DNA of 64,000 nucleotides, taken from positions 17,457 to 81,456 of IMG/VR virus record IMGVR_UViG_3300047564_002293; one strand, given 5' to 3'. The notes under the pieces were generated by a model that saw only the letters and a program-made list of their open reading frames with translations, searched no databases and was not told the DNA's origin. The position numbers and the translations under genes are program-made. This document shows positions 1-64,000 of the stretch, piece after piece (the first letter of the stretch is position 1; the number at the start of each line of letters is the position of its first letter). This DNA is from a virus.

Positions 1-3000
1 TACTTACATCTAAATCTAAATTATTATTTGTTGATGTTATGGTATCAATTGTTTTGAAATTTAATGCAGTCGTAGTTAATTCTAACGTGTTTGATCCGTT
101 ATTATAAAAATATAAAATATTTTCATTAGCACCTGGCGCAGATTCTGGAATAATGTAGGTATTACCATCTACGTCTCTAACTCCCCCCAAACTAGTCCAA
201 TTAGTCCCGTTATATCCTTCAAATTGAGTAAATGAAGTGCTATATCTTATTGAACCAGTAGATGGGCTTCCTCTTTCTAGAGTAGTGCCAGATGGAAGAA
301 CTAAAGATGTGGTTGAATTTATCGATACTTTTTTGCCAGCAAATGGTGAAATATTGATATCATCATCCACTGAAGAAATAGTATTTGATGCAATCTTTAA
401 TTTATCGCTATAATAAGTATCAACATTAAAATTTATTCTGGTTGAATTGGCAAAAGTTATTGGACCATAAATTTTTCTAATCCATAATAATGTTACTCCG
501 CCATTTGTAGCCGTTCCAGAAGTGTGTGATGGACTGCTATTGCCAGAAGTTCCTGCAACCGTAACTTCGTATACATTTTCTCCATAATAAACAAGATCAT
601 TCAGAGCGTATGGGGTAGTGATTTGCCATAAAAGAACACCACTTAAATTAGAAGAAGTGATAGTATTTACATTTTGGAAATTAAATTCTAATGGAGATAA
701 TTGTAGAGAATTATTTCCTCCATTATAAAAATAAAATGTATCATCATTTGCTCCAGGAGTTTTTTCTGGAATAATATAAGTATTTCCATCAATATCTCTA
801 ACTCCTCCTAAAGAAGCCCACGCTAAACTGGAAGCATTATATCCTTCATATTGTCCGACAGAAGTATTGAATCTGATTGAACCAGAAACAGCATCTAAAG
901 GTCTTTGTAGAGTGGTTCCAGCAGGAACTTTAAATGAAGATGTAGCATTAACAAATACAGATTTGTTAGAATCTGGTTGGATAGTTATTCCAACACCATT
1001 TCCAGTTAATGGTACATCTACAATTTCTTCAATTAATGTGTTGCTTAATTTTAATTTTTGATTGATAGAAATATAATTATTAGATGTAGCTGGTAAATTA
1101 ATATTTCCTTTTATATCTAAATTTGCATTATTCAAATCTAACGTGAAAATATCATCTGTTCCATTATTGACATTCAATACCTTACCAGATCCACCAGTAA
1201 TATTTAAATTGGTAATTGGATTAAACGTTATTCCTCCCGATACCGATGCTATGGTATTTGAAGAAATTGAGATATTTCCTATTGTAGCATTACTAGAAAC
1301 ACCTAATGATTGTAACTGCGAAGAATTTGCTGACAGAGTACTTAAAGATGCTGATCCGTCTAGAGATAGTGAAATTTTATCTTCGGGCGAAACTGCAGTA
1401 ATGGAAATGTTGGATAATGTTAATGTGGGTGGAGTACCTGATACAACATTAATAACATTTCCTTCGTTGGCGTGAGATGCCCCCTGAACAGCACAATAAT
1501 AGTATAATGTTGATAGTGTATCTTGAGTAACACTAATTGTTATCGTTTTATTTAATGTATCGGTTGTTACTCCTGGTGTGTATACCACACCAGTTCCAAT
1601 TCCCCTTCCGCCATCAGAAACGGTATTAAACTGGAATAAATGGGATACATTACTTCCATCACTATAATCAAAAATATACGTGTATCCAATATATAAAGTC
1701 AACACTGGTGCTTCTACATAACCCAGTCCATCATTTAAATCCAACCAATACTTATAAGATCCAGGTAATCCTAAACATTTTACCTTATATCTAAATGGTA
1801 TTTTTGGAATTAAAACATCACCTAATTGATATCCAACACCACTAGATCTAACGTCTACTGACGAAACATTACCTACATTAGATAATGTATATGCAAATCC
1901 AGAACCACTTCCAGATGATGCTGTGTTTATTGTGTAAACAAAACCAGATCCAGTTCCACCAACATTAGATCTAGCAATACTTAAAGTGTCAGTTGCTTTA
2001 TAATTAAATCCAACATTAGTTATTGTAAATGATGATACAACATTACTTGTTATTACTACGCTTGCTTTTGCTCCATAACCATATCTTCCGCTTGTTCCAG
2101 TAGTAATTGTTATATTTGCTCCCATTCCAGGATGAGCTTCACAATCATATCTTAATGTTGTTCCTGTTGTTGCAGTTGGTAAAATAACAAGATCTACAAA
2201 TGATCCAGCGGTTCCAGGAGTTCCATTAGTGAAATAAAATACTCCAGCAGGAAGAAGACCACCAGTATTACTTCTAATTATAAATGGGTGGGTGTCATTT
2301 GAAACACTGGAGGTGTCAAATCTATATGTATTGCCTCTAATTAATGATAATGTTTGTTGAGTTACTCCATTAATTTGATATACGCTGTTGGGTGGTGGAG
2401 TGCCAGGATTTGCTACAGATGTGACTGTATATGTTGTTGTTGGTACATTATAAACAGGAACATTATTATAAGTGCCATCTGTGTATAAGGTTCCTGGATT
2501 CGTAATAGTTCCTACTGGAGTACTAGCTCCAATTATTGTATTACTTGCATTTAAAATATCGTTTATTAAATATCCATTATTTCCGTTCGATTTTGGTGTT
2601 ACTGATGAAACTGCATATGGAATTTGATTAATAGTAAACTGAAATCCAGATCCACCGCTAGTTCCCCCTCCTTGCGATTGAGGAAGAACTAAATCTGCAT
2701 TAGAAACTGACAGAACATTTCCATTAACATATCCTGTACCACTATTAGTTATGGTAACACTAGTTACTCCTTGTCCAACTTGTGATACAACTATAGTTGC
2801 TCTGGCTCCATTTCCAGACCCACCACTTAAAGGAACATCAGTATATACAGAAGCCGTATAACCAGATCCAGGATTGGTTATAGATCCAACTATTCCGCGA
2901 ACTACTATATCGGCAGTAGCGCCAGTTCCGCTACCATTACTTAATGGAACATCTGTGTATGTTCCAGGAACATAACCAGATCCAGCATTGGTTATAGTGC

Positions 3001-3427
3001 CAGCAAATGGCGATACCTCTAAATCTAGTAGTGCGTTATTTCCAGATCCACCACTAACTGCTATGTTTTCGTAAATATTGGCGTAATAATTTCTTCCAGG
3101 TATATCAATTGATAATGTATCTATTACTTGACTCTGTACCTTTATATTTTTATAAAAATAGGACGAATCAATATCAAATCTTGTTATTTCTTGTCCATAA
3201 GATGCTACTGATAATACATTTCCAGTTTTATATAATCCAGTATTTGTTTGGTTAGTGAAAAATAAAGAAGGAGCACTTCTACTCCCATTGTTTAAAGAAA
3301 ATGTTCCCGATAAACTACCACCAGCACCCCCGCCAAGATCAAATACATCTTGAGCTAGTAAATTTATTTTTTGCCTCTGTATTTCAAGAGTATCGGTTAA
3401 TGCTACATTTCTAAGTACTGCTGGCAT
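1..3427 (-). CDS. Virion structural / tail-fibre-like protein with cupredoxin-like domains (3' end outside window)
   Basis: The frame is open from ATG at 3427 to the left edge (about 1142 codons visible, no stop). The N-terminus (MPAVLRNVALTDTLEIQRQK) is followed by GSGY-type beta repeats (about 3060-2640). Next come two cupredoxin-like segments at about 2345-2104 (H...C-x2-H-x2-M kept) and 1740-1460 (ligands mostly lost). The C-terminal part carries two copies of a GYN...W-SLGGVRD-DGNTYIIPE module (about 870-750 and 240-120), as seen in cyanophage fibre proteins. It overlaps the upstream 73-aa gene by 17 bp and ends the wedge operon, so it is probably a baseplate or fibre component. Structural assignment is firm; the exact role is unknown. 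Confidence 0.8.
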   Translation of the reverse strand, partial: MPAVLRNVALTDTLEIQRQKINLLAQDVFDLGGGAGGSLSGTFSLNNGSRSAPSLFFTNQTNTGLYKTGNVLSVASYGQEITRFDIDSSYFYKNIKVQSQVIDTLSIDIPGRNYYANIYENIAVSGGSGNNALLDLEVSPFAGTITNAGSGYVPGTYTDVPLSNGSGTGATADIVVRGIVGSITNPGSGYTASVYTDVPLSGGSGNGARATIVVSQVGQGVTSVTITNSGTGYVNGNVLSVSNADLVLPQSQGGGTSGGSGFQFTINQIPYAVSSVTPKSNGNNGYLINDILNASNTIIGASTPVGTITNPGTLYTDGTYNNVPVYNVPTTTYTVTSVANPGTPPPNSVYQINGVTQQTLSLIRGNTYRFDTSSVSNDTHPFIIRSNTGGLLPAGVFYFTNGTPGTAGSFVDLVILPTATTGTTLRYDCEAHPGMGANITITTGTSGRYGYGAKASVVITSNVVSSFTITNVGFNYKATDTLSIARSNVGGTGSGFVYTINTASSGSGSGFAYTLSNVGNVSSVDVRSSGVGYQLGDVLIPKIPFRYKVKCLGLPGSYKYWLDLNDGLGYVEAPVLTLYIGYTYIFDYSDGSNVSHLFQFNTVSDGGRGIGTGVVYTPGVTTDTLNKTITISVTQDTLSTLYYYCAVQGASHANEGNVINVVSGTPPTLTLSNISITAVSPEDKISLSLDGSASLSTLSANSSQLQSLGVSSNATIGNISISSNTIASVSGGITFNPITNLNITGGSGKVLNVNNGTDDIFTLDLNNANLDIKGNINLPATSNNYISINQKLKLSNTLIEEIVDVPLTGNGVGITIQPDSNKSVFVNATSSFKVPAGTTLQRPLDAVSGSIRFNTSVGQYEGYNASSLAWASLGGVRDIDGNTYIIPEKTPGANDDTFYFYNGGNNSLQLSPLEFNFQNVNTITSSNLSGVLLWQITTPYALNDLVYYGENVYEVTVAGTSGNSSPSHTSGTATNGGVTLLWIRKIYGPITFANSTRINFNVDTYYSDKLKIASNTISSVDDDINISPFAGKKVSINSTTSLVLPSGTTLERGSPSTGSIRYSTSFTQFEGYNGTNWTSLGGVRDVDGNTYIIPESAPGANENILYFYNNGSNTLELTTTALNFKTIDTITSTNNNLDLDVS

Positions 3428-3632
3428 TTTTTATAAATTCTCTTAAAAGATTTTTAATATCTGACAATTCATTTTTTAGATCTTCAACATCATTTTGTAG
3501 AGTTTTCAAAGAAGCTCTACTATTTTTCAATTTTTTTGCGTCTTCGAACGCACTATTATCAGTATTTATAATAGCTCCAGTAAAACTATCTCTAATTAAA
3601 TAATCATGATCTATTACTTTTAAATATTCCAT
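3411..3632 (-). CDS. Small coiled-coil protein of the wedge operon
   Basis: 73 aa. The second half has heptad-like leucines (LKTLQNDVEDLKNELSDIKN), predicting a coiled coil; the N-terminal half is beta-like. Its ATG shares a base with the TAA of the large upstream structural gene (TAATG), so translation is probably coupled. It sits between two giant structural genes and could be a linker or chaperone. No family recognised. Confidence 0.75.
   Translation of the reverse strand: MEYLKVIDHDYLIRDSFTGAIINTDNSAFEDAKKLKNSRASLKTLQNDVEDLKNELSDIKNLLREFIKNASST
3563..3570 (-). promoter_or_regulatory. Possible late promoter (TATAAATA)
   Basis: Exact TATAAATA on the minus strand, about 136 bp before the ATG at 3427. 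It lies inside the 73-aa gene, so in AT-rich DNA it could be chance. Confidence 0.35.
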
Positions 3633-6600
3633 TAGAAAGTAGCAACCACTCTTACATCTTGAATCTTAGGAACAAATACTGGTTGTGAACTTCTCATAAC
3701 AATTTTTATAGCAAATGACGAAAATTCATTTAAATTGGAAATACTATATTTGTATTCTTTATATGAATTTTTGTTTTCAATGTATCCAGCGATTGAGTTA
3801 TCACTTGAAGGAACAACTCTTATGTCTGGTGATCCATCGCCATTAAAATATTCCCACCCAAGATCATCAAAATTGAATTGTGAACTTGCTGGTTTAACTT
3901 TATACAGCACCTGAATATCATTTTCTTCAAACAGATTTGCAGTTAATTTGACATCTAATCCAGTAGAAGAATTTGCTAAAGAAATTTCTTTTGTTACATA
4001 TTTTGCAATAGTTGAACTATTTTTTAAATTTTCTGAAACATAAAGAATTCCATCTGAATATGATATAGATTTAATTTCTAAGAAAGATTGAGTATCTGAT
4101 GATTGGTTATCATATCCTAAGATATCACCTACTCGGAAAATATCAGTTGCCTGTGATGTACTGGTATTACTAAATGGTATTCTTGCGTAAGAAGATCCAG
4201 TAGTTGCCGCAGCAGTGTAATTATCATTAATTGGGTTTTTATTGTTGGAAATTTTTAATTGTTTTTTCTCAGCATCCCATGATATTACTTTACCACTAAT
4301 AACATTAGTATATGACTTTGTTAAATCTGTTTTATCCAATGCAACAACACCAGAATTATATGGGAATGCGAATTTAATCTCAGTCAAACCATCAGATGAA
4401 GTGAATATATTACTTAAAGTTGGTTGAGAAGTAAACACTAATCTTTCACTTGGAGCAAATAGTATATCTGTGGTTAATTTGATATACAATTCATTTGTAG
4501 TTGTATCTAATTTTACCAGAATACCTTGTGCTTTTGAAGTATTTCCAGTTACGATCTTTTGATTTCCTGCATCTCCAACATTAATTGATGAAATATCAGT
4601 TCCAGTTACAACCACTTTATAGATTGGATAGAATTGTAGAATTTGATCTCTTCTACCAAATCTATACTCTTTGCCAGATGGTTTCTCTACTTGATTGTTT
4701 ACGAGTTTTACCGAAGCGGCTCTAAGGTCAATAACAGGTGATAGGGTAGAAACATCAGAATTTAAGTATAACTTATAAGTCAATGATCTATTTTCTACAG
4801 AAGAAGAATTTTTGAGTTCGTTAATTCTAGAAGCAAGGACTTTTTGATTGTTGAAATAATGAATTTCATTTAAGAAAGTTTTTTCAAATCCATCATTTAA
4901 GGTTGTTTGTGAATAATTTGAATAATTTGTGACTGAAGAATCTACTGGAATGATATTAGTAGTTTTTACTTCTGCATTAATTTTCGTGTTGCTGAAATTT
5001 AAATATGATACTTGAGCATATAATTTTTCATATTTTCTGTTATATGTGGCAAGAACTGAAGAACCGCCACCTACTGCATTTGAAGCAGCACGTAATTCTG
5101 GGTTTATATTATAAAATTCGTTTCCAGAATTTATAACTTTAAATAAACGGGTAGTCAATACATCGGAGGTAATTCCTCCAACATCAACAACTTTTTTAAA
5201 GTTTACATATGATTTGCCAGTATCTTCAAATCCGTTATTTCTGTGGTTAACTTTAATAATTTTATTATTGTTACGGAATAACAAAGAAGTTGCTGTGGTA
5301 TCGGAAAGAGAATCAGTTTCAAAAGGATTCTCGTCTAATAACTCATAACCTAGTTGCTCATTGGTTAATTCGATAATGCCTTGTTTTGATTTATCAAATT
5401 CTGCTCTGTATAATTTAAACTTAATATCTTCAAAAAGATCTTCAGTCCATGTATCTACGTTTTGTGATTTGTAAACAGATCCTAAAAGTGGTTGTGAAGT
5501 AACTGTCGAATTAGTTGATATTTCTAGTTCGCCAAGTTTAGATGCCCACAATAGATAATCTGTAGAATCTGTTTCTACTGCGAATGCATATTCTGTATTA
5601 TTTTGTAAATAAACAGGGTATTCAAAAGTGAAATGGGATGGTGTAGTTGAATTAGTTACTGATGTGGTTCCAGGATCTACTGCAACGCCCATCTTAACTG
5701 CTGGTGTATCGATTTCCAATAGTGCTTCTATATCAGCATTAGAAGCAGATAATCCTGTAGATTTGATAATAACTGCAGGTGGTTCTGTATAACCAGATCC
5801 ACCAACAACTAATTGTGTATCAAAAATGTTTCCACCAGAAACAGAGCATGTTGCAGATGCTGTGGTCCCGCCTAAAAGCTGAGGACTGACAATTTGAAGA
5901 GTAGCGGTATCGTAACCAGAACCAGTATTGTTAATTTTTAGACCAACAATTCTTCCAGAATTTTTGGCAATCGTTACTTTTAATGATGTAGCATTTGCTG
6001 CATTGTATGTGTTTAGTGAAGGAATTGATAAAACTTCATTTTGTATGAATGTCTTACCATTGTGATTGCTCAATACTAATGTATATACTTGATCGTTTGT
6101 TAGAGTATATACTCCAGTTACAGAAGGAATTAGTTTAGTATTATTTCTATCATATATCGCTTTGATTGGTCCAGCAGCACCAGAAGACGAACCAGTGACA
6201 CTTTCTCCCTCTGTTAAGTATAGAGTTCCATTAGTGTAAATTTTTAAGTTGGTGTCTGGATTCAAAACACATTCGCTACCAGGAACAATATATTTTCCTG
6301 GTTTTCCGCTTTCTATGTTAGTTATATAAACTTTAACTGGTATAGTTGAACTCTTTTTATTAAAGAACAAATCAATGCCAGTTAAAAATACGCCACCATC
6401 ATAACCTTCAATCATAAATGATTGCGATAATGGATTTGGTGTAGTTTGTGCTTTTGCACTTTCTACAAATTGAATACCTTCTTGTGATTTTAATATTGCT
6501 GGTGTAGTGGAAATAATCGTCGCTGGTTGTGAAGGTAATGTTCCAGTAGCATAATATTTAACTTCTGTAAATGAATCTACATCACTTGATGTAGAACCAG

Positions 6601-9600
6601 TCGAATCAGATGTAAATTTGATGGTCTTTATTCCTGTTATGAAAGATAGGGGAGATCCTTTCTCGCTATCGTAAGAAATTGTATTAACATCTCCAGTCCA
6701 AGATGTTCCACTCTGAGGTGGTAACCCAGATGGAATCAATAGCATTCCACTAGCATTACCATTTGCATCAGTAGTTAATATATTTCCGAAAGTACTTAAT
6801 GAATTTCCACCAATTCTAGTATACTTATAGTCAGGTACAACCCATCTGTCAATAGATTGTCCATCCATAAAGACATAAAACTTGCTCAATGGTTTCATTC
6901 TCTTGATGGTGAAATAAACTGGTACTGATCTACAGAATGTTTGAATCGAGGAAGAAACAATATTAGATCCTACGCTTCTAGTAGAAACACCTTGAGCAAG
7001 AGAATTATTTTGTGGACTTATATTAGAACTGCTTGCAGTAGTTGCATTTGAAGTGGTACTGGTTGATGAGAGAGAAGAAGTATCACTTAATGAGGTTACA
7101 TTATAAAATACTCTATTAGTTCCTATCCAATTGACAATAAAATTATCAAAGATGCTGGCAAATCCTTCTCTAGCATCATTTTTTGCATAGAATACTGAGA
7201 ACACTTTGCTATCATTATCTAAAATTAGTGGTGTTTCTTTTTGATCATACCACTGATCAATATTTGGTGTAATTGATGCATCGCCAACATATTGATCAAC
7301 AACAAATGGATTTGGATTTAGTGTTTTTGTAGCGAATACGTTTTGAATAGCAGTGACATCAGAATATGGTAAAGTGATAACACCATTACTATTTTTATAA
7401 TTTGCTAATGTTCTTTGCTCATCTCTAGTATTCACTTCCTTAAGTGAATATGAACTTTCGATTGATCTAGGTCTTAAAGTAGATTGCTGAGTATCAATAG
7501 CACATTTATAATCTATTGACGTTAAATTTCCAACCCCATGATTTTCAAAATTATCTACAATAAATCCTGTCTTAAATTTATCAGCACCCACATCATCTTT
7601 AACTTGCATATTTAAAGCTTGCTGCTCTAATACGCTGAGGAGAGTGTATTGTTCTAGTCTTTCGATACGCTTTTCTAATTTGCCAATATCGCGCATCGTG
7701 TATCGTTTGTTGTCAACTGGAATTATACGAACATCATTTGCTGTGTTCGTATAAGCAGGAACATACATGTAGTATAATGCCAATGAATCATCGACATCTG
7801 CTGGTTTTGTTGGATTTAGAGAAGAATTGCCTTCTTTGACAAAAAATTCTCCTTTTTTATTTACAAAAACTCCATCAATTCTATCTAGATATTGTCTTGA
7901 ACTGAAGGAAATTGTGTATTCTAATCCTGTTTCTGTTGCTGGAGTACTCGATGTAATTCCACCAGATCCAGTAAAGTTATTGAAATCTTTTACTGAAAGA
8001 ATAGCAGTATCTTGATAACCACTTACAATGGCGGTAGAATCTACTTTTGGTCTAAAATCAAATACATCTCTTAAAGAAATTTTGCCGTAAACATTAGAAT
8101 TAAATACTGGAATTTCGTTTAATTCTACGCCAGATTCGTGTAGATATGAATCAACTGTACAAAAATCTCCTTGAGAATGTTCAAAATAATCGAATGAAAT
8201 AATCAACTGACCAGTTGGAGCAGTATATCCTGGTTTTAAAATGAGGCGCGAAACGTCATAGAACGTATCTCTCTGACCATCATCAAAGGAAAATCTTTCT
8301 GTTACATCGGTTCCCGTAACTAGTTCTCCTGAAGCTGATACAACTGGAGGAGTCTGTGATGTTCCTTCATAAATATATCTAATTTTAAATACGTCGGAAT
8401 ATGATAAAATGTCATTACTATTTGTGTCGTAGTTTCTGCCACGAATAGGAACTACTCTATCTCCAGGAGAAACTATAAGAATTCTTTGATTTCTATATGC
8501 TGTTTTTAATCTTGGTCTTGCTTTAGATACTTGTAAGGTTGCAGTTAATTTTAAGATGGGGAAATTAGTGCTAGTTCCAAAGAAAGATGATGGTAAAGTG
8601 ATACTTACACTACCAGCAGTAGTACCATTTGTTGTATCTGTGGTATTTGAGATGGAAACTTGACTTTCTTTTAGATATATGATATCTCCTGATTCTAGAG
8701 TTGTTGAACTTTTTTTATCTAGAACTGTCATAATAAAATTACTTTCAGTAAAAGAAGCAAAACGTTGCGTTCCGTATGGCAATTGAGCAGCAAATGTTAC
8801 ATTACCACCACTAGTCGAAGCAGTAGTAACAAAATCTCTTCTGAAATAATATGTAATCTTTGAATCTTCCGAATTTAATGCAACATTTTCTAAATATTTG
8901 CATCCTGTTGGAACTACTAATGAACCAGTAGATGCATTTCCAATATTTGGTCTAACTCTAACAATAGATGCATTAGAAACATTTTCTCTGAGAACATTAT
9001 CGATATAGATTTTAGATTTGATTAATCCTTGTGCTTTTTCTACTCTTTGTACTATTGTTCTATTAATGTTATTTGCATCATCAGTAAATTGAATAGCATC
9101 ACCTTGTACAAGACTAGTAGAAGGATCTCCAGCAAATCCATTACACTCTAAATATTTTAATCCTTTTTTCCCAGAGAACGTGAAGTCAGTTAAGGTTTGA
9201 TTGGTAATATAAGAACTTAGGAAAGATTCTACATCAGCAGTAAATGTATATGCATCACCTGCTCCAAATGTTGATTGTACAGATTTTACATTTTGTGGAC
9301 TATAATTTGTTACTGTATTTCTGTATAGAACTGCAGCAACTACGCTATTCTGTGTTGGATTAGTGGATCCAGTATTGAACGAAACTGCTGGCGTAGTAGC
9401 ATAAGTTTGTGATACTAAATTTCTATCCTTGATAATAATTTTGTAAATGCCTGTCAAATAAGTTCCAATTTCGATTGATGAAGTATCATATTCTACTCCA
9501 TCAATTTTAATTTTAGTAGTAGTTGAAGAGTAACCAGCACCTCTATCCATAACGACGAAATGCGAAATGGTTCCCTCTCTAGCAATTCTTCTTGAATTTC

Positions 9601-12271
9601 CATCTTCATCCGTGATTGTTTCTCCAGAAATGAATTCACCCGAAAGAACTCTAACGAATAAAGTATTGCCAGAAGTATACTTTGTAGTAGAGGATCCTTC
9701 TATGACTCCATATGCACCACTAGTAGAACCAACTACATATTTGCCTGGAATGAAAATTAGATTATTTAATTCTTGATCTACAATAATTTTTGTGAAAAAT
9801 GTTGGGTTAAAATATGCCATTTTGAAAATGGCGTTATAACTTGATGTAAATACCGCTTCTGCTTTTGCTCCAGATCCATTTCCACCAATAAAAGTAATTT
9901 CTGGTCCAGAAGTATACCCAGTTCCAGGATTTGTAATAGTTATAGAAGTTACCGCATTTCCAGAAATATTAGCAGTAGCAGTTGCACCACTACCTCCACC
10001 ACCACTGATAACAACAGTTGGTGCTCCAGTATATCCAGATCCACCAGAGGTAACCTTTATCTCTCCGATACCACCCGTAGTGGTTCCTCTACCCTTGGAA
10101 AGAACAATATCCAAATCTGGATTGAATCCTGCTCCTTTTTCTACCAAATTGAAATCTTTTGGTTTACATACACCAATAATAGGAGTGATTACCTCGTTGT
10201 AATCATAGATCTCAGAATATGGGAAAATTGTAGAAACTCCAGTTTGGAAATAATAATTTTGTGCGTCAGATTCTGATACAAAAAGTTTTTTCCTTCTGGT
10301 TGATGGATCAGTATCATCATATTCTCTGAGAAGTTTATAAATGTCTTCTTTGTTTCCAGCAACTGTTAATTCCAAAAAGTCAATAGTTGTTGCAGATACC
10401 GAAATATCAAAAGGACGTTTGACAATAGAATATGATAAAAGATCCAAACTTCTTACTGTTGTTGTAGCGGGAGAAGTCCCTTTATTAACTACATACCACA
10501 AAGTAGTAAAACTACTACCAAAAGTATTTGAAGTTGGGAAAGTTCTACTAGCGTAATTACCAGGATTTGGTAGATATAGTGTAACAACACCAGTATCTAA
10601 AGTAAATTTTTTAGATCTACGAGCAACCGTTTGTTTTGTTGTATCAGTAAAACTAATGGTTGGAGCGGCAGTATATCCAGATCCAGGATTTGTTAATGTT
10701 ACACCTGTTACTTTGCCGTCTGCGGAAATATTTGCAATACCATATGCCTGTACTCCACCACTACCAGGACTTGCAAACGCCACTGAAGGAGCAGTAGTAT
10801 ATCCAGAACCTTGATTCGAAATAGTTACGTTTGTAACTACTCCACCAGAAATGGTGACATTTGCTGCAGCACCAGAACCAGTAGTTGTTTCCGTGTTGTT
10901 ATATCCAATAGAACCATCATTAAATACTGAATTTAATTGAATGGTAGGATACGCAGTTAATTCTTGTCCATCAGCATTTACTGGAATACTTCCATATACG
11001 TTTCTTAAATTGAAATATGAAAGACCAGTTGCTTTTAAACGAGTATCATCTTTTATTAGTGTATCTCGCGCTTTACTTACTTCTAGATATTTTACATCTT
11101 TATTGATAATTTCATAACCTTTGATGTATGCTTTGCCACTACCAATACCAGCAACCATCAAAGAACTTGCTTCTTCTACAGATTTATTATTTACTAGTTC
11201 TGTCTCTACATTTAATGGATATAATCCTTTGTTATTATCTTTTTGATAATATTCTCTAAGATCCAGAGCAAAATTATCTACAACATAATCACCTGATTCA
11301 TCATATGTTCTTCTTGCTAAAGTTTCTTCAATTAGGTTGTAATCAGTTGGTTTTACTAATTGTTGAATAATTCCATTTTTAATTGAAACTAATTGTACAT
11401 AATCTTCATCAGTAAGTCCATCATATTCCTTAGCAACTAAAGATAAATTGATTTTTAATCTATGTGCTCCAGGAGCAGAATAGTTGGAAAACCCCTTTGC
11501 GTTATCGTATAGTGATACGTCTTGTTCTGGAGTTACAATTTCTTCAGTTATTTTAAAACCTACTTTTACTGAAGGTTTGTTGTAATACTTATCTACAACA
11601 ATAAGTTGTTCACTATTATTAACAAAATATCCGTTGACAAAATATACCCCCTGCTCTACTTTAACGGCTGAGGCGTATCCCATCGCTGGACTATCGATAG
11701 TGGAAATAACTCCAGTATCATAATCTTGAATGTTTATGGTAGTAGGCAATACACTGCCATCAGTTCCAACAACTAAGGTTGGTGTATCTGTGATATTTAA
11801 TGCTTCTAAAGTTTCTCCTTGTCTGAAAGTAGACTCGGAATTATTATTTCCGCTATTTGTATATTTTACGAAAATAACATCAGATTCTATATCAGTTCCA
11901 TATGCGTATGAAATTACGCTAGCAGTAACACCAGAAGTTAATCCTTGGAGAGTTGCTCCAATCAAATTGGAAATATCATATTTTTGAAATACGATATTTC
12001 CGTTAATGTTAACAGCAACTTCAGAAACTGCTGATAATTTTACATAATCTAATTTATTGTTGAATGCAACTTCTCCAGGAATTACCTGTTGCCCCTGTTT
12101 GAACTTATTGCGACCAATGTTTTCAATTTGATTCTGCAATACAGACTGGAGAGATGTTAACTCTCTAGCCTGTATTGAATATCCTGGTCTAAAAAGAACT
12201 TTGTAGTATCCTTTAGATGAATCAAAATCATCGTTGTATGGAGGCACATTAAGATTAATCTTCTGGGGCAT
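3632..12271 (-). CDS. Giant baseplate wedge/fibre structural protein with DUF4815-type N-terminus
   Basis: 2879 aa, directly downstream of gp8, where T4 has gp9/gp10. The N-terminus (YKVLFRPGYSIQARELTSLQ, residues about 22-41) resembles the DUF4815 domain of cyanophage structural proteins. The middle carries tandem GSGYT beta modules at residues about 470-537, 730-803 and 2107-2170. A Ser/Thr-rich linker lies near residue 1740. T4 gp10 is about 600 aa, so this is greatly enlarged. It is probably a fibre connector on the baseplate periphery. Virion location is inferred from context and family. Confidence 0.85.
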   Translation of the reverse strand: MPQKINLNVPPYNDDFDSSKGYYKVLFRPGYSIQARELTSLQSVLQNQIENIGRNKFKQGQQVIPGEVAFNNKLDYVKLSAVSEVAVNINGNIVFQKYDISNLIGATLQGLTSGVTASVISYAYGTDIESDVIFVKYTNSGNNNSESTFRQGETLEALNITDTPTLVVGTDGSVLPTTINIQDYDTGVISTIDSPAMGYASAVKVEQGVYFVNGYFVNNSEQLIVVDKYYNKPSVKVGFKITEEIVTPEQDVSLYDNAKGFSNYSAPGAHRLKINLSLVAKEYDGLTDEDYVQLVSIKNGIIQQLVKPTDYNLIEETLARRTYDESGDYVVDNFALDLREYYQKDNNKGLYPLNVETELVNNKSVEEASSLMVAGIGSGKAYIKGYEIINKDVKYLEVSKARDTLIKDDTRLKATGLSYFNLRNVYGSIPVNADGQELTAYPTIQLNSVFNDGSIGYNNTETTTGSGAAANVTISGGVVTNVTISNQGSGYTTAPSVAFASPGSGGVQAYGIANISADGKVTGVTLTNPGSGYTAAPTISFTDTTKQTVARRSKKFTLDTGVVTLYLPNPGNYASRTFPTSNTFGSSFTTLWYVVNKGTSPATTTVRSLDLLSYSIVKRPFDISVSATTIDFLELTVAGNKEDIYKLLREYDDTDPSTRRKKLFVSESDAQNYYFQTGVSTIFPYSEIYDYNEVITPIIGVCKPKDFNLVEKGAGFNPDLDIVLSKGRGTTTGGIGEIKVTSGGSGYTGAPTVVISGGGGSGATATANISGNAVTSITITNPGTGYTSGPEITFIGGNGSGAKAEAVFTSSYNAIFKMAYFNPTFFTKIIVDQELNNLIFIPGKYVVGSTSGAYGVIEGSSTTKYTSGNTLFVRVLSGEFISGETITDEDGNSRRIAREGTISHFVVMDRGAGYSSTTTKIKIDGVEYDTSSIEIGTYLTGIYKIIIKDRNLVSQTYATTPAVSFNTGSTNPTQNSVVAAVLYRNTVTNYSPQNVKSVQSTFGAGDAYTFTADVESFLSSYITNQTLTDFTFSGKKGLKYLECNGFAGDPSTSLVQGDAIQFTDDANNINRTIVQRVEKAQGLIKSKIYIDNVLRENVSNASIVRVRPNIGNASTGSLVVPTGCKYLENVALNSEDSKITYYFRRDFVTTASTSGGNVTFAAQLPYGTQRFASFTESNFIMTVLDKKSSTTLESGDIIYLKESQVSISNTTDTTNGTTAGSVSITLPSSFFGTSTNFPILKLTATLQVSKARPRLKTAYRNQRILIVSPGDRVVPIRGRNYDTNSNDILSYSDVFKIRYIYEGTSQTPPVVSASGELVTGTDVTERFSFDDGQRDTFYDVSRLILKPGYTAPTGQLIISFDYFEHSQGDFCTVDSYLHESGVELNEIPVFNSNVYGKISLRDVFDFRPKVDSTAIVSGYQDTAILSVKDFNNFTGSGGITSSTPATETGLEYTISFSSRQYLDRIDGVFVNKKGEFFVKEGNSSLNPTKPADVDDSLALYYMYVPAYTNTANDVRIIPVDNKRYTMRDIGKLEKRIERLEQYTLLSVLEQQALNMQVKDDVGADKFKTGFIVDNFENHGVGNLTSIDYKCAIDTQQSTLRPRSIESSYSLKEVNTRDEQRTLANYKNSNGVITLPYSDVTAIQNVFATKTLNPNPFVVDQYVGDASITPNIDQWYDQKETPLILDNDSKVFSVFYAKNDAREGFASIFDNFIVNWIGTNRVFYNVTSLSDTSSLSSTSTTSNATTASSSNISPQNNSLAQGVSTRSVGSNIVSSSIQTFCRSVPVYFTIKRMKPLSKFYVFMDGQSIDRWVVPDYKYTRIGGNSLSTFGNILTTDANGNASGMLLIPSGLPPQSGTSWTGDVNTISYDSEKGSPLSFITGIKTIKFTSDSTGSTSSDVDSFTEVKYYATGTLPSQPATIISTTPAILKSQEGIQFVESAKAQTTPNPLSQSFMIEGYDGGVFLTGIDLFFNKKSSTIPVKVYITNIESGKPGKYIVPGSECVLNPDTNLKIYTNGTLYLTEGESVTGSSSGAAGPIKAIYDRNNTKLIPSVTGVYTLTNDQVYTLVLSNHNGKTFIQNEVLSIPSLNTYNAANATSLKVTIAKNSGRIVGLKINNTGSGYDTATLQIVSPQLLGGTTASATCSVSGGNIFDTQLVVGGSGYTEPPAVIIKSTGLSASNADIEALLEIDTPAVKMGVAVDPGTTSVTNSTTPSHFTFEYPVYLQNNTEYAFAVETDSTDYLLWASKLGELEISTNSTVTSQPLLGSVYKSQNVDTWTEDLFEDIKFKLYRAEFDKSKQGIIELTNEQLGYELLDENPFETDSLSDTTATSLLFRNNNKIIKVNHRNNGFEDTGKSYVNFKKVVDVGGITSDVLTTRLFKVINSGNEFYNINPELRAASNAVGGGSSVLATYNRKYEKLYAQVSYLNFSNTKINAEVKTTNIIPVDSSVTNYSNYSQTTLNDGFEKTFLNEIHYFNNQKVLASRINELKNSSSVENRSLTYKLYLNSDVSTLSPVIDLRAASVKLVNNQVEKPSGKEYRFGRRDQILQFYPIYKVVVTGTDISSINVGDAGNQKIVTGNTSKAQGILVKLDTTTNELYIKLTTDILFAPSERLVFTSQPTLSNIFTSSDGLTEIKFAFPYNSGVVALDKTDLTKSYTNVISGKVISWDAEKKQLKISNNKNPINDNYTAAATTGSSYARIPFSNTSTSQATDIFRVGDILGYDNQSSDTQSFLEIKSISYSDGILYVSENLKNSSTIAKYVTKEISLANSSTGLDVKLTANLFEENDIQVLYKVKPASSQFNFDDLGWEYFNGDGSPDIRVVPSSDNSIAGYIENKNSYKEYKYSISNLNEFSSFAIKIVMRSSQPVFVPKIQDVRVVATF

Positions 12272-12323
12272 TTTACGTGCTCAGTCTGCTTGATTGGGTT
12301 GGATTATAATAAAAATTATGATA

Positions 12324-14078
12324 TCAGAATTCAATAACTAATTTAATATCTTCAATTTGATCTGCTGCTCTAGTAATTAGTCTTCTATTTTCAACATAAA
12401 TTACTTCTCCAGAATTATTTGCAATTTCTGGACTTGCTAATCCAGATGCAAAAGTAACTCCAAGAGCAGTAGCATTATATGCAGTATCTACGGTACCAGT
12501 TCTACCACTTGTTGCCCCAGTAATTGGATTAGCAGCAGTCGAAACAAATGCGCGAACAACGCCATTGTCTGTATGCTCATTAGGTGATTGGTAATACTTA
12601 AGAACACCAGCTGTTGTGCTGCCAGTATCTAAAGTCCAAGATACTACTCTTCCTTTTGAAATTAAACCGCTATTCGATTGTGTAATAATTTCATCTGCGA
12701 CAAAATTTCCAGAAACGCTAGTTAGTTTTACAGAATATAGTCCAGAAGCATTATCTGCTGTCAAGAAACTAGATGATCCAAACTGAAGAGGATCTTGAAC
12801 GATACCAATTCTGCGGAAATCGTTATCTACAGGGAAATCTCCAGAACCTTCTGCGTATGTTAGACGAATATTTGTCATAACACGCTTTGAATTCATTTCC
12901 AATACTGGATCGGCACCATGTCCGCCCTGAGGTGGGATGATGATTTCAATTTCTCCTCTTGCACTTCCACCAACGGTTGCCAAAGAAGACAATCCTGCGT
13001 TGGTGTAAAGATATCCATTCTTAAGAATTACATTACCATAAGTATATCCAGATCCAGCTGCATTTATTGATACTGCAGTGATTTGACCACCACCATTTGT
13101 TGTGATCTGAACTTTTCCGCCAGTTCCATCGCCTTGAATAGCAGCATATAGTGTGCTACTCGTTGGAAGACCAGATCCAGCATCCTTTAGAAGAGCAACT
13201 GAGATAGCACCAGCAACTGCTCCTGTTTGAACTGTTCCGTTTAGAACAATTGGCATGAAGTCAGTAGATAGGAATTTAATTACATCATCCGTTGGGATGG
13301 TGTACATATACTTCCAAATATATGTACCAGATGGTTCTGTATAAATGCCACTACTATAAGTTCCTTCCCCACTTACTGGTACTGTTCTTGGGGGATATGT
13401 GGCACTTTGACCACTCAAATTGGAAGGATTTGTTCCGTTAAATAAGCAAACAAAAACTTCATACTGATCATTCATTACAGCATACTTTGCAGTTGCCATT
13501 GAACTTTCGCCAGTAGCTGAAAGTTTTTGTGAACTATAATCAGGTCTCCACATATCAAATTTGGGGTTAGCGGAAAGATCCCAATTATAACGTCTAACTA
13601 CGTGTCTAGCATAAGAAGATGTAATTCTCTTAAGAGCAATTAGATCATCATATATTTCATATTTCTCTTCTTGGTTATCAATGGGTGCAGTAGGAACATC
13701 TTCCGTTGCATAACGATAAACACCTGTCTTTGCGGTAGCAGTAGAACTATTGCCAGTTAAAGTTGATCCAGCAGCTGGAGTAGCACCAACAGTTGGTCCA
13801 ATACCAGTTAAAAGTAAACTATTTGGATAAACTTCAGCAACAACACCACTGAATGTTGCAGCACCTAAAGATGCTCCAACATAGACACTTTCTCCCACCG
13901 AGAAATTTGTTGCGCTTACTCCATAAATTTCTAGATATGCTTTCCATCCTTGTGGTCTACCAACAAAGAAATACATTCTAGAACGATTTGTGTCAGCGTC
14001 GCCAGAACCTTCTGAAAGAGATTCCAGAAATTGTTTGGCATTAAAAATTCTGAACTTTTCAGAAATGATTGCGGGCAT
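12324..14078 (-). CDS. 8: Baseplate wedge subunit gp8
   Basis: 584 aa, starting MPAIISEKFRIFNAKQFLES and followed by the RMYFFVGRPQGW stretch typical of cyanophage gp8. T4 gp8 is 334 aa; the extra length includes beta-rich insertions such as VSINAAGSGYTYGN. It lies in the conserved order gp25-gp6-gp7-gp8, and gp8 pairs with gp7 and gp10 in the wedge. A TATAAATA late promoter sits about 35 bp before the ATG, so it can be transcribed independently of gp7. Confidence 0.9.
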   Translation of the reverse strand: MPAIISEKFRIFNAKQFLESLSEGSGDADTNRSRMYFFVGRPQGWKAYLEIYGVSATNFSVGESVYVGASLGAATFSGVVAEVYPNSLLLTGIGPTVGATPAAGSTLTGNSSTATAKTGVYRYATEDVPTAPIDNQEEKYEIYDDLIALKRITSSYARHVVRRYNWDLSANPKFDMWRPDYSSQKLSATGESSMATAKYAVMNDQYEVFVCLFNGTNPSNLSGQSATYPPRTVPVSGEGTYSSGIYTEPSGTYIWKYMYTIPTDDVIKFLSTDFMPIVLNGTVQTGAVAGAISVALLKDAGSGLPTSSTLYAAIQGDGTGGKVQITTNGGGQITAVSINAAGSGYTYGNVILKNGYLYTNAGLSSLATVGGSARGEIEIIIPPQGGHGADPVLEMNSKRVMTNIRLTYAEGSGDFPVDNDFRRIGIVQDPLQFGSSSFLTADNASGLYSVKLTSVSGNFVADEIITQSNSGLISKGRVVSWTLDTGSTTAGVLKYYQSPNEHTDNGVVRAFVSTAANPITGATSGRTGTVDTAYNATALGVTFASGLASPEIANNSGEVIYVENRRLITRAADQIEDIKLVIEF

Positions 14079-14111
14079 GTTTTTAGTCTCTCTAAAAGGA
14101 TATTTTATTTA

Positions 14112-14119
14112 TATTTATA
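14112..14119 (-). promoter_or_regulatory. Late promoter before gp8
   Basis: Minus-strand CTGTATAAATATAAATA contains exact TATAAATA, the T4-type late -10 read by gp55/gp33-modified RNA polymerase. It lies just downstream of the gp7 stop and about 35 bp before the gp8 ATG. Confidence 0.75.
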
Positions 14120-14123
14120 CAGG

Positions 14124-17100
14124 TCAAACGGAATATGGCATGATATTATTAGTACTGGAAACGATATTCGATCCCTTGTATAGTGTGCATCCAGTAAAAC
14201 TGGTCGAAGTTTTTCCTGTATATTGAACCACACTATAGGTTGACCCATTACCAGTAAATAGGTAACCAGATGAAGGGAAATAAGTTGTATTTCCAGTTAC
14301 ATTAATTATATTGGAAACGGAAAGGTTAGTATTTCCATTCGCTAGAACTATTGAGTTTTGAATTGATGGATGTGATAAATTCCAGATATTTCTAGATTTT
14401 GTAAAAGAACTAAAATTGGAAACATCAAAATCTTCAATTGTCACGTAATTATAATTGATGCTAATATCATTAAAAGATAATTGAGATACAAATGCAGCAC
14501 CAACATTCATGTTATACCAATAATTGTATCTCGATAGACTATTCGAAAGACTTAATTTAGTATATTGTGTTTTGTATGATGTTTGAGCATTAGCATTATT
14601 CACAACAACAATATTTCCATTTCTCTGAGAAATTTGATTAAATGGAGTATCTAATATTATTATAGTATTATTTCTTTGAATAACTTCATTTGTTAATAAT
14701 ACCGATTCTTCATAATAATCAGCAAATCCAGTACTATTTAATAAAGTAATTGAATTTACTAATTTTTGAACATTTACTACTGGAACATTTTCTACTTTGG
14801 ATTCTACTTGTGTTGTTATAAATTGTGTTATCTTATTTTCTGTAAATTGTATACTTGCAGTAACTTGTAGAATTGAAGTATACTGATCATTAACTGCTCC
14901 AGAAGATGAAACATCTACAGATTTTTGAACAATTGTTGTTATTTGTTCACTAATATTTTGTACTTTAGGATCCGTAATTAATTGAGAAATCGTAGTGATG
15001 CTTGGGGCAACACTAGACATTGATGCATATTGAATATCGAGTTTAGCAATTGTGGAAATGTCATCAACACCAGCATCAATAATAGTTACATCGTCGCTAT
15101 ATTGCCTTACGAAAGCGCCAGCTGGATGCGTTTTTATTGTAGTTCCATCTACTCCTCTAACAACCCCCAAGAAACGATCAGATAGCTTGCTGGAATAAGA
15201 AACTATCTCATCTTCGACAAGTAGTTTGCCGAATGATTTGAATTTTTCAGTGGTTGGTACATAAATGATTTTGTCTGTGAGAGACAGAGAAGAATCCAAG
15301 TAAGCACCAGTTTCATGTAGAGACCTATATGCAAGAAGATAGTTCGCTTTTGCGAATGTTCTCACATATGAAGTTAATTCTCTTTCTGCTTTAATAATAG
15401 TTGCATTTTGGAATAAAGAAACCACCTCAATTGGTACTTGACCATTACTGAAGAAGAATTGAACACTAGTCGAAATAGAACTGACATTAGCATTTAGATT
15501 AAGTACACTTGTGTGTACGTTCAAACATTTTTGAACAGGTAATTTGACATTTTCACTTTTTTGAACAATTGAAGTTATTTTTCTATCAGTATCAAATGGA
15601 GTTACTGCGACAACAGAAGATATAGTAATAATTGGAGGTTGTGGACTATCATCAAAAGTTGCTCCAGAGGTGATATACAATGTCCCTGCATTTTCAATCT
15701 TAGGAGACATGCTGACAATAATTTGTGTTACATCAATACTTCTTTGTTTACGAATTACGTCATATCCTCTAGAGATGTAAACTTTTGGCGCTACAAGATA
15801 ATCACTTCCTTGATCATATAATACTATGTCAATTACTTCTTCATCGTGAACGATTGCATATGCTTTTGCACCACCACCTTGAGCTGGTGCAATAATAGTT
15901 CCACCCTCATCTTTTTGTGCTTGAGCAACAAAAATTAATTGGGGTGCAGTTTCATACCCATATCCAGCTGCAACAGGATAAATTTGTTTTGTTACATAAG
16001 AATCCCAGTCTTTTTTATTCCAGGTCAGAGAAACTACTTTGCCGTTTTCTATGTTTGCAGAAACATCTAATCCCTCTCCATAACCAATACCATTATATGT
16101 ACTAGTGCCTAGTTTTCCGTAGTAATTTGAATTAACGTCATCTACATCTCTATAACTAGTTTTAGTTACTATATCTGATTTTGATAAAATTGTTCTAAAT
16201 TCTGATTCACCATCTATTTTTAATAAATCGCCAACATCAACAAAATCTTCTTTTCTAAAACGAGGACTATTTTTTAACAACCAACCAGGAATTGATTTTC
16301 TCAAAATGTCTTGTTGATCATCATTTTTTTCAAATGATTGTATCGATATTATTCTAGATGATTGAATTACTAAATTCTGTTTGGTTACTCCATTATATCC
16401 CACAATTTCCAAATTTTCTGATGAAATGAATCTTTTATTCTGAGAATCTATTGTTAGTTCAGTATTTGTGCCATTATAATATGATGTTCTAATAATACCT
16501 TGAGTAGTATTAGATTTAATTGTTGCTCCATCAATTTCAATTGGATAATCCGAAGAAAGATTTCCAGAAATTGTAATTATAAATCTATTGAAAAATAGTG
16601 AGGTCTCGTAATTAAATGCATTTAATGCCTTTTGATAATCTCTACCATAGGTATATAAAATATTAACTTTTTGACCCACTCTAATTGGTTCTCTAAAGAT
16701 AATATTACTTCCATTAATACTATAATTTTTTAAACGCTGTTGGAATACTCCATCAACGAAAACTAAAACATTTCTGTCTTCATCAACGATTACAGTTTTG
16801 CCACTGACGGCAGAACGTAAAATAAATGGACCTGCATTAATTCCATTAATAAATCTAGAATCTATTAATAATCTTTCGTAACCAGAAACAGAAACTCCAT
16901 AAAAAGATTGTTTTGTGGATTCAAAAGTTCTTGGTGGTTCTACAAAAACTATTTCATTTGGTGTTGTTGTTCTTCTAATATAATATGATCTATCGAGTGG
17001 AAGCAGAGGAGTGCTTCCTGCTTGCTGTAAAACACCATCAATTGCGACTAATAAATTTTCGTTAGAAGATAAAGTTACTGGTGAATTATCTTCGTAATAT

Positions 17101-20100
17101 AATGGGAAAGAAGATGCAATACCATTAAATTGAGAAGATATATCTTTGATTTTTTTGAAATATTGATTATTTAATTCATTATTTTTAAATTGTATAATTC
17201 GAGCAACAATTTTTTGTGGTGGACTATCTACTCCTTCTCTATATGATGAAAGTGGTATTGGTTGACCACCAACACTTCTATACCCAAGAGGAGCTTCTGC
17301 AAATGTAATTTGTGTTCCTGAAATAGTAAATGCTTTTCCAGGTTCTTGTAAAATACCATCTAATGATAGAATTACATTATTGACATTAGAAACAGAATAT
17401 GGAGTATTTGATCCCTTTAAAGTGATTGTGAAGGTTTTGTTACCGCTTCTGTTTCCATTTGAATCAAAATAACCACTAAAATCTGGAGTTAGTTTGATAT
17501 CATAGGAAAGCATCTCTCCCGTATCAAATGTAGATGCAAATACAGATCCTCTTCCTCTAATTACATTTAAATTTGAAAGATTAAATGTACTTTGAGTTAT
17601 TACTCTATGAGTATTTTCTATGGTTACTTTATTTTTTTCAGGATCCCATAATTGAATAAAACTTACATGATCAATTTTTGGTTGTACTGGTTTTATTTTG
17701 TTTTCTACTTCAGACTCTACAGAAACTTCTCCGAATACTTTAAATCCAGCTGGGTGTATTGTTTGGGTAACTAAACTTCTCCAAACATCAATCGGCGTTT
17801 TGGATTTGATTACATAAGAATAATCTTGATAGAAATACGAATCTGCAATTCTTTGTGAATCTGAACTAATCTTTGATCTGTCAGAAGCGTAGTAACCCAA
17901 GTTATCATAATATGATTTTATGTTATCAGATAACAATCCAACAAAGGATTTTACTACATAAGCAGTTTTATTTTTAATTTTGCCAACAATGGTTAAATTT
18001 TCTTTAAATTCTCCTTCTATTTTTTCAATTCTTAGTATATTTGTATTTTCTCTCCAACCATTTTTTGTTACAAATCCCTTAGCGATTAAAACACCACTAT
18101 CGTATTGATTAATTTCTTCACCATCAATAAAGGCATTTTCTGGGAAATTATTTACCACTAAAATACGTGGGGTTGTGAATATCTTCCTTATGGTGGTATC
18201 TCTATTATAATTCTTTCCGTTTTCTATGATCGAGATGCTCTTAGGAACTCCAATAGATGCACTGGAAAAATATATCTTAACGTCAGTTTCGATAATTTTG
18301 ATATCAGGCTGGCGATTATATCCAACACCCCTATTCTTAGTTACTATACCAGATATAGATCCGTTAGAATCCTTAATTATCTCAAATTCAGCAAATTTTC
18401 CATCAGTATTCAGTAAAATTGCCTTTGGTTTTGAATAATTTTTTCCAGAACTTATAATATTAATAGAAGAAATATTTTTCGCAATACTATTCCAATTAAC
18501 AACAGCAACACATTCGTTTTCTGCTGCTGGTCTTACTCCATACACTCTAGGAATTTTTATAAATTCTTTACCTTGATTTTCTATTACAACACTATTAATT
18601 TGCCCGACAGAAGAAGCAGAATTTGTGTTATATGCGATAGTTCCCGATCCATCATATTTTGGATAGGAACTCATCTCATATACAATGCTATTGGGGGTTG
18701 TATATGTAACAATTTTCGATCCCTGTAGAGGATCTTCAATTAGTTTCAAATATGATTTATCTGAATCTATTATTCCTGCTTTGTCAAAATAGAAATAATT
18801 TACATATTTTGTACTAGTTTCTTTTGTAGTAGATAATACTCCATTATCATAATATGACCCAAATCCAAATTTAACTTTAATATTTGAACCAGGAGATCCA
18901 GGAAGAATAGTATTTCTTAAACTTTCCGTTGAAATAATATTAAAATTACCACTTGGAGAAAATTCCAAGAAACTGCCAGTCAAAGAATAATGTGATGTAT
19001 CAAATTTATAAGTGTAATATTTTTGAACATCGATAATTGGATTTCTTGACCAATTAATATTATCATACGAAAATTCAAATTTATATGCTTGATTTTCGAT
19101 ATTATCTTTTACATATACTAGTTTTTTTGGAGTACTAGAATCAAAGAAACTAATTCCTGAGTATAAGGAATTTATGGATCCTAAAACTCTATCTACACCA
19201 TAAACAACCACCAGTTCTTGAGAATTTTCATCGTAGGAAAGAACGTATCCATCTTTATCAGTATTACCAACATGAAAATCTACTGGGAGTGTATATTTTT
19301 CGTATGCACTCGAAACTAGTTCATTGTTGAAATGATTTACGACCGTCGTTTCCTTCTGCCCACGTAGTACATCTACATATAATCCATTGTTTGAAATTGC
19401 AGTTACTTTTACAATTTCTGATCCTAGTTGTAAATAATCATTATTTGAGATAGATTGAACATCATTTAGATATAATCTAGTATTTGTTGTCGAAAATCCT
19501 ACATGCGTTACTTCTAAAATCAAAAATCTCGTTGAAGTTGTAGTAACTGATCTATCCAAAGAAGAATTTTGAACGGTTAACAAATCTCCTTGTTTGTATC
19601 CTTTACCTTTAGATGTTATCGTGATTGATGTGACAACACCATTAGTAACGGAAATTGTTGCTCTAGCATTGTTAGTATTGCCTGCTTTTCCTATAACAGC
19701 ATCCGAACTATTACCAACTACTCTTCCTTCAATGTCTCTGCATTTTGTAATATCATTGAAAATTAATTCAACGTTAGTAAATGTTTGATTTCCTGATGTA
19801 GTTGATGCATAATCACCAGTTGTGACAAAATTAGAATTTGCGTATGCATAAAATCGAGTTAGTGTGGCAGTACCATTAGAAACTGCTCCAGAAGAATGTG
19901 AAGGTGGAACATTCCCAGTGATTCCAGAAGTTGTTACCTGATAAACTAAAGAATTATACGTTAAATACTCGCCAGAAGATACTGAAGTATTTGCAGTCCA
20001 TGATTTACTGGTAATATTATAACTACCATTATTTAAAACTCGTTGACTTCCTAATCCAGTATCAACAATAGTTTTTGTGTAAGATGGTGAAGATAATTTT

Positions 20101-23100
20101 ACTTTTTGATAAATTCTTCTTCGAGTGTAAATTGTAGTTTCGGTCGTAGACGAATTTGGAATAATATTAACGTCAACTATATCACCACGCGAAACTTTAT
20201 GTTCTGTAGAGGTTTTCAGAATAGCAATTTTATCATTAATTGATATAGGTTTAATTTGACTACTTAAATTGATGATATTTACGATTGAACTGCCTACAGT
20301 ATCAGATAAGGAGAAACTCTTTATGTAAAAATTATCATCTACAACAAAATTTCCTTGAATGACCTTAATTTTTAAATTATTTTTTAATTCTGAAGACTCT
20401 AGAATCAAACCTCTAGCTTTCTCACTAGTACATACAGATCCTGGAGTTAAATTATCTGTTAGTGTAATTAACGAACCTGTAGGAGATGAAGAGATTCTAA
20501 ATGCTAGTGGTTCTGGATTTCTTACATAATAAATTTGGTTTGCAATTATTCCTGAAAAACTATTCGAAAATACAATTGGTTCACCTTCAGAAAAAATGTT
20601 AGAAGCAACTACTAGTTTATTTGAATTTACTTTAAGAATTACAGATTGTTTTCCATTCGTCAAAACAACATCTGAATTTGCTGTATAAGAAGAAGCATTA
20701 TCTAAAATTAAATTAATTACGTTGATAGTGGATGATAACGTATTGGTAGCGTTAAATGTTCCTGATACATTCCTCAAAACCAATGTTTTATCATCAAAAA
20801 CATCTCCAATTAACTGACCAGACGCACCTGTTGATTGTTGCGTTACAATATCACCACTGAAAAAATAACAAGAATTTTCTGTGGTTATTTTTACGGATTT
20901 TGTTTGTTGTGATTCGATTGATTCTACATTTTTTCCTTTGACTGACGAAACTTTGGCAATTAAACCAGAACCTTCGGTGTCGGTGTAGTCTACTTCTACA
21001 ATGCTACCATTTCCAAACGTATTTGTTGAATAATCACATGTTGCTGATGTAACACTTCCAGACTTAATGGAATCTACATATGCAAATATTGATGATCCGT
21101 TTTCAGGAGTGCTCTGCGTCTTTAATCTACTTACTTTTTTGGGTAAATCTTTTTGAGAAATAGATTTATTATAATTTGAATCTACTGGGATAGAATAATA
21201 ATTGGATCCTATAAAATATGGATACACTGGAGTATTACCAGCAGTAATTGTCAAGAAATATGCATAAGTTCCTTCTGGATATTCTGGAGTGATACAGAAT
21301 CTACCATTATTTTGATCTAGATCTCCAGATCTATGAGAATATGAATAATCCTCTATGAAAGATCCCAATGGATAGTCTGATAAAGATGGACCTCCAGATC
21401 TGCTAATGTTTAACGAATAACTAGATCTCATTCTAGAAATAGAAGAAGATGCGTTTGTTGGATTTGAATATCCATATGGACCATAAATTGGATTTCCATC
21501 ATATGCATATCCCAAGATAGGTGAATGCGATAAAGTTGATGGAACATTACCTAAACTATCTAAGTTATCATTTAATGATACTCTTAAACTTTTTGGATTC
21601 GCTAAGTAAGAATATCCATACCCCAAAGACGTATCATTATTTTGGAAAAAATAACCATAATTTGCATCTAAACTATTTTGCAGTTTAGCATACCTATTCT
21701 TTCTCCATGTTCTTACTTCGCTTATAGCAGTTGCTCCAGATCCAACTGGTTCTATAATTACTTGAACATTCTGTTGAGTATAAAACTTTCCTCTATCGTT
21801 TTGTACAAAACCAGTTATTTTACCATCTGTTGAAATTTCGGCAGTATAACTTGCGAATCTACCTCTTCCCAGAGAATCTTTAATAATAACTCTAGGTGGA
21901 GATGAGTAGTATTCGCCAGGATTAATAATATTCAATCCAGTAATCTGATCTCCAGTTACTACTGCTTCTACAACTGCATTTCTACCAGAAGTAATAGTTA
22001 CTTTTGGTACTGGAGGGAAAAATCCAGATCCAGATGTAATAACATCAATTCTTTCTACGACTTCGCCCGACATAATTGCCTTAGCCGATGCAACTATGTT
22101 ATCAGAACCATCTTGAACCAATACATATGGTGCTGTAGCATATCCACTACCTTGAGAAGTAACTATGATATTAGTGATTTCGCCAAAAATTACTTTTTCA
22201 GTATCTTTTGCTCCCCTAATAGTCACTCCGTTTACTAAAATACCAATATCTGTATATGGCGTTTCGTAAATCTCTGTGGTAATTGATGGATACTTTCGAA
22301 TGAGTTTTAAATGCTTTTGATCTTGTAAAGTTTGAGACCAAGAGTTCAATCCAATGGCATGAGATGGGTATCCAGATGATGTGATATAATAATATTGCTC
22401 ATCCTCATAAATTGCAGAAACTTCGGAGATGGTCTGCTGCAAATCTGATGATATTGACGTATTAGATGAAGTAGGAGCACTATATGTCTCATTAATTTTC
22501 CATCTTACGTCATTATTCGCATTATCAAAAATAATTCTATTTCTAGTCTCAAATCCTGATCTTGAATATTGTACTAAATCGTTTTCTTGTGAATATGGAA
22601 CATTAGAATCAATGTTCAAAGAGTAAATTACACCAAAGACAAGTAATTTAACTTCTTGTGATGCACCAAAGGTATCAACGTAACTACCAGTAACCAAAGA
22701 AAAATCATAAACTGGTGTATTTACTGGATGTGATTGTGGTGAAGATCCTCTACTTTCGATAGTAAATTGATTTACATTTTTTGATTTGTAATTAACTACT
22801 TCATTTCCTATTAAAAGTTGTCCAGATAGAGAATTCCAACCAGTAGTGGAATAAACGTAAATATTTTTATTTGCTCCATCTGAACCAGATAAAAATTTGG
22901 TTAAGAATGTTTGAGAAGCAACGGAAAATTCTCCAACAACACTAGACTCTGATAAAATTAATTCGTAGAAACCATCACCAATATCTTTTACATTGTCTAC
23001 AATGGCAAAAGCTGTTTTGATTGAAGAGTCAAAGGTATTTTCTGGTTGAGTAATTTTCTCCCCAATCAACTTTGTTACATCGCCAGAAATGACTCTTACT

Positions 23101-23849
23101 TTTAGTGAATAGTTGTCTATCCATTCACCAGATGATGATTTGAATGTACTTTCTCTTGGATAGTAAACACTGGGAACATCAGTAGGATCTTTAGCAATGA
23201 TTGAATTGAATAAAAATCTAATTGATTGATCTGTTCCCTTTGACTGATAAAACTTCTTAATGTTCTTGATTAATAGAGTTTTATCTACTTCTGGTTTTAA
23301 ATCTTTTTCTGGAAAATCACCAAGATACTGAGACTCGAAATTTTTGATTAATGAATATAAAAATAAATTACTGATATTGGATACAATTTTGCCACTCAGG
23401 TGCTCTGTTCCAGTTCCTAAGTCTGCATATTCTACATTTGTAATATCAGATTTGCTGTACAGATCACCAAGTTTTGTTGTGGCGTTTATATTTCTGTAGC
23501 AATCAACAAAAGAAGTTGCTGTCTTTGTTTTGTAAAATACTGCTTCATCTTCTATCAGAATATACCCATTGGTATCTGGAAAAGACGATGTATCGGCAAC
23601 ATTAATGGTTGTTGATGTCGCTGAAATATTAGAAGTTAACGTAGTATTCTGTTGAAGAATAGTTTTTTCGTAAGTATCAATATCATGATACTTCGTTAAA
23701 TTATTAATAAGATCTATAGGTTGCCCAGGCAATTCAAGCTGCTCGTAATATTTCTGCATAAACGCAGAAAACTGAGGATATTCCGAAGAAATAAACTTTG
23801 GTAGTTGATCATCAACTAACGATGAGAGCTTTCTAACCTTGGTTGCCAT
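14124..23849 (-). CDS. 7: Baseplate wedge initiator gp7, giant form with a YHYH domain
   Basis: 3241 aa. The N-terminus (LVDDQLPKFISSEYPQFSAF...YYEQLE) is the cyanophage gp7 signature, and it follows gp6 by 7 bp. T4 gp7 is 1032 aa, so this is about three times longer. Visible segments: GSGYA/GSGF beta repeats (residues about 556-710); a YHYH-type segment (GYAYDGNPIYGPYGY...NGRFCITPEYPEGTYAY) at about 774-885; many further beta-repeat stretches; and several EIVxYxSK/GxxRGxxxTxxxxHPxG turns. gp7 nucleates the wedge in T4; peripheral insertions may face the outside. No frameshift seen. Confidence 0.88.
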   Translation of the reverse strand: MATKVRKLSSLVDDQLPKFISSEYPQFSAFMQKYYEQLELPGQPIDLINNLTKYHDIDTYEKTILQQNTTLTSNISATSTTINVADTSSFPDTNGYILIEDEAVFYKTKTATSFVDCYRNINATTKLGDLYSKSDITNVEYADLGTGTEHLSGKIVSNISNLFLYSLIKNFESQYLGDFPEKDLKPEVDKTLLIKNIKKFYQSKGTDQSIRFLFNSIIAKDPTDVPSVYYPRESTFKSSSGEWIDNYSLKVRVISGDVTKLIGEKITQPENTFDSSIKTAFAIVDNVKDIGDGFYELILSESSVVGEFSVASQTFLTKFLSGSDGANKNIYVYSTTGWNSLSGQLLIGNEVVNYKSKNVNQFTIESRGSSPQSHPVNTPVYDFSLVTGSYVDTFGASQEVKLLVFGVIYSLNIDSNVPYSQENDLVQYSRSGFETRNRIIFDNANNDVRWKINETYSAPTSSNTSISSDLQQTISEVSAIYEDEQYYYITSSGYPSHAIGLNSWSQTLQDQKHLKLIRKYPSITTEIYETPYTDIGILVNGVTIRGAKDTEKVIFGEITNIIVTSQGSGYATAPYVLVQDGSDNIVASAKAIMSGEVVERIDVITSGSGFFPPVPKVTITSGRNAVVEAVVTGDQITGLNIINPGEYYSSPPRVIIKDSLGRGRFASYTAEISTDGKITGFVQNDRGKFYTQQNVQVIIEPVGSGATAISEVRTWRKNRYAKLQNSLDANYGYFFQNNDTSLGYGYSYLANPKSLRVSLNDNLDSLGNVPSTLSHSPILGYAYDGNPIYGPYGYSNPTNASSSISRMRSSYSLNISRSGGPSLSDYPLGSFIEDYSYSHRSGDLDQNNGRFCITPEYPEGTYAYFLTITAGNTPVYPYFIGSNYYSIPVDSNYNKSISQKDLPKKVSRLKTQSTPENGSSIFAYVDSIKSGSVTSATCDYSTNTFGNGSIVEVDYTDTEGSGLIAKVSSVKGKNVESIESQQTKSVKITTENSCYFFSGDIVTQQSTGASGQLIGDVFDDKTLVLRNVSGTFNATNTLSSTINVINLILDNASSYTANSDVVLTNGKQSVILKVNSNKLVVASNIFSEGEPIVFSNSFSGIIANQIYYVRNPEPLAFRISSSPTGSLITLTDNLTPGSVCTSEKARGLILESSELKNNLKIKVIQGNFVVDDNFYIKSFSLSDTVGSSIVNIINLSSQIKPISINDKIAILKTSTEHKVSRGDIVDVNIIPNSSTTETTIYTRRRIYQKVKLSSPSYTKTIVDTGLGSQRVLNNGSYNITSKSWTANTSVSSGEYLTYNSLVYQVTTSGITGNVPPSHSSGAVSNGTATLTRFYAYANSNFVTTGDYASTTSGNQTFTNVELIFNDITKCRDIEGRVVGNSSDAVIGKAGNTNNARATISVTNGVVTSITITSKGKGYKQGDLLTVQNSSLDRSVTTTSTRFLILEVTHVGFSTTNTRLYLNDVQSISNNDYLQLGSEIVKVTAISNNGLYVDVLRGQKETTVVNHFNNELVSSAYEKYTLPVDFHVGNTDKDGYVLSYDENSQELVVVYGVDRVLGSINSLYSGISFFDSSTPKKLVYVKDNIENQAYKFEFSYDNINWSRNPIIDVQKYYTYKFDTSHYSLTGSFLEFSPSGNFNIISTESLRNTILPGSPGSNIKVKFGFGSYYDNGVLSTTKETSTKYVNYFYFDKAGIIDSDKSYLKLIEDPLQGSKIVTYTTPNSIVYEMSSYPKYDGSGTIAYNTNSASSVGQINSVVIENQGKEFIKIPRVYGVRPAAENECVAVVNWNSIAKNISSINIISSGKNYSKPKAILLNTDGKFAEFEIIKDSNGSISGIVTKNRGVGYNRQPDIKIIETDVKIYFSSASIGVPKSISIIENGKNYNRDTTIRKIFTTPRILVVNNFPENAFIDGEEINQYDSGVLIAKGFVTKNGWRENTNILRIEKIEGEFKENLTIVGKIKNKTAYVVKSFVGLLSDNIKSYYDNLGYYASDRSKISSDSQRIADSYFYQDYSYVIKSKTPIDVWRSLVTQTIHPAGFKVFGEVSVESEVENKIKPVQPKIDHVSFIQLWDPEKNKVTIENTHRVITQSTFNLSNLNVIRGRGSVFASTFDTGEMLSYDIKLTPDFSGYFDSNGNRSGNKTFTITLKGSNTPYSVSNVNNVILSLDGILQEPGKAFTISGTQITFAEAPLGYRSVGGQPIPLSSYREGVDSPPQKIVARIIQFKNNELNNQYFKKIKDISSQFNGIASSFPLYYEDNSPVTLSSNENLLVAIDGVLQQAGSTPLLPLDRSYYIRRTTTPNEIVFVEPPRTFESTKQSFYGVSVSGYERLLIDSRFINGINAGPFILRSAVSGKTVIVDEDRNVLVFVDGVFQQRLKNYSINGSNIIFREPIRVGQKVNILYTYGRDYQKALNAFNYETSLFFNRFIITISGNLSSDYPIEIDGATIKSNTTQGIIRTSYYNGTNTELTIDSQNKRFISSENLEIVGYNGVTKQNLVIQSSRIISIQSFEKNDDQQDILRKSIPGWLLKNSPRFRKEDFVDVGDLLKIDGESEFRTILSKSDIVTKTSYRDVDDVNSNYYGKLGTSTYNGIGYGEGLDVSANIENGKVVSLTWNKKDWDSYVTKQIYPVAAGYGYETAPQLIFVAQAQKDEGGTIIAPAQGGGAKAYAIVHDEEVIDIVLYDQGSDYLVAPKVYISRGYDVIRKQRSIDVTQIIVSMSPKIENAGTLYITSGATFDDSPQPPIITISSVVAVTPFDTDRKITSIVQKSENVKLPVQKCLNVHTSVLNLNANVSSISTSVQFFFSNGQVPIEVVSLFQNATIIKAERELTSYVRTFAKANYLLAYRSLHETGAYLDSSLSLTDKIIYVPTTEKFKSFGKLLVEDEIVSYSSKLSDRFLGVVRGVDGTTIKTHPAGAFVRQYSDDVTIIDAGVDDISTIAKLDIQYASMSSVAPSITTISQLITDPKVQNISEQITTIVQKSVDVSSSGAVNDQYTSILQVTASIQFTENKITQFITTQVESKVENVPVVNVQKLVNSITLLNSTGFADYYEESVLLTNEVIQRNNTIIILDTPFNQISQRNGNIVVVNNANAQTSYKTQYTKLSLSNSLSRYNYWYNMNVGAAFVSQLSFNDISINYNYVTIEDFDVSNFSSFTKSRNIWNLSHPSIQNSIVLANGNTNLSVSNIINVTGNTTYFPSSGYLFTGNGSTYSVVQYTGKTSTSFTGCTLYKGSNIVSSTNNIMPYSV

Positions 23850-23856
23850 TTATATT

Positions 23857-25656
23857 CTACTCTTGAATGAGGGTAAATGAACTATGATCAATATCAATAT
23901 CTAAGAAGATTTCTCTCTTAGCAATAATGTCATTATATTCTGGTTTTACACGAATTTCGATTCTATTATCGGAGAAGGTTCCTTTAATAATATTTAAATC
24001 AAATACTTGAATTTCTCCAGTGACATAATTAATTATTCCTTGATTTTGATTCAGAACAATTTTTTCACCAGTCTGTGAGTCTAATCTGTATAGAACTATT
24101 TTTCCAGATCTATCTTCCAAATACACCGTATAAGAAGGATATTTCTGAACTACAAATCCAGTAGAAGACATGGCATTGGTAGTCGAATCATTCAAAAATG
24201 GATTATTAAAACACAATTCATAATATGCATTATTATTTAACGAAGGATAAAAATCCTTTCTCATGAGAATTGTAGTTAAGTTAGATTTTATAGATCTATC
24301 AGAACTATCAACTACACCCACTATTTTACTATATCTAAACTTCCCACCAAATTTCTCAGTATCACTACTTGCAATATATTTTGCGATATTTTCAATAATC
24401 TTTGTTTTTAAAGAATCTGCACTTAAATTAGTGACAGATTGGTTGTAGAAAATGTTGCTGTACAACTCAACGTAAATAATAGAAGCATCAACAATTTCTG
24501 GAATAACAGATGCTACCGAATATTTTCTTAATTCATCCAAAATAATTTTTTTGGTGTATGAAGAAATATATGCTGAATTGGTTGGTTTTATAGAAATTTT
24601 AACTTTACCATATTCGGGAGGATCTGCATTCTCTCCACCATAAGCAATAATATCTGCTATATTTGGATATACTCTTTTAACAATAGCAGAATAGTCTACA
24701 GCAGTTACGGCACGATTCTGTGCTCCATACATTGCTGGTGCATTGATTTTTATACTATCAATGCTTTCTATGCCACTGCCGCCAAATGCTTTTGCAATAG
24801 TAGTAATGTTGTTAACTTGAACTATGAAATTACTATTTCCACTAACATCACTAACTACACCAGAATAATTAAATATAGACGCTCCGTTGGTTGCATCTGC
24901 ATTGGTAACTAAGTAACTTACTTCAACAACTTGCCCAGTGGTTAATTTTTTGCCAAATACGCCATCGCCAAAAATTAACTTGTAATTTTCATCTTCAATT
25001 TCATTGATGAAGAATACTGGAGATGATGGAGTAGTGTTTAAAATATTGTCGGAAAGAACATATCTTTCGTAGATAGATGCCGATGGAGAATCAAATACTC
25101 TAACTCTAATCGTGCTGACATCAATATTTGCGTTGTTTAATATTACATTAAACACTCCGCCGCCTACTGTGTAAGTATTGGTAACAAAAGTTCCTTCGTA
25201 AATTTTTAAATTATTGAATGATACTGTATTATCTGGCAATACATTTGCCTGCACATCATCCAAAATAACATATTGATATAATTTTTCATCTACGTTTGTT
25301 AGAAACGCATTTCCTCTTCTTAAGAATACTGTGCTTGGTAATGTTGTTCCTTGTAAAGTCAATGAACAAGATACAGCAGCAGATGAAGCAACAGATGATC
25401 TTGGTGTATATCCTAGTTGTTTCGCTATAGCAACTACATTATCACGAAGAGTAGCAGAATCTAAAAATGTCTCATTAACAACCATGTTGGCGTTAAAAGA
25501 CGTATAATAGGTATTATATGCTAATACGTCCAGTAATTGCCCTAATGTAGAACCCTCAAAATCATAATCAGTAAAATCCGAATTCGCTCTCAAATAATCT
25601 CTGAGAGCAACTTTAATATCAAAATAATCTAAATTTGTTAACTGATTGTATGGCAT
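23857..25656 (-). CDS. 6: Baseplate wedge subunit gp6 (gpJ-like)
   Basis: 599 aa (T4 gp6 is 660). The N-terminus (LTNLDYFDIKVALRDYLRA...DYDFEGSTLGQLLDVLAYNT) is the conserved gp6/gpJ baseplate region, and LRDNVVAIAKQLGYTPRS follows. gp6 dimers join wedges into the inner ring. The gene starts 4 bp after the gp25 stop and precedes gp7, the usual order. Confidence 0.93.
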   Translation of the reverse strand: MPYNQLTNLDYFDIKVALRDYLRANSDFTDYDFEGSTLGQLLDVLAYNTYYTSFNANMVVNETFLDSATLRDNVVAIAKQLGYTPRSSVASSAAVSCSLTLQGTTLPSTVFLRRGNAFLTNVDEKLYQYVILDDVQANVLPDNTVSFNNLKIYEGTFVTNTYTVGGGVFNVILNNANIDVSTIRVRVFDSPSASIYERYVLSDNILNTTPSSPVFFINEIEDENYKLIFGDGVFGKKLTTGQVVEVSYLVTNADATNGASIFNYSGVVSDVSGNSNFIVQVNNITTIAKAFGGSGIESIDSIKINAPAMYGAQNRAVTAVDYSAIVKRVYPNIADIIAYGGENADPPEYGKVKISIKPTNSAYISSYTKKIILDELRKYSVASVIPEIVDASIIYVELYSNIFYNQSVTNLSADSLKTKIIENIAKYIASSDTEKFGGKFRYSKIVGVVDSSDRSIKSNLTTILMRKDFYPSLNNNAYYELCFNNPFLNDSTTNAMSSTGFVVQKYPSYTVYLEDRSGKIVLYRLDSQTGEKIVLNQNQGIINYVTGEIQVFDLNIIKGTFSDNRIEIRVKPEYNDIIAKREIFLDIDIDHSSFTLIQE

Positions 25657-25660
25657 TTCT

Positions 25661-26056
25661 TTATGCTCTGGTTCTTTCTAGAAATAACTCGATTGTCTGG
25701 TATTGTTCTGGCAACCCAACCACTTGATATTCTATTTCAATGTCATATCCATTAGCATCATAATTTTCTTCAGCAATTATATTTTTTAACCTTACTCTCG
25801 GCTCGAATGCATTGATAGTATATTCAATTTCACTCTTTACAGCATCGGCATTAATAAAGTCTAATGGTTCAAATAACAAATCAGTGATCCTGCTACCAAT
25901 GTTTGGATTGAAAAATCTCTCTCCAGGAGCAGTTGTGATTAAATTTTGAATAGATTGTTTAATAGCAGTAAAATTTTTAGTCACCAATAAATCATCAGTG
26001 ACTGGATGTTTTGCAAACGTAATACTGATGTCTTTAAACGACCTACTTACAGGCAT
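25661..26056 (-). CDS. 25: Baseplate wedge subunit gp25 (lysozyme-fold)
   Basis: 131 aa against 132 in T4. The GPW/gp25 family core is clear: AIKQSIQNLITTAPGERFFNP...GSRITDLLFEP. It acts at the inner baseplate core with gp6 and gp53. It is the first gene of the wedge operon and has two late -10 elements just upstream. Confidence 0.95.
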   Translation of the reverse strand: MPVSRSFKDISITFAKHPVTDDLLVTKNFTAIKQSIQNLITTAPGERFFNPNIGSRITDLLFEPLDFINADAVKSEIEYTINAFEPRVRLKNIIAEENYDANGYDIEIEYQVVGLPEQYQTIELFLERTRA

Positions 26057-26066
26057 AAAAATACCA

Positions 26067-26086
26067 TATTTATAGTATTATTTATA
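26067..26086 (-). promoter_or_regulatory. Tandem late promoters before gp25
   Basis: Two exact TATAAATA octamers on the minus strand (26074-26067 and 26086-26079), 12 bp apart, upstream of the gp25 ATG at 26056. The nearer octamer is only about 10 bp from the ATG, so the distal one is the likelier source of leadered mRNA. Confidence 0.75.
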
Positions 26087-26113
26087 CCTGTATGGGTAAT
26101 GTCTGTCGGAGAT

Positions 26114-26314
26114 TTACACCATCCATTCGACATAATCATCAAAACCATCCTTACCACCACAGAATTTTGACATTCTATCTTCTGGAGGATCATTTTTTTT
26201 CTTCTCTGTCGGAGTCACGCGCTTTTCATAACCATAATCAGTAATTAATCGCGTAGTTCCCCACATTTCGCGCATGTAATTAACGTCTCTATCTGGATTT
26301 GGAGTGTTTGCCAT
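26114..26314 (-). CDS. Small hypothetical protein
   Basis: 66 aa, charged, ending in an acidic/aromatic tail (DGFDDYVEWMV). GAGGAA precedes the ATG at a good distance. It lies between the 26370 terminator and the gp25 promoters. No family recognised. Confidence 0.7.
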   Translation of the reverse strand: MANTPNPDRDVNYMREMWGTTRLITDYGYEKRVTPTEKKKNDPPEDRMSKFCGGKDGFDDYVEWMV

Positions 26315-26369
26315 CTGTTTTTCCTCAAAATTTGATTAAAACAGAACTTTTTACGGGGTTGCTATCCCG

Positions 26370-26409
26370 AAAAAAAGCGGTATTTCACCAAAAATAGGCA
26401 AAATACCGC
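26370..26409 (-). terminator. Rho-independent terminator
   Basis: Minus-strand perfect 9-bp stem GCGGTATTT/AAATACCGC (26409-26401 with 26385-26377), 15-nt loop, then seven T. It closes the transcript of the 48-aa gene and separates it from the gp25 operon. Confidence 0.85.
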
Positions 26410-26437
26410 AAAAATTATCTGTATTCCTTCGAAATTT

Positions 26438-26584
26438 TCACGAACCCTGCCCGCGATAACGCTTTTTGCGTCCATTTCGACTCGTTGCAGCAAGATTTGT
26501 ATTCTTTGAGCGCCCTTGACTAGTAAGCTTGGGCTTTCCAGGCACGTAATTCGTCTTATTCAAACCAACTTTTGCTTTTGCCAT
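26438..26584 (-). CDS. Small basic protein
   Basis: 48 aa, MAKAKVGLNKTNYVPGKPK then a Ser/Asn/Arg-rich tail (NGRKKRYRGQG). Strongly basic with no hydrophobic core, so it probably binds nucleic acid or is packaged. GAGGTAAAAGTT precedes the ATG. It is 10 bp from the upstream gene and ends just before a terminator. Confidence 0.75.
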   Translation of the reverse strand: MAKAKVGLNKTNYVPGKPKLTSQGRSKNTNLAATSRNGRKKRYRGQGS

Positions 26585-26594
26585 AACTTTTACC

Positions 26595-26969
26595 TCACTT
26601 TGCTTTAGTTTTTAATCCAATAAACACTTGATCTTCAGTAAATGGACCGAGAATAATCGGTCTTTCTGTCCCCTCTATCACCGTAACATCTCCTGATATT
26701 ACAGGTTGCAACTTACTAATGAATACATTAGGATTTGACTTGGCAATATATGTCCTAACACCACTGGTTAAACACGGAAGAATTGGAATAATCGGTTCGC
26801 CAATCACTGGTACTGGCAAAAGTTTATGTTCAGCAAATCTAAATGGTTTTTTACCAGAAAATACATTAGGAGCAGCGATTTCAGTTCCTAATGGGGAAGG
26901 TTGAAATCTACAATTGATACCCCCAACGGAAATGGTATCGATTGATGCACTGAATGCAATGTTGGACAT
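26595..26969 (-). CDS. Conserved structural-type protein, possibly PAAR-like spike tip
   Basis: 124 aa, Pro/Gly-rich and beta-like, with EIAAPNVFSGKKPFRFAEHK and PVIGEPIIPILPCLTSG. The Pro/His/Gly-rich turns and short length recall PAAR spike-tip proteins such as T4 gp5.4, and it lies near gp25. The match is weak; it could be another small virion protein. Its ATG overlaps the upstream stop. Confidence 0.5.
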   Translation of the reverse strand: MSNIAFSASIDTISVGGINCRFQPSPLGTEIAAPNVFSGKKPFRFAEHKLLPVPVIGEPIIPILPCLTSGVRTYIAKSNPNVFISKLQPVISGDVTVIEGTERPIILGPFTEDQVFIGLKTKAK

Positions 26970-27184
26970 TATTGGTCGAAATTACTTTCGATCCTATTTA
27001 TTCTAGCATACAGATCGTCCAGTGTCAAATTTAATTTTTCATAGTCCTCCTTATGCGGCGGACGATAATAAATCACAAACGGATCTGGTAATTTACTTAA
27101 ACGTAACTCTATTTTACTTAGAGTTCTTTCTAGATTCTTTAGTTGAATCTCCAAATCCTTTACCTGCTGTTCTAGTGTCACCAT
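26969..27184 (-). CDS. Coiled-coil hypothetical protein
   Basis: 71 aa from the ATG at 27184 (an ATG at 27256 would give 95 aa but a longer overlap). The N-terminal LEQQVKDLEIQLKNLERTL is a textbook heptad coiled coil; a Pro-rich break (FVIYYRPPHK) precedes a second short helix. It overlaps the upstream gene by 71 bp. Confidence 0.65.
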   Translation of the reverse strand: MVTLEQQVKDLEIQLKNLERTLSKIELRLSKLPDPFVIYYRPPHKEDYEKLNLTLDDLYARINRIESNFDQ

Positions 27185-27446
27185 AGAGATCTCGCAGGTT
27201 GTCTTCGAGACTTTCGGTAGACTCGATGTTGCTTCCAAAGGATGAGGAGTCTTCATAAATTACATTTCCAGTTTCATCAAAAGTTGAAATATTTACTTTG
27301 TCATCAGTGCTGTATATACCCTGATACCACTTGTCTGCTAACTCTAGCATGTGATCAGCTAACTTATCATAATCAGTGAAAGTTTGATCGTCAACCACTT
27401 CACCTTCCTTGTTAACAATTTGATAATTAATCTTCTTCTCGGTCAT
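27114..27446 (-). CDS. Acidic hypothetical protein
   Basis: 110 aa, MTEKKINYQIVNKEGEVV. ATG at 27446 chosen because GAGGA precedes it; the longer frame starts with TTG. The C-terminal third is Ser/Asp/Lys-rich and probably disordered. It overlaps the AbrB-like gene by 20 bp. No family recognised. Confidence 0.65.
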   Translation of the reverse strand: MTEKKINYQIVNKEGEVVDDQTFTDYDKLADHMLELADKWYQGIYSTDDKVNISTFDETGNVIYEDSSSFGSNIESTESLEDNLRDLYGDTRTAGKGFGDSTKESRKNSK

Positions 27447-27627
27447 TTGCAAATTCCTCGTCAACTCGTTCAACTAAAATAGTGCCATCTTTGTTCACAC
27501 TCCATTCTAGCACATCGCCCTCTTCCCATCCAACACTTTCTAATAGGTCTTCGGGGAGTGTTACGAAATACTCCTGAAAGTCATCATTGTATTCTACCGT
27601 TGTTTCGTATACTTTATGCATTATCAT
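27427..27627 (-). CDS. AbrB/MazE-like swapped-hairpin DNA-binding protein
   Basis: 66 aa. Residues about 22-54 (VTLPEDLLESVGWEEGDVLE...DGTILVERV) have the AbrB/SpoVT/MazE beta-hairpin pattern, which forms dimeric DNA-binding folds in transition regulators and antitoxins. No partner toxin is adjacent. It is a candidate phage transcription regulator, and the nearest obvious DNA-binding candidate to the GC-island promoter boxes. That link is inference only. Confidence 0.7.
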   Translation of the reverse strand: MIMHKVYETTVEYNDDFQEYFVTLPEDLLESVGWEEGDVLEWSVNKDGTILVERVDEEFANDREED

Positions 27628-27648
27628 TCATATAATCTTTTTTATATA

Positions 27649-27831
27649 TCACACTTTTGAAAGAATACGCCCATGCGGTAACCATTTCTCACACTTTGAA
27701 ATCCCATAAAGAAATTCATCATATTTTTTATATGTTATTGTTACCTGTCTTCCATTGGTGCTGAAAGCATGAATCTCCATGGAACTTTGGTCTATTATAA
27801 CATAACTTATCTCTTCCACAACATACTCCAA
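27649..27831 (-). CDS. Small hypothetical protein
   Basis: 60 aa if the TTG at 27831 is used; the first ATG (27780) gives 43 aa. Beta-rich (MEIHAFSTNGRQVTITYKKY). No family recognised; the start is uncertain. Confidence 0.5.
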   Translation of the reverse strand: MEYVVEEISYVIIDQSSMEIHAFSTNGRQVTITYKKYDEFLYGISKCEKWLPHGRILSKV

Positions 27832-27953
27832 AGTTCTTTCAGTACTATGTAGATATACCCAAACTCTTCCATTCTAGTCGTCTTGGTGGACCTCGGATTG
27901 CATAGAGTAATTCCAGATTGCCATGGGCGAACGTTTTGAGGTTTTTGAGTCAT
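27807..27953 (-). CDS. Small hypothetical protein
   Basis: 48 aa from ATG 27953 (MTQKPQNVRPWQSGITLC). No Shine-Dalgarno. It overlaps the next frame by 25 bp. Its C-terminus is Trp/Leu-rich (LKELWSMLWKR). It could be a fragment, and it is the last gene before the GC-rich island. Confidence 0.4.
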   Translation of the reverse strand: MTQKPQNVRPWQSGITLCNPRSTKTTRMEEFGYIYIVLKELWSMLWKR

Positions 27954-28095
27954 TTTTATTTGGGAAAAATTTTTTTTATAAACGTGTAATCGATCGAGCG
28001 TTTTCAAAGTTTTGTAGGTTAATAGTATCTATGACTTTTCGCTCGGCCGCGCCGCCATAACGATAACGTTATAATATAACTGCTGCTCTGCCCCC

Positions 28096-28305
28096 TCAGG
28101 GGAGGGCAGCGAGTGCCTTCCTGATCACGGCGGACATGCCAGGGGAGATGGTGCTGCGCCCCTTGCTGCCATGCGTCGGCAGGATGATGTCAGTCTGCCA
28201 GGCGGGGTGATTCCAGATCTGATGCGATGCTGTCGTTCGCTTGAGCACGGCGCCGCTCGCTTTCAGATCTCGCTCCGCTTGCTTCCACTTGAGAGGTGAG
28301 GGCAT
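28096..28305 (-). CDS. HicA-like mRNA interferase
   Basis: 69 aa with the HicA (YcfA) fold pattern: SH at residues 27-28 (the catalytic His is in this position), PTH at 43-45 and a C-terminal IRKAL helix. HicA toxins cleave mRNA and are normally paired with HicB. No HicB-like frame is visible next to it, so it is an orphan, perhaps used against host mRNA. It is the last gene of the island, about 25 bp after the upstream stop, and probably cotranscribed. Confidence 0.8.
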   Translation of the reverse strand: MPSPLKWKQAERDLKASGAVLKRTTASHQIWNHPAWQTDIILPTHGSKGRSTISPGMSAVIRKALAALP

Positions 28306-28329
28306 GGTGTGATAGGATGATGGGTCGGG

Positions 28330-28527
28330 TCAGTCTTCAAATGTGGGGAGTTTGGCGATCGCCTCATCATGATGGGTCTCGGCATACTGGGCGGCGAGGA
28401 CAGAGGCAGGCAGTCCCCAATGGATGAACTGAGAGGGGCGACTGCCGTTGTTCAGTTGATCGTGGCGGGAGATCCACCGAATCTGGCGGGTGGCGAGGTC
28501 AGAGCACTGGGCGAGGGGGAAGCGCAT
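28330..28527 (-). CDS. Hypothetical protein of the GC island
   Basis: 65 aa, His-rich, ending ETHHDEAIAKLPTFED. ATG at 28527 lies 16 bp downstream of a GACCCTGTAGACTAA leader motif. The upstream TGTGCCAC box is missing here, so it may depend on read-through. No family recognised. Confidence 0.55.
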   Translation of the reverse strand: MRFPLAQCSDLATRQIRWISRHDQLNNGSRPSQFIHWGLPASVLAAQYAETHHDEAIAKLPTFED

Positions 28528-28567
28528 TGGTTGGTTGCTGATGTGGTTAGTCTACAGGGTCAGCGCC

Positions 28568-28717
28568 TCAGCGCCCATCCCAGCAGGCAGTCTGCCAACC
28601 GTCCCGCTCCATACGGCGGCGGTCGAAGTCGTCAGCATCCCAGCGATCGTCGAAGTCCATGTCGAAGATCTCGCCAGGGGCATCTTGGATCTCGGTGAAG
28701 CAGGTGTCGAATTCCAT
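28568..28717 (-). CDS. Very small acidic protein
   Basis: 49 aa, MEFDTCFTEIQDAPGEIFDM, Asp-rich centre (DFDDRWDADDFDRRR). It has its own promoter unit (28742-28785) and an A/C-rich leader without Shine-Dalgarno. Mimicry of DNA by the acidic patch is possible but unproven. Confidence 0.6.
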   Translation of the reverse strand: MEFDTCFTEIQDAPGEIFDMDFDDRWDADDFDRRRMERDGWQTACWDGR

Positions 28718-28741
28718 GGTTCGTTTCGTTTGATTGATCTT

Positions 28742-28785
28742 AGTCTACAGGGTCGGGGTCAGTCCAGCGAGGCGATCTGTGCCAC
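28742..28785 (-). promoter_or_regulatory. Island promoter unit: TGTGCCAC box plus TAGACT
   Basis: TGTGCCAC (28778-28785), 30 nt, then agtcta (28742-28747; TAGACT on minus). A second half-site TGTCACA follows the first TGTGCCA by 10 nt. No TTGACA-like -35. Drives the 49-aa gene. Confidence 0.6.
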
Positions 28786-28899
28786 CTTCTCTGCTGTCAC
28801 AGCGTCAAGGGTCTGGGCAGTCTGCAGGATGGCGCCAGCGGTCTGAGAGAACATCAGCAGCAGAGCAGCAGCGAGGGCGAGGCGAAGGGTGTTTGCCAT
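28759..28899 (-). CDS. Small secreted or membrane peptide
   Basis: 46 aa from ATG 28899. Residues 1-20 form a signal peptide (LRLALAAALLLMFSQTAGA) with a plausible cleavage after AGA; the mature part is a short helix. The longer frame upstream is not used because the 53-aa gene ends at 28907, 7 bp before this ATG. It could act in the periplasm, for example in exclusion or lysis control. The next promoter box lies inside its 3' end. Confidence 0.6.
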   Translation of the reverse strand: MANTLRLALAAALLLMFSQTAGAILQTAQTLDAVTAEKVAQIASLD

Positions 28900-28906
28900 G
28901 CTAGGA

Positions 28907-29068
28907 TCAGCGATCGAACTGAGCGAGGGAGGAAGGGGCGATGTGAGAGGGAGAACCACAGGAGCGGTAGAAGTCTACCATACGCTCTGCCTCTGCCAGG
29001 GTGGGGAACCACTGCGACCGCCACTCACAGGCATTGTAGGGGGTCTGGTAGCGAACTTCGATTCTCAT
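28907..29068 (-). CDS. Small hypothetical protein
   Basis: 53 aa, MRIEVRYQTPYNACEWRSQW, ending PSSLAQFDR. Preceded by promoter unit 29095-29138 and leader CAACCAAACGAGACGACC. The PTLAEAERMVDFYRS helix resembles those of small phage proteins that handle short queries such as DUF-type adaptors, but no family is recognised. Confidence 0.65.
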   Translation of the reverse strand: MRIEVRYQTPYNACEWRSQWFPTLAEAERMVDFYRSCGSPSHIAPSSLAQFDR

Positions 29069-29094
29069 GGTCGTCTCGTTTGGTTGACTCTGTT

Positions 29095-29138
29095 AGTCTA
29101 GAGGATGATCAGTTGCACCAGGCGGCGAGGTGTGCCAG
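29095..29138 (-). promoter_or_regulatory. Island promoter unit: TGTGCCAG box plus TAGACT
   Basis: TGTGCCAG (29131-29138, one mismatch), 30 nt, agtcta (29095-29100). No -35 match. The box overlaps the C-terminal codons of the upstream 64-aa gene. Confidence 0.55.
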
Positions 29139-29303
29139 TTCGCCTGCCGTCTCCTGCAGGTTGGATTCGGTCAGACCAGCGAGGCAGGATTCGAGATCAT
29201 CGGGGTCGATGGCGTCGATGTCCCCATTGATCTCCCATGCCTGTGCCTCAGCGAGGGCGAGGCAGCGATCACGAAGCGAGAGGGTGAAGGTCTTTTCTTT
29301 CAT
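29109..29303 (-). CDS. Acidic helical hypothetical protein
   Basis: 64 aa, MKEKTFTLSLRDRCLALAEAQ; acidic middle (DIDAIDPDDLESCLAGL). TAGACT lies only 6 nt before the ATG, and the upstream box is degenerate, so expression probably comes from the promoter at 29583. No family recognised. Confidence 0.6.
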   Translation of the reverse strand: MKEKTFTLSLRDRCLALAEAQAWEINGDIDAIDPDDLESCLAGLTESNLQETAGELAHLAAWCN

Positions 29304-29312
29304 GCTGTTAGT

Positions 29313-29555
29313 CTAGATGGAGATGGTCTCGTGACGCTGCAGCAGGGTGCGGTTTGCCCACTGTCCCAGCGAGGTGCCAGGCATCATCAGGCGCAGCATG
29401 TCACGGCGGCGGCAGTCGTGACCGCTGACGCTGCCAGAGTGCCATTGCACGATGGCGCGACGGGTCAGGGGCGACAGGATCACACGCTCACAGGCGCTGC
29501 TAGGGCGTTGCACGTTGATGAACACAGGCAGGTGATCGATGGCGAAGTTCAGCAT
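29313..29555 (-). CDS. Basic hypothetical protein
   Basis: 80 aa, Arg/His-rich (DCRRRDMLRLMMPG). Its own promoter unit and an AACCAAACAACCCAACCC leader precede the ATG at 29555. No family recognised. Confidence 0.6.
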   Translation of the reverse strand: MLNFAIDHLPVFINVQRPSSACERVILSPLTRRAIVQWHSGSVSGHDCRRRDMLRLMMPGTSLGQWANRTLLQRHETISI

Positions 29556-29582
29556 GGGTTGGGTTGTTTGGTTGACTCTGTT

Positions 29583-29626
29583 AGTCTAGAGGGTCGGCGG
29601 TCGATGCTGGGGGCAGCGTGTGCCAC
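29583..29626 (-). promoter_or_regulatory. Island promoter unit: TGTGCCAC box plus TAGACT
   Basis: TGTGCCAC (29619-29626), 30 nt, agtcta (29583-29588). The second half-site is weak (TGTCCTA at 10-nt spacing). No -35 match. Confidence 0.6.
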
Positions 29627-29639
29627 CCCCTCAGGTGTC

Positions 29640-30068
29640 CTAATAGTCGCTGAACACAGCAACCTGACGATACTTCACTTCACAGCAGGTGAAATCGTAA
29701 CGCAGGGAGGAATCGTAGGTTGCCTGCCAATCTACAACCAAAGCACAGGGAACATCGTGCAGATCGCTATAGTATTCTTCAGCGAAGTCTGCCTCAGATT
29801 CATACCAACCACGGAAGCGATCATCACATCCTTCGATGTCAGAAACGCAACCCATTTCACCAATCAAAGCATCAACGGCATCATATCCGATCGCTTCACC
29901 ACAGCGGCAATACTCTTCATAATAGGAGACAAAATCGTTCTCATTGTAGGTGTCGATGAACTCCAGCATATCATCCAGAGCATAGTTCTCATCGATCAAT
30001 TCATCGATCTTCTCAACAGCAGCAGCGGAGAGAACTTCTTTGTAGTTTGCAGTCAAGGTGATGCTCAT
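29640..30068 (-). CDS. ArdA-like antirestriction protein
   Basis: 142 aa and very acidic. The middle (LEFIDTYNENDFVSYYEEY) and C-terminal pattern (F-G-Y-S..DFAEEY...VDWQATYDSSLRYDF) match ArdA-family proteins, DNA mimics that block type I restriction enzymes by occupying the DNA groove. Expressed from a near-consensus promoter, as expected for an early anti-defence gene. Base composition is less GC-rich than its neighbours. No ArdA-specific catalytic residues exist to check, so the family call rests on pattern. Confidence 0.7.
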   Translation of the reverse strand: MSITLTANYKEVLSAAAVEKIDELIDENYALDDMLEFIDTYNENDFVSYYEEYCRCGEAIGYDAVDALIGEMGCVSDIEGCDDRFRGWYESEADFAEEYYSDLHDVPCALVVDWQATYDSSLRYDFTCCEVKYRQVAVFSDY

Positions 30069-30092
30069 GTCGTTTGTTTGGTTGACTCTGTT

Positions 30093-30135
30093 AGTATGGC
30101 AGGGATTGGGGAGGAAGTCAAGAGGTCTGTGCCAC
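30093..30135 (-). promoter_or_regulatory. Strong island promoter before the ArdA-like gene
   Basis: TTGACT-17-CATACT on minus (30121-30116 and 30098-30093) plus TGTGCCAC at 30128-30135, 29 nt from the -10, with half-site TGTCACA 10 nt further. Both a -35 and the box are present. Confidence 0.75.
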
Positions 30136-30146
30136 TTGTTGGATTG

Positions 30147-30314
30147 TCACATCCCGTTCAGGAAGTCTGCCATCGCCTCCTGATACTCATCATAGGTTTT
30201 GAAGCGGTCAGCGAAGCGAGCGGGCACCTTGCCATCGAACTTAGCAGGGGCGGGCAGGTCGCGCCCCTTGGCGAGGATCTGCTGTTCATAGACGTTGGGG
30301 TTGAAGCGGGTCAT
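30147..30314 (-). CDS. Small hypothetical protein
   Basis: 55 aa, MTRFNPNVYEQQILAKGRDL, with Pro/Ala linker and helical C-terminus (YDEYQEAMADFLNGM). Leader AAACAAACGAGACCGA, no Shine-Dalgarno. No family recognised. Confidence 0.65.
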   Translation of the reverse strand: MTRFNPNVYEQQILAKGRDLPAPAKFDGKVPARFADRFKTYDEYQEAMADFLNGM

Positions 30315-30340
30315 TCGGTCTCGTTTGTTTGGTATGCTTT

Positions 30341-30383
30341 AGTCTACAGGGTCAGGCGGGGGATCTGGTCCCCCTTGTGCCAC
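30341..30383 (-). promoter_or_regulatory. Island promoter unit: TGTGCCAC box plus TAGACT
   Basis: TGTGCCAC (30376-30383), 29 nt, agtcta (30341-30346). Between them lies a GGGGGA/TCCCCC hairpin-prone stretch. No -35 match. Confidence 0.6.
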
Positions 30384-30395
30384 CTTGCCAACTGG

Positions 30396-30629
30396 TCAGG
30401 GCAGCACCGCCAGACGCTCAGCGAGTCGCGCCTTCGCTTGAATCTCCTCAAGCGAGGGGATCTGTTCAATCCAACGCATCTCACACTTAGAGTAATCGTA
30501 TCCCTGAACTTCCAATTCTTTCATGTATGCCACAGCGGCGGAGTGATAATCGAACAGACGCAGGGAAGAGAAGTCTTCACCTTCATAATCCCATCCGCCG
30601 ATGACAGCGTAGGCGCGAGGCGTTTCCAT
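30396..30629 (-). CDS. Hypothetical protein, conserved phage-type
   Basis: 77 aa from ATG 30629, chosen because GGAGAT precedes it. Begins METPRAYAVIGGWDYEGEDF and has LRLFDYHSAAVAYMKELE. The pattern resembles small query-type proteins common in phages, but no function is known. It has the only clear Shine-Dalgarno in the island. Confidence 0.75.
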   Translation of the reverse strand: METPRAYAVIGGWDYEGEDFSSLRLFDYHSAAVAYMKELEVQGYDYSKCEMRWIEQIPSLEEIQAKARLAERLAVLP

Positions 30630-30657
30630 TTGATCTCCGTTTCGTTTGGTATGCTTT

Positions 30658-30701
30658 AGTATTGCACCGATCGGGGGGCATCGCAAGGGGGTCTGTGCCA
30701 C
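30658..30701 (-). promoter_or_regulatory. Island promoter with -35 and TGTGCCAC box
   Basis: TTGCGA-17-AATACT on minus (30686-30681 and 30663-30658) plus TGTGCCAC at 30694-30701, 30 nt from the -10. Upstream, 30702-30802 is a GC-rich spacer with repeated CCCCCTAG; no gene seen there. Confidence 0.7.
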
Positions 30702-30802
30702 CTGTGCTAGTGTCCACTGCCCCCTAGACAGACGCCCCCTAGGCGACTAACCTAGAGGGCGGGAGGGGAGGGAAGGGGGCAGCGAAGCGGCCGCCCAGTT
30801 TG

Positions 30803-30979
30803 TTATACTTCCAGTAGTTCAGGATAGTATTGCTGAACCTCTTCATTCAGTTCTTCATCGTTATACTTATCGTATCCCTCCATGAGATAATCGTAGCAGA
30901 GACACATCATAGTTTTGAGATCCATGTCATCCAACATTTGCTGGACAAGTTGATCCTGAAGTTCTTTGCGATCCATCAT
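30803..30979 (-). CDS. Small acidic helical protein
   Basis: 58 aa from the first of two in-frame ATGs. MMDRKELQDQLVQQMLDDMD then LMEGYDKYNDEELNEEVQQ. The ATG overlaps the TGA of the upstream membrane peptide (ATGA), implying translational coupling. No family recognised. Confidence 0.65.
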   Translation of the reverse strand: MMDRKELQDQLVQQMLDDMDLKTMMCLCYDYLMEGYDKYNDEELNEEVQQYYPELLEV

Positions 30980-31101
30980 TTGTTCAGGGGAGAATTGTAG
31001 AAAGATTTGAACACCGAAATCACAATGATAGCGGTGGAGATGACACCAACGAACCCGAGGTAAGTTACAGCGTCACCAGTGAAATTGTAAGATTCAGGCA
31101 T
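30976..31101 (-). CDS. Single-span membrane peptide
   Basis: 41 aa with one predicted helix (YLGFVGVISTAIIVISVF). First gene of the unit at 31122, coupled to the 58-aa gene. Could be a superinfection-exclusion or membrane-adaptor peptide. Confidence 0.65.
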   Translation of the reverse strand: MPESYNFTGDAVTYLGFVGVISTAIIVISVFKSFYNSPLNK

Positions 31102-31121
31102 CGGATTTGTTTGACTCTGTT

Positions 31122-31180
31122 AGTATTGCATCAAATGTGGGCAGATGGTGATACCCTGTGCCACTTGTTGAACTGGCACA
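31122..31180 (-). promoter_or_regulatory. Island promoter with perfect palindromic operator
   Basis: agtatt (31122-31127; AATACT on minus), 29 nt, TGTGCCAC (31157-31164), and the mirror half-site TGGCACA at 31174-31180. The two halves lie in a 10-bp perfect stem (31154-31163 with 31174-31183). No -35 match. Confidence 0.65.
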
Positions 31181-31199
31181 GGGTCACTTGACAATGATA

Positions 31200-31337
31200 T
31201 CAGAACTCGATAGTCTCAAGGGTAGGAGAATTCTGATACTCATCTGCCGAATCTTCGGTCAGAGTATCAAGAACTGCCATCAGTTCGTTACCATCAGCGG
31301 CACGATTGAGCAGGGAAAGCATTACTTCTTTGGTCAT
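31200..31337 (-). CDS. Small acidic protein
   Basis: 45 aa, MTKEVMLSLLNRAADGNELM, helical with an acidic second half. ATG 31337. It lies 43 bp after the upstream 42-aa gene; probably same transcript. No family recognised. Confidence 0.6.
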   Translation of the reverse strand: MTKEVMLSLLNRAADGNELMAVLDTLTEDSADEYQNSPTLETIEF

Positions 31338-31369
31338 GATGTTGTTGGGGGTAAGGTATACTATAGAGA

Positions 31370-31396
31370 TTGAATATGATTAGACATCATATTCAA
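31370..31396 (-). other. Hairpin at the 3' end of the 42-aa gene
   Basis: Perfect 11-bp stem TTGAATATGAT/ATCATATTCAA with a 5-nt loop, overlapping the stop codon. No U-run, so processing or mRNA protection is likelier than termination. Confidence 0.5.
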
Positions 31397-31508
31397 TTGT
31401 CATCGTATCTTCGATGATATAATCATCGATGATATAACCATCTTCATCTAGAAAGATATCAGCCACCTCTTGTTCTACAATTTCTTGATACATTTCAGAA
31501 ATGGTCAT
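31380..31508 (-). CDS. Very acidic small protein
   Basis: 42 aa, MTISEMYQEIVEQEVADIFL then DEDGYIIDDYIIED. AAGGAG lies 8 bp before the ATG. The 28-bp palindrome and 26-bp inverted repeat are immediately upstream. The acidic surface suggests binding or mimicry, unproven. Confidence 0.65.
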   Translation of the reverse strand: MTISEMYQEIVEQEVADIFLDEDGYIIDDYIIEDTMTIEYDV

Positions 31509-31532
31509 TAGTTAACTCCTTGAGGATTAATT

Positions 31533-31560
31533 AAATTTATAACTTTAAAGTTATAAATTT
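31533..31560. repeat. Perfect 28-bp AT palindrome
   Basis: AAATTTATAACTTT followed by its exact complement. Could extrude as a cruciform or bind a dimeric protein; lies next to the 26-bp inverted repeat. Confidence 0.8.
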
Positions 31561-31580
31561 TAAATTTCTTAAAATTCAAA

Positions 31581-31663
31581 GATTCTGAGGTTTCTGAGAA
31601 TTTTAAGTTTTCAAGGTTTCTGAGAATTCAAAGTTTGTTAAAATTCTCAGAAACCTCAGAATC
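31581..31663. repeat. 26-bp perfect inverted repeat with 31-nt loop
   Basis: Arms 31581-31606 and 31638-31663 are exact reverse complements (GATTCTGAGGTTTCTGAG...). The loop holds a further copy of GGTTTCTGAGAATT. It starts one base after the stop of the 104-aa gene; it could terminate transcription in both directions or belong to the origin region. Confidence 0.85.
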
Positions 31664-31664
31664 T

Positions 31665-31979
31665 TCAGTTCAGGCGCATTCCAGAAAAGAAAGGAATTGC
31701 ACCGCCTTCCTGACTCACAAACCACTCAAATTTCTTCTGAAACACACGCTCACCAGGGATACCATGCTCACAGAGAATAGCATTCAGGCGAGACTTGGTG
31801 GTGTTAGATTGCCAACCACCATCAAAAAGAGTAACAAAGCACTCGCCAATCTCAGCGATTTTGTTACCATGCAGGAAGACTTCGCTCACACCATCATTGG
31901 TGACAACTTTGGTGTTATCTTTCTGCCAATCTTTGCCGTTGGTGATAGCGGCGTTCATTTGGCGTTCGATGAGGCGCAT
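31665..31979 (-). CDS. Hypothetical protein
   Basis: 104 aa from ATG 31979 (MRLIERQMNAAITNGKDWQK), placed 24 bp after a clear -10. The frame continues upstream but past the promoter. Beta-rich (EVFLHGNKIAEIGECFVTLF), with QSNTTKSRLNAILCEHG helix. Resembles small phage proteins of unknown role. Confidence 0.75.
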   Translation of the reverse strand: MRLIERQMNAAITNGKDWQKDNTKVVTNDGVSEVFLHGNKIAEIGECFVTLFDGGWQSNTTKSRLNAILCEHGIPGERVFQKKFEWFVSQEGGAIPFFSGMRLN

Positions 31980-32003
31980 GGGTCGTTTGCTGTTGACTTG
32001 GTT

Positions 32004-32032
32004 AGTATGGAGCCGATCAGGGCAAAAGTCAA
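32004..32032 (-). promoter_or_regulatory. Sigma-70 early promoter
   Basis: TTGACT-17-CATACT on minus (32032-32027, 32009-32004), 24 bp before ATG 31979. No TGTGCCAC box. Confidence 0.8.
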
Positions 32033-32087
32033 CCCCCCTAACCATCACCTTTGCTTATGGGTTCGATCAGGGGGGCTTATCGTTGAG

Positions 32088-32151
32088 TTTTCCACAGGGT
32101 TGTGGAAAACTATTGAAAGTTTTCCACAGGTTTTAGTATATCTGTGGAAAA
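32088..32151. promoter_or_regulatory. Cluster of four DnaA-type boxes
   Basis: Exact TTTTCCACA at 32088-32096 and 32120-32128, and its complement at 32101-32109 and 32143-32151. Two facing pairs. TTTTCCACA is the DnaA-box form I recall reported for Synechococcus elongatus; the E. coli form is TTATCCACA. Lies in a 180-bp non-coding stretch. Confidence 0.75.
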
Positions 32152-32159
32152 CTATTTAC

Positions 32160-32324
32160 TTACCATTCAATATTATCTCCATCAAACTTAATTCTTTTCT
32201 GCTTCTTAGGAGTGCGTCCGAGATTCTTAATCTTAACGCCATACGTATTCTCTACTACTTGTTCATCAAACTCGTCGAAATCTTGATAGAAATCGTTTTT
32301 GTTGGAGTTCTTACTACGTGCCAT
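32160..32324 (-). CDS. Small basic protein
   Basis: 54 aa, MARSKNSNKNDFYQDFDEFD with a basic second half (RTPKKQKRIKF). Its stop lies 9 bp from the DnaA-box cluster. Possible nucleic-acid binder; no family recognised. Confidence 0.65.
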   Translation of the reverse strand: MARSKNSNKNDFYQDFDEFDEQVVENTYGVKIKNLGRTPKKQKRIKFDGDNIEW

Positions 32325-32421
32325 TTGTTTGTTCTAAGGTGTCTACAATCGTCTGTAAGGGATATTGACAACCAAATTGGTGCAATCACCCCTTGACAAA
32401 CATATTTATTGTGTGCTAGGG

Positions 32422-32667
32422 TCAGTCAACCAGCAGTTTCAGAGTGCCTTCGTTGACACTCTGGTTGATGAATCGACCCACCGAGATATCCTCAGAGTCG
32501 AATTCAGCAAGCAACTGACTATCAAATCCGACAGCATCTTCAGTGCTGTAAGTATAAGATTTGTCGGAATTGCTATTATACTGAATAGAAACCGTGTTCT
32601 TTTCAGTATCAATAACAATGTTTTTGATAGCAGAACTAGGAACTTCTTGGTAGTTTTTAACAGACAT
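32422..32667 (-). CDS. KTSC-like small protein
   Basis: 81 aa. SSAIKNIVIDTEKNTVSIQY...YTYS followed by SVGRFINQSV resembles the KTSC domain, a short beta-rich domain found in phage and bacterial proteins and of unknown function. Strong promoter 28 bp upstream. Confidence 0.6.
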   Translation of the reverse strand: MSVKNYQEVPSSAIKNIVIDTEKNTVSIQYNSNSDKSYTYSTEDAVGFDSQLLAEFDSEDISVGRFINQSVNEGTLKLLVD

Positions 32668-32694
32668 TCGATTGATTTGATCGATTACTTAGTA

Positions 32695-32723
32695 ATAATA
32701 CTATGGTCTTCTGAGTTTGTCAA
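32695..32723 (-). promoter_or_regulatory. Sigma-70 early promoter
   Basis: TTGACA-17-TATTAT on minus (32723-32718, 32700-32695), 28 bp before ATG 32667. Lies at the edge of the AT-rich repeat region. Confidence 0.85.
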
Positions 32724-32734
32724 GGGTTTTTTGA

Positions 32735-32945
32735 TTAGTTTAACTTATATAACAATAGTATTATATTATAATATGTTATTATAATTATAATGTTTCTCAA
32801 AATTCTCAGAAATCTCAAAAACTTAAAAAACTTAAATATTAAGATTTCTAAAAAACTCGAAAACCCTTGGAAATACAGAATTCTCGGTTTTGACGCTTTT
32901 GAGATTTCCGAGATTTTTGAAATTTCTGAGATTTTTGGGTTTCCA
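32735..32945. repeat. AT-rich tract and CTCAGAAA/TTTCTGAG repeats
   Basis: 32735-32790 is almost pure A/T. 32791-32945 holds imperfect inverted repeats built from TTTCTGAG and its complement (32805-32812, 32923-32930), related to those at 31581-31663; another copy is at 33021-33028. The whole of 32724-33160 carries no convincing gene; the minus frame across it encodes only repeat-driven KISEIS repeats. Confidence 0.7.
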
Positions 32946-33112
32946 CACAAAGCTTGACAACTCGTTAGGTCGCGTGCTAAGACTACAACAACTCAGAGCA
33001 TTTCGTAGCATATACGAAGGTTTCTGAGTTCATTATACTATTTCTACACACTATAACACTATCGTTATACATCACCAAACTATATTTAATTAAACCTTTC
33101 TTAATCTAATAG

Positions 33113-33133
33113 TTTTCCACAGGTTTTTCCACA
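33113..33133 (+). promoter_or_regulatory. Two more DnaA-type boxes
   Basis: TTTTCCACA at 33113-33121 and 33125-33133, same orientation, 12-bp repeat unit. Together with 32088-32151 this makes six exact copies in about 1.05 kb. Confidence 0.7.
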
Positions 33134-33160
33134 ACCTGACTATACCAGCACCTAGACAAC

Positions 33161-33862
33161 TCAATAAAACGTAGACTGTAACTTAAATGTTTCATTCCGC
33201 AACCTTTGTATATCACTCAGACTATACTCTTCATCTACTACTACATTATACTCTAATGATCGTTTCATTGGTATGATTTGCATCATTGGTGTACCCACTG
33301 GTATAAGAGTAACACCATCAAGTACATGCCAAAAGAATTGTACATTAAGAGATGATGATTCTTGAGGATCAAGGATACCAGTTGTATGAGTAAACCTCAC
33401 TTCATTATTATAGTGTACATGAGTAATAAGAAATACAATATCTTTAGGTGCTTGTACTCTCCATCCAAAATCAAATTTAAATATGGATGATAATGATGAG
33501 TGAGGTGTTGAGTGATATTGAGAAAATAATTCTGGTGGATGTAGGGAGAATTGTATAGGAGAATCTGTTGCTGCTATATTAACGATTGGCGACTGATGAT
33601 TAGAGTCAGTGACGACACGAATATCTGTAGGTGTAGGTAATATCCATCCTGTATTCATCATTGAGCGAATACCAGGGCACTTAGCAATATTACCTATACG
33701 TTGAGTGAATGGGCATTTTTTAGTATGAAGATCTTTTGTCAGTTGTTTATACTGCTGATGTGGTTGTTGTAACCAAGATCTTTGAATTGATTGTGCTGAT
33801 ACGATTGGATAGTTTGCTGCGACACCATCAATGATATTATAGAATCGAATATTACGTTTCAT
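33161..33862 (-). CDS. DUF6065-like conserved protein
   Basis: 233 aa. KCPGIRSMMNTGWILPTPTD, then FKFDFGWRVQAPKDIVFLI and GTPMMQIIPMKRS recall a family seen in bacteria and phages (DUF6065), of unknown function. It starts 11 bp inside the preceding small gene. Confidence 0.65.
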   Translation of the reverse strand: MKRNIRFYNIIDGVAANYPIVSAQSIQRSWLQQPHQQYKQLTKDLHTKKCPFTQRIGNIAKCPGIRSMMNTGWILPTPTDIRVVTDSNHQSPIVNIAATDSPIQFSLHPPELFSQYHSTPHSSLSSIFKFDFGWRVQAPKDIVFLITHVHYNNEVRFTHTTGILDPQESSSLNVQFFWHVLDGVTLIPVGTPMMQIIPMKRSLEYNVVVDEEYSLSDIQRLRNETFKLQSTFY

Positions 33863-34061
33863 AATACTTATTGTATGTTTCTTTTAGAAGAGTTAGAGCA
33901 TCATGATATGGTGTGATATCAGTATCATATTCATCACCAAAATTCCATTCATTAAGTTGTTGAATAGCAGCAGTTGTTGCATTCATGAGAGTCAGTAAAC
34001 CTTCACGATCTACAACAAGTGTTACCAGTGGTTCTTGATCAATTTTACTTGAGATTTCCAT
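33852..34061 (-). CDS. Small hypothetical protein
   Basis: 69 aa from ATG 34061 (MEISSKIDQEPLVTLVVDRE), chosen to limit overlap. Helical C-terminus (YHDALTLLKETYNKYYET). No family recognised. Confidence 0.65.
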   Translation of the reverse strand: MEISSKIDQEPLVTLVVDREGLLTLMNATTAAIQQLNEWNFGDEYDTDITPYHDALTLLKETYNKYYET

Positions 34062-34266
34062 GATAGGGTATGAAGAGAACGTTTTGTTTAGAATCTGAGT
34101 GTCTAGCAGCAAACCAATCAAAGAACTCTTCTTCTAGTGCTTGTGCATTGATTCGATGTTTAGTTTTAAGTTGTGGTGTTTTACATGCACGAGAACGACT
34201 GAGTAGGTAATCGATACGAATACCCGCCCAATCGATGAGTTCATTGTAGTGTTGCTCTTTATTCAT
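34045..34266 (-). CDS. Small helical protein
   Basis: 73 aa, MNKEQHYNELIDWAGIRIDY then basic SRSRACKTPQLKTKHRIN. Overlaps both neighbours by a few bases. No family recognised. Confidence 0.65.
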   Translation of the reverse strand: MNKEQHYNELIDWAGIRIDYLLSRSRACKTPQLKTKHRINAQALEEEFFDWFAARHSDSKQNVLFIPYHGNLK

Positions 34267-34465
34267 TGATAGTAAGAATCATTGAGAAATGATCATAAGA
34301 TTGCATTGATTGATTTGCTGGTAGGAGTTCTTCAACAGATTTAACCCATTCAGCAGGGAATTTATCACGCTTTCGTAGTAGTTTAACAAAATCATCATAC
34401 TCTAGATCAGATTGATCAATAACAACTTTGTATTGAGTTTCGTTGAGAGGAGCAAGAGTAATCAT
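34259..34465 (-). CDS. Small hypothetical protein
   Basis: 68 aa, MITLAPLNETQYKVVIDQSD. Alpha/beta-like, overlaps the next gene by 8 bp. No family recognised. Confidence 0.65.
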   Translation of the reverse strand: MITLAPLNETQYKVVIDQSDLEYDDFVKLLRKRDKFPAEWVKSVEELLPANQSMQSYDHFSMILTINE

Positions 34466-34554
34466 GAGTCGTAAGGATTATTTGAATGTAAAGCATAGTT
34501 AAACACTAAAGCAATCAATGCTAGAGCAAACCATGCTGCAAAAAATGTCATCAT
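34462..34554 (-). CDS. Single-span membrane peptide
   Basis: 30 aa (29 aa if the second ATG is used): MMTFFAAWFALALIALVFNY, one membrane helix, then a short tail. Start overlaps the upstream TGA. Confidence 0.6.
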   Translation of the reverse strand: MMTFFAAWFALALIALVFNYALHSNNPYDS

Positions 34555-34733
34555 TGTGGTAATGGTTTTAAACGGCGAGAGACACAATCTTGGAATTGTT
34601 GCCATTCTTTTTCTGTGAAGTTGTCGGAAGCATAAGGTATGCCAACATAAGCAGCACAATAGCGAGCAACATTTTCTGGAACAGCATAAGGATCAGTGGC
34701 AGCAATCAGAGTAGACAGAGCAAGTTCAATCAT
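34551..34733 (-). CDS. Small hypothetical protein
   Basis: 60 aa with a weakly hydrophobic N-terminus (ALSTLIAATDPYAVP) that could be a signal, then PENVARYCAAYVGIPYASDN and two cysteines. A possible periplasmic protein. Confidence 0.6.
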   Translation of the reverse strand: MIELALSTLIAATDPYAVPENVARYCAAYVGIPYASDNFTEKEWQQFQDCVSRRLKPLPQ

Positions 34734-34848
34734 GATTTGTAAACTCTTTCATTAACTCATTTAGTCGTTGATTAGATCGATAGTTTTGAATGATGTCAAC
34801 GACACAATAACCAAAGGCAAATCCTGCCATGATAGTAGTAATAATCAT
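34726..34848 (-). CDS. Single-span membrane peptide
   Basis: 40 aa, MIITTIMAGFAFGYCVVDII, then charged tail. Overlaps the 60-aa gene by 8 bp. Confidence 0.6.
   Translation of the reverse strand: MIITTIMAGFAFGYCVVDIIQNYRSNQRLNELMKEFTNHD
34771..34799 (-). promoter_or_regulatory. Sigma-70-like promoter inside the 40-aa gene
   Basis: TTGACA-17-TCTAAT on minus (34799-34794, 34776-34771), 38 bp before ATG 34733. Confidence 0.6.
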
Positions 34849-34856
34849 AATAGTTT

Positions 34857-35210
34857 TTAGCGAGCGTAAAGATAAGAACCTGCCCAATCGGCATTAGCAA
34901 ACAGATATTCGCGGTCAGAGATCAAACGAAGATCATAACGTACACCTTTGGCAGGTGCTTTAAGGCTAGCGGGTTTGTACACTTCACCAGTCTTTTTATC
35001 AATGAAAGCATGAATACTATCACGCTTACCATCGATACACATAAAGATCTTGTGATACTTACGACCAGAAGAATTCAGTTCGTAACCATAACCATCAGGT
35101 GCAACGTGAGTGAGAGCATCACACAACATCATACCATACTTAACAACATTCAGATACAGAGTGTTGCGAGCATCTTGCTCTGCTTGGAAGTCAGCGAAGG
35201 TGGCAGTCAT
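34857..35210 (-). CDS. Conserved cyanophage-type hypothetical protein
   Basis: 117 aa from ATG 35210, fixed by the promoter 22 bp upstream. KIFMCIDGKRDSIHAFIDKK and YKPASLKAPAKGVRYDLR are typical of a small early protein common in cyanomyoviruses; function unknown. Confidence 0.75.
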   Translation of the reverse strand: MTATFADFQAEQDARNTLYLNVVKYGMMLCDALTHVAPDGYGYELNSSGRKYHKIFMCIDGKRDSIHAFIDKKTGEVYKPASLKAPAKGVRYDLRLISDREYLFANADWAGSYLYAR

Positions 35211-35231
35211 TTGTTCTGTGCTGTTGTATGT

Positions 35232-35260
35232 ATGATACCAAGGATGCCAGGACATGTCAA
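35232..35260 (-). promoter_or_regulatory. Sigma-70 early promoter
   Basis: TTGACA-17-TATCAT on minus (35260-35255, 35237-35232). Confidence 0.8.
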
Positions 35261-35478
35261 GGTATGGGGGCATTAGCAATCCTTATCGAACCATCGAGAT
35301 TAAATACAGATCCACAATCAGGGCAATTCCACGAGTGAATTCTATCAGTTTCCCAGCTTGACACAGCGATTACAGTAGAGTAAAAGTATGGCGGGGAATG
35401 ATTTTCATGATACTCAGGAGGAATTGGAAGTGTATGCCACAACGAATTACATACTGGACAATGAGAAATCTTATCCAT
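35257..35478 (-). CDS. Zinc-ribbon-like protein
   Basis: 73 aa with two CxxC knuckles: CPVC at residues 8-11 and CPDC near residue 52, suggesting one zinc site. Its stop lies inside the -35 of the next promoter. Confidence 0.7.
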   Translation of the reverse strand: MDKISHCPVCNSLWHTLPIPPEYHENHSPPYFYSTVIAVSSWETDRIHSWNCPDCGSVFNLDGSIRIANAPIP

Positions 35479-35627
35479 TAAGTAAACTCCGCAATATAAT
35501 AATCAACAGTCACCTCATTCTCCGCAGCAAGACGCTCAAGATCTTCTACATAATAGTCAATCAATTCCTTCTCACGATATTCTTCAATATTGAGAAGAAT
35601 TTCAGACATGTCTTGTTCTTCAGTCAT
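35478..35627 (-). CDS. Small acidic helical protein
   Basis: 49 aa, MTEEQDMSEILLNIEEYREK. TAATG junction with the zinc-ribbon gene. No family recognised. Confidence 0.65.
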   Translation of the reverse strand: MTEEQDMSEILLNIEEYREKELIDYYVEDLERLAAENEVTVDYYIAEFT

Positions 35628-35779
35628 TTCGCGTAAATGCAATTAGGATTGTGAGGTTGCTGAGCACATGCTTTATCATATGCTTTCATCAATTCTTGAT
35701 CACGTTTGATCAACATGCCATTCCACATCAGAACAGCAATCACACCAAGAAAAATGTAAGTGATGTTTTTGGATTTCAT
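35624..35779 (-). CDS. Small membrane-anchored protein
   Basis: 51 aa. Residues 7-23 form one membrane helix (TYIFLGVIAVLMWNG), then a soluble tail with two cysteines (KACAQQPHNPNC). ATGA overlaps on both sides. Confidence 0.65.
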   Translation of the reverse strand: MKSKNITYIFLGVIAVLMWNGMLIKRDQELMKAYDKACAQQPHNPNCIYAK

Positions 35780-36048
35780 CAGCAAGCACCGTAGAAAGGA
35801 TTACCGAGTTGGGGAAGATTAGAATTGTCGCGGGTCTGAACATAACCATATGCTTGACGCTCACGAATATCAAGCATCATCTCCACACGATTCAGAAACT
35901 TTTTAGATACTTGACCATGAGGAGCAAAGGTAACAGCACGAAGAAACCACTGCTGCGAAATATCACCATAAGGAGTTTTGACAGGGTAGAAGTCAACAAT
36001 CATGTTGCCATCCTTGCTAGTCAGTTGGGGCGTTTGCAGAGTCTGCAT
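35779..36048 (-). CDS. Hypothetical protein
   Basis: 89 aa, MQTLQTPQLTSKDGNMIVDF, beta-like. It starts 24 bp after a perfect TTGACA-17-TATACT promoter and ends in TGATG overlap with the next gene. No family recognised. Confidence 0.7.
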   Translation of the reverse strand: MQTLQTPQLTSKDGNMIVDFYPVKTPYGDISQQWFLRAVTFAPHGQVSKKFLNRVEMMLDIRERQAYGYVQTRDNSNLPQLGNPFYGAC

Positions 36049-36071
36049 CGGTCTGTCTCGATTACCTTAGT

Positions 36072-36100
36072 AGTATAAGGGATCAGGGGTCCAGTGTCAA
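36072..36100 (-). promoter_or_regulatory. Consensus sigma-70 promoter
   Basis: TTGACA-17-TATACT on minus (36100-36095, 36077-36072). Overlaps the 3' end of the 72-aa gene. Confidence 0.88.
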
Positions 36101-36301
36101 GCGTCCCTTTGATTTGCTTTTCTTATGGGTCGCTGGGGTGGTCGATTTGGATTGCTTTTCTTTTGTGATTTTTTGCTGTTTTCTAATGTACTCTACTGCC
36201 TTGTCAGCGGTCGCAACATCTGCAATCTGCTGCCCATTGTAAAGTATAACGTATCTAGTGCCATGCCACGGCACTGCTGCATATCCATCTTTAGTAATCA
36301 T
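36083..36301 (-). CDS. Small basic-tailed protein
   Basis: 72 aa. Folded N-terminal half (YAAVPWHGTRYVILYNGQQI) and a Lys-rich tail (THKKSKSKGR). Starts in an ATGA overlap with the dam stop, so it is cotranscribed with it. Possible DNA-binding accessory. Confidence 0.65.
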   Translation of the reverse strand: MITKDGYAAVPWHGTRYVILYNGQQIADVATADKAVEYIRKQQKITKEKQSKSTTPATHKKSKSKGRLTLDP

Positions 36302-37203
36302 CGCTTAACAATTAAAATTTCATGTGATTCTTTTGCTACATCCTGTGCTGGTGTTAGAATGCCACGATCCATTTTATTCTTACCAATTCTCTTCTCTCCT
36401 AGAGCATATGAGTAATGCCACTCTGGATAGTACAATTCAAAGTCTTTGTAATACTCTCGAATCGTTTCGCAGTTATTGTAAGATAGAATGAATGTACCTT
36501 TGTGATTGTGCAACAGATCACGCAGCTTTTCGTGATCAAATCCAGTGTGATGTACGTCGATGTTGCAGTTAGGATACATGCCTTTCAGCATTTTATTGTC
36601 GCTGTCCTTCTCTAGGTAGTAGGGCGGGTCCAGGTAAATGAAATCACGAGAAAATTCAGGAATGACATCCACGAAGTTACCTTGTGCCACTGATAATAGT
36701 GGATTGCGATAACTACGAATGTTGTCTACCATTTTATGCCACTTCTTCTCGTCCTGATAGATCTTACTGATCCATCCCAAATACATTGGACCATAGGACA
36801 AATTATGATTGAAATAGTAGTATGCTGCAGCAGTCACTGCTGACAACTGAATTGGATCACGCTTATAATAGTCTGTGCGCCAATCCTTGAGCAACTCCTG
36901 TGTATTCTCCCACTGAATCAAAATCTCTTTGATCTCAGCATACCTTTCCTTGGTAGGAGTCAGTGTCATCATCTCATCTGCTAATTCTTGTGGAGAATTC
37001 AGTAGTACATTCCAGAAGTTGACTAGAACATCGAAAATATCGAATCCCAGAACGGGCACACCATACTCTGATGCCCAACGCGACTCAAGACTGCCACCAC
37101 CAACAAATGGTGAAATAATACGCTCAGGTTTGGTCTCGATGTAACCCGTAATGATATTATACGCTTTAGATTTACCACCAGCGTAGCGAATAGGTGTCTT
37201 CAT
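36298..37203 (-). CDS. dam: DNA adenine methylase (Dam, D12 class)
   Basis: 301 aa from ATG 37203. Motif X RYAGGKSK (residues 6-13), SAM-binding PFVGGGS (32-38), and catalytic motif IV DPPYY (192-196). Transfers methyl from SAM to N6 of adenine, probably in GATC. It would protect phage DNA from host restriction or mark it against its own nuclease. The gene follows the GIY-YIG-like gene by 4 bp, an operon. Longer upstream frame ignored because it overlaps that gene. Confidence 0.92.
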   Translation of the reverse strand: MKTPIRYAGGKSKAYNIITGYIETKPERIISPFVGGGSLESRWASEYGVPVLGFDIFDVLVNFWNVLLNSPQELADEMMTLTPTKERYAEIKEILIQWENTQELLKDWRTDYYKRDPIQLSAVTAAAYYYFNHNLSYGPMYLGWISKIYQDEKKWHKMVDNIRSYRNPLLSVAQGNFVDVIPEFSRDFIYLDPPYYLEKDSDNKMLKGMYPNCNIDVHHTGFDHEKLRDLLHNHKGTFILSYNNCETIREYYKDFELYYPEWHYSYALGEKRIGKNKMDRGILTPAQDVAKESHEILIVKR

Positions 37204-37207
37204 AGAT

Positions 37208-37780
37208 TCAACTGCTCTTAGATGTACGATCAATCTTGTATTGACCAAATGCTTCGTGAATGTTGCTGGGAAGCGAAACGCCAGTCTCCTGATAGTTCCA
37301 CTTGGGATAGCAATCTTCAATGATATTATACTGCGAAAGGCAATTTTCTTCAATACCCTTTGCGCTCACAGGAACAACCACTTGATTAGACTTGAACAAC
37401 CCAGGCACCTCAACTACAATGGGTTCCATGTAAATCATATACACTTCGACTTTATTACCTTTGTCGAGTTCTTCACGCATGAACCAGTTAATAGCAAATC
37501 GATTGATACCAGGGTCATCTTGACCAGCATTCAAATAAAAATTCATGCAACCTTGAATGCCACTCTTAGTGGAAGACTGACCAATTTTATATATCTCCTC
37601 GTTGACACACAGAATATACACCAGCGAAACGTGTTTTGTCTTCAGTTTCTTGGGGAAATTACTATCGTAATTCAGTGTCAGTTTAGTTTTGTGAAATACA
37701 TGTTTAGGACCAGAATAAATTTCGGTTCCGTGTACAATTTCTCCTACTCGAATTGCAGTGGGAACATCAATAATTTTCAT
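37208..37780 (-). CDS. GIY-YIG-like nuclease
   Basis: 190 aa. VYIL (54-57) and YKIG (64-67) fit the GIY...YIG pair; a Glu (E144/E145) and N162 (YPKWN) fit the metal-binding Glu and the C-terminal Asn. The usual Arg after YIG is not obvious. Such enzymes include restriction enzymes (Eco29kI type) and homing nucleases. Next to Dam, a restriction partner is an attractive reading, but a host-genome nuclease is possible. Perfect consensus promoter upstream. Confidence 0.6.
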   Translation of the reverse strand: MKIIDVPTAIRVGEIVHGTEIYSGPKHVFHKTKLTLNYDSNFPKKLKTKHVSLVYILCVNEEIYKIGQSSTKSGIQGCMNFYLNAGQDDPGINRFAINWFMREELDKGNKVEVYMIYMEPIVVEVPGLFKSNQVVVPVSAKGIEENCLSQYNIIEDCYPKWNYQETGVSLPSNIHEAFGQYKIDRTSKSS

Positions 37781-37803
37781 GGTTGGTTGGTTGGTATCTT
37801 GGT

Positions 37804-37832
37804 ATTATAAGGGAATGGGGGGCGCTTGTCAA
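37804..37832 (-). promoter_or_regulatory. Perfect consensus sigma-70 promoter
   Basis: TTGACA-17-TATAAT on minus (37832-37827, 37809-37804), 24 bp before ATG 37780. Drives the nuclease-Dam operon. Confidence 0.92.
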
Positions 37833-37845
37833 CCCCCCTTGACAC

Positions 37846-39096
37846 TCATGCAATAATGCTGGTGGGCGGCACCCCCTTCACAAAGATAGCATCAACAACT
37901 GCCTGCAGACGTTTCTGAATCTGAGCACCATAATTGCCGTAGATGGGTACAGTTACGAAACCAAAAGGTTTGCGATAGTTACCCAGATCACCAGCGGTAA
38001 TCTTACCTTCCGCAATGTCACGCGCATCATCAGCATTCATGCGGATCACACGACCAATGGTTTGCGCCATCTCTACGATGTTAAGGTTACGAAGCAGCAC
38101 ACAATGCGTCAGACCAGGCACATTCATACCCTCAGACAGGATAGAATAGTGAAACACAACAAACTTACGATTGGGATCTTTGCCCCACGCAGTCAACGTG
38201 TCAAAGAATACCTCACGATTTACTTTGGTCTTGTTGATATATGCACCATGCTTAGCAGTGATGTGCATCACATCATAACCACGCTCAGTGAGATCCTGCA
38301 GCATAGAAGTTGCAGCAACCATTCCCCAAATAATCTTGCTGCTAGGTGCTGCTACGAGGATTTTCTGCCCAGCATCAGCATCAAGATTATCAATGATGTC
38401 AAGCACAGTATTGCTATCGCAATCAGCAGCGTTAGACTTGGTGCGAGCAACTGCAGGTTGCTCATGAACAACAATCTGGGGAGGAATGATGCTGCCAGAC
38501 TCAATCAATTCCTGAGCAGGAACGATGTGAAGAGTCTTACCGAACACCAGAGAGTTGTTCATACCACGACCCATAGGATTCTTCGACTGACGAGGAGTTG
38601 CAGTGAAGAAGTAGCAGGCATTTGCCATCTGAGAAACCATAGCAGTTTTAGGAAAGAACTGCCTGCTGGTAGCATTGTGTGCTTCATCGAAGTAAGCAAC
38701 ATCAATATCTACACCTGCCTCAACAATCTTGTGCAGAGAGTTGTAGGTAGTGAAGATCAAGCAAGACTCACCAGCAGCGCGGGCAGTGTTGTTAAACAGA
38801 CCAATCTTATCAGATTTGGTGCTGCTGAAGTGATGAGTATCACCAGAGTGAACATGAAGAATGTGAACATTCTTGGTGTCAATTACTTGCAGGTATTCTT
38901 CACACAACTGGTTGACCAGCAGCAGGCGGGGGCAGACCACAACCGCCGTCAGACCACGCTGAGAGGCGCTCAGACGGCGCTGGAGGTCCATGATGGCAAT
39001 CAGAGTCTTGCCGCCGCCAGTGGGCACCAGAACGCTGCCGTGGGACGCTTGGAGCATGGCATCGAGAGCAGTCTGCTGGTGGGGGCGAAGTTTCAT
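37846..39096 (-). CDS. Superfamily 2 DEAH-box helicase (ResIII-like)
   Basis: 416 aa. Walker A PTGGGKT (25-31), DEAH (137-140), TATPR (165-169), and a C-terminal RecA domain with QTIGRVIRM (motif VI). Compact, with no nuclease domain; resembles the helicase subunit of type III restriction enzymes and UvsW-type helicases. Located beside Dam and the nuclease but with its own promoter. Could unwind branched DNA in phage recombination or feed the nuclease. Confidence 0.85.
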   Translation of the reverse strand: MKLRPHQQTALDAMLQASHGSVLVPTGGGKTLIAIMDLQRRLSASQRGLTAVVVCPRLLLVNQLCEEYLQVIDTKNVHILHVHSGDTHHFSSTKSDKIGLFNNTARAAGESCLIFTTYNSLHKIVEAGVDIDVAYFDEAHNATSRQFFPKTAMVSQMANACYFFTATPRQSKNPMGRGMNNSLVFGKTLHIVPAQELIESGSIIPPQIVVHEQPAVARTKSNAADCDSNTVLDIIDNLDADAGQKILVAAPSSKIIWGMVAATSMLQDLTERGYDVMHITAKHGAYINKTKVNREVFFDTLTAWGKDPNRKFVVFHYSILSEGMNVPGLTHCVLLRNLNIVEMAQTIGRVIRMNADDARDIAEGKITAGDLGNYRKPFGFVTVPIYGNYGAQIQKRLQAVVDAIFVKGVPPTSIIA

Positions 39097-39119
39097 GGCG
39101 AATTGATTTGTATGAGACT

Positions 39120-39158
39120 ATAATACAGGCAAAGGCAGGAGTCGTCAAGACCCCTGCC
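39120..39158 (-). promoter_or_regulatory. Early promoter with dyad over the -35
   Basis: TTGACG-17-TATTAT on minus (39148-39143, 39125-39120), 24 bp before the helicase ATG. An inverted repeat (39134-39143 and 39149-39158, one mismatch) has the -35 in and beside its loop, an operator-like layout. Confidence 0.8.
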
Positions 39159-39188
39159 CATTAGCGTTGCTTATGATAGCAATAAAGT

Positions 39189-39596
39189 TTACTTATTCAT
39201 CTGAAGTGTGGGCACAGGCATACCACCTTCGGTAGGCACATAGATGGTTACGTTACCATTTTTGCTACCATCTTCCAGACCAGTGATATACAAATACTGA
39301 AGATATTCACGATTATCTTTCAGACTATCACCGATGATTTGGTTTGCTTTGGCAACACCAGTAGCACGAATGATCTCAGCATCAGCAAGTTGTTGTGCCG
39401 AATCTTTCTTTGCTTGTGCTTCCAGAACTGCTACCTGACGAGTATATTCTGCCTTTTGCAGTTCTGCTTTACCAGCAAGAGATTGTTGCCACACATTGTA
39501 GAGTGGTCCACCAAAGAATAGCAGAGCAACGACAACTACAAACCCACCACCAATAACAATGGCAACAGGGGTATTAGGATCATTGTAACGAGTCAT
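39189..39596 (-). CDS. SPFH/prohibitin-like membrane protein
   Basis: 135 aa. One membrane helix (PVAIVIGGGFVVVVALLF, about 10-27), then a long Ala/Glu/Gln-rich coiled coil (AELQKAEYTRQVAVLEAQ), then NQIIGDSL...YLQYLYITGLED and IYVPTEGGMPVP, as in SPFH-domain C-terminal parts. Probably oligomerises at the host membrane; related small proteins are frequent in cyanophages. GAGG before ATG. Confidence 0.75.
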   Translation of the reverse strand: MTRYNDPNTPVAIVIGGGFVVVVALLFFGGPLYNVWQQSLAGKAELQKAEYTRQVAVLEAQAKKDSAQQLADAEIIRATGVAKANQIIGDSLKDNREYLQYLYITGLEDGSKNGNVTIYVPTEGGMPVPTLQMNK

Positions 39597-39611
39597 AATT
39601 TACCTCAAAAA

Positions 39612-40007
39612 TTAAACAGCAAGGGCGCCAGAAGGAATTTCTACAACTTCAGGCAGTTTACTATCATCAAACTGATTCATATTATAGCACACCCACTCAC
39701 GACCACGGAAGATATATGCAAACTCTTCGCTGTTATCAGGCAGAAGATATTCACACAGGTTAGCATCAAGACGAGGGGGGCAGTTATCACCACGAGCAGA
39801 ATAATACTCGGGTTGATAGTTGCCATTCTCACCAGTCCAGCAAGTGCTCATGTCACCACCATCAATCAGTTCAGCGACTTTATCTTTGGTGTTGTAGTGA
39901 GTGTTAAGAATACGTCCCAACCATTCGGGATAACCATCCCAATGATGATAGGCAGACAGAATGCTGCCATCTTTCAGTTCAATACCAATGCGAGAACGAG
40001 TTGCCAT
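39612..40007 (-). CDS. Conserved cyanophage hypothetical protein
   Basis: 131 aa, MATRSRIGIELKDGSILSAY then HHWDGYPEWLGRIL. This family is common in phages and cyanobacteria; function unknown. Beta-rich; the end includes YNMNQFDDSKLPEV. Confidence 0.8.
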   Translation of the reverse strand: MATRSRIGIELKDGSILSAYHHWDGYPEWLGRILNTHYNTKDKVAELIDGGDMSTCWTGENGNYQPEYYSARGDNCPPRLDANLCEYLLPDNSEEFAYIFRGREWVCYNMNQFDDSKLPEVVEIPSGALAV

Positions 40008-40037
40008 GTCAGTTAATAAAATAGGAATCAGGTTGGT

Positions 40038-40178
40038 TCAGAACTTTACATTAACGCCAACAACTTTTGCCTTAGGATTGCGAGCGAGAGCAGTCTCACG
40101 AGCATTTTGAGGATTAGTAGCAATCACTTCTTCATCCCAAGTTTTACCACCAACATAAAGTTTGACGAGATAAGTCAT
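40038..40178 (-). CDS. Small conserved cyanophage protein
   Basis: 46 aa, MTYLVKLYVGGKTWDEEVIA, a beta-alpha-beta-like peptide. ATG lies 24 bp after a good promoter. Function unknown. Confidence 0.75.
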   Translation of the reverse strand: MTYLVKLYVGGKTWDEEVIATNPQNARETALARNPKAKVVGVNVKF

Positions 40179-40201
40179 GGGTGTCTCTCGATTACCTATG
40201 T

Positions 40202-40230
40202 AATATAGGGCATTCGGGGGCAGGAGTCAA
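40202..40230 (-). promoter_or_regulatory. Sigma-70 early promoter
   Basis: TTGACT-17-TATATT on minus (40230-40225, 40207-40202). Confidence 0.85.
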
Positions 40231-40242
40231 GGGGTCGAACCA

Positions 40243-40536
40243 TCAGGGTTTCTTATACATCGCTTTCAGTGTAGCGATTTCTGCTTTTAGTTCTAACATA
40301 TCCTGCCTCAGATAGTCATAATCATTCTTCAAATATCCATTTTGTAGTGCTTCATCAACAAACTTACCACGATAGATGTTAAGTTCATCATCTGTCTCTA
40401 CAAATAGATTCTGAAGTTCTTCATATTTGATTTTGAGTTCTTCAAAGTTACGACGCCAAGAATCACGCTCATCTCGCATAGCGTTATATTCCATTTGCAT
40501 CAGTTCTTCGTCACTATACTGGTTCATCGCAGACAT
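40243..40536 (-). CDS. Coiled-coil protein
   Basis: 97 aa, mostly one long charged coiled coil (RNFEELKIKYEELQNLFVE ... LRQDMLELKAEIATLKAMY). Overlaps the upstream 54-aa gene by 23 bp. Function unknown. Confidence 0.7.
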   Translation of the reverse strand: MSAMNQYSDEELMQMEYNAMRDERDSWRRNFEELKIKYEELQNLFVETDDELNIYRGKFVDEALQNGYLKNDYDYLRQDMLELKAEIATLKAMYKKP

Positions 40537-40678
40537 TTTGAATTGCTTCCATGAGCATAGCAGTGATCTGTTCTTCTGTCAAGTGATTGAACATTGCATA
40601 CGCTGGATCATTTTTATCCCATGAAATAGTCAACGAACCATCTTCATTTTCTGTTATGCTCAATGAATCAGTAGACAT
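40514..40678 (-). CDS. Small conserved cyanophage protein
   Basis: 54 aa with a GSLTISWDKNDPAYAMFN hairpin and a LTEEQITAMLMEAIQ helix, a pattern I recognise as recurring in cyanophages; function unknown. Overlaps both neighbours. Confidence 0.75.
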   Translation of the reverse strand: MSTDSLSITENEDGSLTISWDKNDPAYAMFNHLTEEQITAMLMEAIQNVCDEPV

Positions 40679-40844
40679 CGTTAGTTACCTCAAACATAGT
40701 ATAATTAATCAGAGCATCAATTTGTGCTTGTAGTCTATTTTCCAACTCGTAGAGTGCATTGGTAGTTTCTACATTTTCTTGTTCTAAAATATTCACTTTT
40801 TCTTCGAGAAATCTGACACGTTCCTCTAAACTATCGTTTTTCAT
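40668..40844 (-). CDS. Short coiled-coil protein
   Basis: 58 aa from ATG 40844 (MKNDSLEERVRFLEEKVNIL), a leucine-zipper-like coiled coil; ATG 40856 with AAGGAAAAGGAA before it is an alternative start. Function unknown. Confidence 0.65.
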   Translation of the reverse strand: MKNDSLEERVRFLEEKVNILEQENVETTNALYELENRLQAQIDALINYTMFEVTNDVY

Positions 40845-40992
40845 GTGAAATCGCATTTCCTTTTCCTTGTAGTGATTTAGCAAGAAGATGACTATAATAA
40901 TCTAGGTATTGAGGATCAAATGATGCTACAGAACCAGCATTTTTGATATGGTCGCGCATCTCGGTGAGTTGCTGCCATTCTTCGTCTGTCAT
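40831..40992 (-). CDS. Small helical protein
   Basis: 53 aa from ATG 40992 (MTDEEWQQLTEMRDHIKNAG). An in-frame ATG at 41013 touches a TATACT (41019-41014), so transcription from there would favour 40992, matching the 22-28 bp -10-to-ATG spacing of the other early genes. The -35 (TTGATT, 41044-41039) is weakly placed. Confidence 0.6.
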   Translation of the reverse strand: MTDEEWQQLTEMRDHIKNAGSVASFDPQYLDYYSHLLAKSLQGKGNAISHEKR

Positions 40993-41083
40993 GGTTTTTT
41001 TAGCGTTTGTCATAGTATATTATCAGGAAATGCTGATAAATCAAGGTTTCTTTATATTGTCTTTTTATTGTTGTAACAATTTG

Positions 41084-41272
41084 TTACAATACACCAACTT
41101 CTCTAAGATACTCACGATATCTAGCAAATCTACCAAGGTGTGGTTGACGTGGAATCTCCAACTGATGGCAAATTTCACAATAACATAACCATTCATACCA
41201 TGGTGTAGTTGGATCTAACTCATGGTATGGATAGTAATCAGGTTTTTTTTCTCTTGTTTTAGAGTTTTCCAC
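41084..41272 (-). CDS. Small hypothetical protein with CxxC
   Basis: 62 aa, MENSKTREKKPDYYPYHELD then YCEICHQLEIPRQ. Only one CxxC-like pair; zinc binding is possible. Overlaps the upstream gene by 14 bp. Confidence 0.6.
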   Translation of the reverse strand: MENSKTREKKPDYYPYHELDPTTPWYEWLCYCEICHQLEIPRQPHLGRFARYREYLREVGVL

Positions 41273-41495
41273 CTACTTCACCTTCATATGTTTTGGAAGT
41301 AGTCCAGCCTTCTTGGCATCCTTTAAGGTAAAATCTGGTTGCTGTAATACAAGTGTCTCTGTGTAATGACATGATGAGTCCTCTCCCATCTTTGTGAAAA
41401 CTTTTCCAAGTTTTCCAGCGAGTTTCTTCAACACGGAATGTATCATCAATCCAATCTACCTCAGCAATTTCAGGGTGTTCGTTTGGGTGGTTCAT
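41259..41495 (-). CDS. Small hypothetical protein
   Basis: 78 aa, Trp-rich (VDWIDDTFRVEETRWKTWKS). Overlaps neighbours by 4-26 bp. No family recognised. Confidence 0.6.
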   Translation of the reverse strand: MNHPNEHPEIAEVDWIDDTFRVEETRWKTWKSFHKDGRGLIMSLHRDTCITATRFYLKGCQEGWTTSKTYEGEVGGKL

Positions 41496-41622
41496 TCAAA
41501 TTCTCGAATACGATTTTTGATTGTTGCTGTGTGATATACGTTCTCAACTCTGGTGTCTCCTGCCATTCCCAGATTGTTCCATCTTTCTGCGTATGAGTCT
41601 TTGTTACTAGTTGTATTTTCAT
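41470..41622 (-). CDS. Small conserved-type protein nested in overlap
   Basis: 50 aa from ATG 41622, MKIQLVTKTHTQKDGTIWEW then QETPELRTYI. This pattern resembles a recurring cyanophage peptide. It overlaps the membrane-protein frame by 131 bp; one of the two ends may be wrong. Confidence 0.5.
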   Translation of the reverse strand: MKIQLVTKTHTQKDGTIWEWQETPELRTYITQQQSKIVFENLNEPPKRTP

Positions 41623-41818
41623 GGATCTCAATGAGTATTTGTGTTTCGTCATTCCAATGCCTCAAAACACCTGCTACAATGAAGCAGTTAGTGATAAGAT
41701 ATGTAGCGAAGATAATAGTGCGAATGATAGCAACCTTATCTGCTTCGTGATCTTTGTTGCTTGCTTTTTGCCCCAGTGCTTTCGCCCACCAGCGCCACAT
41801 CATTCGTTGTTGCTTCAT
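41492..41818 (-). CDS. Membrane protein
   Basis: 108 aa. N-terminal MMWRWWAKALGQKASNKDHE and one membrane helix (VAIIRTIIFATYLITNCFIV), then RHWND, a familiar cyanophage arrangement. The C-terminal 45 residues overlap the 50-aa frame and look less protein-like. Confidence 0.65.
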   Translation of the reverse strand: MKQQRMMWRWWAKALGQKASNKDHEADKVAIIRTIIFATYLITNCFIVAGVLRHWNDETQILIEIHENTTSNKDSYAERWNNLGMAGDTRVENVYHTATIKNRIREFE

Positions 41819-42116
41819 AGTCAGTTACTTTGTATCGTGTGATATGTTTAATGTAGTGGTCGTAGCATTGAAACCAGCAGGTTTTCTTGTCGTTGCCGTC
41901 TTTGTATTCTAAACGAATAGGGAATCCAGGATGAGGAAACTTAGCGGGGTCATTGCTGAGTTTAAGACTACATTCCTGTTGGGTAGGTGTAGGGATCTTT
42001 GTATCCTTCTTCTGTTTTGTCAGTTTGCCCCAGTTTTGATCCGTTTCCGCTTTGGCGGTAGCGCGGGTGTTCTTGGCAGACTTCGTAGCAGGCATCGTAG
42101 AAACTTTTTTCGGCAT
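41736..42116 (-). CDS. Hypothetical protein
   Basis: 126 aa from ATG 42116 (MPKKVSTMPATKSAKN...; ATG 42095 is an alternative). Lys/Ala/Thr-rich N-terminus, then HPGFPIRLEYKDGNDKKTCW and HYIKHITRYKVTDYEA, which looks folded. Overlaps the next gene by 83 bp and the previous by 149 bp. Confidence 0.6.
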   Translation of the reverse strand: MPKKVSTMPATKSAKNTRATAKAETDQNWGKLTKQKKDTKIPTPTQQECSLKLSNDPAKFPHPGFPIRLEYKDGNDKKTCWFQCYDHYIKHITRYKVTDYEATTNDVALVGESTGAKSKQQRSRSR

Positions 42117-42270
42117 AACCACATCCTAACATGAAAGATTTAAAAATGTCAAGCAACTCGTGTGCATTGAGGTCGTCACACTTTGTTGAGATTGTCAGTG
42201 TCTTGGATGGGTAGCGTTCACCCATACACACCAGTTCATCGTTTTTGTAAGTGAAGGTTGTTGTACTCAT
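41968..42270 (-). CDS. Hypothetical protein
   Basis: 100 aa, MSTTTFTYKNDELVCMGERY, then LLDIFKSFMLGCGYAEKSFY. First 65 residues look real; the rest lies in the overlap and is low-complexity. No family recognised. Confidence 0.6.
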   Translation of the reverse strand: MSTTTFTYKNDELVCMGERYPSKTLTISTKCDDLNAHELLDIFKSFMLGCGYAEKSFYDACYEVCQEHPRYRQSGNGSKLGQTDKTEEGYKDPYTYPTGM

Positions 42271-42662
42271 CGTCCTGTTATGTCCTCATAGTCTTGTAGT
42301 TTACCATATTTGAAGTGCAATTTCAAGCGGGGCCAGTCCTCCCATGCTCCCTGCCAATTAGCAGGATACACTTCGATATACCTTGTGATATAACATGGTT
42401 GATATTTGCCATGCACACCAGTAGGAACCCATTCATGATTAAAAAACTTCTTGTCTGGATTATACTTAGGATGACCTTCTTCGTATATCTCCAGTGTGCT
42501 GCATCCAATATAACTTGGATACCACAATAGACCACTGGGATCTAACCAGTAGTCTGTCATGGTGCCACCAATACCATCTTCAATATCTTTGGTTTGGCAC
42601 ACCACATTTGTAAACTGCTCGCCCAAATCATATGATGAGCGGAAATAGTCGAACATACCCAT
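42267..42662 (-). CDS. Conserved cyanophage hypothetical protein
   Basis: 131 aa, MGMFDYFRSSYDLGEQFTNV, a common phage opening. Rich in aromatic residues (YPSYIGCSTLEIYEEGHPKY). Starts 5 bp after the RlpA-like gene. Function unknown. Confidence 0.75.
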   Translation of the reverse strand: MGMFDYFRSSYDLGEQFTNVVCQTKDIEDGIGGTMTDYWLDPSGLLWYPSYIGCSTLEIYEEGHPKYNPDKKFFNHEWVPTGVHGKYQPCYITRYIEVYPANWQGAWEDWPRLKLHFKYGKLQDYEDITGR

Positions 42663-42666
42663 AATT

Positions 42667-42972
42667 TTATCCGATTACTCTATAACATATGGTAGCATTA
42701 CCACGACTGGGAGAAGAGATACGAGAGAATGCTGCGTAACTCAAATCTAAATCAGCATGGCTATATGGTCCCCTATCATTTATACGAACAATAACTTGCT
42801 TCATATTGTCTTGATTGGTGACACGAATTCTGCTACCCATTTTAAGATATGGGTGTGCTGCGGTTAATTGATAAGCACTGAAACGTTCACCATTAGCAGT
42901 TCTTTGTCCATGGAAACCATCACCAACACCATAGAAAGTAGCAATTCCACACATTAGACCAGCAATAATCAT
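42667..42972 (-). CDS. RlpA-like double-psi beta-barrel protein
   Basis: 101 aa from ATG 42972 (ATGA overlap with the upstream stop). Hydrophobic start (MIIAGLMCGIATFYG), then the RlpA motifs: GQRTANGERF, YQLTAAHPYLKMGSRIRVTN and VIVRINDRGPYSHADLDLS. Cellular RlpA acts on denuded peptidoglycan glycans during division; in a phage it might help lysis or envelope remodelling. Lacks the SPOR domain of bacterial homologues. Confidence 0.85.
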   Translation of the reverse strand: MIIAGLMCGIATFYGVGDGFHGQRTANGERFSAYQLTAAHPYLKMGSRIRVTNQDNMKQVIVRINDRGPYSHADLDLSYAAFSRISSPSRGNATICYRVIG

Positions 42973-43145
42973 TCTGATTGCTCCCAAAGTTTGTTGTGTA
43001 TTATTTCAATACATTGATTCCATTTATAAGAGTTTGTGTCATGCTCTTTTGGCAACCATTCTTCAACAGCATCCACAATCTCGTCACATATATCAATAGA
43101 GAAACCAAGTTTGTTTCTCATCACACTCCACAATGATTCAGTCAT
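42969..43145 (-). CDS. Small hypothetical protein
   Basis: 58 aa, MTESLWSVMRNKLGFSIDIC. Helical, acidic. Overlaps the RlpA-like gene (ATGA) and the 59-aa gene (8 bp). Function unknown. Confidence 0.65.
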   Translation of the reverse strand: MTESLWSVMRNKLGFSIDICDEIVDAVEEWLPKEHDTNSYKWNQCIEIIHNKLWEQSE

Positions 43146-43317
43146 AGGGCACCTGCACATCCTTCTTCCATACATCAGTAAAGCACAACCATGGCTCCTC
43201 TTTGTGTGACATTTCTGCCATCCAATGCTGACCATTCTCATCAATCGCATCCAAGTAATGAATGCGAGTCTTAGGGTCAATCGTGCGAGTCACATACACA
43301 AACTTTACTTTATTCAT
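43138..43317 (-). CDS. Small hypothetical protein
   Basis: 59 aa, MNKVKFVYVTRTIDPKTRIH, beta-rich (HYLDAIDENGQHWMAEM). Reads like a small nucleotide- or protein-binding domain; no family recognised. Confidence 0.65.
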   Translation of the reverse strand: MNKVKFVYVTRTIDPKTRIHYLDAIDENGQHWMAEMSHKEEPWLCFTDVWKKDVQVPYD

Positions 43318-43544
43318 TTCCTATCACCCCATAGTTGCTCAAAATGCTTACCATCTCTACCACAATACATCTCAAAATCTCTGGCATTTTCACAACTTTG
43401 ACTTTTTTTGTCTCCAGTTATAAAATCACCAGTTACGATGGGATTATAGCACCGATCAAGTGAGTTATTCCCAAAAAGATGACCTAACCAACTTTTCCTA
43501 TAGTAGAGACAATCTTTACATAGTTTTCGTTGTTCAGAAGTCAT
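43314..43544 (-). CDS. Cysteine-rich small protein
   Basis: 76 aa with five cysteines (LCKDCLYYRKSW, DRCYNP, SCENARDFEMYC), consistent with a zinc site. Function unknown. Confidence 0.7.
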   Translation of the reverse strand: MTSEQRKLCKDCLYYRKSWLGHLFGNNSLDRCYNPIVTGDFITGDKKSQSCENARDFEMYCGRDGKHFEQLWGDRK

Positions 43545-43827
43545 ACTTCACCTCTGTTTCTTTCATACGAAGCAGGAAACTATCGTCACCAATGTCACCA
43601 CTGTAGAGATAATCAATATGCTTCATAATCTCTGCCATCTTACGCAGTTTGGGGATTTGCTCCTGTAAAACATCAATCACATCAGGGTCGTGGTTGGGAT
43701 ACCATTCACAACCATAAGTGCGATCTTCATTCCTTTCCTTACCATTATTCTCAATCTCTACTTCCAACTCATCAGCAAATTGTGAGACCTTGTAATAGTC
43801 GTAATCTCCAAAGTGTCCGCCGCTCAT
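43534..43827 (-). CDS. Conserved phage hypothetical protein
   Basis: 97 aa, MSGGHFGDYDYYKVSQFADE. The MSGGHF start is a recurring phage family; helical C-terminus. Function unknown. Confidence 0.75.
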   Translation of the reverse strand: MSGGHFGDYDYYKVSQFADELEVEIENNGKERNEDRTYGCEWYPNHDPDVIDVLQEQIPKLRKMAEIMKHIDYLYSGDIGDDSFLLRMKETEVKYDF

Positions 43828-44021
43828 TTCATTTCCTCGTATTCGTCAATCTTTTCGTTGATAAATCCAGTCATATCAATGGTGTATGGATTTGTGCCCT
43901 CAATCTCACAATCAAGGAGAAACTCCATAACAGCACCAAGGATCAGACATGCTTTACGCTTATCATCCATTGGTTGAGCAATGTAGTGAACAATGTGGTC
44001 GTAGAGTTCATCGTAAGTCAT
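43824..44021 (-). CDS. Small helical protein
   Basis: 65 aa, MTYDELYDHIVHYIAQPMDD, overlaps both neighbours by 4 bp. Function unknown. Confidence 0.7.
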   Translation of the reverse strand: MTYDELYDHIVHYIAQPMDDKRKACLILGAVMEFLLDCEIEGTNPYTIDMTGFINEKIDEYEEMK

Positions 44022-44200
44022 TGGTAGTCCTCATCATCAAAAGTAAAGTATTCGTAGATAGCAGACATCACAGCTTCGTCAATCCTTTCCATAACGGCAC
44101 TTGGCAAAGGATTCTCTACATGTTTGTGTGCAAGATGCCAACCACGACGCACACCTTCTTCAATCGCCATCTCTAAGATGACACGAGTTTTAGCTTTCAT
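44018..44200 (-). CDS. Small helical protein
   Basis: 60 aa, MKAKTRVILEMAIEEGVRRG, acidic end. Overlaps its neighbour at ATGA. Function unknown. Confidence 0.7.
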   Translation of the reverse strand: MKAKTRVILEMAIEEGVRRGWHLAHKHVENPLPSAVMERIDEAVMSAIYEYFTFDDEDYQ

Positions 44201-44334
44201 TCTTCATCCTCCACAACTGCCCAACGATTTAGTGCCTCACGGATAGTTTTCCTAACTTCAGGATAAAGATTGTAATACCCTCCAATCTCATCCCAAAGTT
44301 CATCAATTTGTTTATCAGTGGGAATGTTAGTCAT
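44197..44334 (-). CDS. Small hypothetical protein
   Basis: 45 aa, MTNIPTDKQIDELWDEIGGY. ATGA overlaps on both sides. Function unknown. Confidence 0.7.
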   Translation of the reverse strand: MTNIPTDKQIDELWDEIGGYYNLYPEVRKTIREALNRWAVVEDEE

Positions 44335-44567
44335 TCGATTACCTCTTTGATTTCAGAAATGATTTCCCAGTGTGCATCAGATTTGTCACCGAAACGATTA
44401 GTTCCAGTGCGAGTGCTGACCCACATAAAGTATTTGCGATTCTCTGATGCTAAGAATAACTCACCACCAGTATCCTGTTCTACAATACAAACAGGATTGC
44501 CCTCCATGATGTTAGCAAAACGATTCTTTGCCTTGCTGCTTTTGGGTTTTACGATAACCTTTCTCAT
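44331..44567 (-). CDS. Hypothetical protein
   Basis: 78 aa from ATG 44567 (MRKVIVKPKSSKAKNRFANI), with NRKYFMWVSTRTGTNRFG. Beta-rich. Overlaps the membrane protein by 4 bp. Confidence 0.7.
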   Translation of the reverse strand: MRKVIVKPKSSKAKNRFANIMEGNPVCIVEQDTGGELFLASENRKYFMWVSTRTGTNRFGDKSDAHWEIISEIKEVIE

Positions 44568-44749
44568 TTTGCAACAAGCAACAGAATAGCAATAACGACA
44601 AAAGCAAGAATAAGAGTAATCCACAAGGGAGACAATACCCACACCCAAGGCCAGGAAATGACTCCAGCAAGTTTCAAACCAATAAACAGAATGGTGAGCA
44701 TACCAGTGAAACCAATACCACCACCAGAAGAAGAGTTGTTGTTAGCCAT
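44564..44749 (-). CDS. Two-span membrane protein
   Basis: 61 aa from ATG 44749. Gly/Ser/Asn start, then helices TILFIGLKLAGVI and LWITLILAFVVIAILLLV. The LKLAGVISWPWVWVLSPLWI motif recurs in phage membrane proteins of unknown role; a holin-type function is possible. Confidence 0.75.
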   Translation of the reverse strand: MANNNSSSGGGIGFTGMLTILFIGLKLAGVISWPWVWVLSPLWITLILAFVVIAILLLVAK

Positions 44750-44882
44750 GTAGATGCTTAAGCAGTTCGGGGAAGTTTGCTTTACCATGTAATAATACCC
44801 CACCCACCACGCACATGTCAAGTAGGAAGAGTATTAGTAAAAATAATGTGATGTATAACTTATCCTTATCAGACGGGTTCAT
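44742..44882 (-). CDS. Small membrane peptide
   Basis: 46 aa, MNPSDKDKLYITLFLLILFL, one membrane helix. Starts at an ATGA overlap and ends inside the next start (8 bp). Carries the next gene's promoter within it. Confidence 0.65.
   Translation of the reverse strand: MNPSDKDKLYITLFLLILFLLDMCVVGGVLLHGKANFPELLKHLHG
44792..44821 (-). promoter_or_regulatory. Sigma-70-like promoter inside a gene
   Basis: TTGACA-18-TATTAT on minus (44821-44816, 44797-44792), 42 bp before ATG 44749. Confidence 0.65.
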
Positions 44883-45385
44883 GGATACCTGCCGACAATC
44901 TCAATAGTATATCTTATCTGTCCACCAAATCCAGTAAATGAGTTATCTACTTGTGCCGAAATAGATGATACACATGCTTTTCCGTTTGCCACATCATTTA
45001 TCACCTTGCACATTTGCTTTTCCATTTCTGTGACTTGTGGCAACCGAAATGTGTTTGGATTAACAGATGATGTAGTTTTGCCGTTACTAATCAGTGCATC
45101 GGGTTTGAAATAGCTGCCATCCATACTGATAGCACCATTGTTTATAGTGGCGGCAGGAATGACAAATGCACCACTATCCATGATTTCTGACCCACCATTG
45201 ATAGTTAATGATGGTTTTGGTGGATTTACATTGATAATATCATCTGCCATACTTCCAAGCAGTCCAGATGATGTGTATCTTTCCTTCATCTCTTTGATGG
45301 ATAGAGGCGGCTTTTTTTCTTCTACGACTTCTTCTTTCTTCTCACCGTAGATTTCTTCAAATTTTTGAATAAGCGGGTTTGTCAT
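44879..45385 (-). CDS. Hypothetical protein
   Basis: 168 aa. Lys/Glu-rich N-terminus (EEVVEEKKPPLSIKEMKERY), then a Gly/Ser/Asn-rich beta-like middle and a C-terminal domain with two cysteines. No family recognised; could be a virion-linked protein. Confidence 0.6.
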   Translation of the reverse strand: MTNPLIQKFEEIYGEKKEEVVEEKKPPLSIKEMKERYTSSGLLGSMADDIINVNPPKPSLTINGGSEIMDSGAFVIPAATINNGAISMDGSYFKPDALISNGKTTSSVNPNTFRLPQVTEMEKQMCKVINDVANGKACVSSISAQVDNSFTGFGGQIRYTIEIVGRYP

Positions 45386-45660
45386 TGATATGATTCTCCA
45401 TAACGATGATATCTTTCAAAGTTGCGTGGTGCTGATGTCAGAAAATCACAGCGAATCTCAAACCACTTCCAGCGGAATGAGAATCCTGTGAGTGATCTAC
45501 TACCGAAGCTAATCAGCAGCATAGGGAATATTTCTGTAGCAGGATAATCATCCCACTGAATGACAACATCCATCAATGCGAAATGTGGATACCATCCAAG
45601 CAGTTGAAAATACCATTCGTGCCCAAAGTCTTCGTAGTGGTAGTAGTTGAAGAGTTTCAT
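45382..45660 (-). CDS. Aromatic-rich hypothetical protein
   Basis: 92 aa, MKLFNYYHYEDFGHEWYFQL then WKWFEIRCDFLTSAPRNFER. Very Trp/Phe/Tyr-rich; possibly membrane-associated. Function unknown. Confidence 0.6.
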   Translation of the reverse strand: MKLFNYYHYEDFGHEWYFQLLGWYPHFALMDVVIQWDDYPATEIFPMLLISFGSRSLTGFSFRWKWFEIRCDFLTSAPRNFERYHRYGESYQ

Positions 45661-45872
45661 TCTGCTAACCTCAGTTTGCGCTCGGGTGAAGGGATATGTA
45701 TACGATATGCATCATCATACGGATAGACATATTCATAATACCAACCTACATTGATGGTCTCCCAGAACTCTTTCATTCCCCAGTAATCACCAGCATTATA
45801 GGCTTCAAGGGCACTGCAGATATAGCGGAATCCTTCAATGAAGTCTTCCCATTTGCTTTCTTTAAACCTCAT
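45657..45872 (-). CDS. Hypothetical protein
   Basis: 71 aa, MRFKESKWEDFIEGFRYICS then GDYWGMKEFWETINVGWYYE. Overlaps both neighbours by 4 bp. Function unknown. Confidence 0.65.
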   Translation of the reverse strand: MRFKESKWEDFIEGFRYICSALEAYNAGDYWGMKEFWETINVGWYYEYVYPYDDAYRIHIPSPERKLRLAE

Positions 45873-46057
45873 GGCGTTTCATCACTCCAATAATATCTCA
45901 GTTGGTCTCCAGTGATATTCAAATGATAAATCTTACCATCTTGTCCATAAACACCAATCCACAGTGCTCGTTCGTTCATACTTTCCAGGTGAAACAACTT
46001 CACCTCTTCCAGTACAATTTCATCAGGGTTTTCAGTCCAATTTACTAATTTAGTCAT
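45869..46057 (-). CDS. Hypothetical protein
   Basis: 62 aa, MTKLVNWTENPDEIVLEEVK, beta-rich. Overlaps neighbours by 4 bp. Function unknown. Confidence 0.65.
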   Translation of the reverse strand: MTKLVNWTENPDEIVLEEVKLFHLESMNERALWIGVYGQDGKIYHLNITGDQLRYYWSDETP

Positions 46058-46353
46058 GAGTAATTAACGTGTAGATGTGATTGCCATGTGAATGCAGGTT
46101 GATCACATCGATGTACTTGAACTTTTACATGATTTGGTATCAGTTCAGCATACTTTTCCATGAACTCTTCTTCAGTCAGTTCATCGCAACCACGCAAGTA
46201 ATGATCATCAGGTACAAACTTTGCGAATCGTTCATACTCACGGTCTCGATCAATTAATTGATAGTTACGGCAAATTTGTAGCCAATACGATCTACCCTCA
46301 CCAGTGGCAAAATAATCAATCGCAAAGAAACGATAGAATGGTTTGTCAGTCAT
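46054..46353 (-). CDS. Hypothetical protein
   Basis: 99 aa from ATG 46353 (MTDKPFYRFFAIDYFATGEG), chosen over 46392 because it reduces the overlap with the 60-aa gene to 8 bp. Function unknown. Confidence 0.65.
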   Translation of the reverse strand: MTDKPFYRFFAIDYFATGEGRSYWLQICRNYQLIDRDREYERFAKFVPDDHYLRGCDELTEEEFMEKYAELIPNHVKVQVHRCDQPAFTWQSHLHVNYS

Positions 46354-46528
46354 AAGTGGAAAATAGAAATACTTTAATTGTTTGTCCGTCATCTTGAAGA
46401 CTTACCTGAACATTAGAGCATTCATATCGGACAAACTCTCTGCCATTATCAGTAATAACTTCAACACGGGTAACATCTGGATAATTCTTCAGAAAGTCTC
46501 CATTTGGTTGTTGTATGTCTTCAGTCAT
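46346..46528 (-). CDS. Hypothetical protein
   Basis: 60 aa, MTEDIQQPNGDFLKNYPDVT, beta-rich (VEVITDNGREFVRYECSNVQ). Function unknown. Confidence 0.65.
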   Translation of the reverse strand: MTEDIQQPNGDFLKNYPDVTRVEVITDNGREFVRYECSNVQVSLQDDGQTIKVFLFSTYD

Positions 46529-46679
46529 TCAGTTTTGCCTCCAGTTTCTCAATCCTATTCATAAGTTCTGTGATAATGTGTATCAAAGAACGATAATCAA
46601 TTGATTCCGTATCATCACCATTCTCCATATCAATATAATTTGAATAGAGAAGTTCTTGTGTAAGGTTTCGTTCAGTCAT
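46521..46679 (-). CDS. Small conserved-type helical protein
   Basis: 52 aa, MTERNLTQELLYSNYIDMEN, ending in a short coiled coil (LMNRIEKLEAKL). Reading pattern recurs in cyanophages; function unknown. Confidence 0.65.
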   Translation of the reverse strand: MTERNLTQELLYSNYIDMENGDDTESIDYRSLIHIITELMNRIEKLEAKLND

Positions 46680-46965
46680 TGTTTTGTCTCACTCGTTCAA
46701 GAAACTTGGTTGCTTGATTGTCTAATTGTTCGATCAGATCTTCAATATCACTGATAGAAATATGAGTGTATTCATCATTCAGATATTCACAACGCAGGGC
46801 ATCAATCATGGATTGAAGAGTAATCATTTGTGTGTGCTCTGGTGTAATGGGTGTGCCGTGAGGCAATCCAGCACATTCCATATTGTAGTAATCATTATAT
46901 CGTTGTAGAACACGATTACTTTTTTCTCTACGTTCTGCCTCTTCAAGCATTTCTTCGTGTTTCAT
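46672..46965 (-). CDS. Hypothetical helical protein
   Basis: 97 aa, MKHEEMLEEAERREKSNRVL then DIEDLIEQLDNQATKFLERV. Function unknown. Confidence 0.65.
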   Translation of the reverse strand: MKHEEMLEEAERREKSNRVLQRYNDYYNMECAGLPHGTPITPEHTQMITLQSMIDALRCEYLNDEYTHISISDIEDLIEQLDNQATKFLERVRQNND

Positions 46966-47245
46966 AGCTCACCTCAAAACATACTGAATTAAATTTACCT
47001 TTAATGCCTCTAAGTTCTATTTTAGTATGCTGAGAGTGAACATGCACATGCTCAACATAGTATTTGTCACCAACTATTAGAATACCAGTGGGGTCGGTAT
47101 TATTTCCCCACTGAACTTGTTCTCTACTACAACCAAGAAACTTTACTGTGTTTCCTACTCTGATTTTATCCATTAATGCCCACCCAAGATTAGGCCAAGT
47201 ATCTCTATATATTTGATTGAGACGCTCGTTGCCGTAATCGATCAT
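46943..47245 (-). CDS. Hypothetical protein with conserved beta domain
   Basis: 100 aa from ATG 47245, fixed by an ATGA overlap with the 53-aa gene. VKFLGCSREQVQWGNNTDPT and HSQHTKIELRGIKGKFNSVC form a beta-rich domain I recognise as recurrent in phages; function unknown. Confidence 0.7.
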   Translation of the reverse strand: MIDYGNERLNQIYRDTWPNLGWALMDKIRVGNTVKFLGCSREQVQWGNNTDPTGILIVGDKYYVEHVHVHSQHTKIELRGIKGKFNSVCFEVSYETRRNA

Positions 47246-47403
47246 CTTGGTTGTTCTTTTGTTTGCGTATACGCACAATCATACAATTCGTTAAGTATTT
47301 CATTACACTCATGGTATTGTTTACTATCATGAATACATTTATCAATTTGATAACGACGGACAGAAGTAAAAATTAATTTATATTGTTCAGGTGTGAAGTT
47401 CAT
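47242..47403 (-). CDS. Small conserved-type protein
   Basis: 53 aa, MNFTPEQYKLIFTSVRRYQI then HECNEILNELYDCAYTQ. Looks like a recurring cyanophage peptide; function unknown. Confidence 0.7.
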   Translation of the reverse strand: MNFTPEQYKLIFTSVRRYQIDKCIHDSKQYHECNEILNELYDCAYTQTKEQPR

Positions 47404-47584
47404 AAGTAGGCGGATGATATTTTAGATATTCATAAAATGTAAGTTTCATTTCTTTCTTTGACATGCCACAATGCTTTGCTGCTGCTGGTAATGTCATTTT
47501 GGCATGAAACAATGCTTCGTTTGCTTCTTTAACATTTTGTGGAGTTGTCTTAACTGGAATATCTACCAAAGATAATAGTGGCAT
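47387..47584 (-). CDS. Possible helix-turn-helix protein
   Basis: 65 aa from ATG 47584, 40 bp after a clear promoter. MTLPAAAKHCGMSKKEMKLTF has a helix-turn-helix look. Possible regulator, unproven. Confidence 0.6.
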   Translation of the reverse strand: MPLLSLVDIPVKTTPQNVKEANEALFHAKMTLPAAAKHCGMSKKEMKLTFYEYLKYHPPTYELHT

Positions 47585-47586
47585 TA

Positions 47587-47841
47587 TTAAAAAAACCAAA
47601 TTTGAATAAGTTTTACTGCTTCTACAATAGCAAAAAAGGCACGAATTGTCAAGATATCCCACATTCTCATTTTCTGAAAATGTGGCCAAGACATTGCATT
47701 ACCTATCATTCTACAATAGATACCAACTTCAACATTCGTAAATAGAATAACAATATATCCCACCACAAACATCATATTACCAACTACTCTCAACCAACTA
47801 AGAATAGGATAGTTGGGATCTATAAATCTATATTGATTCAA
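47587..47841 (-). CDS. Membrane protein
   Basis: 84 aa with two to three hydrophobic spans (RVVGNMMFVVGYIVILFTNV; AFFAIVEAVKLIQIWFF). Its 3' end contains the next gene's promoter. Function unknown. Confidence 0.7.
   Translation of the reverse strand: MNQYRFIDPNYPILSWLRVVGNMMFVVGYIVILFTNVEVGIYCRMIGNAMSWPHFQKMRMWDILTIRAFFAIVEAVKLIQIWFF
47624..47652 (-). promoter_or_regulatory. Sigma-70-like early promoter
   Basis: TTGACA-17-TATTGT on minus (47652-47647, 47629-47624). Confidence 0.7.
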
Positions 47842-48023
47842 TCAGTTGCCCTCCATTGTGCAACTTTTGTGCGAACAGATTGAAACTCTTCAACATGCTG
47901 AAGAATACGATGTGCTGCTTCTTTTGCAGTTTCTTGGTCATCTTCATTCCAACTGGAAACTTCAGTCCAAACGTAATAGATTTCATCGATAATGGAATCT
48001 ACGAGTTTATCATAATGAGTCAT
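47838..48023 (-). CDS. Small acidic helical protein
   Basis: 61 aa, MTHYDKLVDSIIDEIYYVWT. Overlaps neighbours by 4 bp. Function unknown. Confidence 0.65.
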   Translation of the reverse strand: MTHYDKLVDSIIDEIYYVWTEVSSWNEDDQETAKEAAHRILQHVEEFQSVRTKVAQWRATD

Positions 48024-48145
48024 TTAATTACCTCCAGTTGACGCTTGAGCGCCTGTTTACGAGCTTTTGCCTGACGCAGCATCTGAGGTTTCAGAGTACG
48101 TTTTGCTTCTTTTTTAGAATGATGCTGCCAGTTGGGCGTGGTCAT
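48020..48145 (-). CDS. Small basic protein
   Basis: 41 aa, MTTPNWQHHSKKEAKRTLKP, Lys/Arg-rich helix. Possible nucleic-acid binder. Starts 29 bp after the stop of the 77-aa gene. Confidence 0.65.
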   Translation of the reverse strand: MTTPNWQHHSKKEAKRTLKPQMLRQAKARKQALKRQLEVIK

Positions 48146-48173
48146 TGTTCTATCCTTTTATGATTATATAGGA

Positions 48174-48407
48174 CTATTGAAAAGTAGGACAAGTGAAGTA
48201 AGAAACTTCATCACCTTCTTCTGCAGTTCCCCACTCATGAAACTCTTGGCACAGAGCGAAGATATCAGCGTCACGTCCACCCATCTTGTCAAGGATTTCG
48301 AAACGTGCCTCTACATATTCAATAATATTTTCAACAACTTTTTCAACGTCGTCAGATTCGATCATAGGAACAACGCCGTCGTCGCCGTAGTCGATGATGC
48401 CTTTCAT
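48174..48407 (-). CDS. Acidic hypothetical protein
   Basis: 77 aa, MKGIIDYGDDGVVPMIESDD then VEARFEILDKMGGRDADIFA. Good promoter 28 bp upstream. Function unknown. Confidence 0.7.
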   Translation of the reverse strand: MKGIIDYGDDGVVPMIESDDVEKVVENIIEYVEARFEILDKMGGRDADIFALCQEFHEWGTAEEGDEVSYFTCPTFQ

Positions 48408-48434
48408 GAGAGGGGTCTTTTTGAGTACAGAGTC

Positions 48435-48463
48435 AGTGTAGCACCCCCGTCAACCCCTGTCAA
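48435..48463 (-). promoter_or_regulatory. Sigma-70 early promoter
   Basis: TTGACA-17-TACACT on minus (48463-48458, 48440-48435). A second TTGACG overlaps the spacer. Confidence 0.8.
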
Positions 48464-48831
48464 GCCCCCTCGGCAGGTTCCTCGTCTGGCGGGAATAGTC
48501 TTTCGTTTTCAAATACACTATTACCATTTTCATCAAAAATGTGAACATAAACATAATATTCATCATCCATTTCACCTTTAAATGGGAACCACTCTTCAGC
48601 TTTCTGAATAGCAGCCATGGCATTGTTGACAAAAATATAATTATGTAGAGATCCTTTTACACCTGCAAAAATTTCTGGAGGTAATACATTATTATAATGA
48701 GTCCAAACCTCGTTAATTTTATCTACATCTTTAGATTGATCAAGACCAACTGGTTTGAAATAAAGTAAAGCTTTTCCAGCATTTCTTGCTGCTTGTTCTA
48801 AAAGATCAATGAATGAAAATACTTCGTGCAT
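48460..48831 (-). CDS. Hypothetical protein
   Basis: 123 aa, MHEVFSFIDLLEQAARNAGK, then EEWFPFKGEMDDEYYVYVHI. Its stop lies in the next promoter. Function unknown; it starts at an overlap with the 2OG oxygenase stop. Confidence 0.7.
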   Translation of the reverse strand: MHEVFSFIDLLEQAARNAGKALLYFKPVGLDQSKDVDKINEVWTHYNNVLPPEIFAGVKGSLHNYIFVNNAMAAIQKAEEWFPFKGEMDDEYYVYVHIFDENGNSVFENERLFPPDEEPAEGA

Positions 48832-49502
48832 TATTGTAACCCCTCGTAATTACCAAATTGTCTTTTAAGTTGAAATTTAAGATTTAAAATGCCTTCATAT
48901 ACTTCTGGCATTTCCGTTAGCAATCTGTCATTGTATTTATCCCACAGAACATGCAATTCCGAATGCATATTTCTGATGACTGCATTTTGAATGGAAGATT
49001 CAATCCAAAACACTATAACTTTTCTCGAACCTTTGGTGACTTCATTAACTTTATGTCTTAATCCAGTTGGATAAACAATTAATTTACCCGCTTCTGGTTT
49101 AAATTTGAGTTCTTGATTACCTACCATAATACATAATTCTCCACCTTCATATTCATCTGGAGAAGATAGAAAACAAGTAGCACTATAATCTGTTCTAGTT
49201 CCCGACATCAAATAGTGATCATTATGAAATCCATAATGCATACCTTCATCATATTTCAAAAAATAGATTGAACCAAACTTTCTTACACTGAGTAGATCAC
49301 TCAAATACATATCATCACAAAGACATTTCAAAAACAAACCAGAAGCTGCTTGGTAGTGTTCATCAACCACCATTTGCTTGTTGTTTTTGACATTCTTGGA
49401 TCTAGGTCCAGAGAACTTTCCATCTTGAAAGTTTGAAAACTCATAAAAATTCAAAAAATGACGTACTTTAGTGTCATTTAAAAAATCAAGTTCATAAATC
49501 AT
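48831..49502 (-). CDS. 2OG-Fe(II) dioxygenase, PKHD-hydroxylase type
   Basis: 223 aa. Iron triad H93-x-D95 and H150, and 2OG-binding R160 (GSRKVIVFW). Overall pattern resembles prolyl-hydroxylase/PiuC-like phage enzymes that hydroxylate proteins using O2, Fe(II) and 2-oxoglutarate. The substrate is unknown; the virion neighbours suggest a fibre protein. Confidence 0.88.
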   Translation of the reverse strand: MIYELDFLNDTKVRHFLNFYEFSNFQDGKFSGPRSKNVKNNKQMVVDEHYQAASGLFLKCLCDDMYLSDLLSVRKFGSIYFLKYDEGMHYGFHNDHYLMSGTRTDYSATCFLSSPDEYEGGELCIMVGNQELKFKPEAGKLIVYPTGLRHKVNEVTKGSRKVIVFWIESSIQNAVIRNMHSELHVLWDKYNDRLLTEMPEVYEGILNLKFQLKRQFGNYEGLQ

Positions 49503-49508
49503 ATAATT

Positions 49509-50441
49509 TTATTCAGTAGGAGGGGTTTCTGCGTCTTGGTGATATTGTTGGAATTCTGATAGTTCTTTATCAATCATAGCATCCAGAGCAACAGGATTTG
49601 TGTTTACAAATGGTACTAGATTTTGAGCAGGCAATTCATAAGTCATATCAATCTTCTTCATTGCATTGTCAAGAAGTTTTCTTGCATTTTCATAATTAAG
49701 ATCTTCAACATTTCCAATGCCTTCGAGGATAGATGGTAGACCAAGATGCTCAAGGAATCTAATCAATTTGAGTTTTGCTTGAACAACTGCTTTACTTTCA
49801 AACTGATCTGGTGTTGACAAATATTCTGGTCTTGTTTCCGAATCTGGGAAGTAAATAAAATATTCTTTTGGTCCCATAGGAAACTCCACCTTCAAGGTGT
49901 TAGTTTCCCAATCTGGATGATCACTCATATCTCTAAGATATTGGCGATACTTGAACCACATTTCCTTTTCACCTTCATTCTTGAAAGTTACATCAGGAAG
50001 AACTGCCCAATCGCTAGCAGCAAGATACTGATTACGCATGTTAAGAACATTTTGCTGATAAACAGTATTTGCTTCTTCTGCTTGCTGTTTTACTTCCTCA
50101 AGGATTCTTCTATAATCACTAATTTTTATATTTTCATACGCTCTCATACATGCAGAGAAAGCATGTCTTGCATCCTCTGGTGTTGCTTCCACGAAAGTAT
50201 ATACTCTTTCTACACTTTCTCTAATTCTATAGTCATATACTTGCTTTTTCTTTTCACAGAGAAAAGATCCATCGTTATAGTATTCAAATAAAATTATAGC
50301 ATCTTTATCAGAATGCCAAAATTCTCCAAGATCTTCGTAAAGATCATTTAGATCTTTCTCGTTAATCTTAATTGCTTTACCACCATAGTAAATAATGCTT
50401 TCGGAAAGCAATAACTGCAACAATAGAGTCTTTTCTTCCAT
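49509..50441 (-). CDS. Tail-assembly-chaperone-like protein
   Basis: 310 aa. Middle segment (RNQYLAASDWAVLPDVTF...W-KYRQYLRDM) resembles the phage tail assembly chaperone domain (RxxxLxxTDW...YRQxLRD). The N-terminal part is unlike it. Sits between the two 2OG oxygenases and just before the fibre genes. Function inferred from context. Confidence 0.65.
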   Translation of the reverse strand: MEEKTLLLQLLLSESIIYYGGKAIKINEKDLNDLYEDLGEFWHSDKDAIILFEYYNDGSFLCEKKKQVYDYRIRESVERVYTFVEATPEDARHAFSACMRAYENIKISDYRRILEEVKQQAEEANTVYQQNVLNMRNQYLAASDWAVLPDVTFKNEGEKEMWFKYRQYLRDMSDHPDWETNTLKVEFPMGPKEYFIYFPDSETRPEYLSTPDQFESKAVVQAKLKLIRFLEHLGLPSILEGIGNVEDLNYENARKLLDNAMKKIDMTYELPAQNLVPFVNTNPVALDAMIDKELSEFQQYHQDAETPPTE

Positions 50442-50450
50442 TTTTTTTGC

Positions 50451-51110
50451 TTATCCTCTAGGAACTTTGATGTACCAACCCGTCAAAACATATTTATCTT
50501 CAGAATAAACTGTTAATCCTCTATGAACATGGGTCATACCTGCTGGCCAAACAACACAGGTTCCAGCCTTTGGTTGTATTCTTGTTTTTTGATATAAGAA
50601 TTCTGTTTCGCCTTCATTTTCTGGAAGATCATTTAGGTAGATCATCCAAACCAATTCTCTTTGAGCATGATGATACGATCCTGCTTCATAATGCCAAACG
50701 TGATACCCACCGCAGGGAGGAGTTCTTTGCATTTTGATATCAGTAGATACCATAGGAACACCAGCCAATTGACCATATTGTTCAATATAATGCAAAAAAC
50801 ATGCTTGAAGGTATTGATTAACTTCAGATGATAATTGATCGTTATGATAGTTTAAAAGAATACTAGTGTCCTTTCTACCAAGATTTTTTGTGGAAAATTG
50901 CTGTTTTCCATCCATTAAAGTATCTAAAACACTAGGTCCATCACTTTGTTGATGAATAGAATTTGTAGACGCATCAGTATCAACTACTGCGTTAAAATAT
51001 TTGATTAATTTTTCACAAACAAATTTAGGAACATGATTTTCCCAAACCCCGATAAAATCCTGAAAGTCGCCTTTCATCAATTCAATAGGTTTAATAGGCA
51101 CAATTGACAT
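50451..51110 (-). CDS. 2OG-Fe(II) dioxygenase, prolyl-4-hydroxylase-like
   Basis: 219 aa. Iron ligands H140-x-E142 (HVWHYE; Glu in place of the usual Asp), distal H194 or H196 (THVHRG), and Y/K near 206. GGAGTAATTT lies before the ATG. Pairs with the enzyme at 48831; both flank the chaperone-like gene. Confidence 0.82.
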   Translation of the reverse strand: MSIVPIKPIELMKGDFQDFIGVWENHVPKFVCEKLIKYFNAVVDTDASTNSIHQQSDGPSVLDTLMDGKQQFSTKNLGRKDTSILLNYHNDQLSSEVNQYLQACFLHYIEQYGQLAGVPMVSTDIKMQRTPPCGGYHVWHYEAGSYHHAQRELVWMIYLNDLPENEGETEFLYQKTRIQPKAGTCVVWPAGMTHVHRGLTVYSEDKYVLTGWYIKVPRG

Positions 51111-51127
51111 AAATTACTCCAAAAAAA

Positions 51128-52435
51128 TTATATGGCTTTGATGAGATATTTATTCCTGTGATAAGGTTGCATCATAGGCAAAGTTTCGGCACTTGTCAAG
51201 TTCATCGAAAGTCTAGAATCAAATAATGTTCTAGAACTAGAAGACATAACAAAAGATCCTTGATTCATTTCCATTCCCGCTTGAGAAAGTGGAATAATTT
51301 TAGTTACTGTGTTATCCAAATCAGTTGCAGCATTGGCACCTGGAGAATAGGAAGCAGATTGTGCTCCAAGATTGCCACCAAATTCATCATGCCCCCATGT
51401 AGCAGAGTTTGGTCCAACAATGCTAAGTTTATGTGTATGTTTTCTTAGCGGTTGACTAACTCCTGGATTAGTAAATGTAACAGATGGAGCAGAAGTATAT
51501 CCAGCACCAGCAAAAGTGATGGTGACAGAAGTTACCGAACCACCGCTGATATTAACCGAAGCAATAGGACTAGACCCACCCGCTGGAGGATCACTAAAAA
51601 TAATGGAAGGAGCAATAGTGTATCCAGATCCTCCACTATTAACAGTAACACTGCCAACTCCTCCACCAGATAGATTAGCGGTTCCAGTAGCAACAGACGT
51701 ACCAGCTGCTCCCTGAACAACCCTATTGTATGTCACAATAGTTTGATCGTTCAACGCCTGCCATACTGGAATTTTATCATTTACTGGACCTGGACCACCA
51801 TCAGCTGTACTACCAGCAGTAGCACTATTAACTCTTCTACAATGTGTCAAAGAGTGTGTATGTGGTGGGGCTTGATAAACACCAGCTTGTTTTAGTGGTC
51901 CAAGTACCTGAGTGATATTACCACTAATATTTGCAGTAACATCAGCAATTGCCGTATCAAATCCAGAAGTTCTGTATGTTCCGATATCAAAAGTATCGTC
52001 TTGGGTTGGATTGAGCTGTCTTAAACTATCAATTACATATTGACCACCCCTAGATCCTGGTATGTTAATACTGGCAGTAGATCCTCCACCTGGAGCGGTT
52101 GATGGCGATAATCCTGGACTAGATGTTGAGTTGCCATCAACTACACCAGTTCCACATACATACCTACCTCTATAATTCGGTAGATTGAATGTTCCAACAT
52201 AATTTGGATAAGATCCAGTAACAGTACCACCATAACTGGTTCCTATTACTTGATACAATGCATAGTATTGATTTGGATTTAATGCAGATCCATCACATTC
52301 CAAATACCCAGGATATCTTGACGAAATCTGCCAATCATCACTACCACTAGACCACCCAGATGGTTTAGCTATACAAATTACTGTGCCTATTGCAGCACCA
52401 CTCTTCTGAATCTGTTGTGAGTAATACTTTGGCAT
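51128..52435 (-). CDS. Tail-collar fibre protein (1)
   Basis: 435 aa. Phage tail collar domain (PF07484) near the N-terminus (GYLECDGSALNPNQYYALYQ...GTFNLPNYRGRYVCG) and PYHRNKYLIKAI at the end. An inserted GSGYT-type repeat lies at residues about 255-325. Probable short-tail-fibre or host-range protein. Confidence 0.88.
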   Translation of the reverse strand: MPKYYSQQIQKSGAAIGTVICIAKPSGWSSGSDDWQISSRYPGYLECDGSALNPNQYYALYQVIGTSYGGTVTGSYPNYVGTFNLPNYRGRYVCGTGVVDGNSTSSPGLSPSTAPGGGSTASINIPGSRGGQYVIDSLRQLNPTQDDTFDIGTYRTSGFDTAIADVTANISGNITQVLGPLKQAGVYQAPPHTHSLTHCRRVNSATAGSTADGGPGPVNDKIPVWQALNDQTIVTYNRVVQGAAGTSVATGTANLSGGGVGSVTVNSGGSGYTIAPSIIFSDPPAGGSSPIASVNISGGSVTSVTITFAGAGYTSAPSVTFTNPGVSQPLRKHTHKLSIVGPNSATWGHDEFGGNLGAQSASYSPGANAATDLDNTVTKIIPLSQAGMEMNQGSFVMSSSSRTLFDSRLSMNLTSAETLPMMQPYHRNKYLIKAI

Positions 52436-52437
52436 GG

Positions 52438-53349
52438 TTAGTACTTGATTAGATATTCTACTAAAATGAATGGAGGTTGAAGATCGTTCATGACTTCGGT
52501 ATTATCAATTCTTAACGTAACATTGGTAACTATGTTTTCGGCACTTATATTAAAAGTTGGTATGTTGCCATTAATTGATCTACTAGGATTACCTCTTTCA
52601 ATAACATGATCATGAGCCGTATCATTTAAAGTTAGTCCAGTTGACGGAACAATACTAGTAGCGGCTTCTACACCCCAAATATCTTTTTGTGAATATCCAC
52701 CACCAGTATCAGCATCACCACTAACAATTTTACTGGTGGGATCTTCAATACTAGCAGTATTAGAGAAGTGAGCATGTGGAAGAAAAGTATCATTTGGAAC
52801 TGTGTTGCTACTAGTAGCAGAGTTAATTGTTATACTAAAATTACCACTAAATGCAACTGCTCTTCCTGGAGCAATAAAAAATCCAGTAGAACCAGCGGTA
52901 TTTCCCTGGTAACTCATTTGGGCAGTTACAGTATTTCCTGTTCCTAAATTAGAACTTAATTCCGTAGCAATACCAACTCTTCTATTTTGTGTGCCGACAG
53001 TATTGTTGTTAAAAACAGCAGAATAAGTACCACTTTGAGCACCAGCTCGAACATATTTTGACCCCAGATCAGGTAATTGGAATTGTCCTCCAGTTCCATC
53101 CTCATTTGCTTCCTGCAAGGTAATATATGGTTTTCTGTAAATACTATCAGCACCAACACCAAGAACAGCTTTTAAATCTGGATATAAATCTCCATTCACA
53201 ACACTACCATCACACCTCAGATAACCAGCTGGTATTTTACTTGTCCAACTCGAAGAAGCGGGATCTTTTCCATTTAATTCGACAGGAAATGGATAGATCG
53301 TACCAACTGCTCCACCAAATTTTCCTTTTTCGAAAGAATAGTTTCTCAT
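52438..53349 (-). CDS. Tail-collar fibre protein (2)
   Basis: 303 aa. Same domain pattern (AGYLRCDGSVVNGDLYPDLK...GQFQLPDLGSKYVRAG) and terminal FILVEYLIKY. Immediate neighbour of two paralogues. Confidence 0.88.
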   Translation of the reverse strand: MRNYSFEKGKFGGAVGTIYPFPVELNGKDPASSSWTSKIPAGYLRCDGSVVNGDLYPDLKAVLGVGADSIYRKPYITLQEANEDGTGGQFQLPDLGSKYVRAGAQSGTYSAVFNNNTVGTQNRRVGIATELSSNLGTGNTVTAQMSYQGNTAGSTGFFIAPGRAVAFSGNFSITINSATSSNTVPNDTFLPHAHFSNTASIEDPTSKIVSGDADTGGGYSQKDIWGVEAATSIVPSTGLTLNDTAHDHVIERGNPSRSINGNIPTFNISAENIVTNVTLRIDNTEVMNDLQPPFILVEYLIKY

Positions 53350-53350
53350 T

Positions 53351-54445
53351 TTAGTATGCCTTTATAATATATGTTGTTGTTACCGAAGCAGTTTCAACAT
53401 CAGCATTATAAGAAAGAACACTTTGATTATTTGCATTTGCTGGAGTTACATTTCCAGTTTGAATATCAGAAATTGTTACAGCAGTTGGAGATCTGAATCC
53501 TCCCATGTTAATACTATAGTTAATATCGGCATGACTATGCCCAGTTAACTGAGTAGTACCAGCATTCACCCCACCCCAATTATAAAAAGTTCCACTTAAA
53601 GTAGTTGGCCAATTATAAGGATCTGTTTGCAACACAGTATCATCACTACTACCCAACCAGTTTTTTGGAGCTGCATTAATACGTGGAGGACTATTTGTAT
53701 TAACTGGACCACTAGCATTGAACGAACGTTCATTACCACTTCCACCTAATGGAAAACCACCAAGCAAAGAGTTTTTATATAATGCGTTCACATTATTAGA
53801 TGTCCAATTCAATTCACATGCATATGTTGTAATAGTAGCACAGCAGTCAGCCCAACCAAAAGGTCCACAACCATTGAAAGGACCATTAACAGCACCATTT
53901 TGACAAGACTCAATTTGAGGAGAGTTTTGTTTAGATACCGAACTATATCCACCACTATGACTATGACTTGCTGTGTGCATGTCACCCAATTTTCTTTCGG
54001 CAATAATTACAGATTCAAAAATTGCTGGTGGATTCGGCGTGACATCAGAAATGACTCCACTATATCCAGCAGTAGAAGAAATATTATTATCAATAGCACC
54101 AACTAAATCAATTGTAGAAGTATAATTAGTGTTATTTGCATTTGCGCTATCATTACCAACTAAAGCGGTGAAAACTGAAGATGTTCCAGCTGGAATGTAT
54201 GCAGTATCATTTTTAAAATCTACAAGCGCCTTAGCACCAATATCTGGCAATCTAAATGTTCCCGTACCAGACCCATATGTAGTACCAATAGTAGAATAAA
54301 GTAACGGAAATTCAGTATTATTTTTGTAAGTTCCATCACAAAGTAACCATCCTTTAGGAATCTGAGTTAATGCACCAGACCAGGGGATGATAGTACCTAT
54401 TGCCATCCCCTTCATCGATTTAATTCTATTATAATTAACCGACAT
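53351..54445 (-). CDS. Tail-collar fibre protein (3)
   Basis: 364 aa. Same domain (KGWLLCDGTYKNNTEFPLLY...GTFRLPDIGAKALVDF), ending VTTTYIIKAY. GGAGAT precedes the ATG. The three genes have 1-2 bp gaps, so they are one operon. Confidence 0.88.
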   Translation of the reverse strand: MSVNYNRIKSMKGMAIGTIIPWSGALTQIPKGWLLCDGTYKNNTEFPLLYSTIGTTYGSGTGTFRLPDIGAKALVDFKNDTAYIPAGTSSVFTALVGNDSANANNTNYTSTIDLVGAIDNNISSTAGYSGVISDVTPNPPAIFESVIIAERKLGDMHTASHSHSGGYSSVSKQNSPQIESCQNGAVNGPFNGCGPFGWADCCATITTYACELNWTSNNVNALYKNSLLGGFPLGGSGNERSFNASGPVNTNSPPRINAAPKNWLGSSDDTVLQTDPYNWPTTLSGTFYNWGGVNAGTTQLTGHSHADINYSINMGGFRSPTAVTISDIQTGNVTPANANNQSVLSYNADVETASVTTTYIIKAY

Positions 54446-54446
54446 A

Positions 54447-57400
54447 TTAGATCTCCATTAACCACCAACCTTGAGCATCAGTATCAATTGCTACACCACC
54501 GCCGTCAGTTGCACCAAAGTAAATTAAACCAAATGAAGCGTTAGGTGTTTGAACCAACAATTCACCACCTGTCCAAGCAGAACCTAACCCACCAGCTGTA
54601 GAACCAGTTGCATCCCCTTGAACTTTGATTCCAGTAGGAGCTCTGAGTATTAAAGTACACTGATAAGAGAGATTTCCACCAATGTCAACGAATCTAATCA
54701 TATCACCTGTTTGAGCTGTTGAAGGTAGTTTGAGAATTAATGTAGTGTTAGTTCCAGCAGGTCTGATAATGTATCCCTGATTTACTCCTAAGGTAGGAGC
54801 GGTAGAATCAGTGTTTGATCCAGTAGCAAACCAATTCCATCTCGATCCACCGCTAGATGTTCTGTAATTTGTAATACCGAAAGCATCAATACTTGCATCT
54901 TGTTTAAATTTATATGGTTTGGCGTTGCTAACACCAAGTCCATTAATTAGTAGAGAAACATTAGCAGAAGAAGGAGTAGCGGTAGAAACTCCTGTAACTG
55001 TTAAGTATCTGCCAACTATAGTATCACCAGTTGAAGCATCAACCGTAAACTTATTAGTATTTATAGCAAGGTTTCCGAGGAAAGATGTATTGCCATTTGC
55101 AGTATCAACCTGGAATGTTGTAGTTCCAGCGCCATTTGTAATTGTTAGATACTGGGTAGAAGCAGTAGAACTTCCATTTAAAGTAATTGTATTTTCTACT
55201 GTTAATGTACCAGCAATATTAGTATTTCCATCAGCAGTTCTGATTGTAAATGTTTCTGCTGTAGATCCATTAGTTACTACTAATTTTTGTGCGGTTGAAT
55301 CAGTTGCAGAATTACCAGAAAGAGTTAGCGTATCATAAACAAGTAAAGTTCCAGTGCCATTTCCAGTGGTTCCTGTAGGATTTCCTATGATCGTGTTACC
55401 AGTGGTTGAATCAACTTCAAATACTGTTTTTGGAGATACCGTTCCACCATCAGTGATCGTCAACTTCTGAGGAGACGATGCGTTGATGGAAGTAATTATC
55501 ATAAATTCATTATCAATCTTGAGAATATCATTCGTCTTGAAAGATCCACCAAATTCTGCCAGATTAATTACAGAACCATTTACTGTGTATGCAGCGCCAC
55601 CAGAAGTACCACCGATATCAACAACATTAATTACTGGATATGTTTCGGATAACTGGAAGATTTGATCGCTTCCAGAAGTAGAAACATTTACAATATAATA
55701 ACGAAGAGCAGTAGTAGTTATTCCAGTGATAGATCCAACACTGGTAAATGTGACTCTATATCCATTCTCTAAGTTGCTACCAGCAGATGTCAAGAAGTTT
55801 GTGCTTGCATTAATGCTGCTAACTGTTTTGTTTAGTGCAGAAGCTGGGATTGGACCTGGATCAACGTAAGTTGCACCAGTTACCTTATTCAATTTGTAGA
55901 TAATAGTATCATCTAGATGAGCAGCAGCGGTAGTTCCATCAACTGCTCTACTTACCGTCATGGTAAATGGCGAAGTAGATGTTGGTGGAGTTGTAACTCT
56001 TACAATTTCCTGATCAATCAAGAGATAATCAAATTGACTGATACCAGCAGCATTCTTAACTGGTAGTGTTGTATCAGATGAAGACCAAGGAACGCCACCA
56101 GTGGTATCAATTTGAGTATACTTGAGAGTTGCGGATCCGCCTACTGTTCCACTAGTTGTTATGGTAACAGCAGATCCGCCAAGAATAGTAGATACCTGGA
56201 AACTATTAGAAGTTCTATTAATTACATAATAATCAACACCAGCAGTAACTCCAGTGAAATTAGAAATATTTGCAAATCTAATTATATCATTATTATAGAA
56301 CTTATTATCAATTACAGAGAATGTATTGCTCGTGATTGAAGTGATATTTGTAGCGCCATCAATATCATCAATATACTCATAGTAAGTAACATTGAGATTA
56401 GCAAGAGAACCAATGGTATGTGCTGCAGCAGTTGTATTGAGAGATGCTCTAGTTACGCTTACCGAAGAATTTCTAAGACCACCGATGATAGTTAAATCAC
56501 CATAATCGGTGATATTTCCATTAACGATTAGAGAGTTTCTGATAGTAGTATTACCAGCAACCGCACCCATATTGATGACAGCGGCAAAATTACCGATGTT
56601 AAGTACGTTTGCTGTTCCTGGGTTGTTGAGGAAGTTAAAGGTAGTAGCACTAGTCTTGATAGAACCACCATTAACTTCAAGATCTCCATCTAATTGTACG
56701 TTCTTATTTCTAATTGTTAGTCTGGATCCAGATGAATTATTAAATGCGCCACCAATAGTGATGTTGGATACAGCAGTTAGAGAAGAAGAAGCATTGCCAA
56801 TATTAATAGTCGATGTTGTAGCGCCAGTGTGTAGATTTAGTGTAGCAGTAGTAGCAGCAGTGCCAATCGAAAGACTTTGCGTTGTAGCAGAATTGCCAAT
56901 ATTTAAAGTTTGAGCACTAGTTGCACTATTGAATAGATTTGCAGTAGTTGCAAACCCAGCAAAATTCAAGGTTGTAGCAGTACCAGTAGTATTCAATAGA
57001 TTGAATGTTGTGGCAGTTGTGGTTAGATCGCCACCATTAACTGCTAAATCATCTTCGAAAGTTAGTGAACCAGTAAATCTTGATGTTCCAACAACAACAA
57101 AGTTGCGATCAAGTTGAGCATGAGTAGCATTAATACCTACTCTACCATTTGTTAATCCATTCGGAGTGGTAGCAACTCTTAAGGTTGAAATATTAGAAGG
57201 TGTTGCACTATCACCACCAACTAAGAAAGCATAATCCTGATTTGTCTCAGTTTTGGTAGTAGAAGATTCAGTGGAATAAGATAAAATTTTCTTACCACTA
57301 ATAAATGCATTACCAACTAGATCTAAGTTAGCTCTTGGAGTTGTCTCAGTAGAAACAAATGCAGTTTTGTAAGCAGTGTGTGCAGATCTAGCAACTGTAT

Positions 57401-60400
57401 TAATACCTAATTTATAATCACCAATGCTAGTAGTTTCTGTTCTTAGTGCTTCTGCACCAATTACACCCACTTCTTTAAATGCAGTTTGAGATCTTGCAAT
57501 ATTGATAGATGGTTGTGCTACTTGATCAACAGGATATCCATTATTTGGTGTTGGAATTGCAGTGTAAATTGGTAAATTAGCATTAGTTAAGATATTAACA
57601 TATGCGTTACCACTAGCAAATGGATCCAATACACTTGAATATACAGGCCATACACCATTAACTCCCTGTAGACTTCCAGTTGCACCAGTGATTCTAATTT
57701 GAGTTGAAGATGTAATACCAAGTGTATTGTTAGTAACACCTGTATTCCAATTCAATCTAATAACAGTTCCAGTAGAGTTTCCTTGAATTCCTAGAATTTG
57801 TGGATTTACTCCAACCGATGACTGATTATCAATAGTAATATAATCGTTCGCATATACCCAAGCGAGAGAACCAGTAAATAAGGTCTGTGCTCCCTTGAAC
57901 AATACATCACCAGATGCGAGTGGCGCTAAAGTATTGAAGTATGCGTTTGCTGGTTGATCTGCACCATATAATGAAGTTGTGTTTGGTGTTACATTAGAAA
58001 TAGCACCTCTAAATGTGTATCTCTGTGTACCGCGTGGATGCATATTCCAAACGGCAGAAGAAATAGTATTCTGATGTAGGGTGATATCTCCTGTTTTTTG
58101 ACCAGCAATATTTGTCTCTAGTCTTTGATCATAATTTCCATCAGCAAATGGTTTTCCACTTGTATCGGTATAAATTGTCAATGCATTGCTGTTCAATACA
58201 GCTCCAAGCATTGTTGGACTTTGAATAGCAACTGGGCAGAAGAATGTGCTTGTCTTGGTTCCCTCTAATCCAGATACTGTAATGATATCATTGAACGTAA
58301 CTGGAGTATCAAATGTTGTTACAAGAGTTCCAATATCTTCCGTTTCGTCAGCAGATTCAACCAAGATTGCCTGCTCTAGGAATGTCTCTTCGCCTGTAAT
58401 AGCATTGATCTTACGATTACCGATATAAAGGTCGCCATTAGAGTTTAGACCCGTGTAGAAGACGATACCAGCGTCCTCACGCTTCGCTTGAGCATAGAAG
58501 TCTTGCGTGTCCGTTAGAACGACTTCCTGACGCGCTGGGAAACCAGTAGAGTAGTTACCAGGACCGAAACCTAGGTATTCAAAGGTGTGGTTACCAGAAC
58601 GAGCAATAGATGGACGACGAAGTTCTACATAAAGTTTCTTCTCCAGTGGATATGGCGAATCTCCACAGATAGAAATTTTTCTTGCTTCAGAACCAGCAGA
58701 TGCTGATCCTGGTTGTGCTTGAATTACATTTGATCCAGTAAATGTATTGAGTTTGGTTCCAGAATCACTGATTAAATCATAAACAACTTCTTTGGTAAGA
58801 GATCCTTTAGAATCGTTAACTGTCACCAATCCATGAACATAGTTGTCGGCAGCAGATATCGTAGCTGGAGGATCTAGTAAAGTAGCAGAACCTGTGTCTA
58901 TACCCTTGTACCACTCAGGATCATTTTTATAGAATTCTGGGTAAATTTTTGATACTGGTTGCGAGAATCTAAAGTTTCTAAAGTTTTCCCCAACACCAGA
59001 TCCAGTAGGATAAGGTCTGATGTCACCACGGAGACAAGTCAAGTAATAAACACCATCTTGTTGTCCGAAAATTCTTCTGCGAATTGTATTAATATCAAAA
59101 ATATAATAAGTATTCTCAAAATCATCTACGTCTTCTACATCAGCGATAGTGTACGAAACTCCATTATCATCATTAAGTGTATCACCAGGAGTCATCGTGT
59201 AAACGTTAGCACCCTCAATAACATACAAGAAATTAGCAATATCAGATCTTCCTGAGTTTGCATCTTCTAGAAGAGTAGCAGTAACTTTTGTAGATCCAGT
59301 TCCCTGACTGAAAGTAGTGGTTACGTTATTATTGTAATCAATACTAGAATTACCAGCAAAATCTTTCAAGATCATGTAATAGTTATTTTGATATGCAAAA
59401 TAAGCATGTACATAAGCAGTTCCAGAAGAATTTCCAGACCACGTAACTTTATTTGTGTTATTTGAATTAGGAATACTACCGATAAAGTTACCCGATCCAC
59501 CTTGAGGAGCAGAAATTTTTACGGTTGTGAATAGTTTTGTCTTGTAATCATTATTATCAACACCAATATCAAATACAGTTAATTCTAGATAATTTTGATT
59601 AGAGATTTGTCTCTTTCTAGCAGACTGAATGGTGAATGAAATTTTAGAATTAGTTTCTACACGCTTAGGATTACCAGCTGGTGAAGAGTCATAAGTACTG
59701 ATGTAATTAGGATTTAAAACTAATTGTTCTGCAGTGGTTAGTCCCAACTTTTCGCCAGTTACTGGTGCTACAAAGTTAGCAACACTAGAACCAGTTGATG
59801 TTGGTTTTAGAAGAATTTTTTGAGGTAGTAGTCTTCTCTTTTCATCAGTTCTAATCTTAAGAACAAATCCATTTAAAGGATCTCTTACTGTCTTGAGATT
59901 TTTAGGAATTACATAACGTAATCTATAAACTCTATCTTCCTTAGATCTGGTATCAACCACTCTTTCATAATAGGTATCAGTTGTTGGAGCAATTCTTCCT
60001 TCAAAAATTGATTCCTTCATCTTAGGAATAATTTCATTTCCAGATACTAAAGTATTGATATACCAAGATCCATTGTTATTTGAAGCAGTGGTTCCAACCA
60101 CTGGATCAAATTTCATTGGGCTTCTCTTCTTGCTCGCAAAAGTATAGAACTTAGCAGTGCTACCTGTTTGGAACGTTACTGGAGAAGATAAAACAAGATT
60201 GCCACCACTATCTACTGTTGCAGACTCGTGAATAGTAAATCTTGTGCTACTGACATAATTTACATAATATTCTACTTTACTGGATAGGGTTGTTCCGCCA
60301 AAAGAAGAAGATAATGTTGGAAGAGCACTTCCAGAAATATCACTACCTACTCTAAAGAATACTCTCTGTAAAGTAGTATTTGGTGTTGGTTTATCGAAAA

Positions 60401-63400
60401 TATGTGGTCTGTCAGTCTCAAATTCTGTGCTACTTCCAGATGCTAATCCAGTTTGATATTGATGTAGATCGTATTTGATATCTAGAACATACTGATAAAC
60501 ATCAATCTCAACCTGAGAGTCAACCGCATCAGTTTCGGAAGAATAAATGTAAATACCAGCAGCAGCATTTTCTTCGCTTGTTGCAAGCATTAGATTTTGT
60601 TGGTTGGATCCATTAAATCCAATCGAAGTAGCATAATTAAATGGATCAGTTCTTCTACCTGGAGCAATTACATAGTATAGTGTGTTGGTATCAAATCCCT
60701 TTGGAAGACGTATAACTCTTTTATCTGGATTTGTTCCTGCTTTAGCTCTAGGAACCAATCTAACTGGTGTTCCTGTTTCTAAATCATGTGGGTTTGTTGT
60801 AGCAGCACCATTGCTATCATACTCAGTTAACGTGAACAATGTTGATCTTTGAGCAAGTGTTCCCGTATTTAAAGTAGAAGCAACTCTAGGTACAGTTCCA
60901 ACACCAGAATTAATGATGGTGCTAATTGTCTGGAAGTAATTTGTAATAGATAAAGCAGTTGAAGCACATTCTCCACCAGGAGCACCAGTTGATGGGTCTC
61001 CAGCAGCAAGGTAGTTATAATCTTGAATAACTGCGGAATCTGTAATTGGATCGAGTGCTGTGCTCCAAAGACCAGATGTTAGTTCAACATATAGTTTTAC
61101 CGTTGTTGAAGAAGCAGTTGCATTTACGGTAGTACCGCTATTAAATCTACTTCCTTGTGTTCCAAGTTCAATTTGATTGCTGGTTAATCCGTTGGTTCCA
61201 TCACCAATTTTTTTGATGTATGCGGTGCTAGGAATAGTTGATGTGAAATTAACTACCGAAGAAGAAGAGGTAGGAATTGCATCAACACTTCTTACTCTCA
61301 TACCAATAGAGAGTCCAACTGTGCTGGAAAGTGTAACAATTGCAGATCCAGAAGTTGTTGTTGCGTTATTAATGTAAGTATTGTGATTTCTCATCGAAGA
61401 AATCGCCAAGTTTCTTACATAATTGTAAGCATCAATAGTTTCTGGTCTTTCATTTTCAATATAATCTAGAGTAAATCCATCTTGATTACCATCAGTGGTA
61501 TCTGTATTCAGAGGAATGGCAGTATAGTATGCTTCTGCTGCATTAATAGTATTTTCGTTACCACCTAATCTTAAGTCAGAAGTTACTGCTTCAATGATAT
61601 ATCCAATATCACGCTTACACTTACTTGCTTCACTAATTTGTGACCACTGACCTGGATTTTCAGTTGGTAGTCCGTTTAAATTACCATTAGCAAGAGAAGT
61701 ATTGATAATAGTAACTAATGTATCAATTGTGTTTCTAACATTAGCACAATCCCAATCACCATTATCAACCGCAGGAAGATTGGTTAGAGTTCCAGCAGTA
61801 ATTACACCAGTAACAATAGCAAATAAGTTGTCAACTGTTGTTCTAACGTCTGCACAAGAACTTGCAGAAGTATTAGCAATGTTTCCACCACCGCCACCAG
61901 CAACTGAAGGACCAGCAGAAATAGTTAGATTCTTAACCGTAAGTTGGTTTGTGATTGCCTGCTTTACAAGATTTCTAGCAGCATTGAAAGCAAATACAGA
62001 TTGTGTTTCTTCACCTACTAGTCCACCAGAAAGAGGAGTTCCAGAAAGAGTAAAATATTCTCTTACAGCACCAACTGTAAATTCATTACCACCCCAGAAT
62101 AAATCCTGTGCAACTGAATCTACAATATAACCAATATCTCGCTTACACTTGGTATCATTACCCCCAGGAACGACAAAGGTTGGGAATGCCGCCTGCATCT
62201 GAGAGAATGCAGTATCAATAATTTCGGTTCTGTTGCTATTGATTAGAGCATAAGAATCCTTAAATCTACCTACACTAGGATCATCGTTAACTGGATCAAT
62301 AGTGATATTAGAAACATAATACGCACCAGTTGCAGGAGAAACTGAAGGAGCAACAGCAGCAGTATATCTGAACTGAGTTGCTGTTAATCCAGCAGAAAGA
62401 ACTGCATATTTGCCATTATATTCAGTTTGAGTTGCACCACCAATGGTAACAAATGTTCCAGAGGTGAGGTTATGTGGGGTGCTGCAAGTAACGGTGATTG
62501 TAGTACCACTACTTGTGATTGAAGTAACAGATAAAAGTGATTTATTTGTTAATAGGTTAGAAATTGCTTTTTTACACCAATCTTTTGCTCTATTGAAAGC
62601 AAAGATTGATTGTGTTTCTTCACCAGCAAGTCCATTGCTAAGAGGGGCACCAGCATTAGTAAAGTATGCTCTGGTTGCGGCAATCATGTTTGCATTACCG
62701 CCATCATAAAGATCAGCAGCAATAGCATCTACAATATATCCAATATCTCTCTTACACTTATCATTCTGCGAACCAGGAACGGTAAATGATGGGAACGCAG
62801 TTTGCATCTGAGCAAACGCATAATCAATAATTTCAGTTCTGTTTGCGAGAATAAGATTTCTAGCGTCTCTATAACGACCAGTTTCAGATGTAATATTTGG
62901 ATTTACATATGGTCTATTTTGTAGGTATGGATATTTCTCTAGAATATATCCAAATGCTTCAGATTGAATGAATGTTTTATTTGCATCAATTAGGTTGGCA
63001 GCATCTTGTGCTTTGTTATATGCTGCATCAAATACAGTACCACCAGTTGGATTTAATGTGCTTACAGCAGCAGTCCATTTTTTAAATCCAGATGGAGATA
63101 GTTCAGCTGATTTAACGTTAGTATTATCTAATTTAACATAGATTTTTTCATTTCTTCTAGCACCAATTCTATATCCATTTACAGTAGATGCTGGGCGATC
63201 TTCTGGATTTCTTGTCGTCTCGGATCCAAGATATAGTTTATTGGTGTTACTAGAAGATCTAGTGTAAGGGAAATCAAGAACATAATATTGTTGCTTTGAT
63301 TTATTCAACGAAGAAAGAGTTTTTGGAGGAATAATATCAGTAATATATCCACCCTTGTCTTGGTTGAATGCAAATCCTTTATAACCCTTCGAGTGCATCG

Positions 63401-64000
63401 AAGTGTTACCGAAGTTTGAGTTCGAGTTGGTGATTGACATGTCACCGCCAGACTCAAGTAGGAAGTGATCAGCAAAACCTACAGCAAAGATCGAAACGTT
63501 CTGAATGAATGAGTCATCCGAAGCACGAACGTGGAAGTTTCTCCAATCATCCTTCCAATATGCATCACCCTTGATGTGATAAGGAGTGGTAGCAAACGCA
63601 TCAGTTAGAGGTGCCTGATTCCATGTGTTGCTGAACTCATCGTAACGAATGAACGCTCTATCGTCTTTCTGTAGTGAAACACCCGTATACTGGGCGATAA
63701 CCATCGATTTGAAACCAGTTGCCTTGCGACCATCAGCCCAGATACCACAAATACCCCAAGTTGAACGAATCGAAACGTTGAAGACGTATGGAGATGCCGA
63801 TTCTACGCTGTCTACTTCCGCCTGTACGGTGGCATTAGTATCAAGTGCTGGAGAAGATACAGCAGTGTATGTGGCGCCGCTTAGAAGACCTAAACCAGTG
63901 GCAGTGGTTTGAACTCTGTAGGTAAATTCTTTTGGATCAGTTTGACTGATAGAATATACTTTGAATACTCCATTCAACGAGGTATTCAATCCATTATTTG
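54447..64000 (-). CDS. Giant tail-fibre / virion structural protein (5' end outside window)
   Basis: Open from the right edge to the stop at 54447; at least 3180 codons. No true start is visible (the first in-frame start candidate is a TTG), so the N-terminus lies beyond the window. Contains two full and one partial copies of a CKRDIGYIVDA module (about 62730-62900, 62120-62270, 61590-61640), and late beta repeats (LNIGNSATTQSLSIGTAATT) like those of tail fibres. C-terminus GGVAIDTDAQGWWLMEI. Confidence 0.82.
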   Translation of the reverse strand, partial: NNGLNTSLNGVFKVYSISQTDPKEFTYRVQTTATGLGLLSGATYTAVSSPALDTNATVQAEVDSVESASPYVFNVSIRSTWGICGIWADGRKATGFKSMVIAQYTGVSLQKDDRAFIRYDEFSNTWNQAPLTDAFATTPYHIKGDAYWKDDWRNFHVRASDDSFIQNVSIFAVGFADHFLLESGGDMSITNSNSNFGNTSMHSKGYKGFAFNQDKGGYITDIIPPKTLSSLNKSKQQYYVLDFPYTRSSSNTNKLYLGSETTRNPEDRPASTVNGYRIGARRNEKIYVKLDNTNVKSAELSPSGFKKWTAAVSTLNPTGGTVFDAAYNKAQDAANLIDANKTFIQSEAFGYILEKYPYLQNRPYVNPNITSETGRYRDARNLILANRTEIIDYAFAQMQTAFPSFTVPGSQNDKCKRDIGYIVDAIAADLYDGGNANMIAATRAYFTNAGAPLSNGLAGEETQSIFAFNRAKDWCKKAISNLLTNKSLLSVTSITSSGTTITVTCSTPHNLTSGTFVTIGGATQTEYNGKYAVLSAGLTATQFRYTAAVAPSVSPATGAYYVSNITIDPVNDDPSVGRFKDSYALINSNRTEIIDTAFSQMQAAFPTFVVPGGNDTKCKRDIGYIVDSVAQDLFWGGNEFTVGAVREYFTLSGTPLSGGLVGEETQSVFAFNAARNLVKQAITNQLTVKNLTISAGPSVAGGGGGNIANTSASSCADVRTTVDNLFAIVTGVITAGTLTNLPAVDNGDWDCANVRNTIDTLVTIINTSLANGNLNGLPTENPGQWSQISEASKCKRDIGYIIEAVTSDLRLGGNENTINAAEAYYTAIPLNTDTTDGNQDGFTLDYIENERPETIDAYNYVRNLAISSMRNHNTYINNATTTSGSAIVTLSSTVGLSIGMRVRSVDAIPTSSSSVVNFTSTIPSTAYIKKIGDGTNGLTSNQIELGTQGSRFNSGTTVNATASSTTVKLYVELTSGLWSTALDPITDSAVIQDYNYLAAGDPSTGAPGGECASTALSITNYFQTISTIINSGVGTVPRVASTLNTGTLAQRSTLFTLTEYDSNGAATTNPHDLETGTPVRLVPRAKAGTNPDKRVIRLPKGFDTNTLYYVIAPGRRTDPFNYATSIGFNGSNQQNLMLATSEENAAAGIYIYSSETDAVDSQVEIDVYQYVLDIKYDLHQYQTGLASGSSTEFETDRPHIFDKPTPNTTLQRVFFRVGSDISGSALPTLSSSFGGTTLSSKVEYYVNYVSSTRFTIHESATVDSGGNLVLSSPVTFQTGSTAKFYTFASKKRSPMKFDPVVGTTASNNNGSWYINTLVSGNEIIPKMKESIFEGRIAPTTDTYYERVVDTRSKEDRVYRLRYVIPKNLKTVRDPLNGFVLKIRTDEKRRLLPQKILLKPTSTGSSVANFVAPVTGEKLGLTTAEQLVLNPNYISTYDSSPAGNPKRVETNSKISFTIQSARKRQISNQNYLELTVFDIGVDNNDYKTKLFTTVKISAPQGGSGNFIGSIPNSNNTNKVTWSGNSSGTAYVHAYFAYQNNYYMILKDFAGNSSIDYNNNVTTTFSQGTGSTKVTATLLEDANSGRSDIANFLYVIEGANVYTMTPGDTLNDDNGVSYTIADVEDVDDFENTYYIFDINTIRRRIFGQQDGVYYLTCLRGDIRPYPTGSGVGENFRNFRFSQPVSKIYPEFYKNDPEWYKGIDTGSATLLDPPATISAADNYVHGLVTVNDSKGSLTKEVVYDLISDSGTKLNTFTGSNVIQAQPGSASAGSEARKISICGDSPYPLEKKLYVELRRPSIARSGNHTFEYLGFGPGNYSTGFPARQEVVLTDTQDFYAQAKREDAGIVFYTGLNSNGDLYIGNRKINAITGEETFLEQAILVESADETEDIGTLVTTFDTPVTFNDIITVSGLEGTKTSTFFCPVAIQSPTMLGAVLNSNALTIYTDTSGKPFADGNYDQRLETNIAGQKTGDITLHQNTISSAVWNMHPRGTQRYTFRGAISNVTPNTTSLYGADQPANAYFNTLAPLASGDVLFKGAQTLFTGSLAWVYANDYITIDNQSSVGVNPQILGIQGNSTGTVIRLNWNTGVTNNTLGITSSTQIRITGATGSLQGVNGVWPVYSSVLDPFASGNAYVNILTNANLPIYTAIPTPNNGYPVDQVAQPSINIARSQTAFKEVGVIGAEALRTETTSIGDYKLGINTVARSAHTAYKTAFVSTETTPRANLDLVGNAFISGKKILSYSTESSTTKTETNQDYAFLVGGDSATPSNISTLRVATTPNGLTNGRVGINATHAQLDRNFVVVGTSRFTGSLTFEDDLAVNGGDLTTTATTFNLLNTTGTATTLNFAGFATTANLFNSATSAQTLNIGNSATTQSLSIGTAATTATLNLHTGATTSTINIGNASSSLTAVSNITIGGAFNNSSGSRLTIRNKNVQLDGDLEVNGGSIKTSATTFNFLNNPGTANVLNIGNFAAVINMGAVAGNTTIRNSLIVNGNITDYGDLTIIGGLRNSSVSVTRASLNTTAAAHTIGSLANLNVTYYEYIDDIDGATNITSITSNTFSVIDNKFYNNDIIRFANISNFTGVTAGVDYYVINRTSNSFQVSTILGGSAVTITTSGTVGGSATLKYTQIDTTGGVPWSSSDTTLPVKNAAGISQFDYLLIDQEIVRVTTPPTSTSPFTMTVSRAVDGTTAAAHLDDTIIYKLNKVTGATYVDPGPIPASALNKTVSSINASTNFLTSAGSNLENGYRVTFTSVGSITGITTTALRYYIVNVSTSGSDQIFQLSETYPVINVVDIGGTSGGAAYTVNGSVINLAEFGGSFKTNDILKIDNEFMIITSINASSPQKLTITDGGTVSPKTVFEVDSTTGNTIIGNPTGTTGNGTGTLLVYDTLTLSGNSATDSTAQKLVVTNGSTAETFTIRTADGNTNIAGTLTVENTITLNGSSTASTQYLTITNGAGTTTFQVDTANGNTSFLGNLAINTNKFTVDASTGDTIVGRYLTVTGVSTATPSSANVSLLINGLGVSNAKPYKFKQDASIDAFGITNYRTSSGGSRWNWFATGSNTDSTAPTLGVNQGYIIRPAGTNTTLILKLPSTAQTGDMIRFVDIGGNLSYQCTLILRAPTGIKVQGDATGSTAGGLGSAWTGGELLVQTPNASFGLIYFGATDGGGVAIDTDAQGWWLMEI

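Follow-up and report, generated by a model that had tools for sequence, protein, structure and literature searches.

What reads the seven short boxes that lie between positions 28742 and 31180 of the window (the whole 64,000-nt stretch of viral DNA that was analysed), and when in the infection are the genes behind them switched on? We propose that they are probably captured host operators, predicted to be bound by a GntR-family protein, that activate early phage promoters. These seven switches match an element that stands in front of a small RNA in some cyanobacteria, a match which suggests that a host control protein is used by cyanobacterial viruses of several kinds to turn on their first genes.

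Seven units in the window

The initial annotation described seven boxes, the one at 29131 with a mismatch, each separated by 29 or 30 nt from a TATACT or TAGACT -10. All seven are in the sequence as described: TGTGCCAC is exact at six of them in the window and the 29131 box departs from it at one position. Read along the genes, on the minus strand, the six are GTGGCACA and the 29131 box is CTGGCACA; the TGGCACA core is unbroken in all seven, and every box fits [C/G]TGGCACA 29-30 nt 5' of its -10. The gaps in units 1 to 7 are 30, 30, 30, 29, 29, 30 and 29 nt, which bears out the annotated spacing throughout. The hexamers were only partly right: TAGACT occurs in four units, but TATACT occurs in none, the remainder being AATACT (two) and CATACT (one).

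That the spacing is too regular for chance also held. The pattern [CG]TGGCACA-N29/30-[TAC]A[TG]ACT, which was composed after the units had been seen, occurs seven times in 28700-31200 and seven times in the entire window; among 2000 first-order Markov shuffles of the region it was found 0 times in 1997 and once in 3, and never in 200 shuffles of the window. Chance is thus excluded for the arrangement of box plus spacing. The box alone, with one mismatch allowed, is not enriched across the window (69 against 63.8 expected), so the information lies in the box together with its spacing. The sole further exact TGTGCCAC of the window, at 36683, is within ORF 36298-37353 and is missed by the matrix described below.

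The box proved real, but it is merely one half of the element. The full element is a dyad of 24 bp with the ideal form TGTGNCANTT-N4-AANTGNCACA; the box is its promoter-proximal half, and the left half starts 17 nt upstream of TGGCACA. The left halves in the window are TGTGACA (twice), TAGGACA, GTGGACA and TGTGCCA, with weaker ones in units 2 and 5; TAGGACA, from unit 3, reappears in 7 of 359 units. A matrix built from 324 IMG/VR units, with the window left out of training and a score threshold of 16, returns exactly these seven units from the window:

28778..28801, minus strand: dyad 1, TGTGACAGCAGAGAAGGTGGCACA, score 27.7; overlaps the 3' end of upstream ORF 28759-28959
28742..28747, minus strand: -10 of unit 1, TAGACT, spacing 30; ATG at about 28717 downstream
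29131..29154, minus strand: dyad 2, GGAGACGGCAGGCGAACTGGCACA, score 19.9; left half weak; in the 3' end of ORF 29109-29303
29095..29100, minus strand: -10 of unit 2, TAGACT, spacing 30; ahead of ORF 28907-29068
29619..29642, minus strand: dyad 3, TAGGACACCTGAGGGGGTGGCACA, score 21.0
29583..29588, minus strand: -10 of unit 3, TAGACT, spacing 30; ahead of ORF 29313-29555
30128..30151, minus strand: dyad 4, TGTGACAATCCAACAAGTGGCACA, score 30.4; TGTGCCA-N10-TGGCACA save for one mismatch
30093..30098, minus strand: -10 of unit 4, CATACT, spacing 29; ahead of anti-restriction-like ORF 29640-30068
30376..30399, minus strand: dyad 5, CTGACCAGTTGGCAAGGTGGCACA, score 20.5; left half weak
30341..30346, minus strand: -10 of unit 5, TAGACT, spacing 29; ahead of ORF 30147-30314
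30694..30717, minus strand: dyad 6, GTGGACACTAGCACAGGTGGCACA, score 18.7
30658..30663, minus strand: -10 of unit 6, AATACT, spacing 30; ahead of an ATG at about 30629 inside ORF 30396-30701
31157..31180, minus strand: dyad 7, TGTGCCAGTTCAACAAGTGGCACA, score 36.5; the window's perfect TGTGCCA-N10-TGGCACA dyad
31122..31127, minus strand: -10 of unit 7, AATACT, spacing 29; ahead of an ATG at about 31101 (read by eye)

The small ORF downstream of unit 1 was likewise read by eye and falls below the 50-aa listing limit. The spacer of unit 5 contains the inverted repeat GGGGG-accagat-CCCCC. A canonical sigma-70 -35 (TTGACA with a 16-18 nt spacer) was not found in the seven units, and a -35-like TTGACT appears in unit 4 only, with a 17-nt spacer. 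A unit would accordingly consist of a dyad operator at about -65 to -42, a spacer of 28-31 nt that in most cases has no good -35, and a -10 of the sigma-70 type. The annotated promoter family, with a regulator box adjoining the -35 at a constant distance from the -10, was therefore correctly recognised.

The dyad in two unrelated groups of phages

Conservation in relatives, on which the annotation had staked the family beforehand, was found in related cyanophages. The IMG/VR scan gave at least 226 distinct dyads in at least 120 loci; 152 of the 226 dyads listed have a TATAAT-like hexamer, with no more than one mismatch, at 28-31 nt from one edge or both, and the spacing is exactly 29 in 100 of 167 units among the matches listed. 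In the first 80 loci the hexamer lies at 27-32 nt in 108 of 156 dyads, as compared with 14 dyads at 10-15 nt and 18 at 40-45 nt. The dyad recurs with the same spacing in T4-like cyanophages, including S-CRM01, P-SSM2 and S-PM2, and all 14 further T4-like cyanophage or IMG/VR records carry matrix sites, 1-23 each and some of them weak. S-CRM01 has 23, P-HM1 8 and Syn9 7, and S-TIM5, which is additional to the 14, has 4; S-CREM1 (1), SynMITS9220M01 (3) and S-RSM4 (4, against 3 in one shuffle) have few, and the matrix found none in T4, Ma-LMM01 or Syn5. Units with an exact TATAAT are present in 13 of the 23 records tested and absent from that of the source phage, whose -10s differ. Bare TGGCACA is uninformative in Syn9, with 100 copies and no 29-nt peak; judged by position and strand rather than one by one, most of these copies look coding.

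Could the dyad act as RNA, as a hairpin ending the upstream transcript in a terminator-promoter cassette? It can be folded, two S-CRM01 sites are annotated as rho-independent terminators, spacer hairpins with stems of at least 6 pairs occur in 61 of 313 units (4.6 expected), and a hairpin followed by a T-run occurs in 15 (0.4 expected). Such small intergenic cassettes in plastic regions recall the promoter/stem-loop (PeSL) cassettes of T4-type phages (Arbiol 2010 and Comeau 2014, as cited in PMC4503421). What defines the phage units, in contrast, is a DNA dyad whose distance to a downstream -10 is constant, and T4 has none. Moreover, among the 226 dyads listed, the inner positions 7/16 can pair in 62, fewer than the 93.7 expected, which speaks against a PeSL-type stem; the distal half is variable, with A opposite G in TGTGACA, while the proximal half is fixed by the search; and window dyads 1 and 2 overlap upstream ORFs. 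We therefore regard an RNA element as very improbable. A search for RNA families in the window and in stretches of Mic1, P-SSM2 and S-CRM01 gave only tRNAs at the gathering score, and no Cyano-1.

The same dyad is found in the Microcystis phage Mic1, a siphophage unrelated to the T4-like cyanophages. Its 42 dyads with at most two mismatches all lie at 57.3-72.1 kb (reversed control, 0), and they cover the block, gp49-gp73, that the published RNA-seq calls early (0.5-2 h; PMC11237433). A proper unit lies within 220 nt of only 12 of the 23 genes of this block, and neighbouring operators form arrays at 57-58 nt intervals. This comparison of timing covers Mic1, through its published RNA-seq; under the proposed reading, the genes of the window would be early as well.

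A phage protein might instead read the operator and define a delayed class of genes, the AbrB/MazE-like product of 27427-27627 (phrog_661) or another small protein being the candidate. It is coded beside the island and present in 14 of 23 records, phages carry the dyad at a much higher density than bacterial genomes do, and three of the four S-TIM5 sites carry the half-site variant TGGCCCA, as if coevolving with a protein of that phage. The AbrB/MazE-like protein was rejected as a universal regulator, as it was not found in the site-rich S-CRM01 and P-HM1, and a hunt for a shared regulator among cyanophage ORFs (64 core families) gave no single candidate. The element is also shared by T4-like phages and a siphophage, precedes a host RNA at an equal distance, and in Mic1 covers the block called early; a phage-encoded reader thus seems quite unlikely.

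Host chromosomes, Yfr2 and a GntR regulator

The annotation had assigned the boxes to a regulon of the island. Promoters with a regulator box stand, but the dyad operator extends to T4-like cyanophages, Mic1 and some host chromosomes. The strict dyad is rare in the bacterial genome collection (27 scattered stretches); with at most two mismatches, 151 Cyanobiaceae genomes gave 14 places against 2 in the control, and the neighbouring ORFs of eight of these loci, inspected by eye, had nothing in common. A host regulon of strict dyads was rejected on these few scattered matches. This scarcity was first weighed against a host factor, and the Yfr2 loci surfaced only once the half-site was relaxed.

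Of 292 cyanobacterial genomes, 10 hold the exact relaxed dyad, with 11 copies in all and none in the control, and in eight of nine host loci checked the small RNA Yfr2 (Rfam Cyano-1) starts 39-41 nt past it. A search from the RNA side located 20 places, spread over 18 genomes, against one in the control. In 18 of the 20 the left half is present as well (score at least 15 in 13, 9.6-14.8 in 5), ending 42-45 nt ahead of GTGTGAGGAG; 7 of these 18 were already among the relaxed-dyad loci. Among 30 Yfr2 loci taken by score, TGTGACAGTT stands at the equivalent position in ten, all closely alike; the 30 comprise one full dyad, 10 loci with one half-site in place, 5 with the same half-sites in everted order, 2 with a half-site a few nt off and 12 with none. 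Some cyanobacterial chromosomes thus carry the dyad upstream of Yfr2 at the distance seen in the phage units.

In Prochlorococcus MED4, yfr2 promoters with the CGRE1 motif are bound by PMM1637, a GntR-family protein that all cyanobacteria are said to share and through which Yfr2 is induced (PMC6778093, in which phages are mentioned in the reference list only). Like the dyad of host chromosomes, CGRE1 lies upstream of Yfr2, at a constant distance where present, whereas in phages the dyad is often more complete and precedes many small protein genes. The proposed identity of the two rests on location. The GntR domain PF00392 was present in all 15 host genomes of a set without the Mic1 host, and in none of 17 phage records; the winged-helix region is near-identical in 11 of the 15 aligned proteins, and for four host genomes the single GntR protein in the alignment belongs to a different subtype.

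Under the proposed mechanism, the phage operator would be the element found upstream of some Yfr2 copies, the host GntR regulator would bind it, and the bound protein would recruit the RNA polymerase of the host from the moment of phage DNA entry, ahead of any phage protein. The same protein could also act on the same operator as a repressor, an off-switch of early genes. Early transcripts of Mic1 do fall after the early phase (PMC11237433), its operator arrays would suit repression, and -35s matching TTGACA at 5-6 of 6 positions occur in 37 of 313 units, more than the 3.2 expected by chance, a point against activation, since an activator would not need them. On the other side, 227 of the 313 units match at no more than 3 positions, the site stops at about -42, short of the -35 and at a constant distance, as suits an activator, and PMM1637 is reported to mediate induction. 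We thus favour activation by GntR and consider repression unlikely.

Implications and related systems

A 2010 review (PMC2984593) regarded it as unclear how transcription begins in T4-like cyanophages in the absence of the polymerase-redirecting proteins of T4. It is nearly as likely as not that unrelated lineages, the T4-like myoviruses on one side and a Microcystis siphovirus on the other, came to subject a large part of their early genes to the conserved host GntR protein that controls Yfr2, whether independently or through exchange. The opening minutes of infection would then depend on the nitrogen and light state of the host, and early transcription would be achieved without Alt, ModA, MotA or AsiA. 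An operator read by the host and common to two phage groups and Yfr2 offers a named protein and a 24-bp site as test targets; early genes of uncultured cyanophages would become recognisable from DNA alone, and infection would be linked to a host regulator tied to nitrogen and high-light responses. The PhoB boxes of cyanophage S-PM2d (PMC10976474) likewise place phage gene expression under a host transcription factor, but with a different regulator and different genes, tied to phosphate.

The family had also been thought new-looking. This is doubtful, because Doron and colleagues (2016, ISME J) reportedly described a "novel regulatory element" of early genes in cyanophage Syn9, said to be conserved among T4-like cyanophages, which is probably the phage dyad. 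The Mic1 and Yfr2 links would be additions to that study unless already published. Syn9 is likewise a T4-like cyanophage, and four of its seven matrix sites lie at 48-53 kb, upstream of gp25.

Seven promoter units in a GC-rich island

The island spans 28-31 kb of the window, has a GC content of 57% at 28-30 kb and carries small ORFs on the minus strand. The DNA relatives of the window are Synechococcus T4-like phages with S-PM2 at the top, a phage whose region adjoining gp25 is GC-rich to the same degree and whose boxes and spacing are both similar to those of the window. Each of the seven boxes, on the minus strand, reads (C/G)TGGCACA, and is followed 29 or 30 nt later by TAGACT, AATACT or CATACT, then by a short leader and an ATG. 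The initial annotation had held this spacing to be non-random, and seven units indeed greatly exceed chance; its distance of 29-30 nt also stands, as does its TAGACT hexamer, and AATACT and CATACT take the place of its TATACT.

Minus-strand genes with family matches
29640-30068, minus, anti-restriction-like gene of unit 4 (phrog_36653, E 9.6e-37; Pfam ArdA weak, E 0.012, under cut-off)
28096-28305, minus, HicA-toxin-like small protein (PF07927, E 9.7e-6, 26 bits versus a cut-off of 27; phrog_353)
27427-27627, minus, AbrB/MazE-like small protein (phrog_661; present in 14 of 23 records tested)

To judge by its matches, the unit-4 gene is possibly a counter-defence gene governed by the operator. 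At 32085-32155, directly 3' of a -10-like and small-ORF sequence, about four copies of TTTTCCACA / TGTGGAAAA were read by eye within about 70 bp; we take them to resemble DnaA boxes.

The dyad and its promoter geometry

The box is the promoter-proximal half of a dyad, TGTGCCA-N10-TGGCACA when perfect, with inner positions TT-N4-AA. An IMG/VR search pattern taken from the perfect dyad at 31157-31180 matched at least 120 stretches, and the 120 listed hold 226 distinct dyads. Among these listed matches, the distance between the dyad edge and a -10-like hexamer has a sharp peak at 29 nt; at 28-31 nt, such a hexamer is missing from both flanks in 74 of the 226 dyads and present on both flanks in 15. 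Units (TGGCACA plus a -10) from the listed IMG/VR loci and from five phages number 359; their distal half is TGTGCCA in 171, a share favoured because the IMG/VR loci were selected for perfect dyads, and TGTGACA in 33. Pairing between columns 7 and 16 is seen in 62 of the 226 listed dyads, versus 93.7 predicted by independence. The inner positions do not behave as those of a stem, and a DNA operator is a better reading of the dyad than an RNA stem. Some units in the IMG/VR locus L004, the phage record G001 and similar loci carry an extra GAGCACA or GGGCACA that falls in the -35 region, 6 nt past the dyad, and could pass for a third half-site.

The edge of the operator falls at about -42, adjoining the -35. 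Most units have a poor -35: TTGACA is matched at three positions or fewer in 227 of 313, and good -35s are found in 37 (3.2 by chance). We infer that the units are activator-assisted promoters; it is possible that a repressor is bound at the same operator site instead. Hairpins whose stem reaches 6 or more lie in the spacer of 61 of the 313 units (4.6 expected); in 15 units a T-run comes after a hairpin of 5 or more (0.4 expected). Some of these putative activator-assisted promoters would thus have the terminator of the upstream gene folded into the -35 space.

Distribution among cyanophages

A 2010 review calls early and middle control in T4-like cyanophages unclear (PMC2984593). A matrix trained on 324 IMG/VR units from the matches listed, without the window, finds exactly the seven sites in the window above a threshold of 16, and at that threshold none in T4, Ma-LMM01 and Syn5. 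With two shuffled controls per record, most records gave 0 sites; the exceptions were S-RSM4 with 3 and P-HM1 and S-SZBM1 with 1 each.

Matrix sites per phage (threshold 16)
S-CRM01, 23; P-SSM2, 18; S-PM2, 18
G002, 20; G001, 17 (IMG/VR phage records, counts non-independent because training loci derive from them)
S-RIM44, 10; P-HM1, 8; Syn9, 7; S-SZBM1, 6
S-RIM8, 4; S-TIM5, 4; DSL-LC02, 3
S-RSM4, 4; SynMITS9220M01, 3; S-CREM1, 1 (low counts, weak)

Three of the four S-TIM5 sites have the variant half-site TGGCCCA with unchanged spacing, and in S-CRM01 several of the operator units lie ahead of annotated tRNA genes. Doron reportedly described in 2016 a novel element controlling the early genes of Syn9 and conserved among T4-like cyanophages, which we take to be probably the same as the dyad described here. 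The results on Mic1, on nested hairpins and on the measured geometry come from the present analysis.

An IMG/VR locus with seven perfect dyads (L069) is near Mic1, a Microcystis siphophage, and a second (L063) has the same dyad copies, judged by eye. When up to two mismatches are allowed, Mic1 (MN013189) contains 42 dyads, all at 57.3-72.1 kb (reversed control, 0). Its published transcriptome lists gp49-gp73, minus gp61 and gp67, as early genes (PMC11237433); by this list, 38 dyads lie within the gp49-gp73 span and 4 at most 224 bp beyond gp73. Among 23 genes tested (gp50-gp73 without gp61, with gp67 in and gp49 out), 12 have a dyad (at most three mismatches) and a properly spaced -10 (at least 4 of 6 positions) within 220 nt. 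Many operators of this region stand 57-58 nt apart, about 5.5 helical turns, upstream of early genes.

Host Yfr2 loci and a candidate regulator

TGTGNCANTTNNNNAANTGNCACA occurs 11 times in 10 of 292 cyanobacterial genomes (control, 0). Cyano-1 (RF01701), detected in 137 of the 292 and equated with the Yfr2 family in PMC8400943, starts 39-41 nt past the dyad in eight of the nine TGTGNCANTTNNNNAANTGNCACA loci put through Rfam, and was not found at the ninth (L349). From the RNA side, TGNCACA-N35-47-GTGTGAGGAG gave 20 places in 18 genomes, with one control match. This search fixes the right half, the left half being what is tested; it is present at 18 of the 20 places (dyad score of at least 15 in 13, weaker in 5) and absent in 2. 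The dyads of these 18, seven of which were already among the TGTGNCANTTNNNNAANTGNCACA loci, lie 42-45 nt from GTGTGAGGAG. Thirty Yfr2 loci were fetched by score. Ten of them, closely alike, carry TGTGACAGTT at the corresponding place; a full dyad is present in one, an everted pair of the same half-sites in five, a half-site displaced by a few nt in two, and no dyad or half-site in 12. The dyad element is thus part of some Yfr2 promoters, not of every one. The everted half-sites take the form AACTGNCACA-(N0-2)-TGNCAGTT (L368, L369, L373, L374 and L376).

According to PMC6778093, the GntR-family regulator PMM1637, shared by all cyanobacteria, binds those yfr2 promoters that carry the CGRE1 motif and mediates induction of Yfr2. 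A single conserved GntR protein of the host would explain a single operator across hosts. A GntR domain is found in all 15 host genomes tested, as a single copy in each of the eight smallest, and in none of the 17 phage records tested. With one copy aligned per genome, the winged-helix region is nearly identical in 11 of the 15 proteins, including those from the eight smallest genomes, and the copy from four host genomes is of another subtype.
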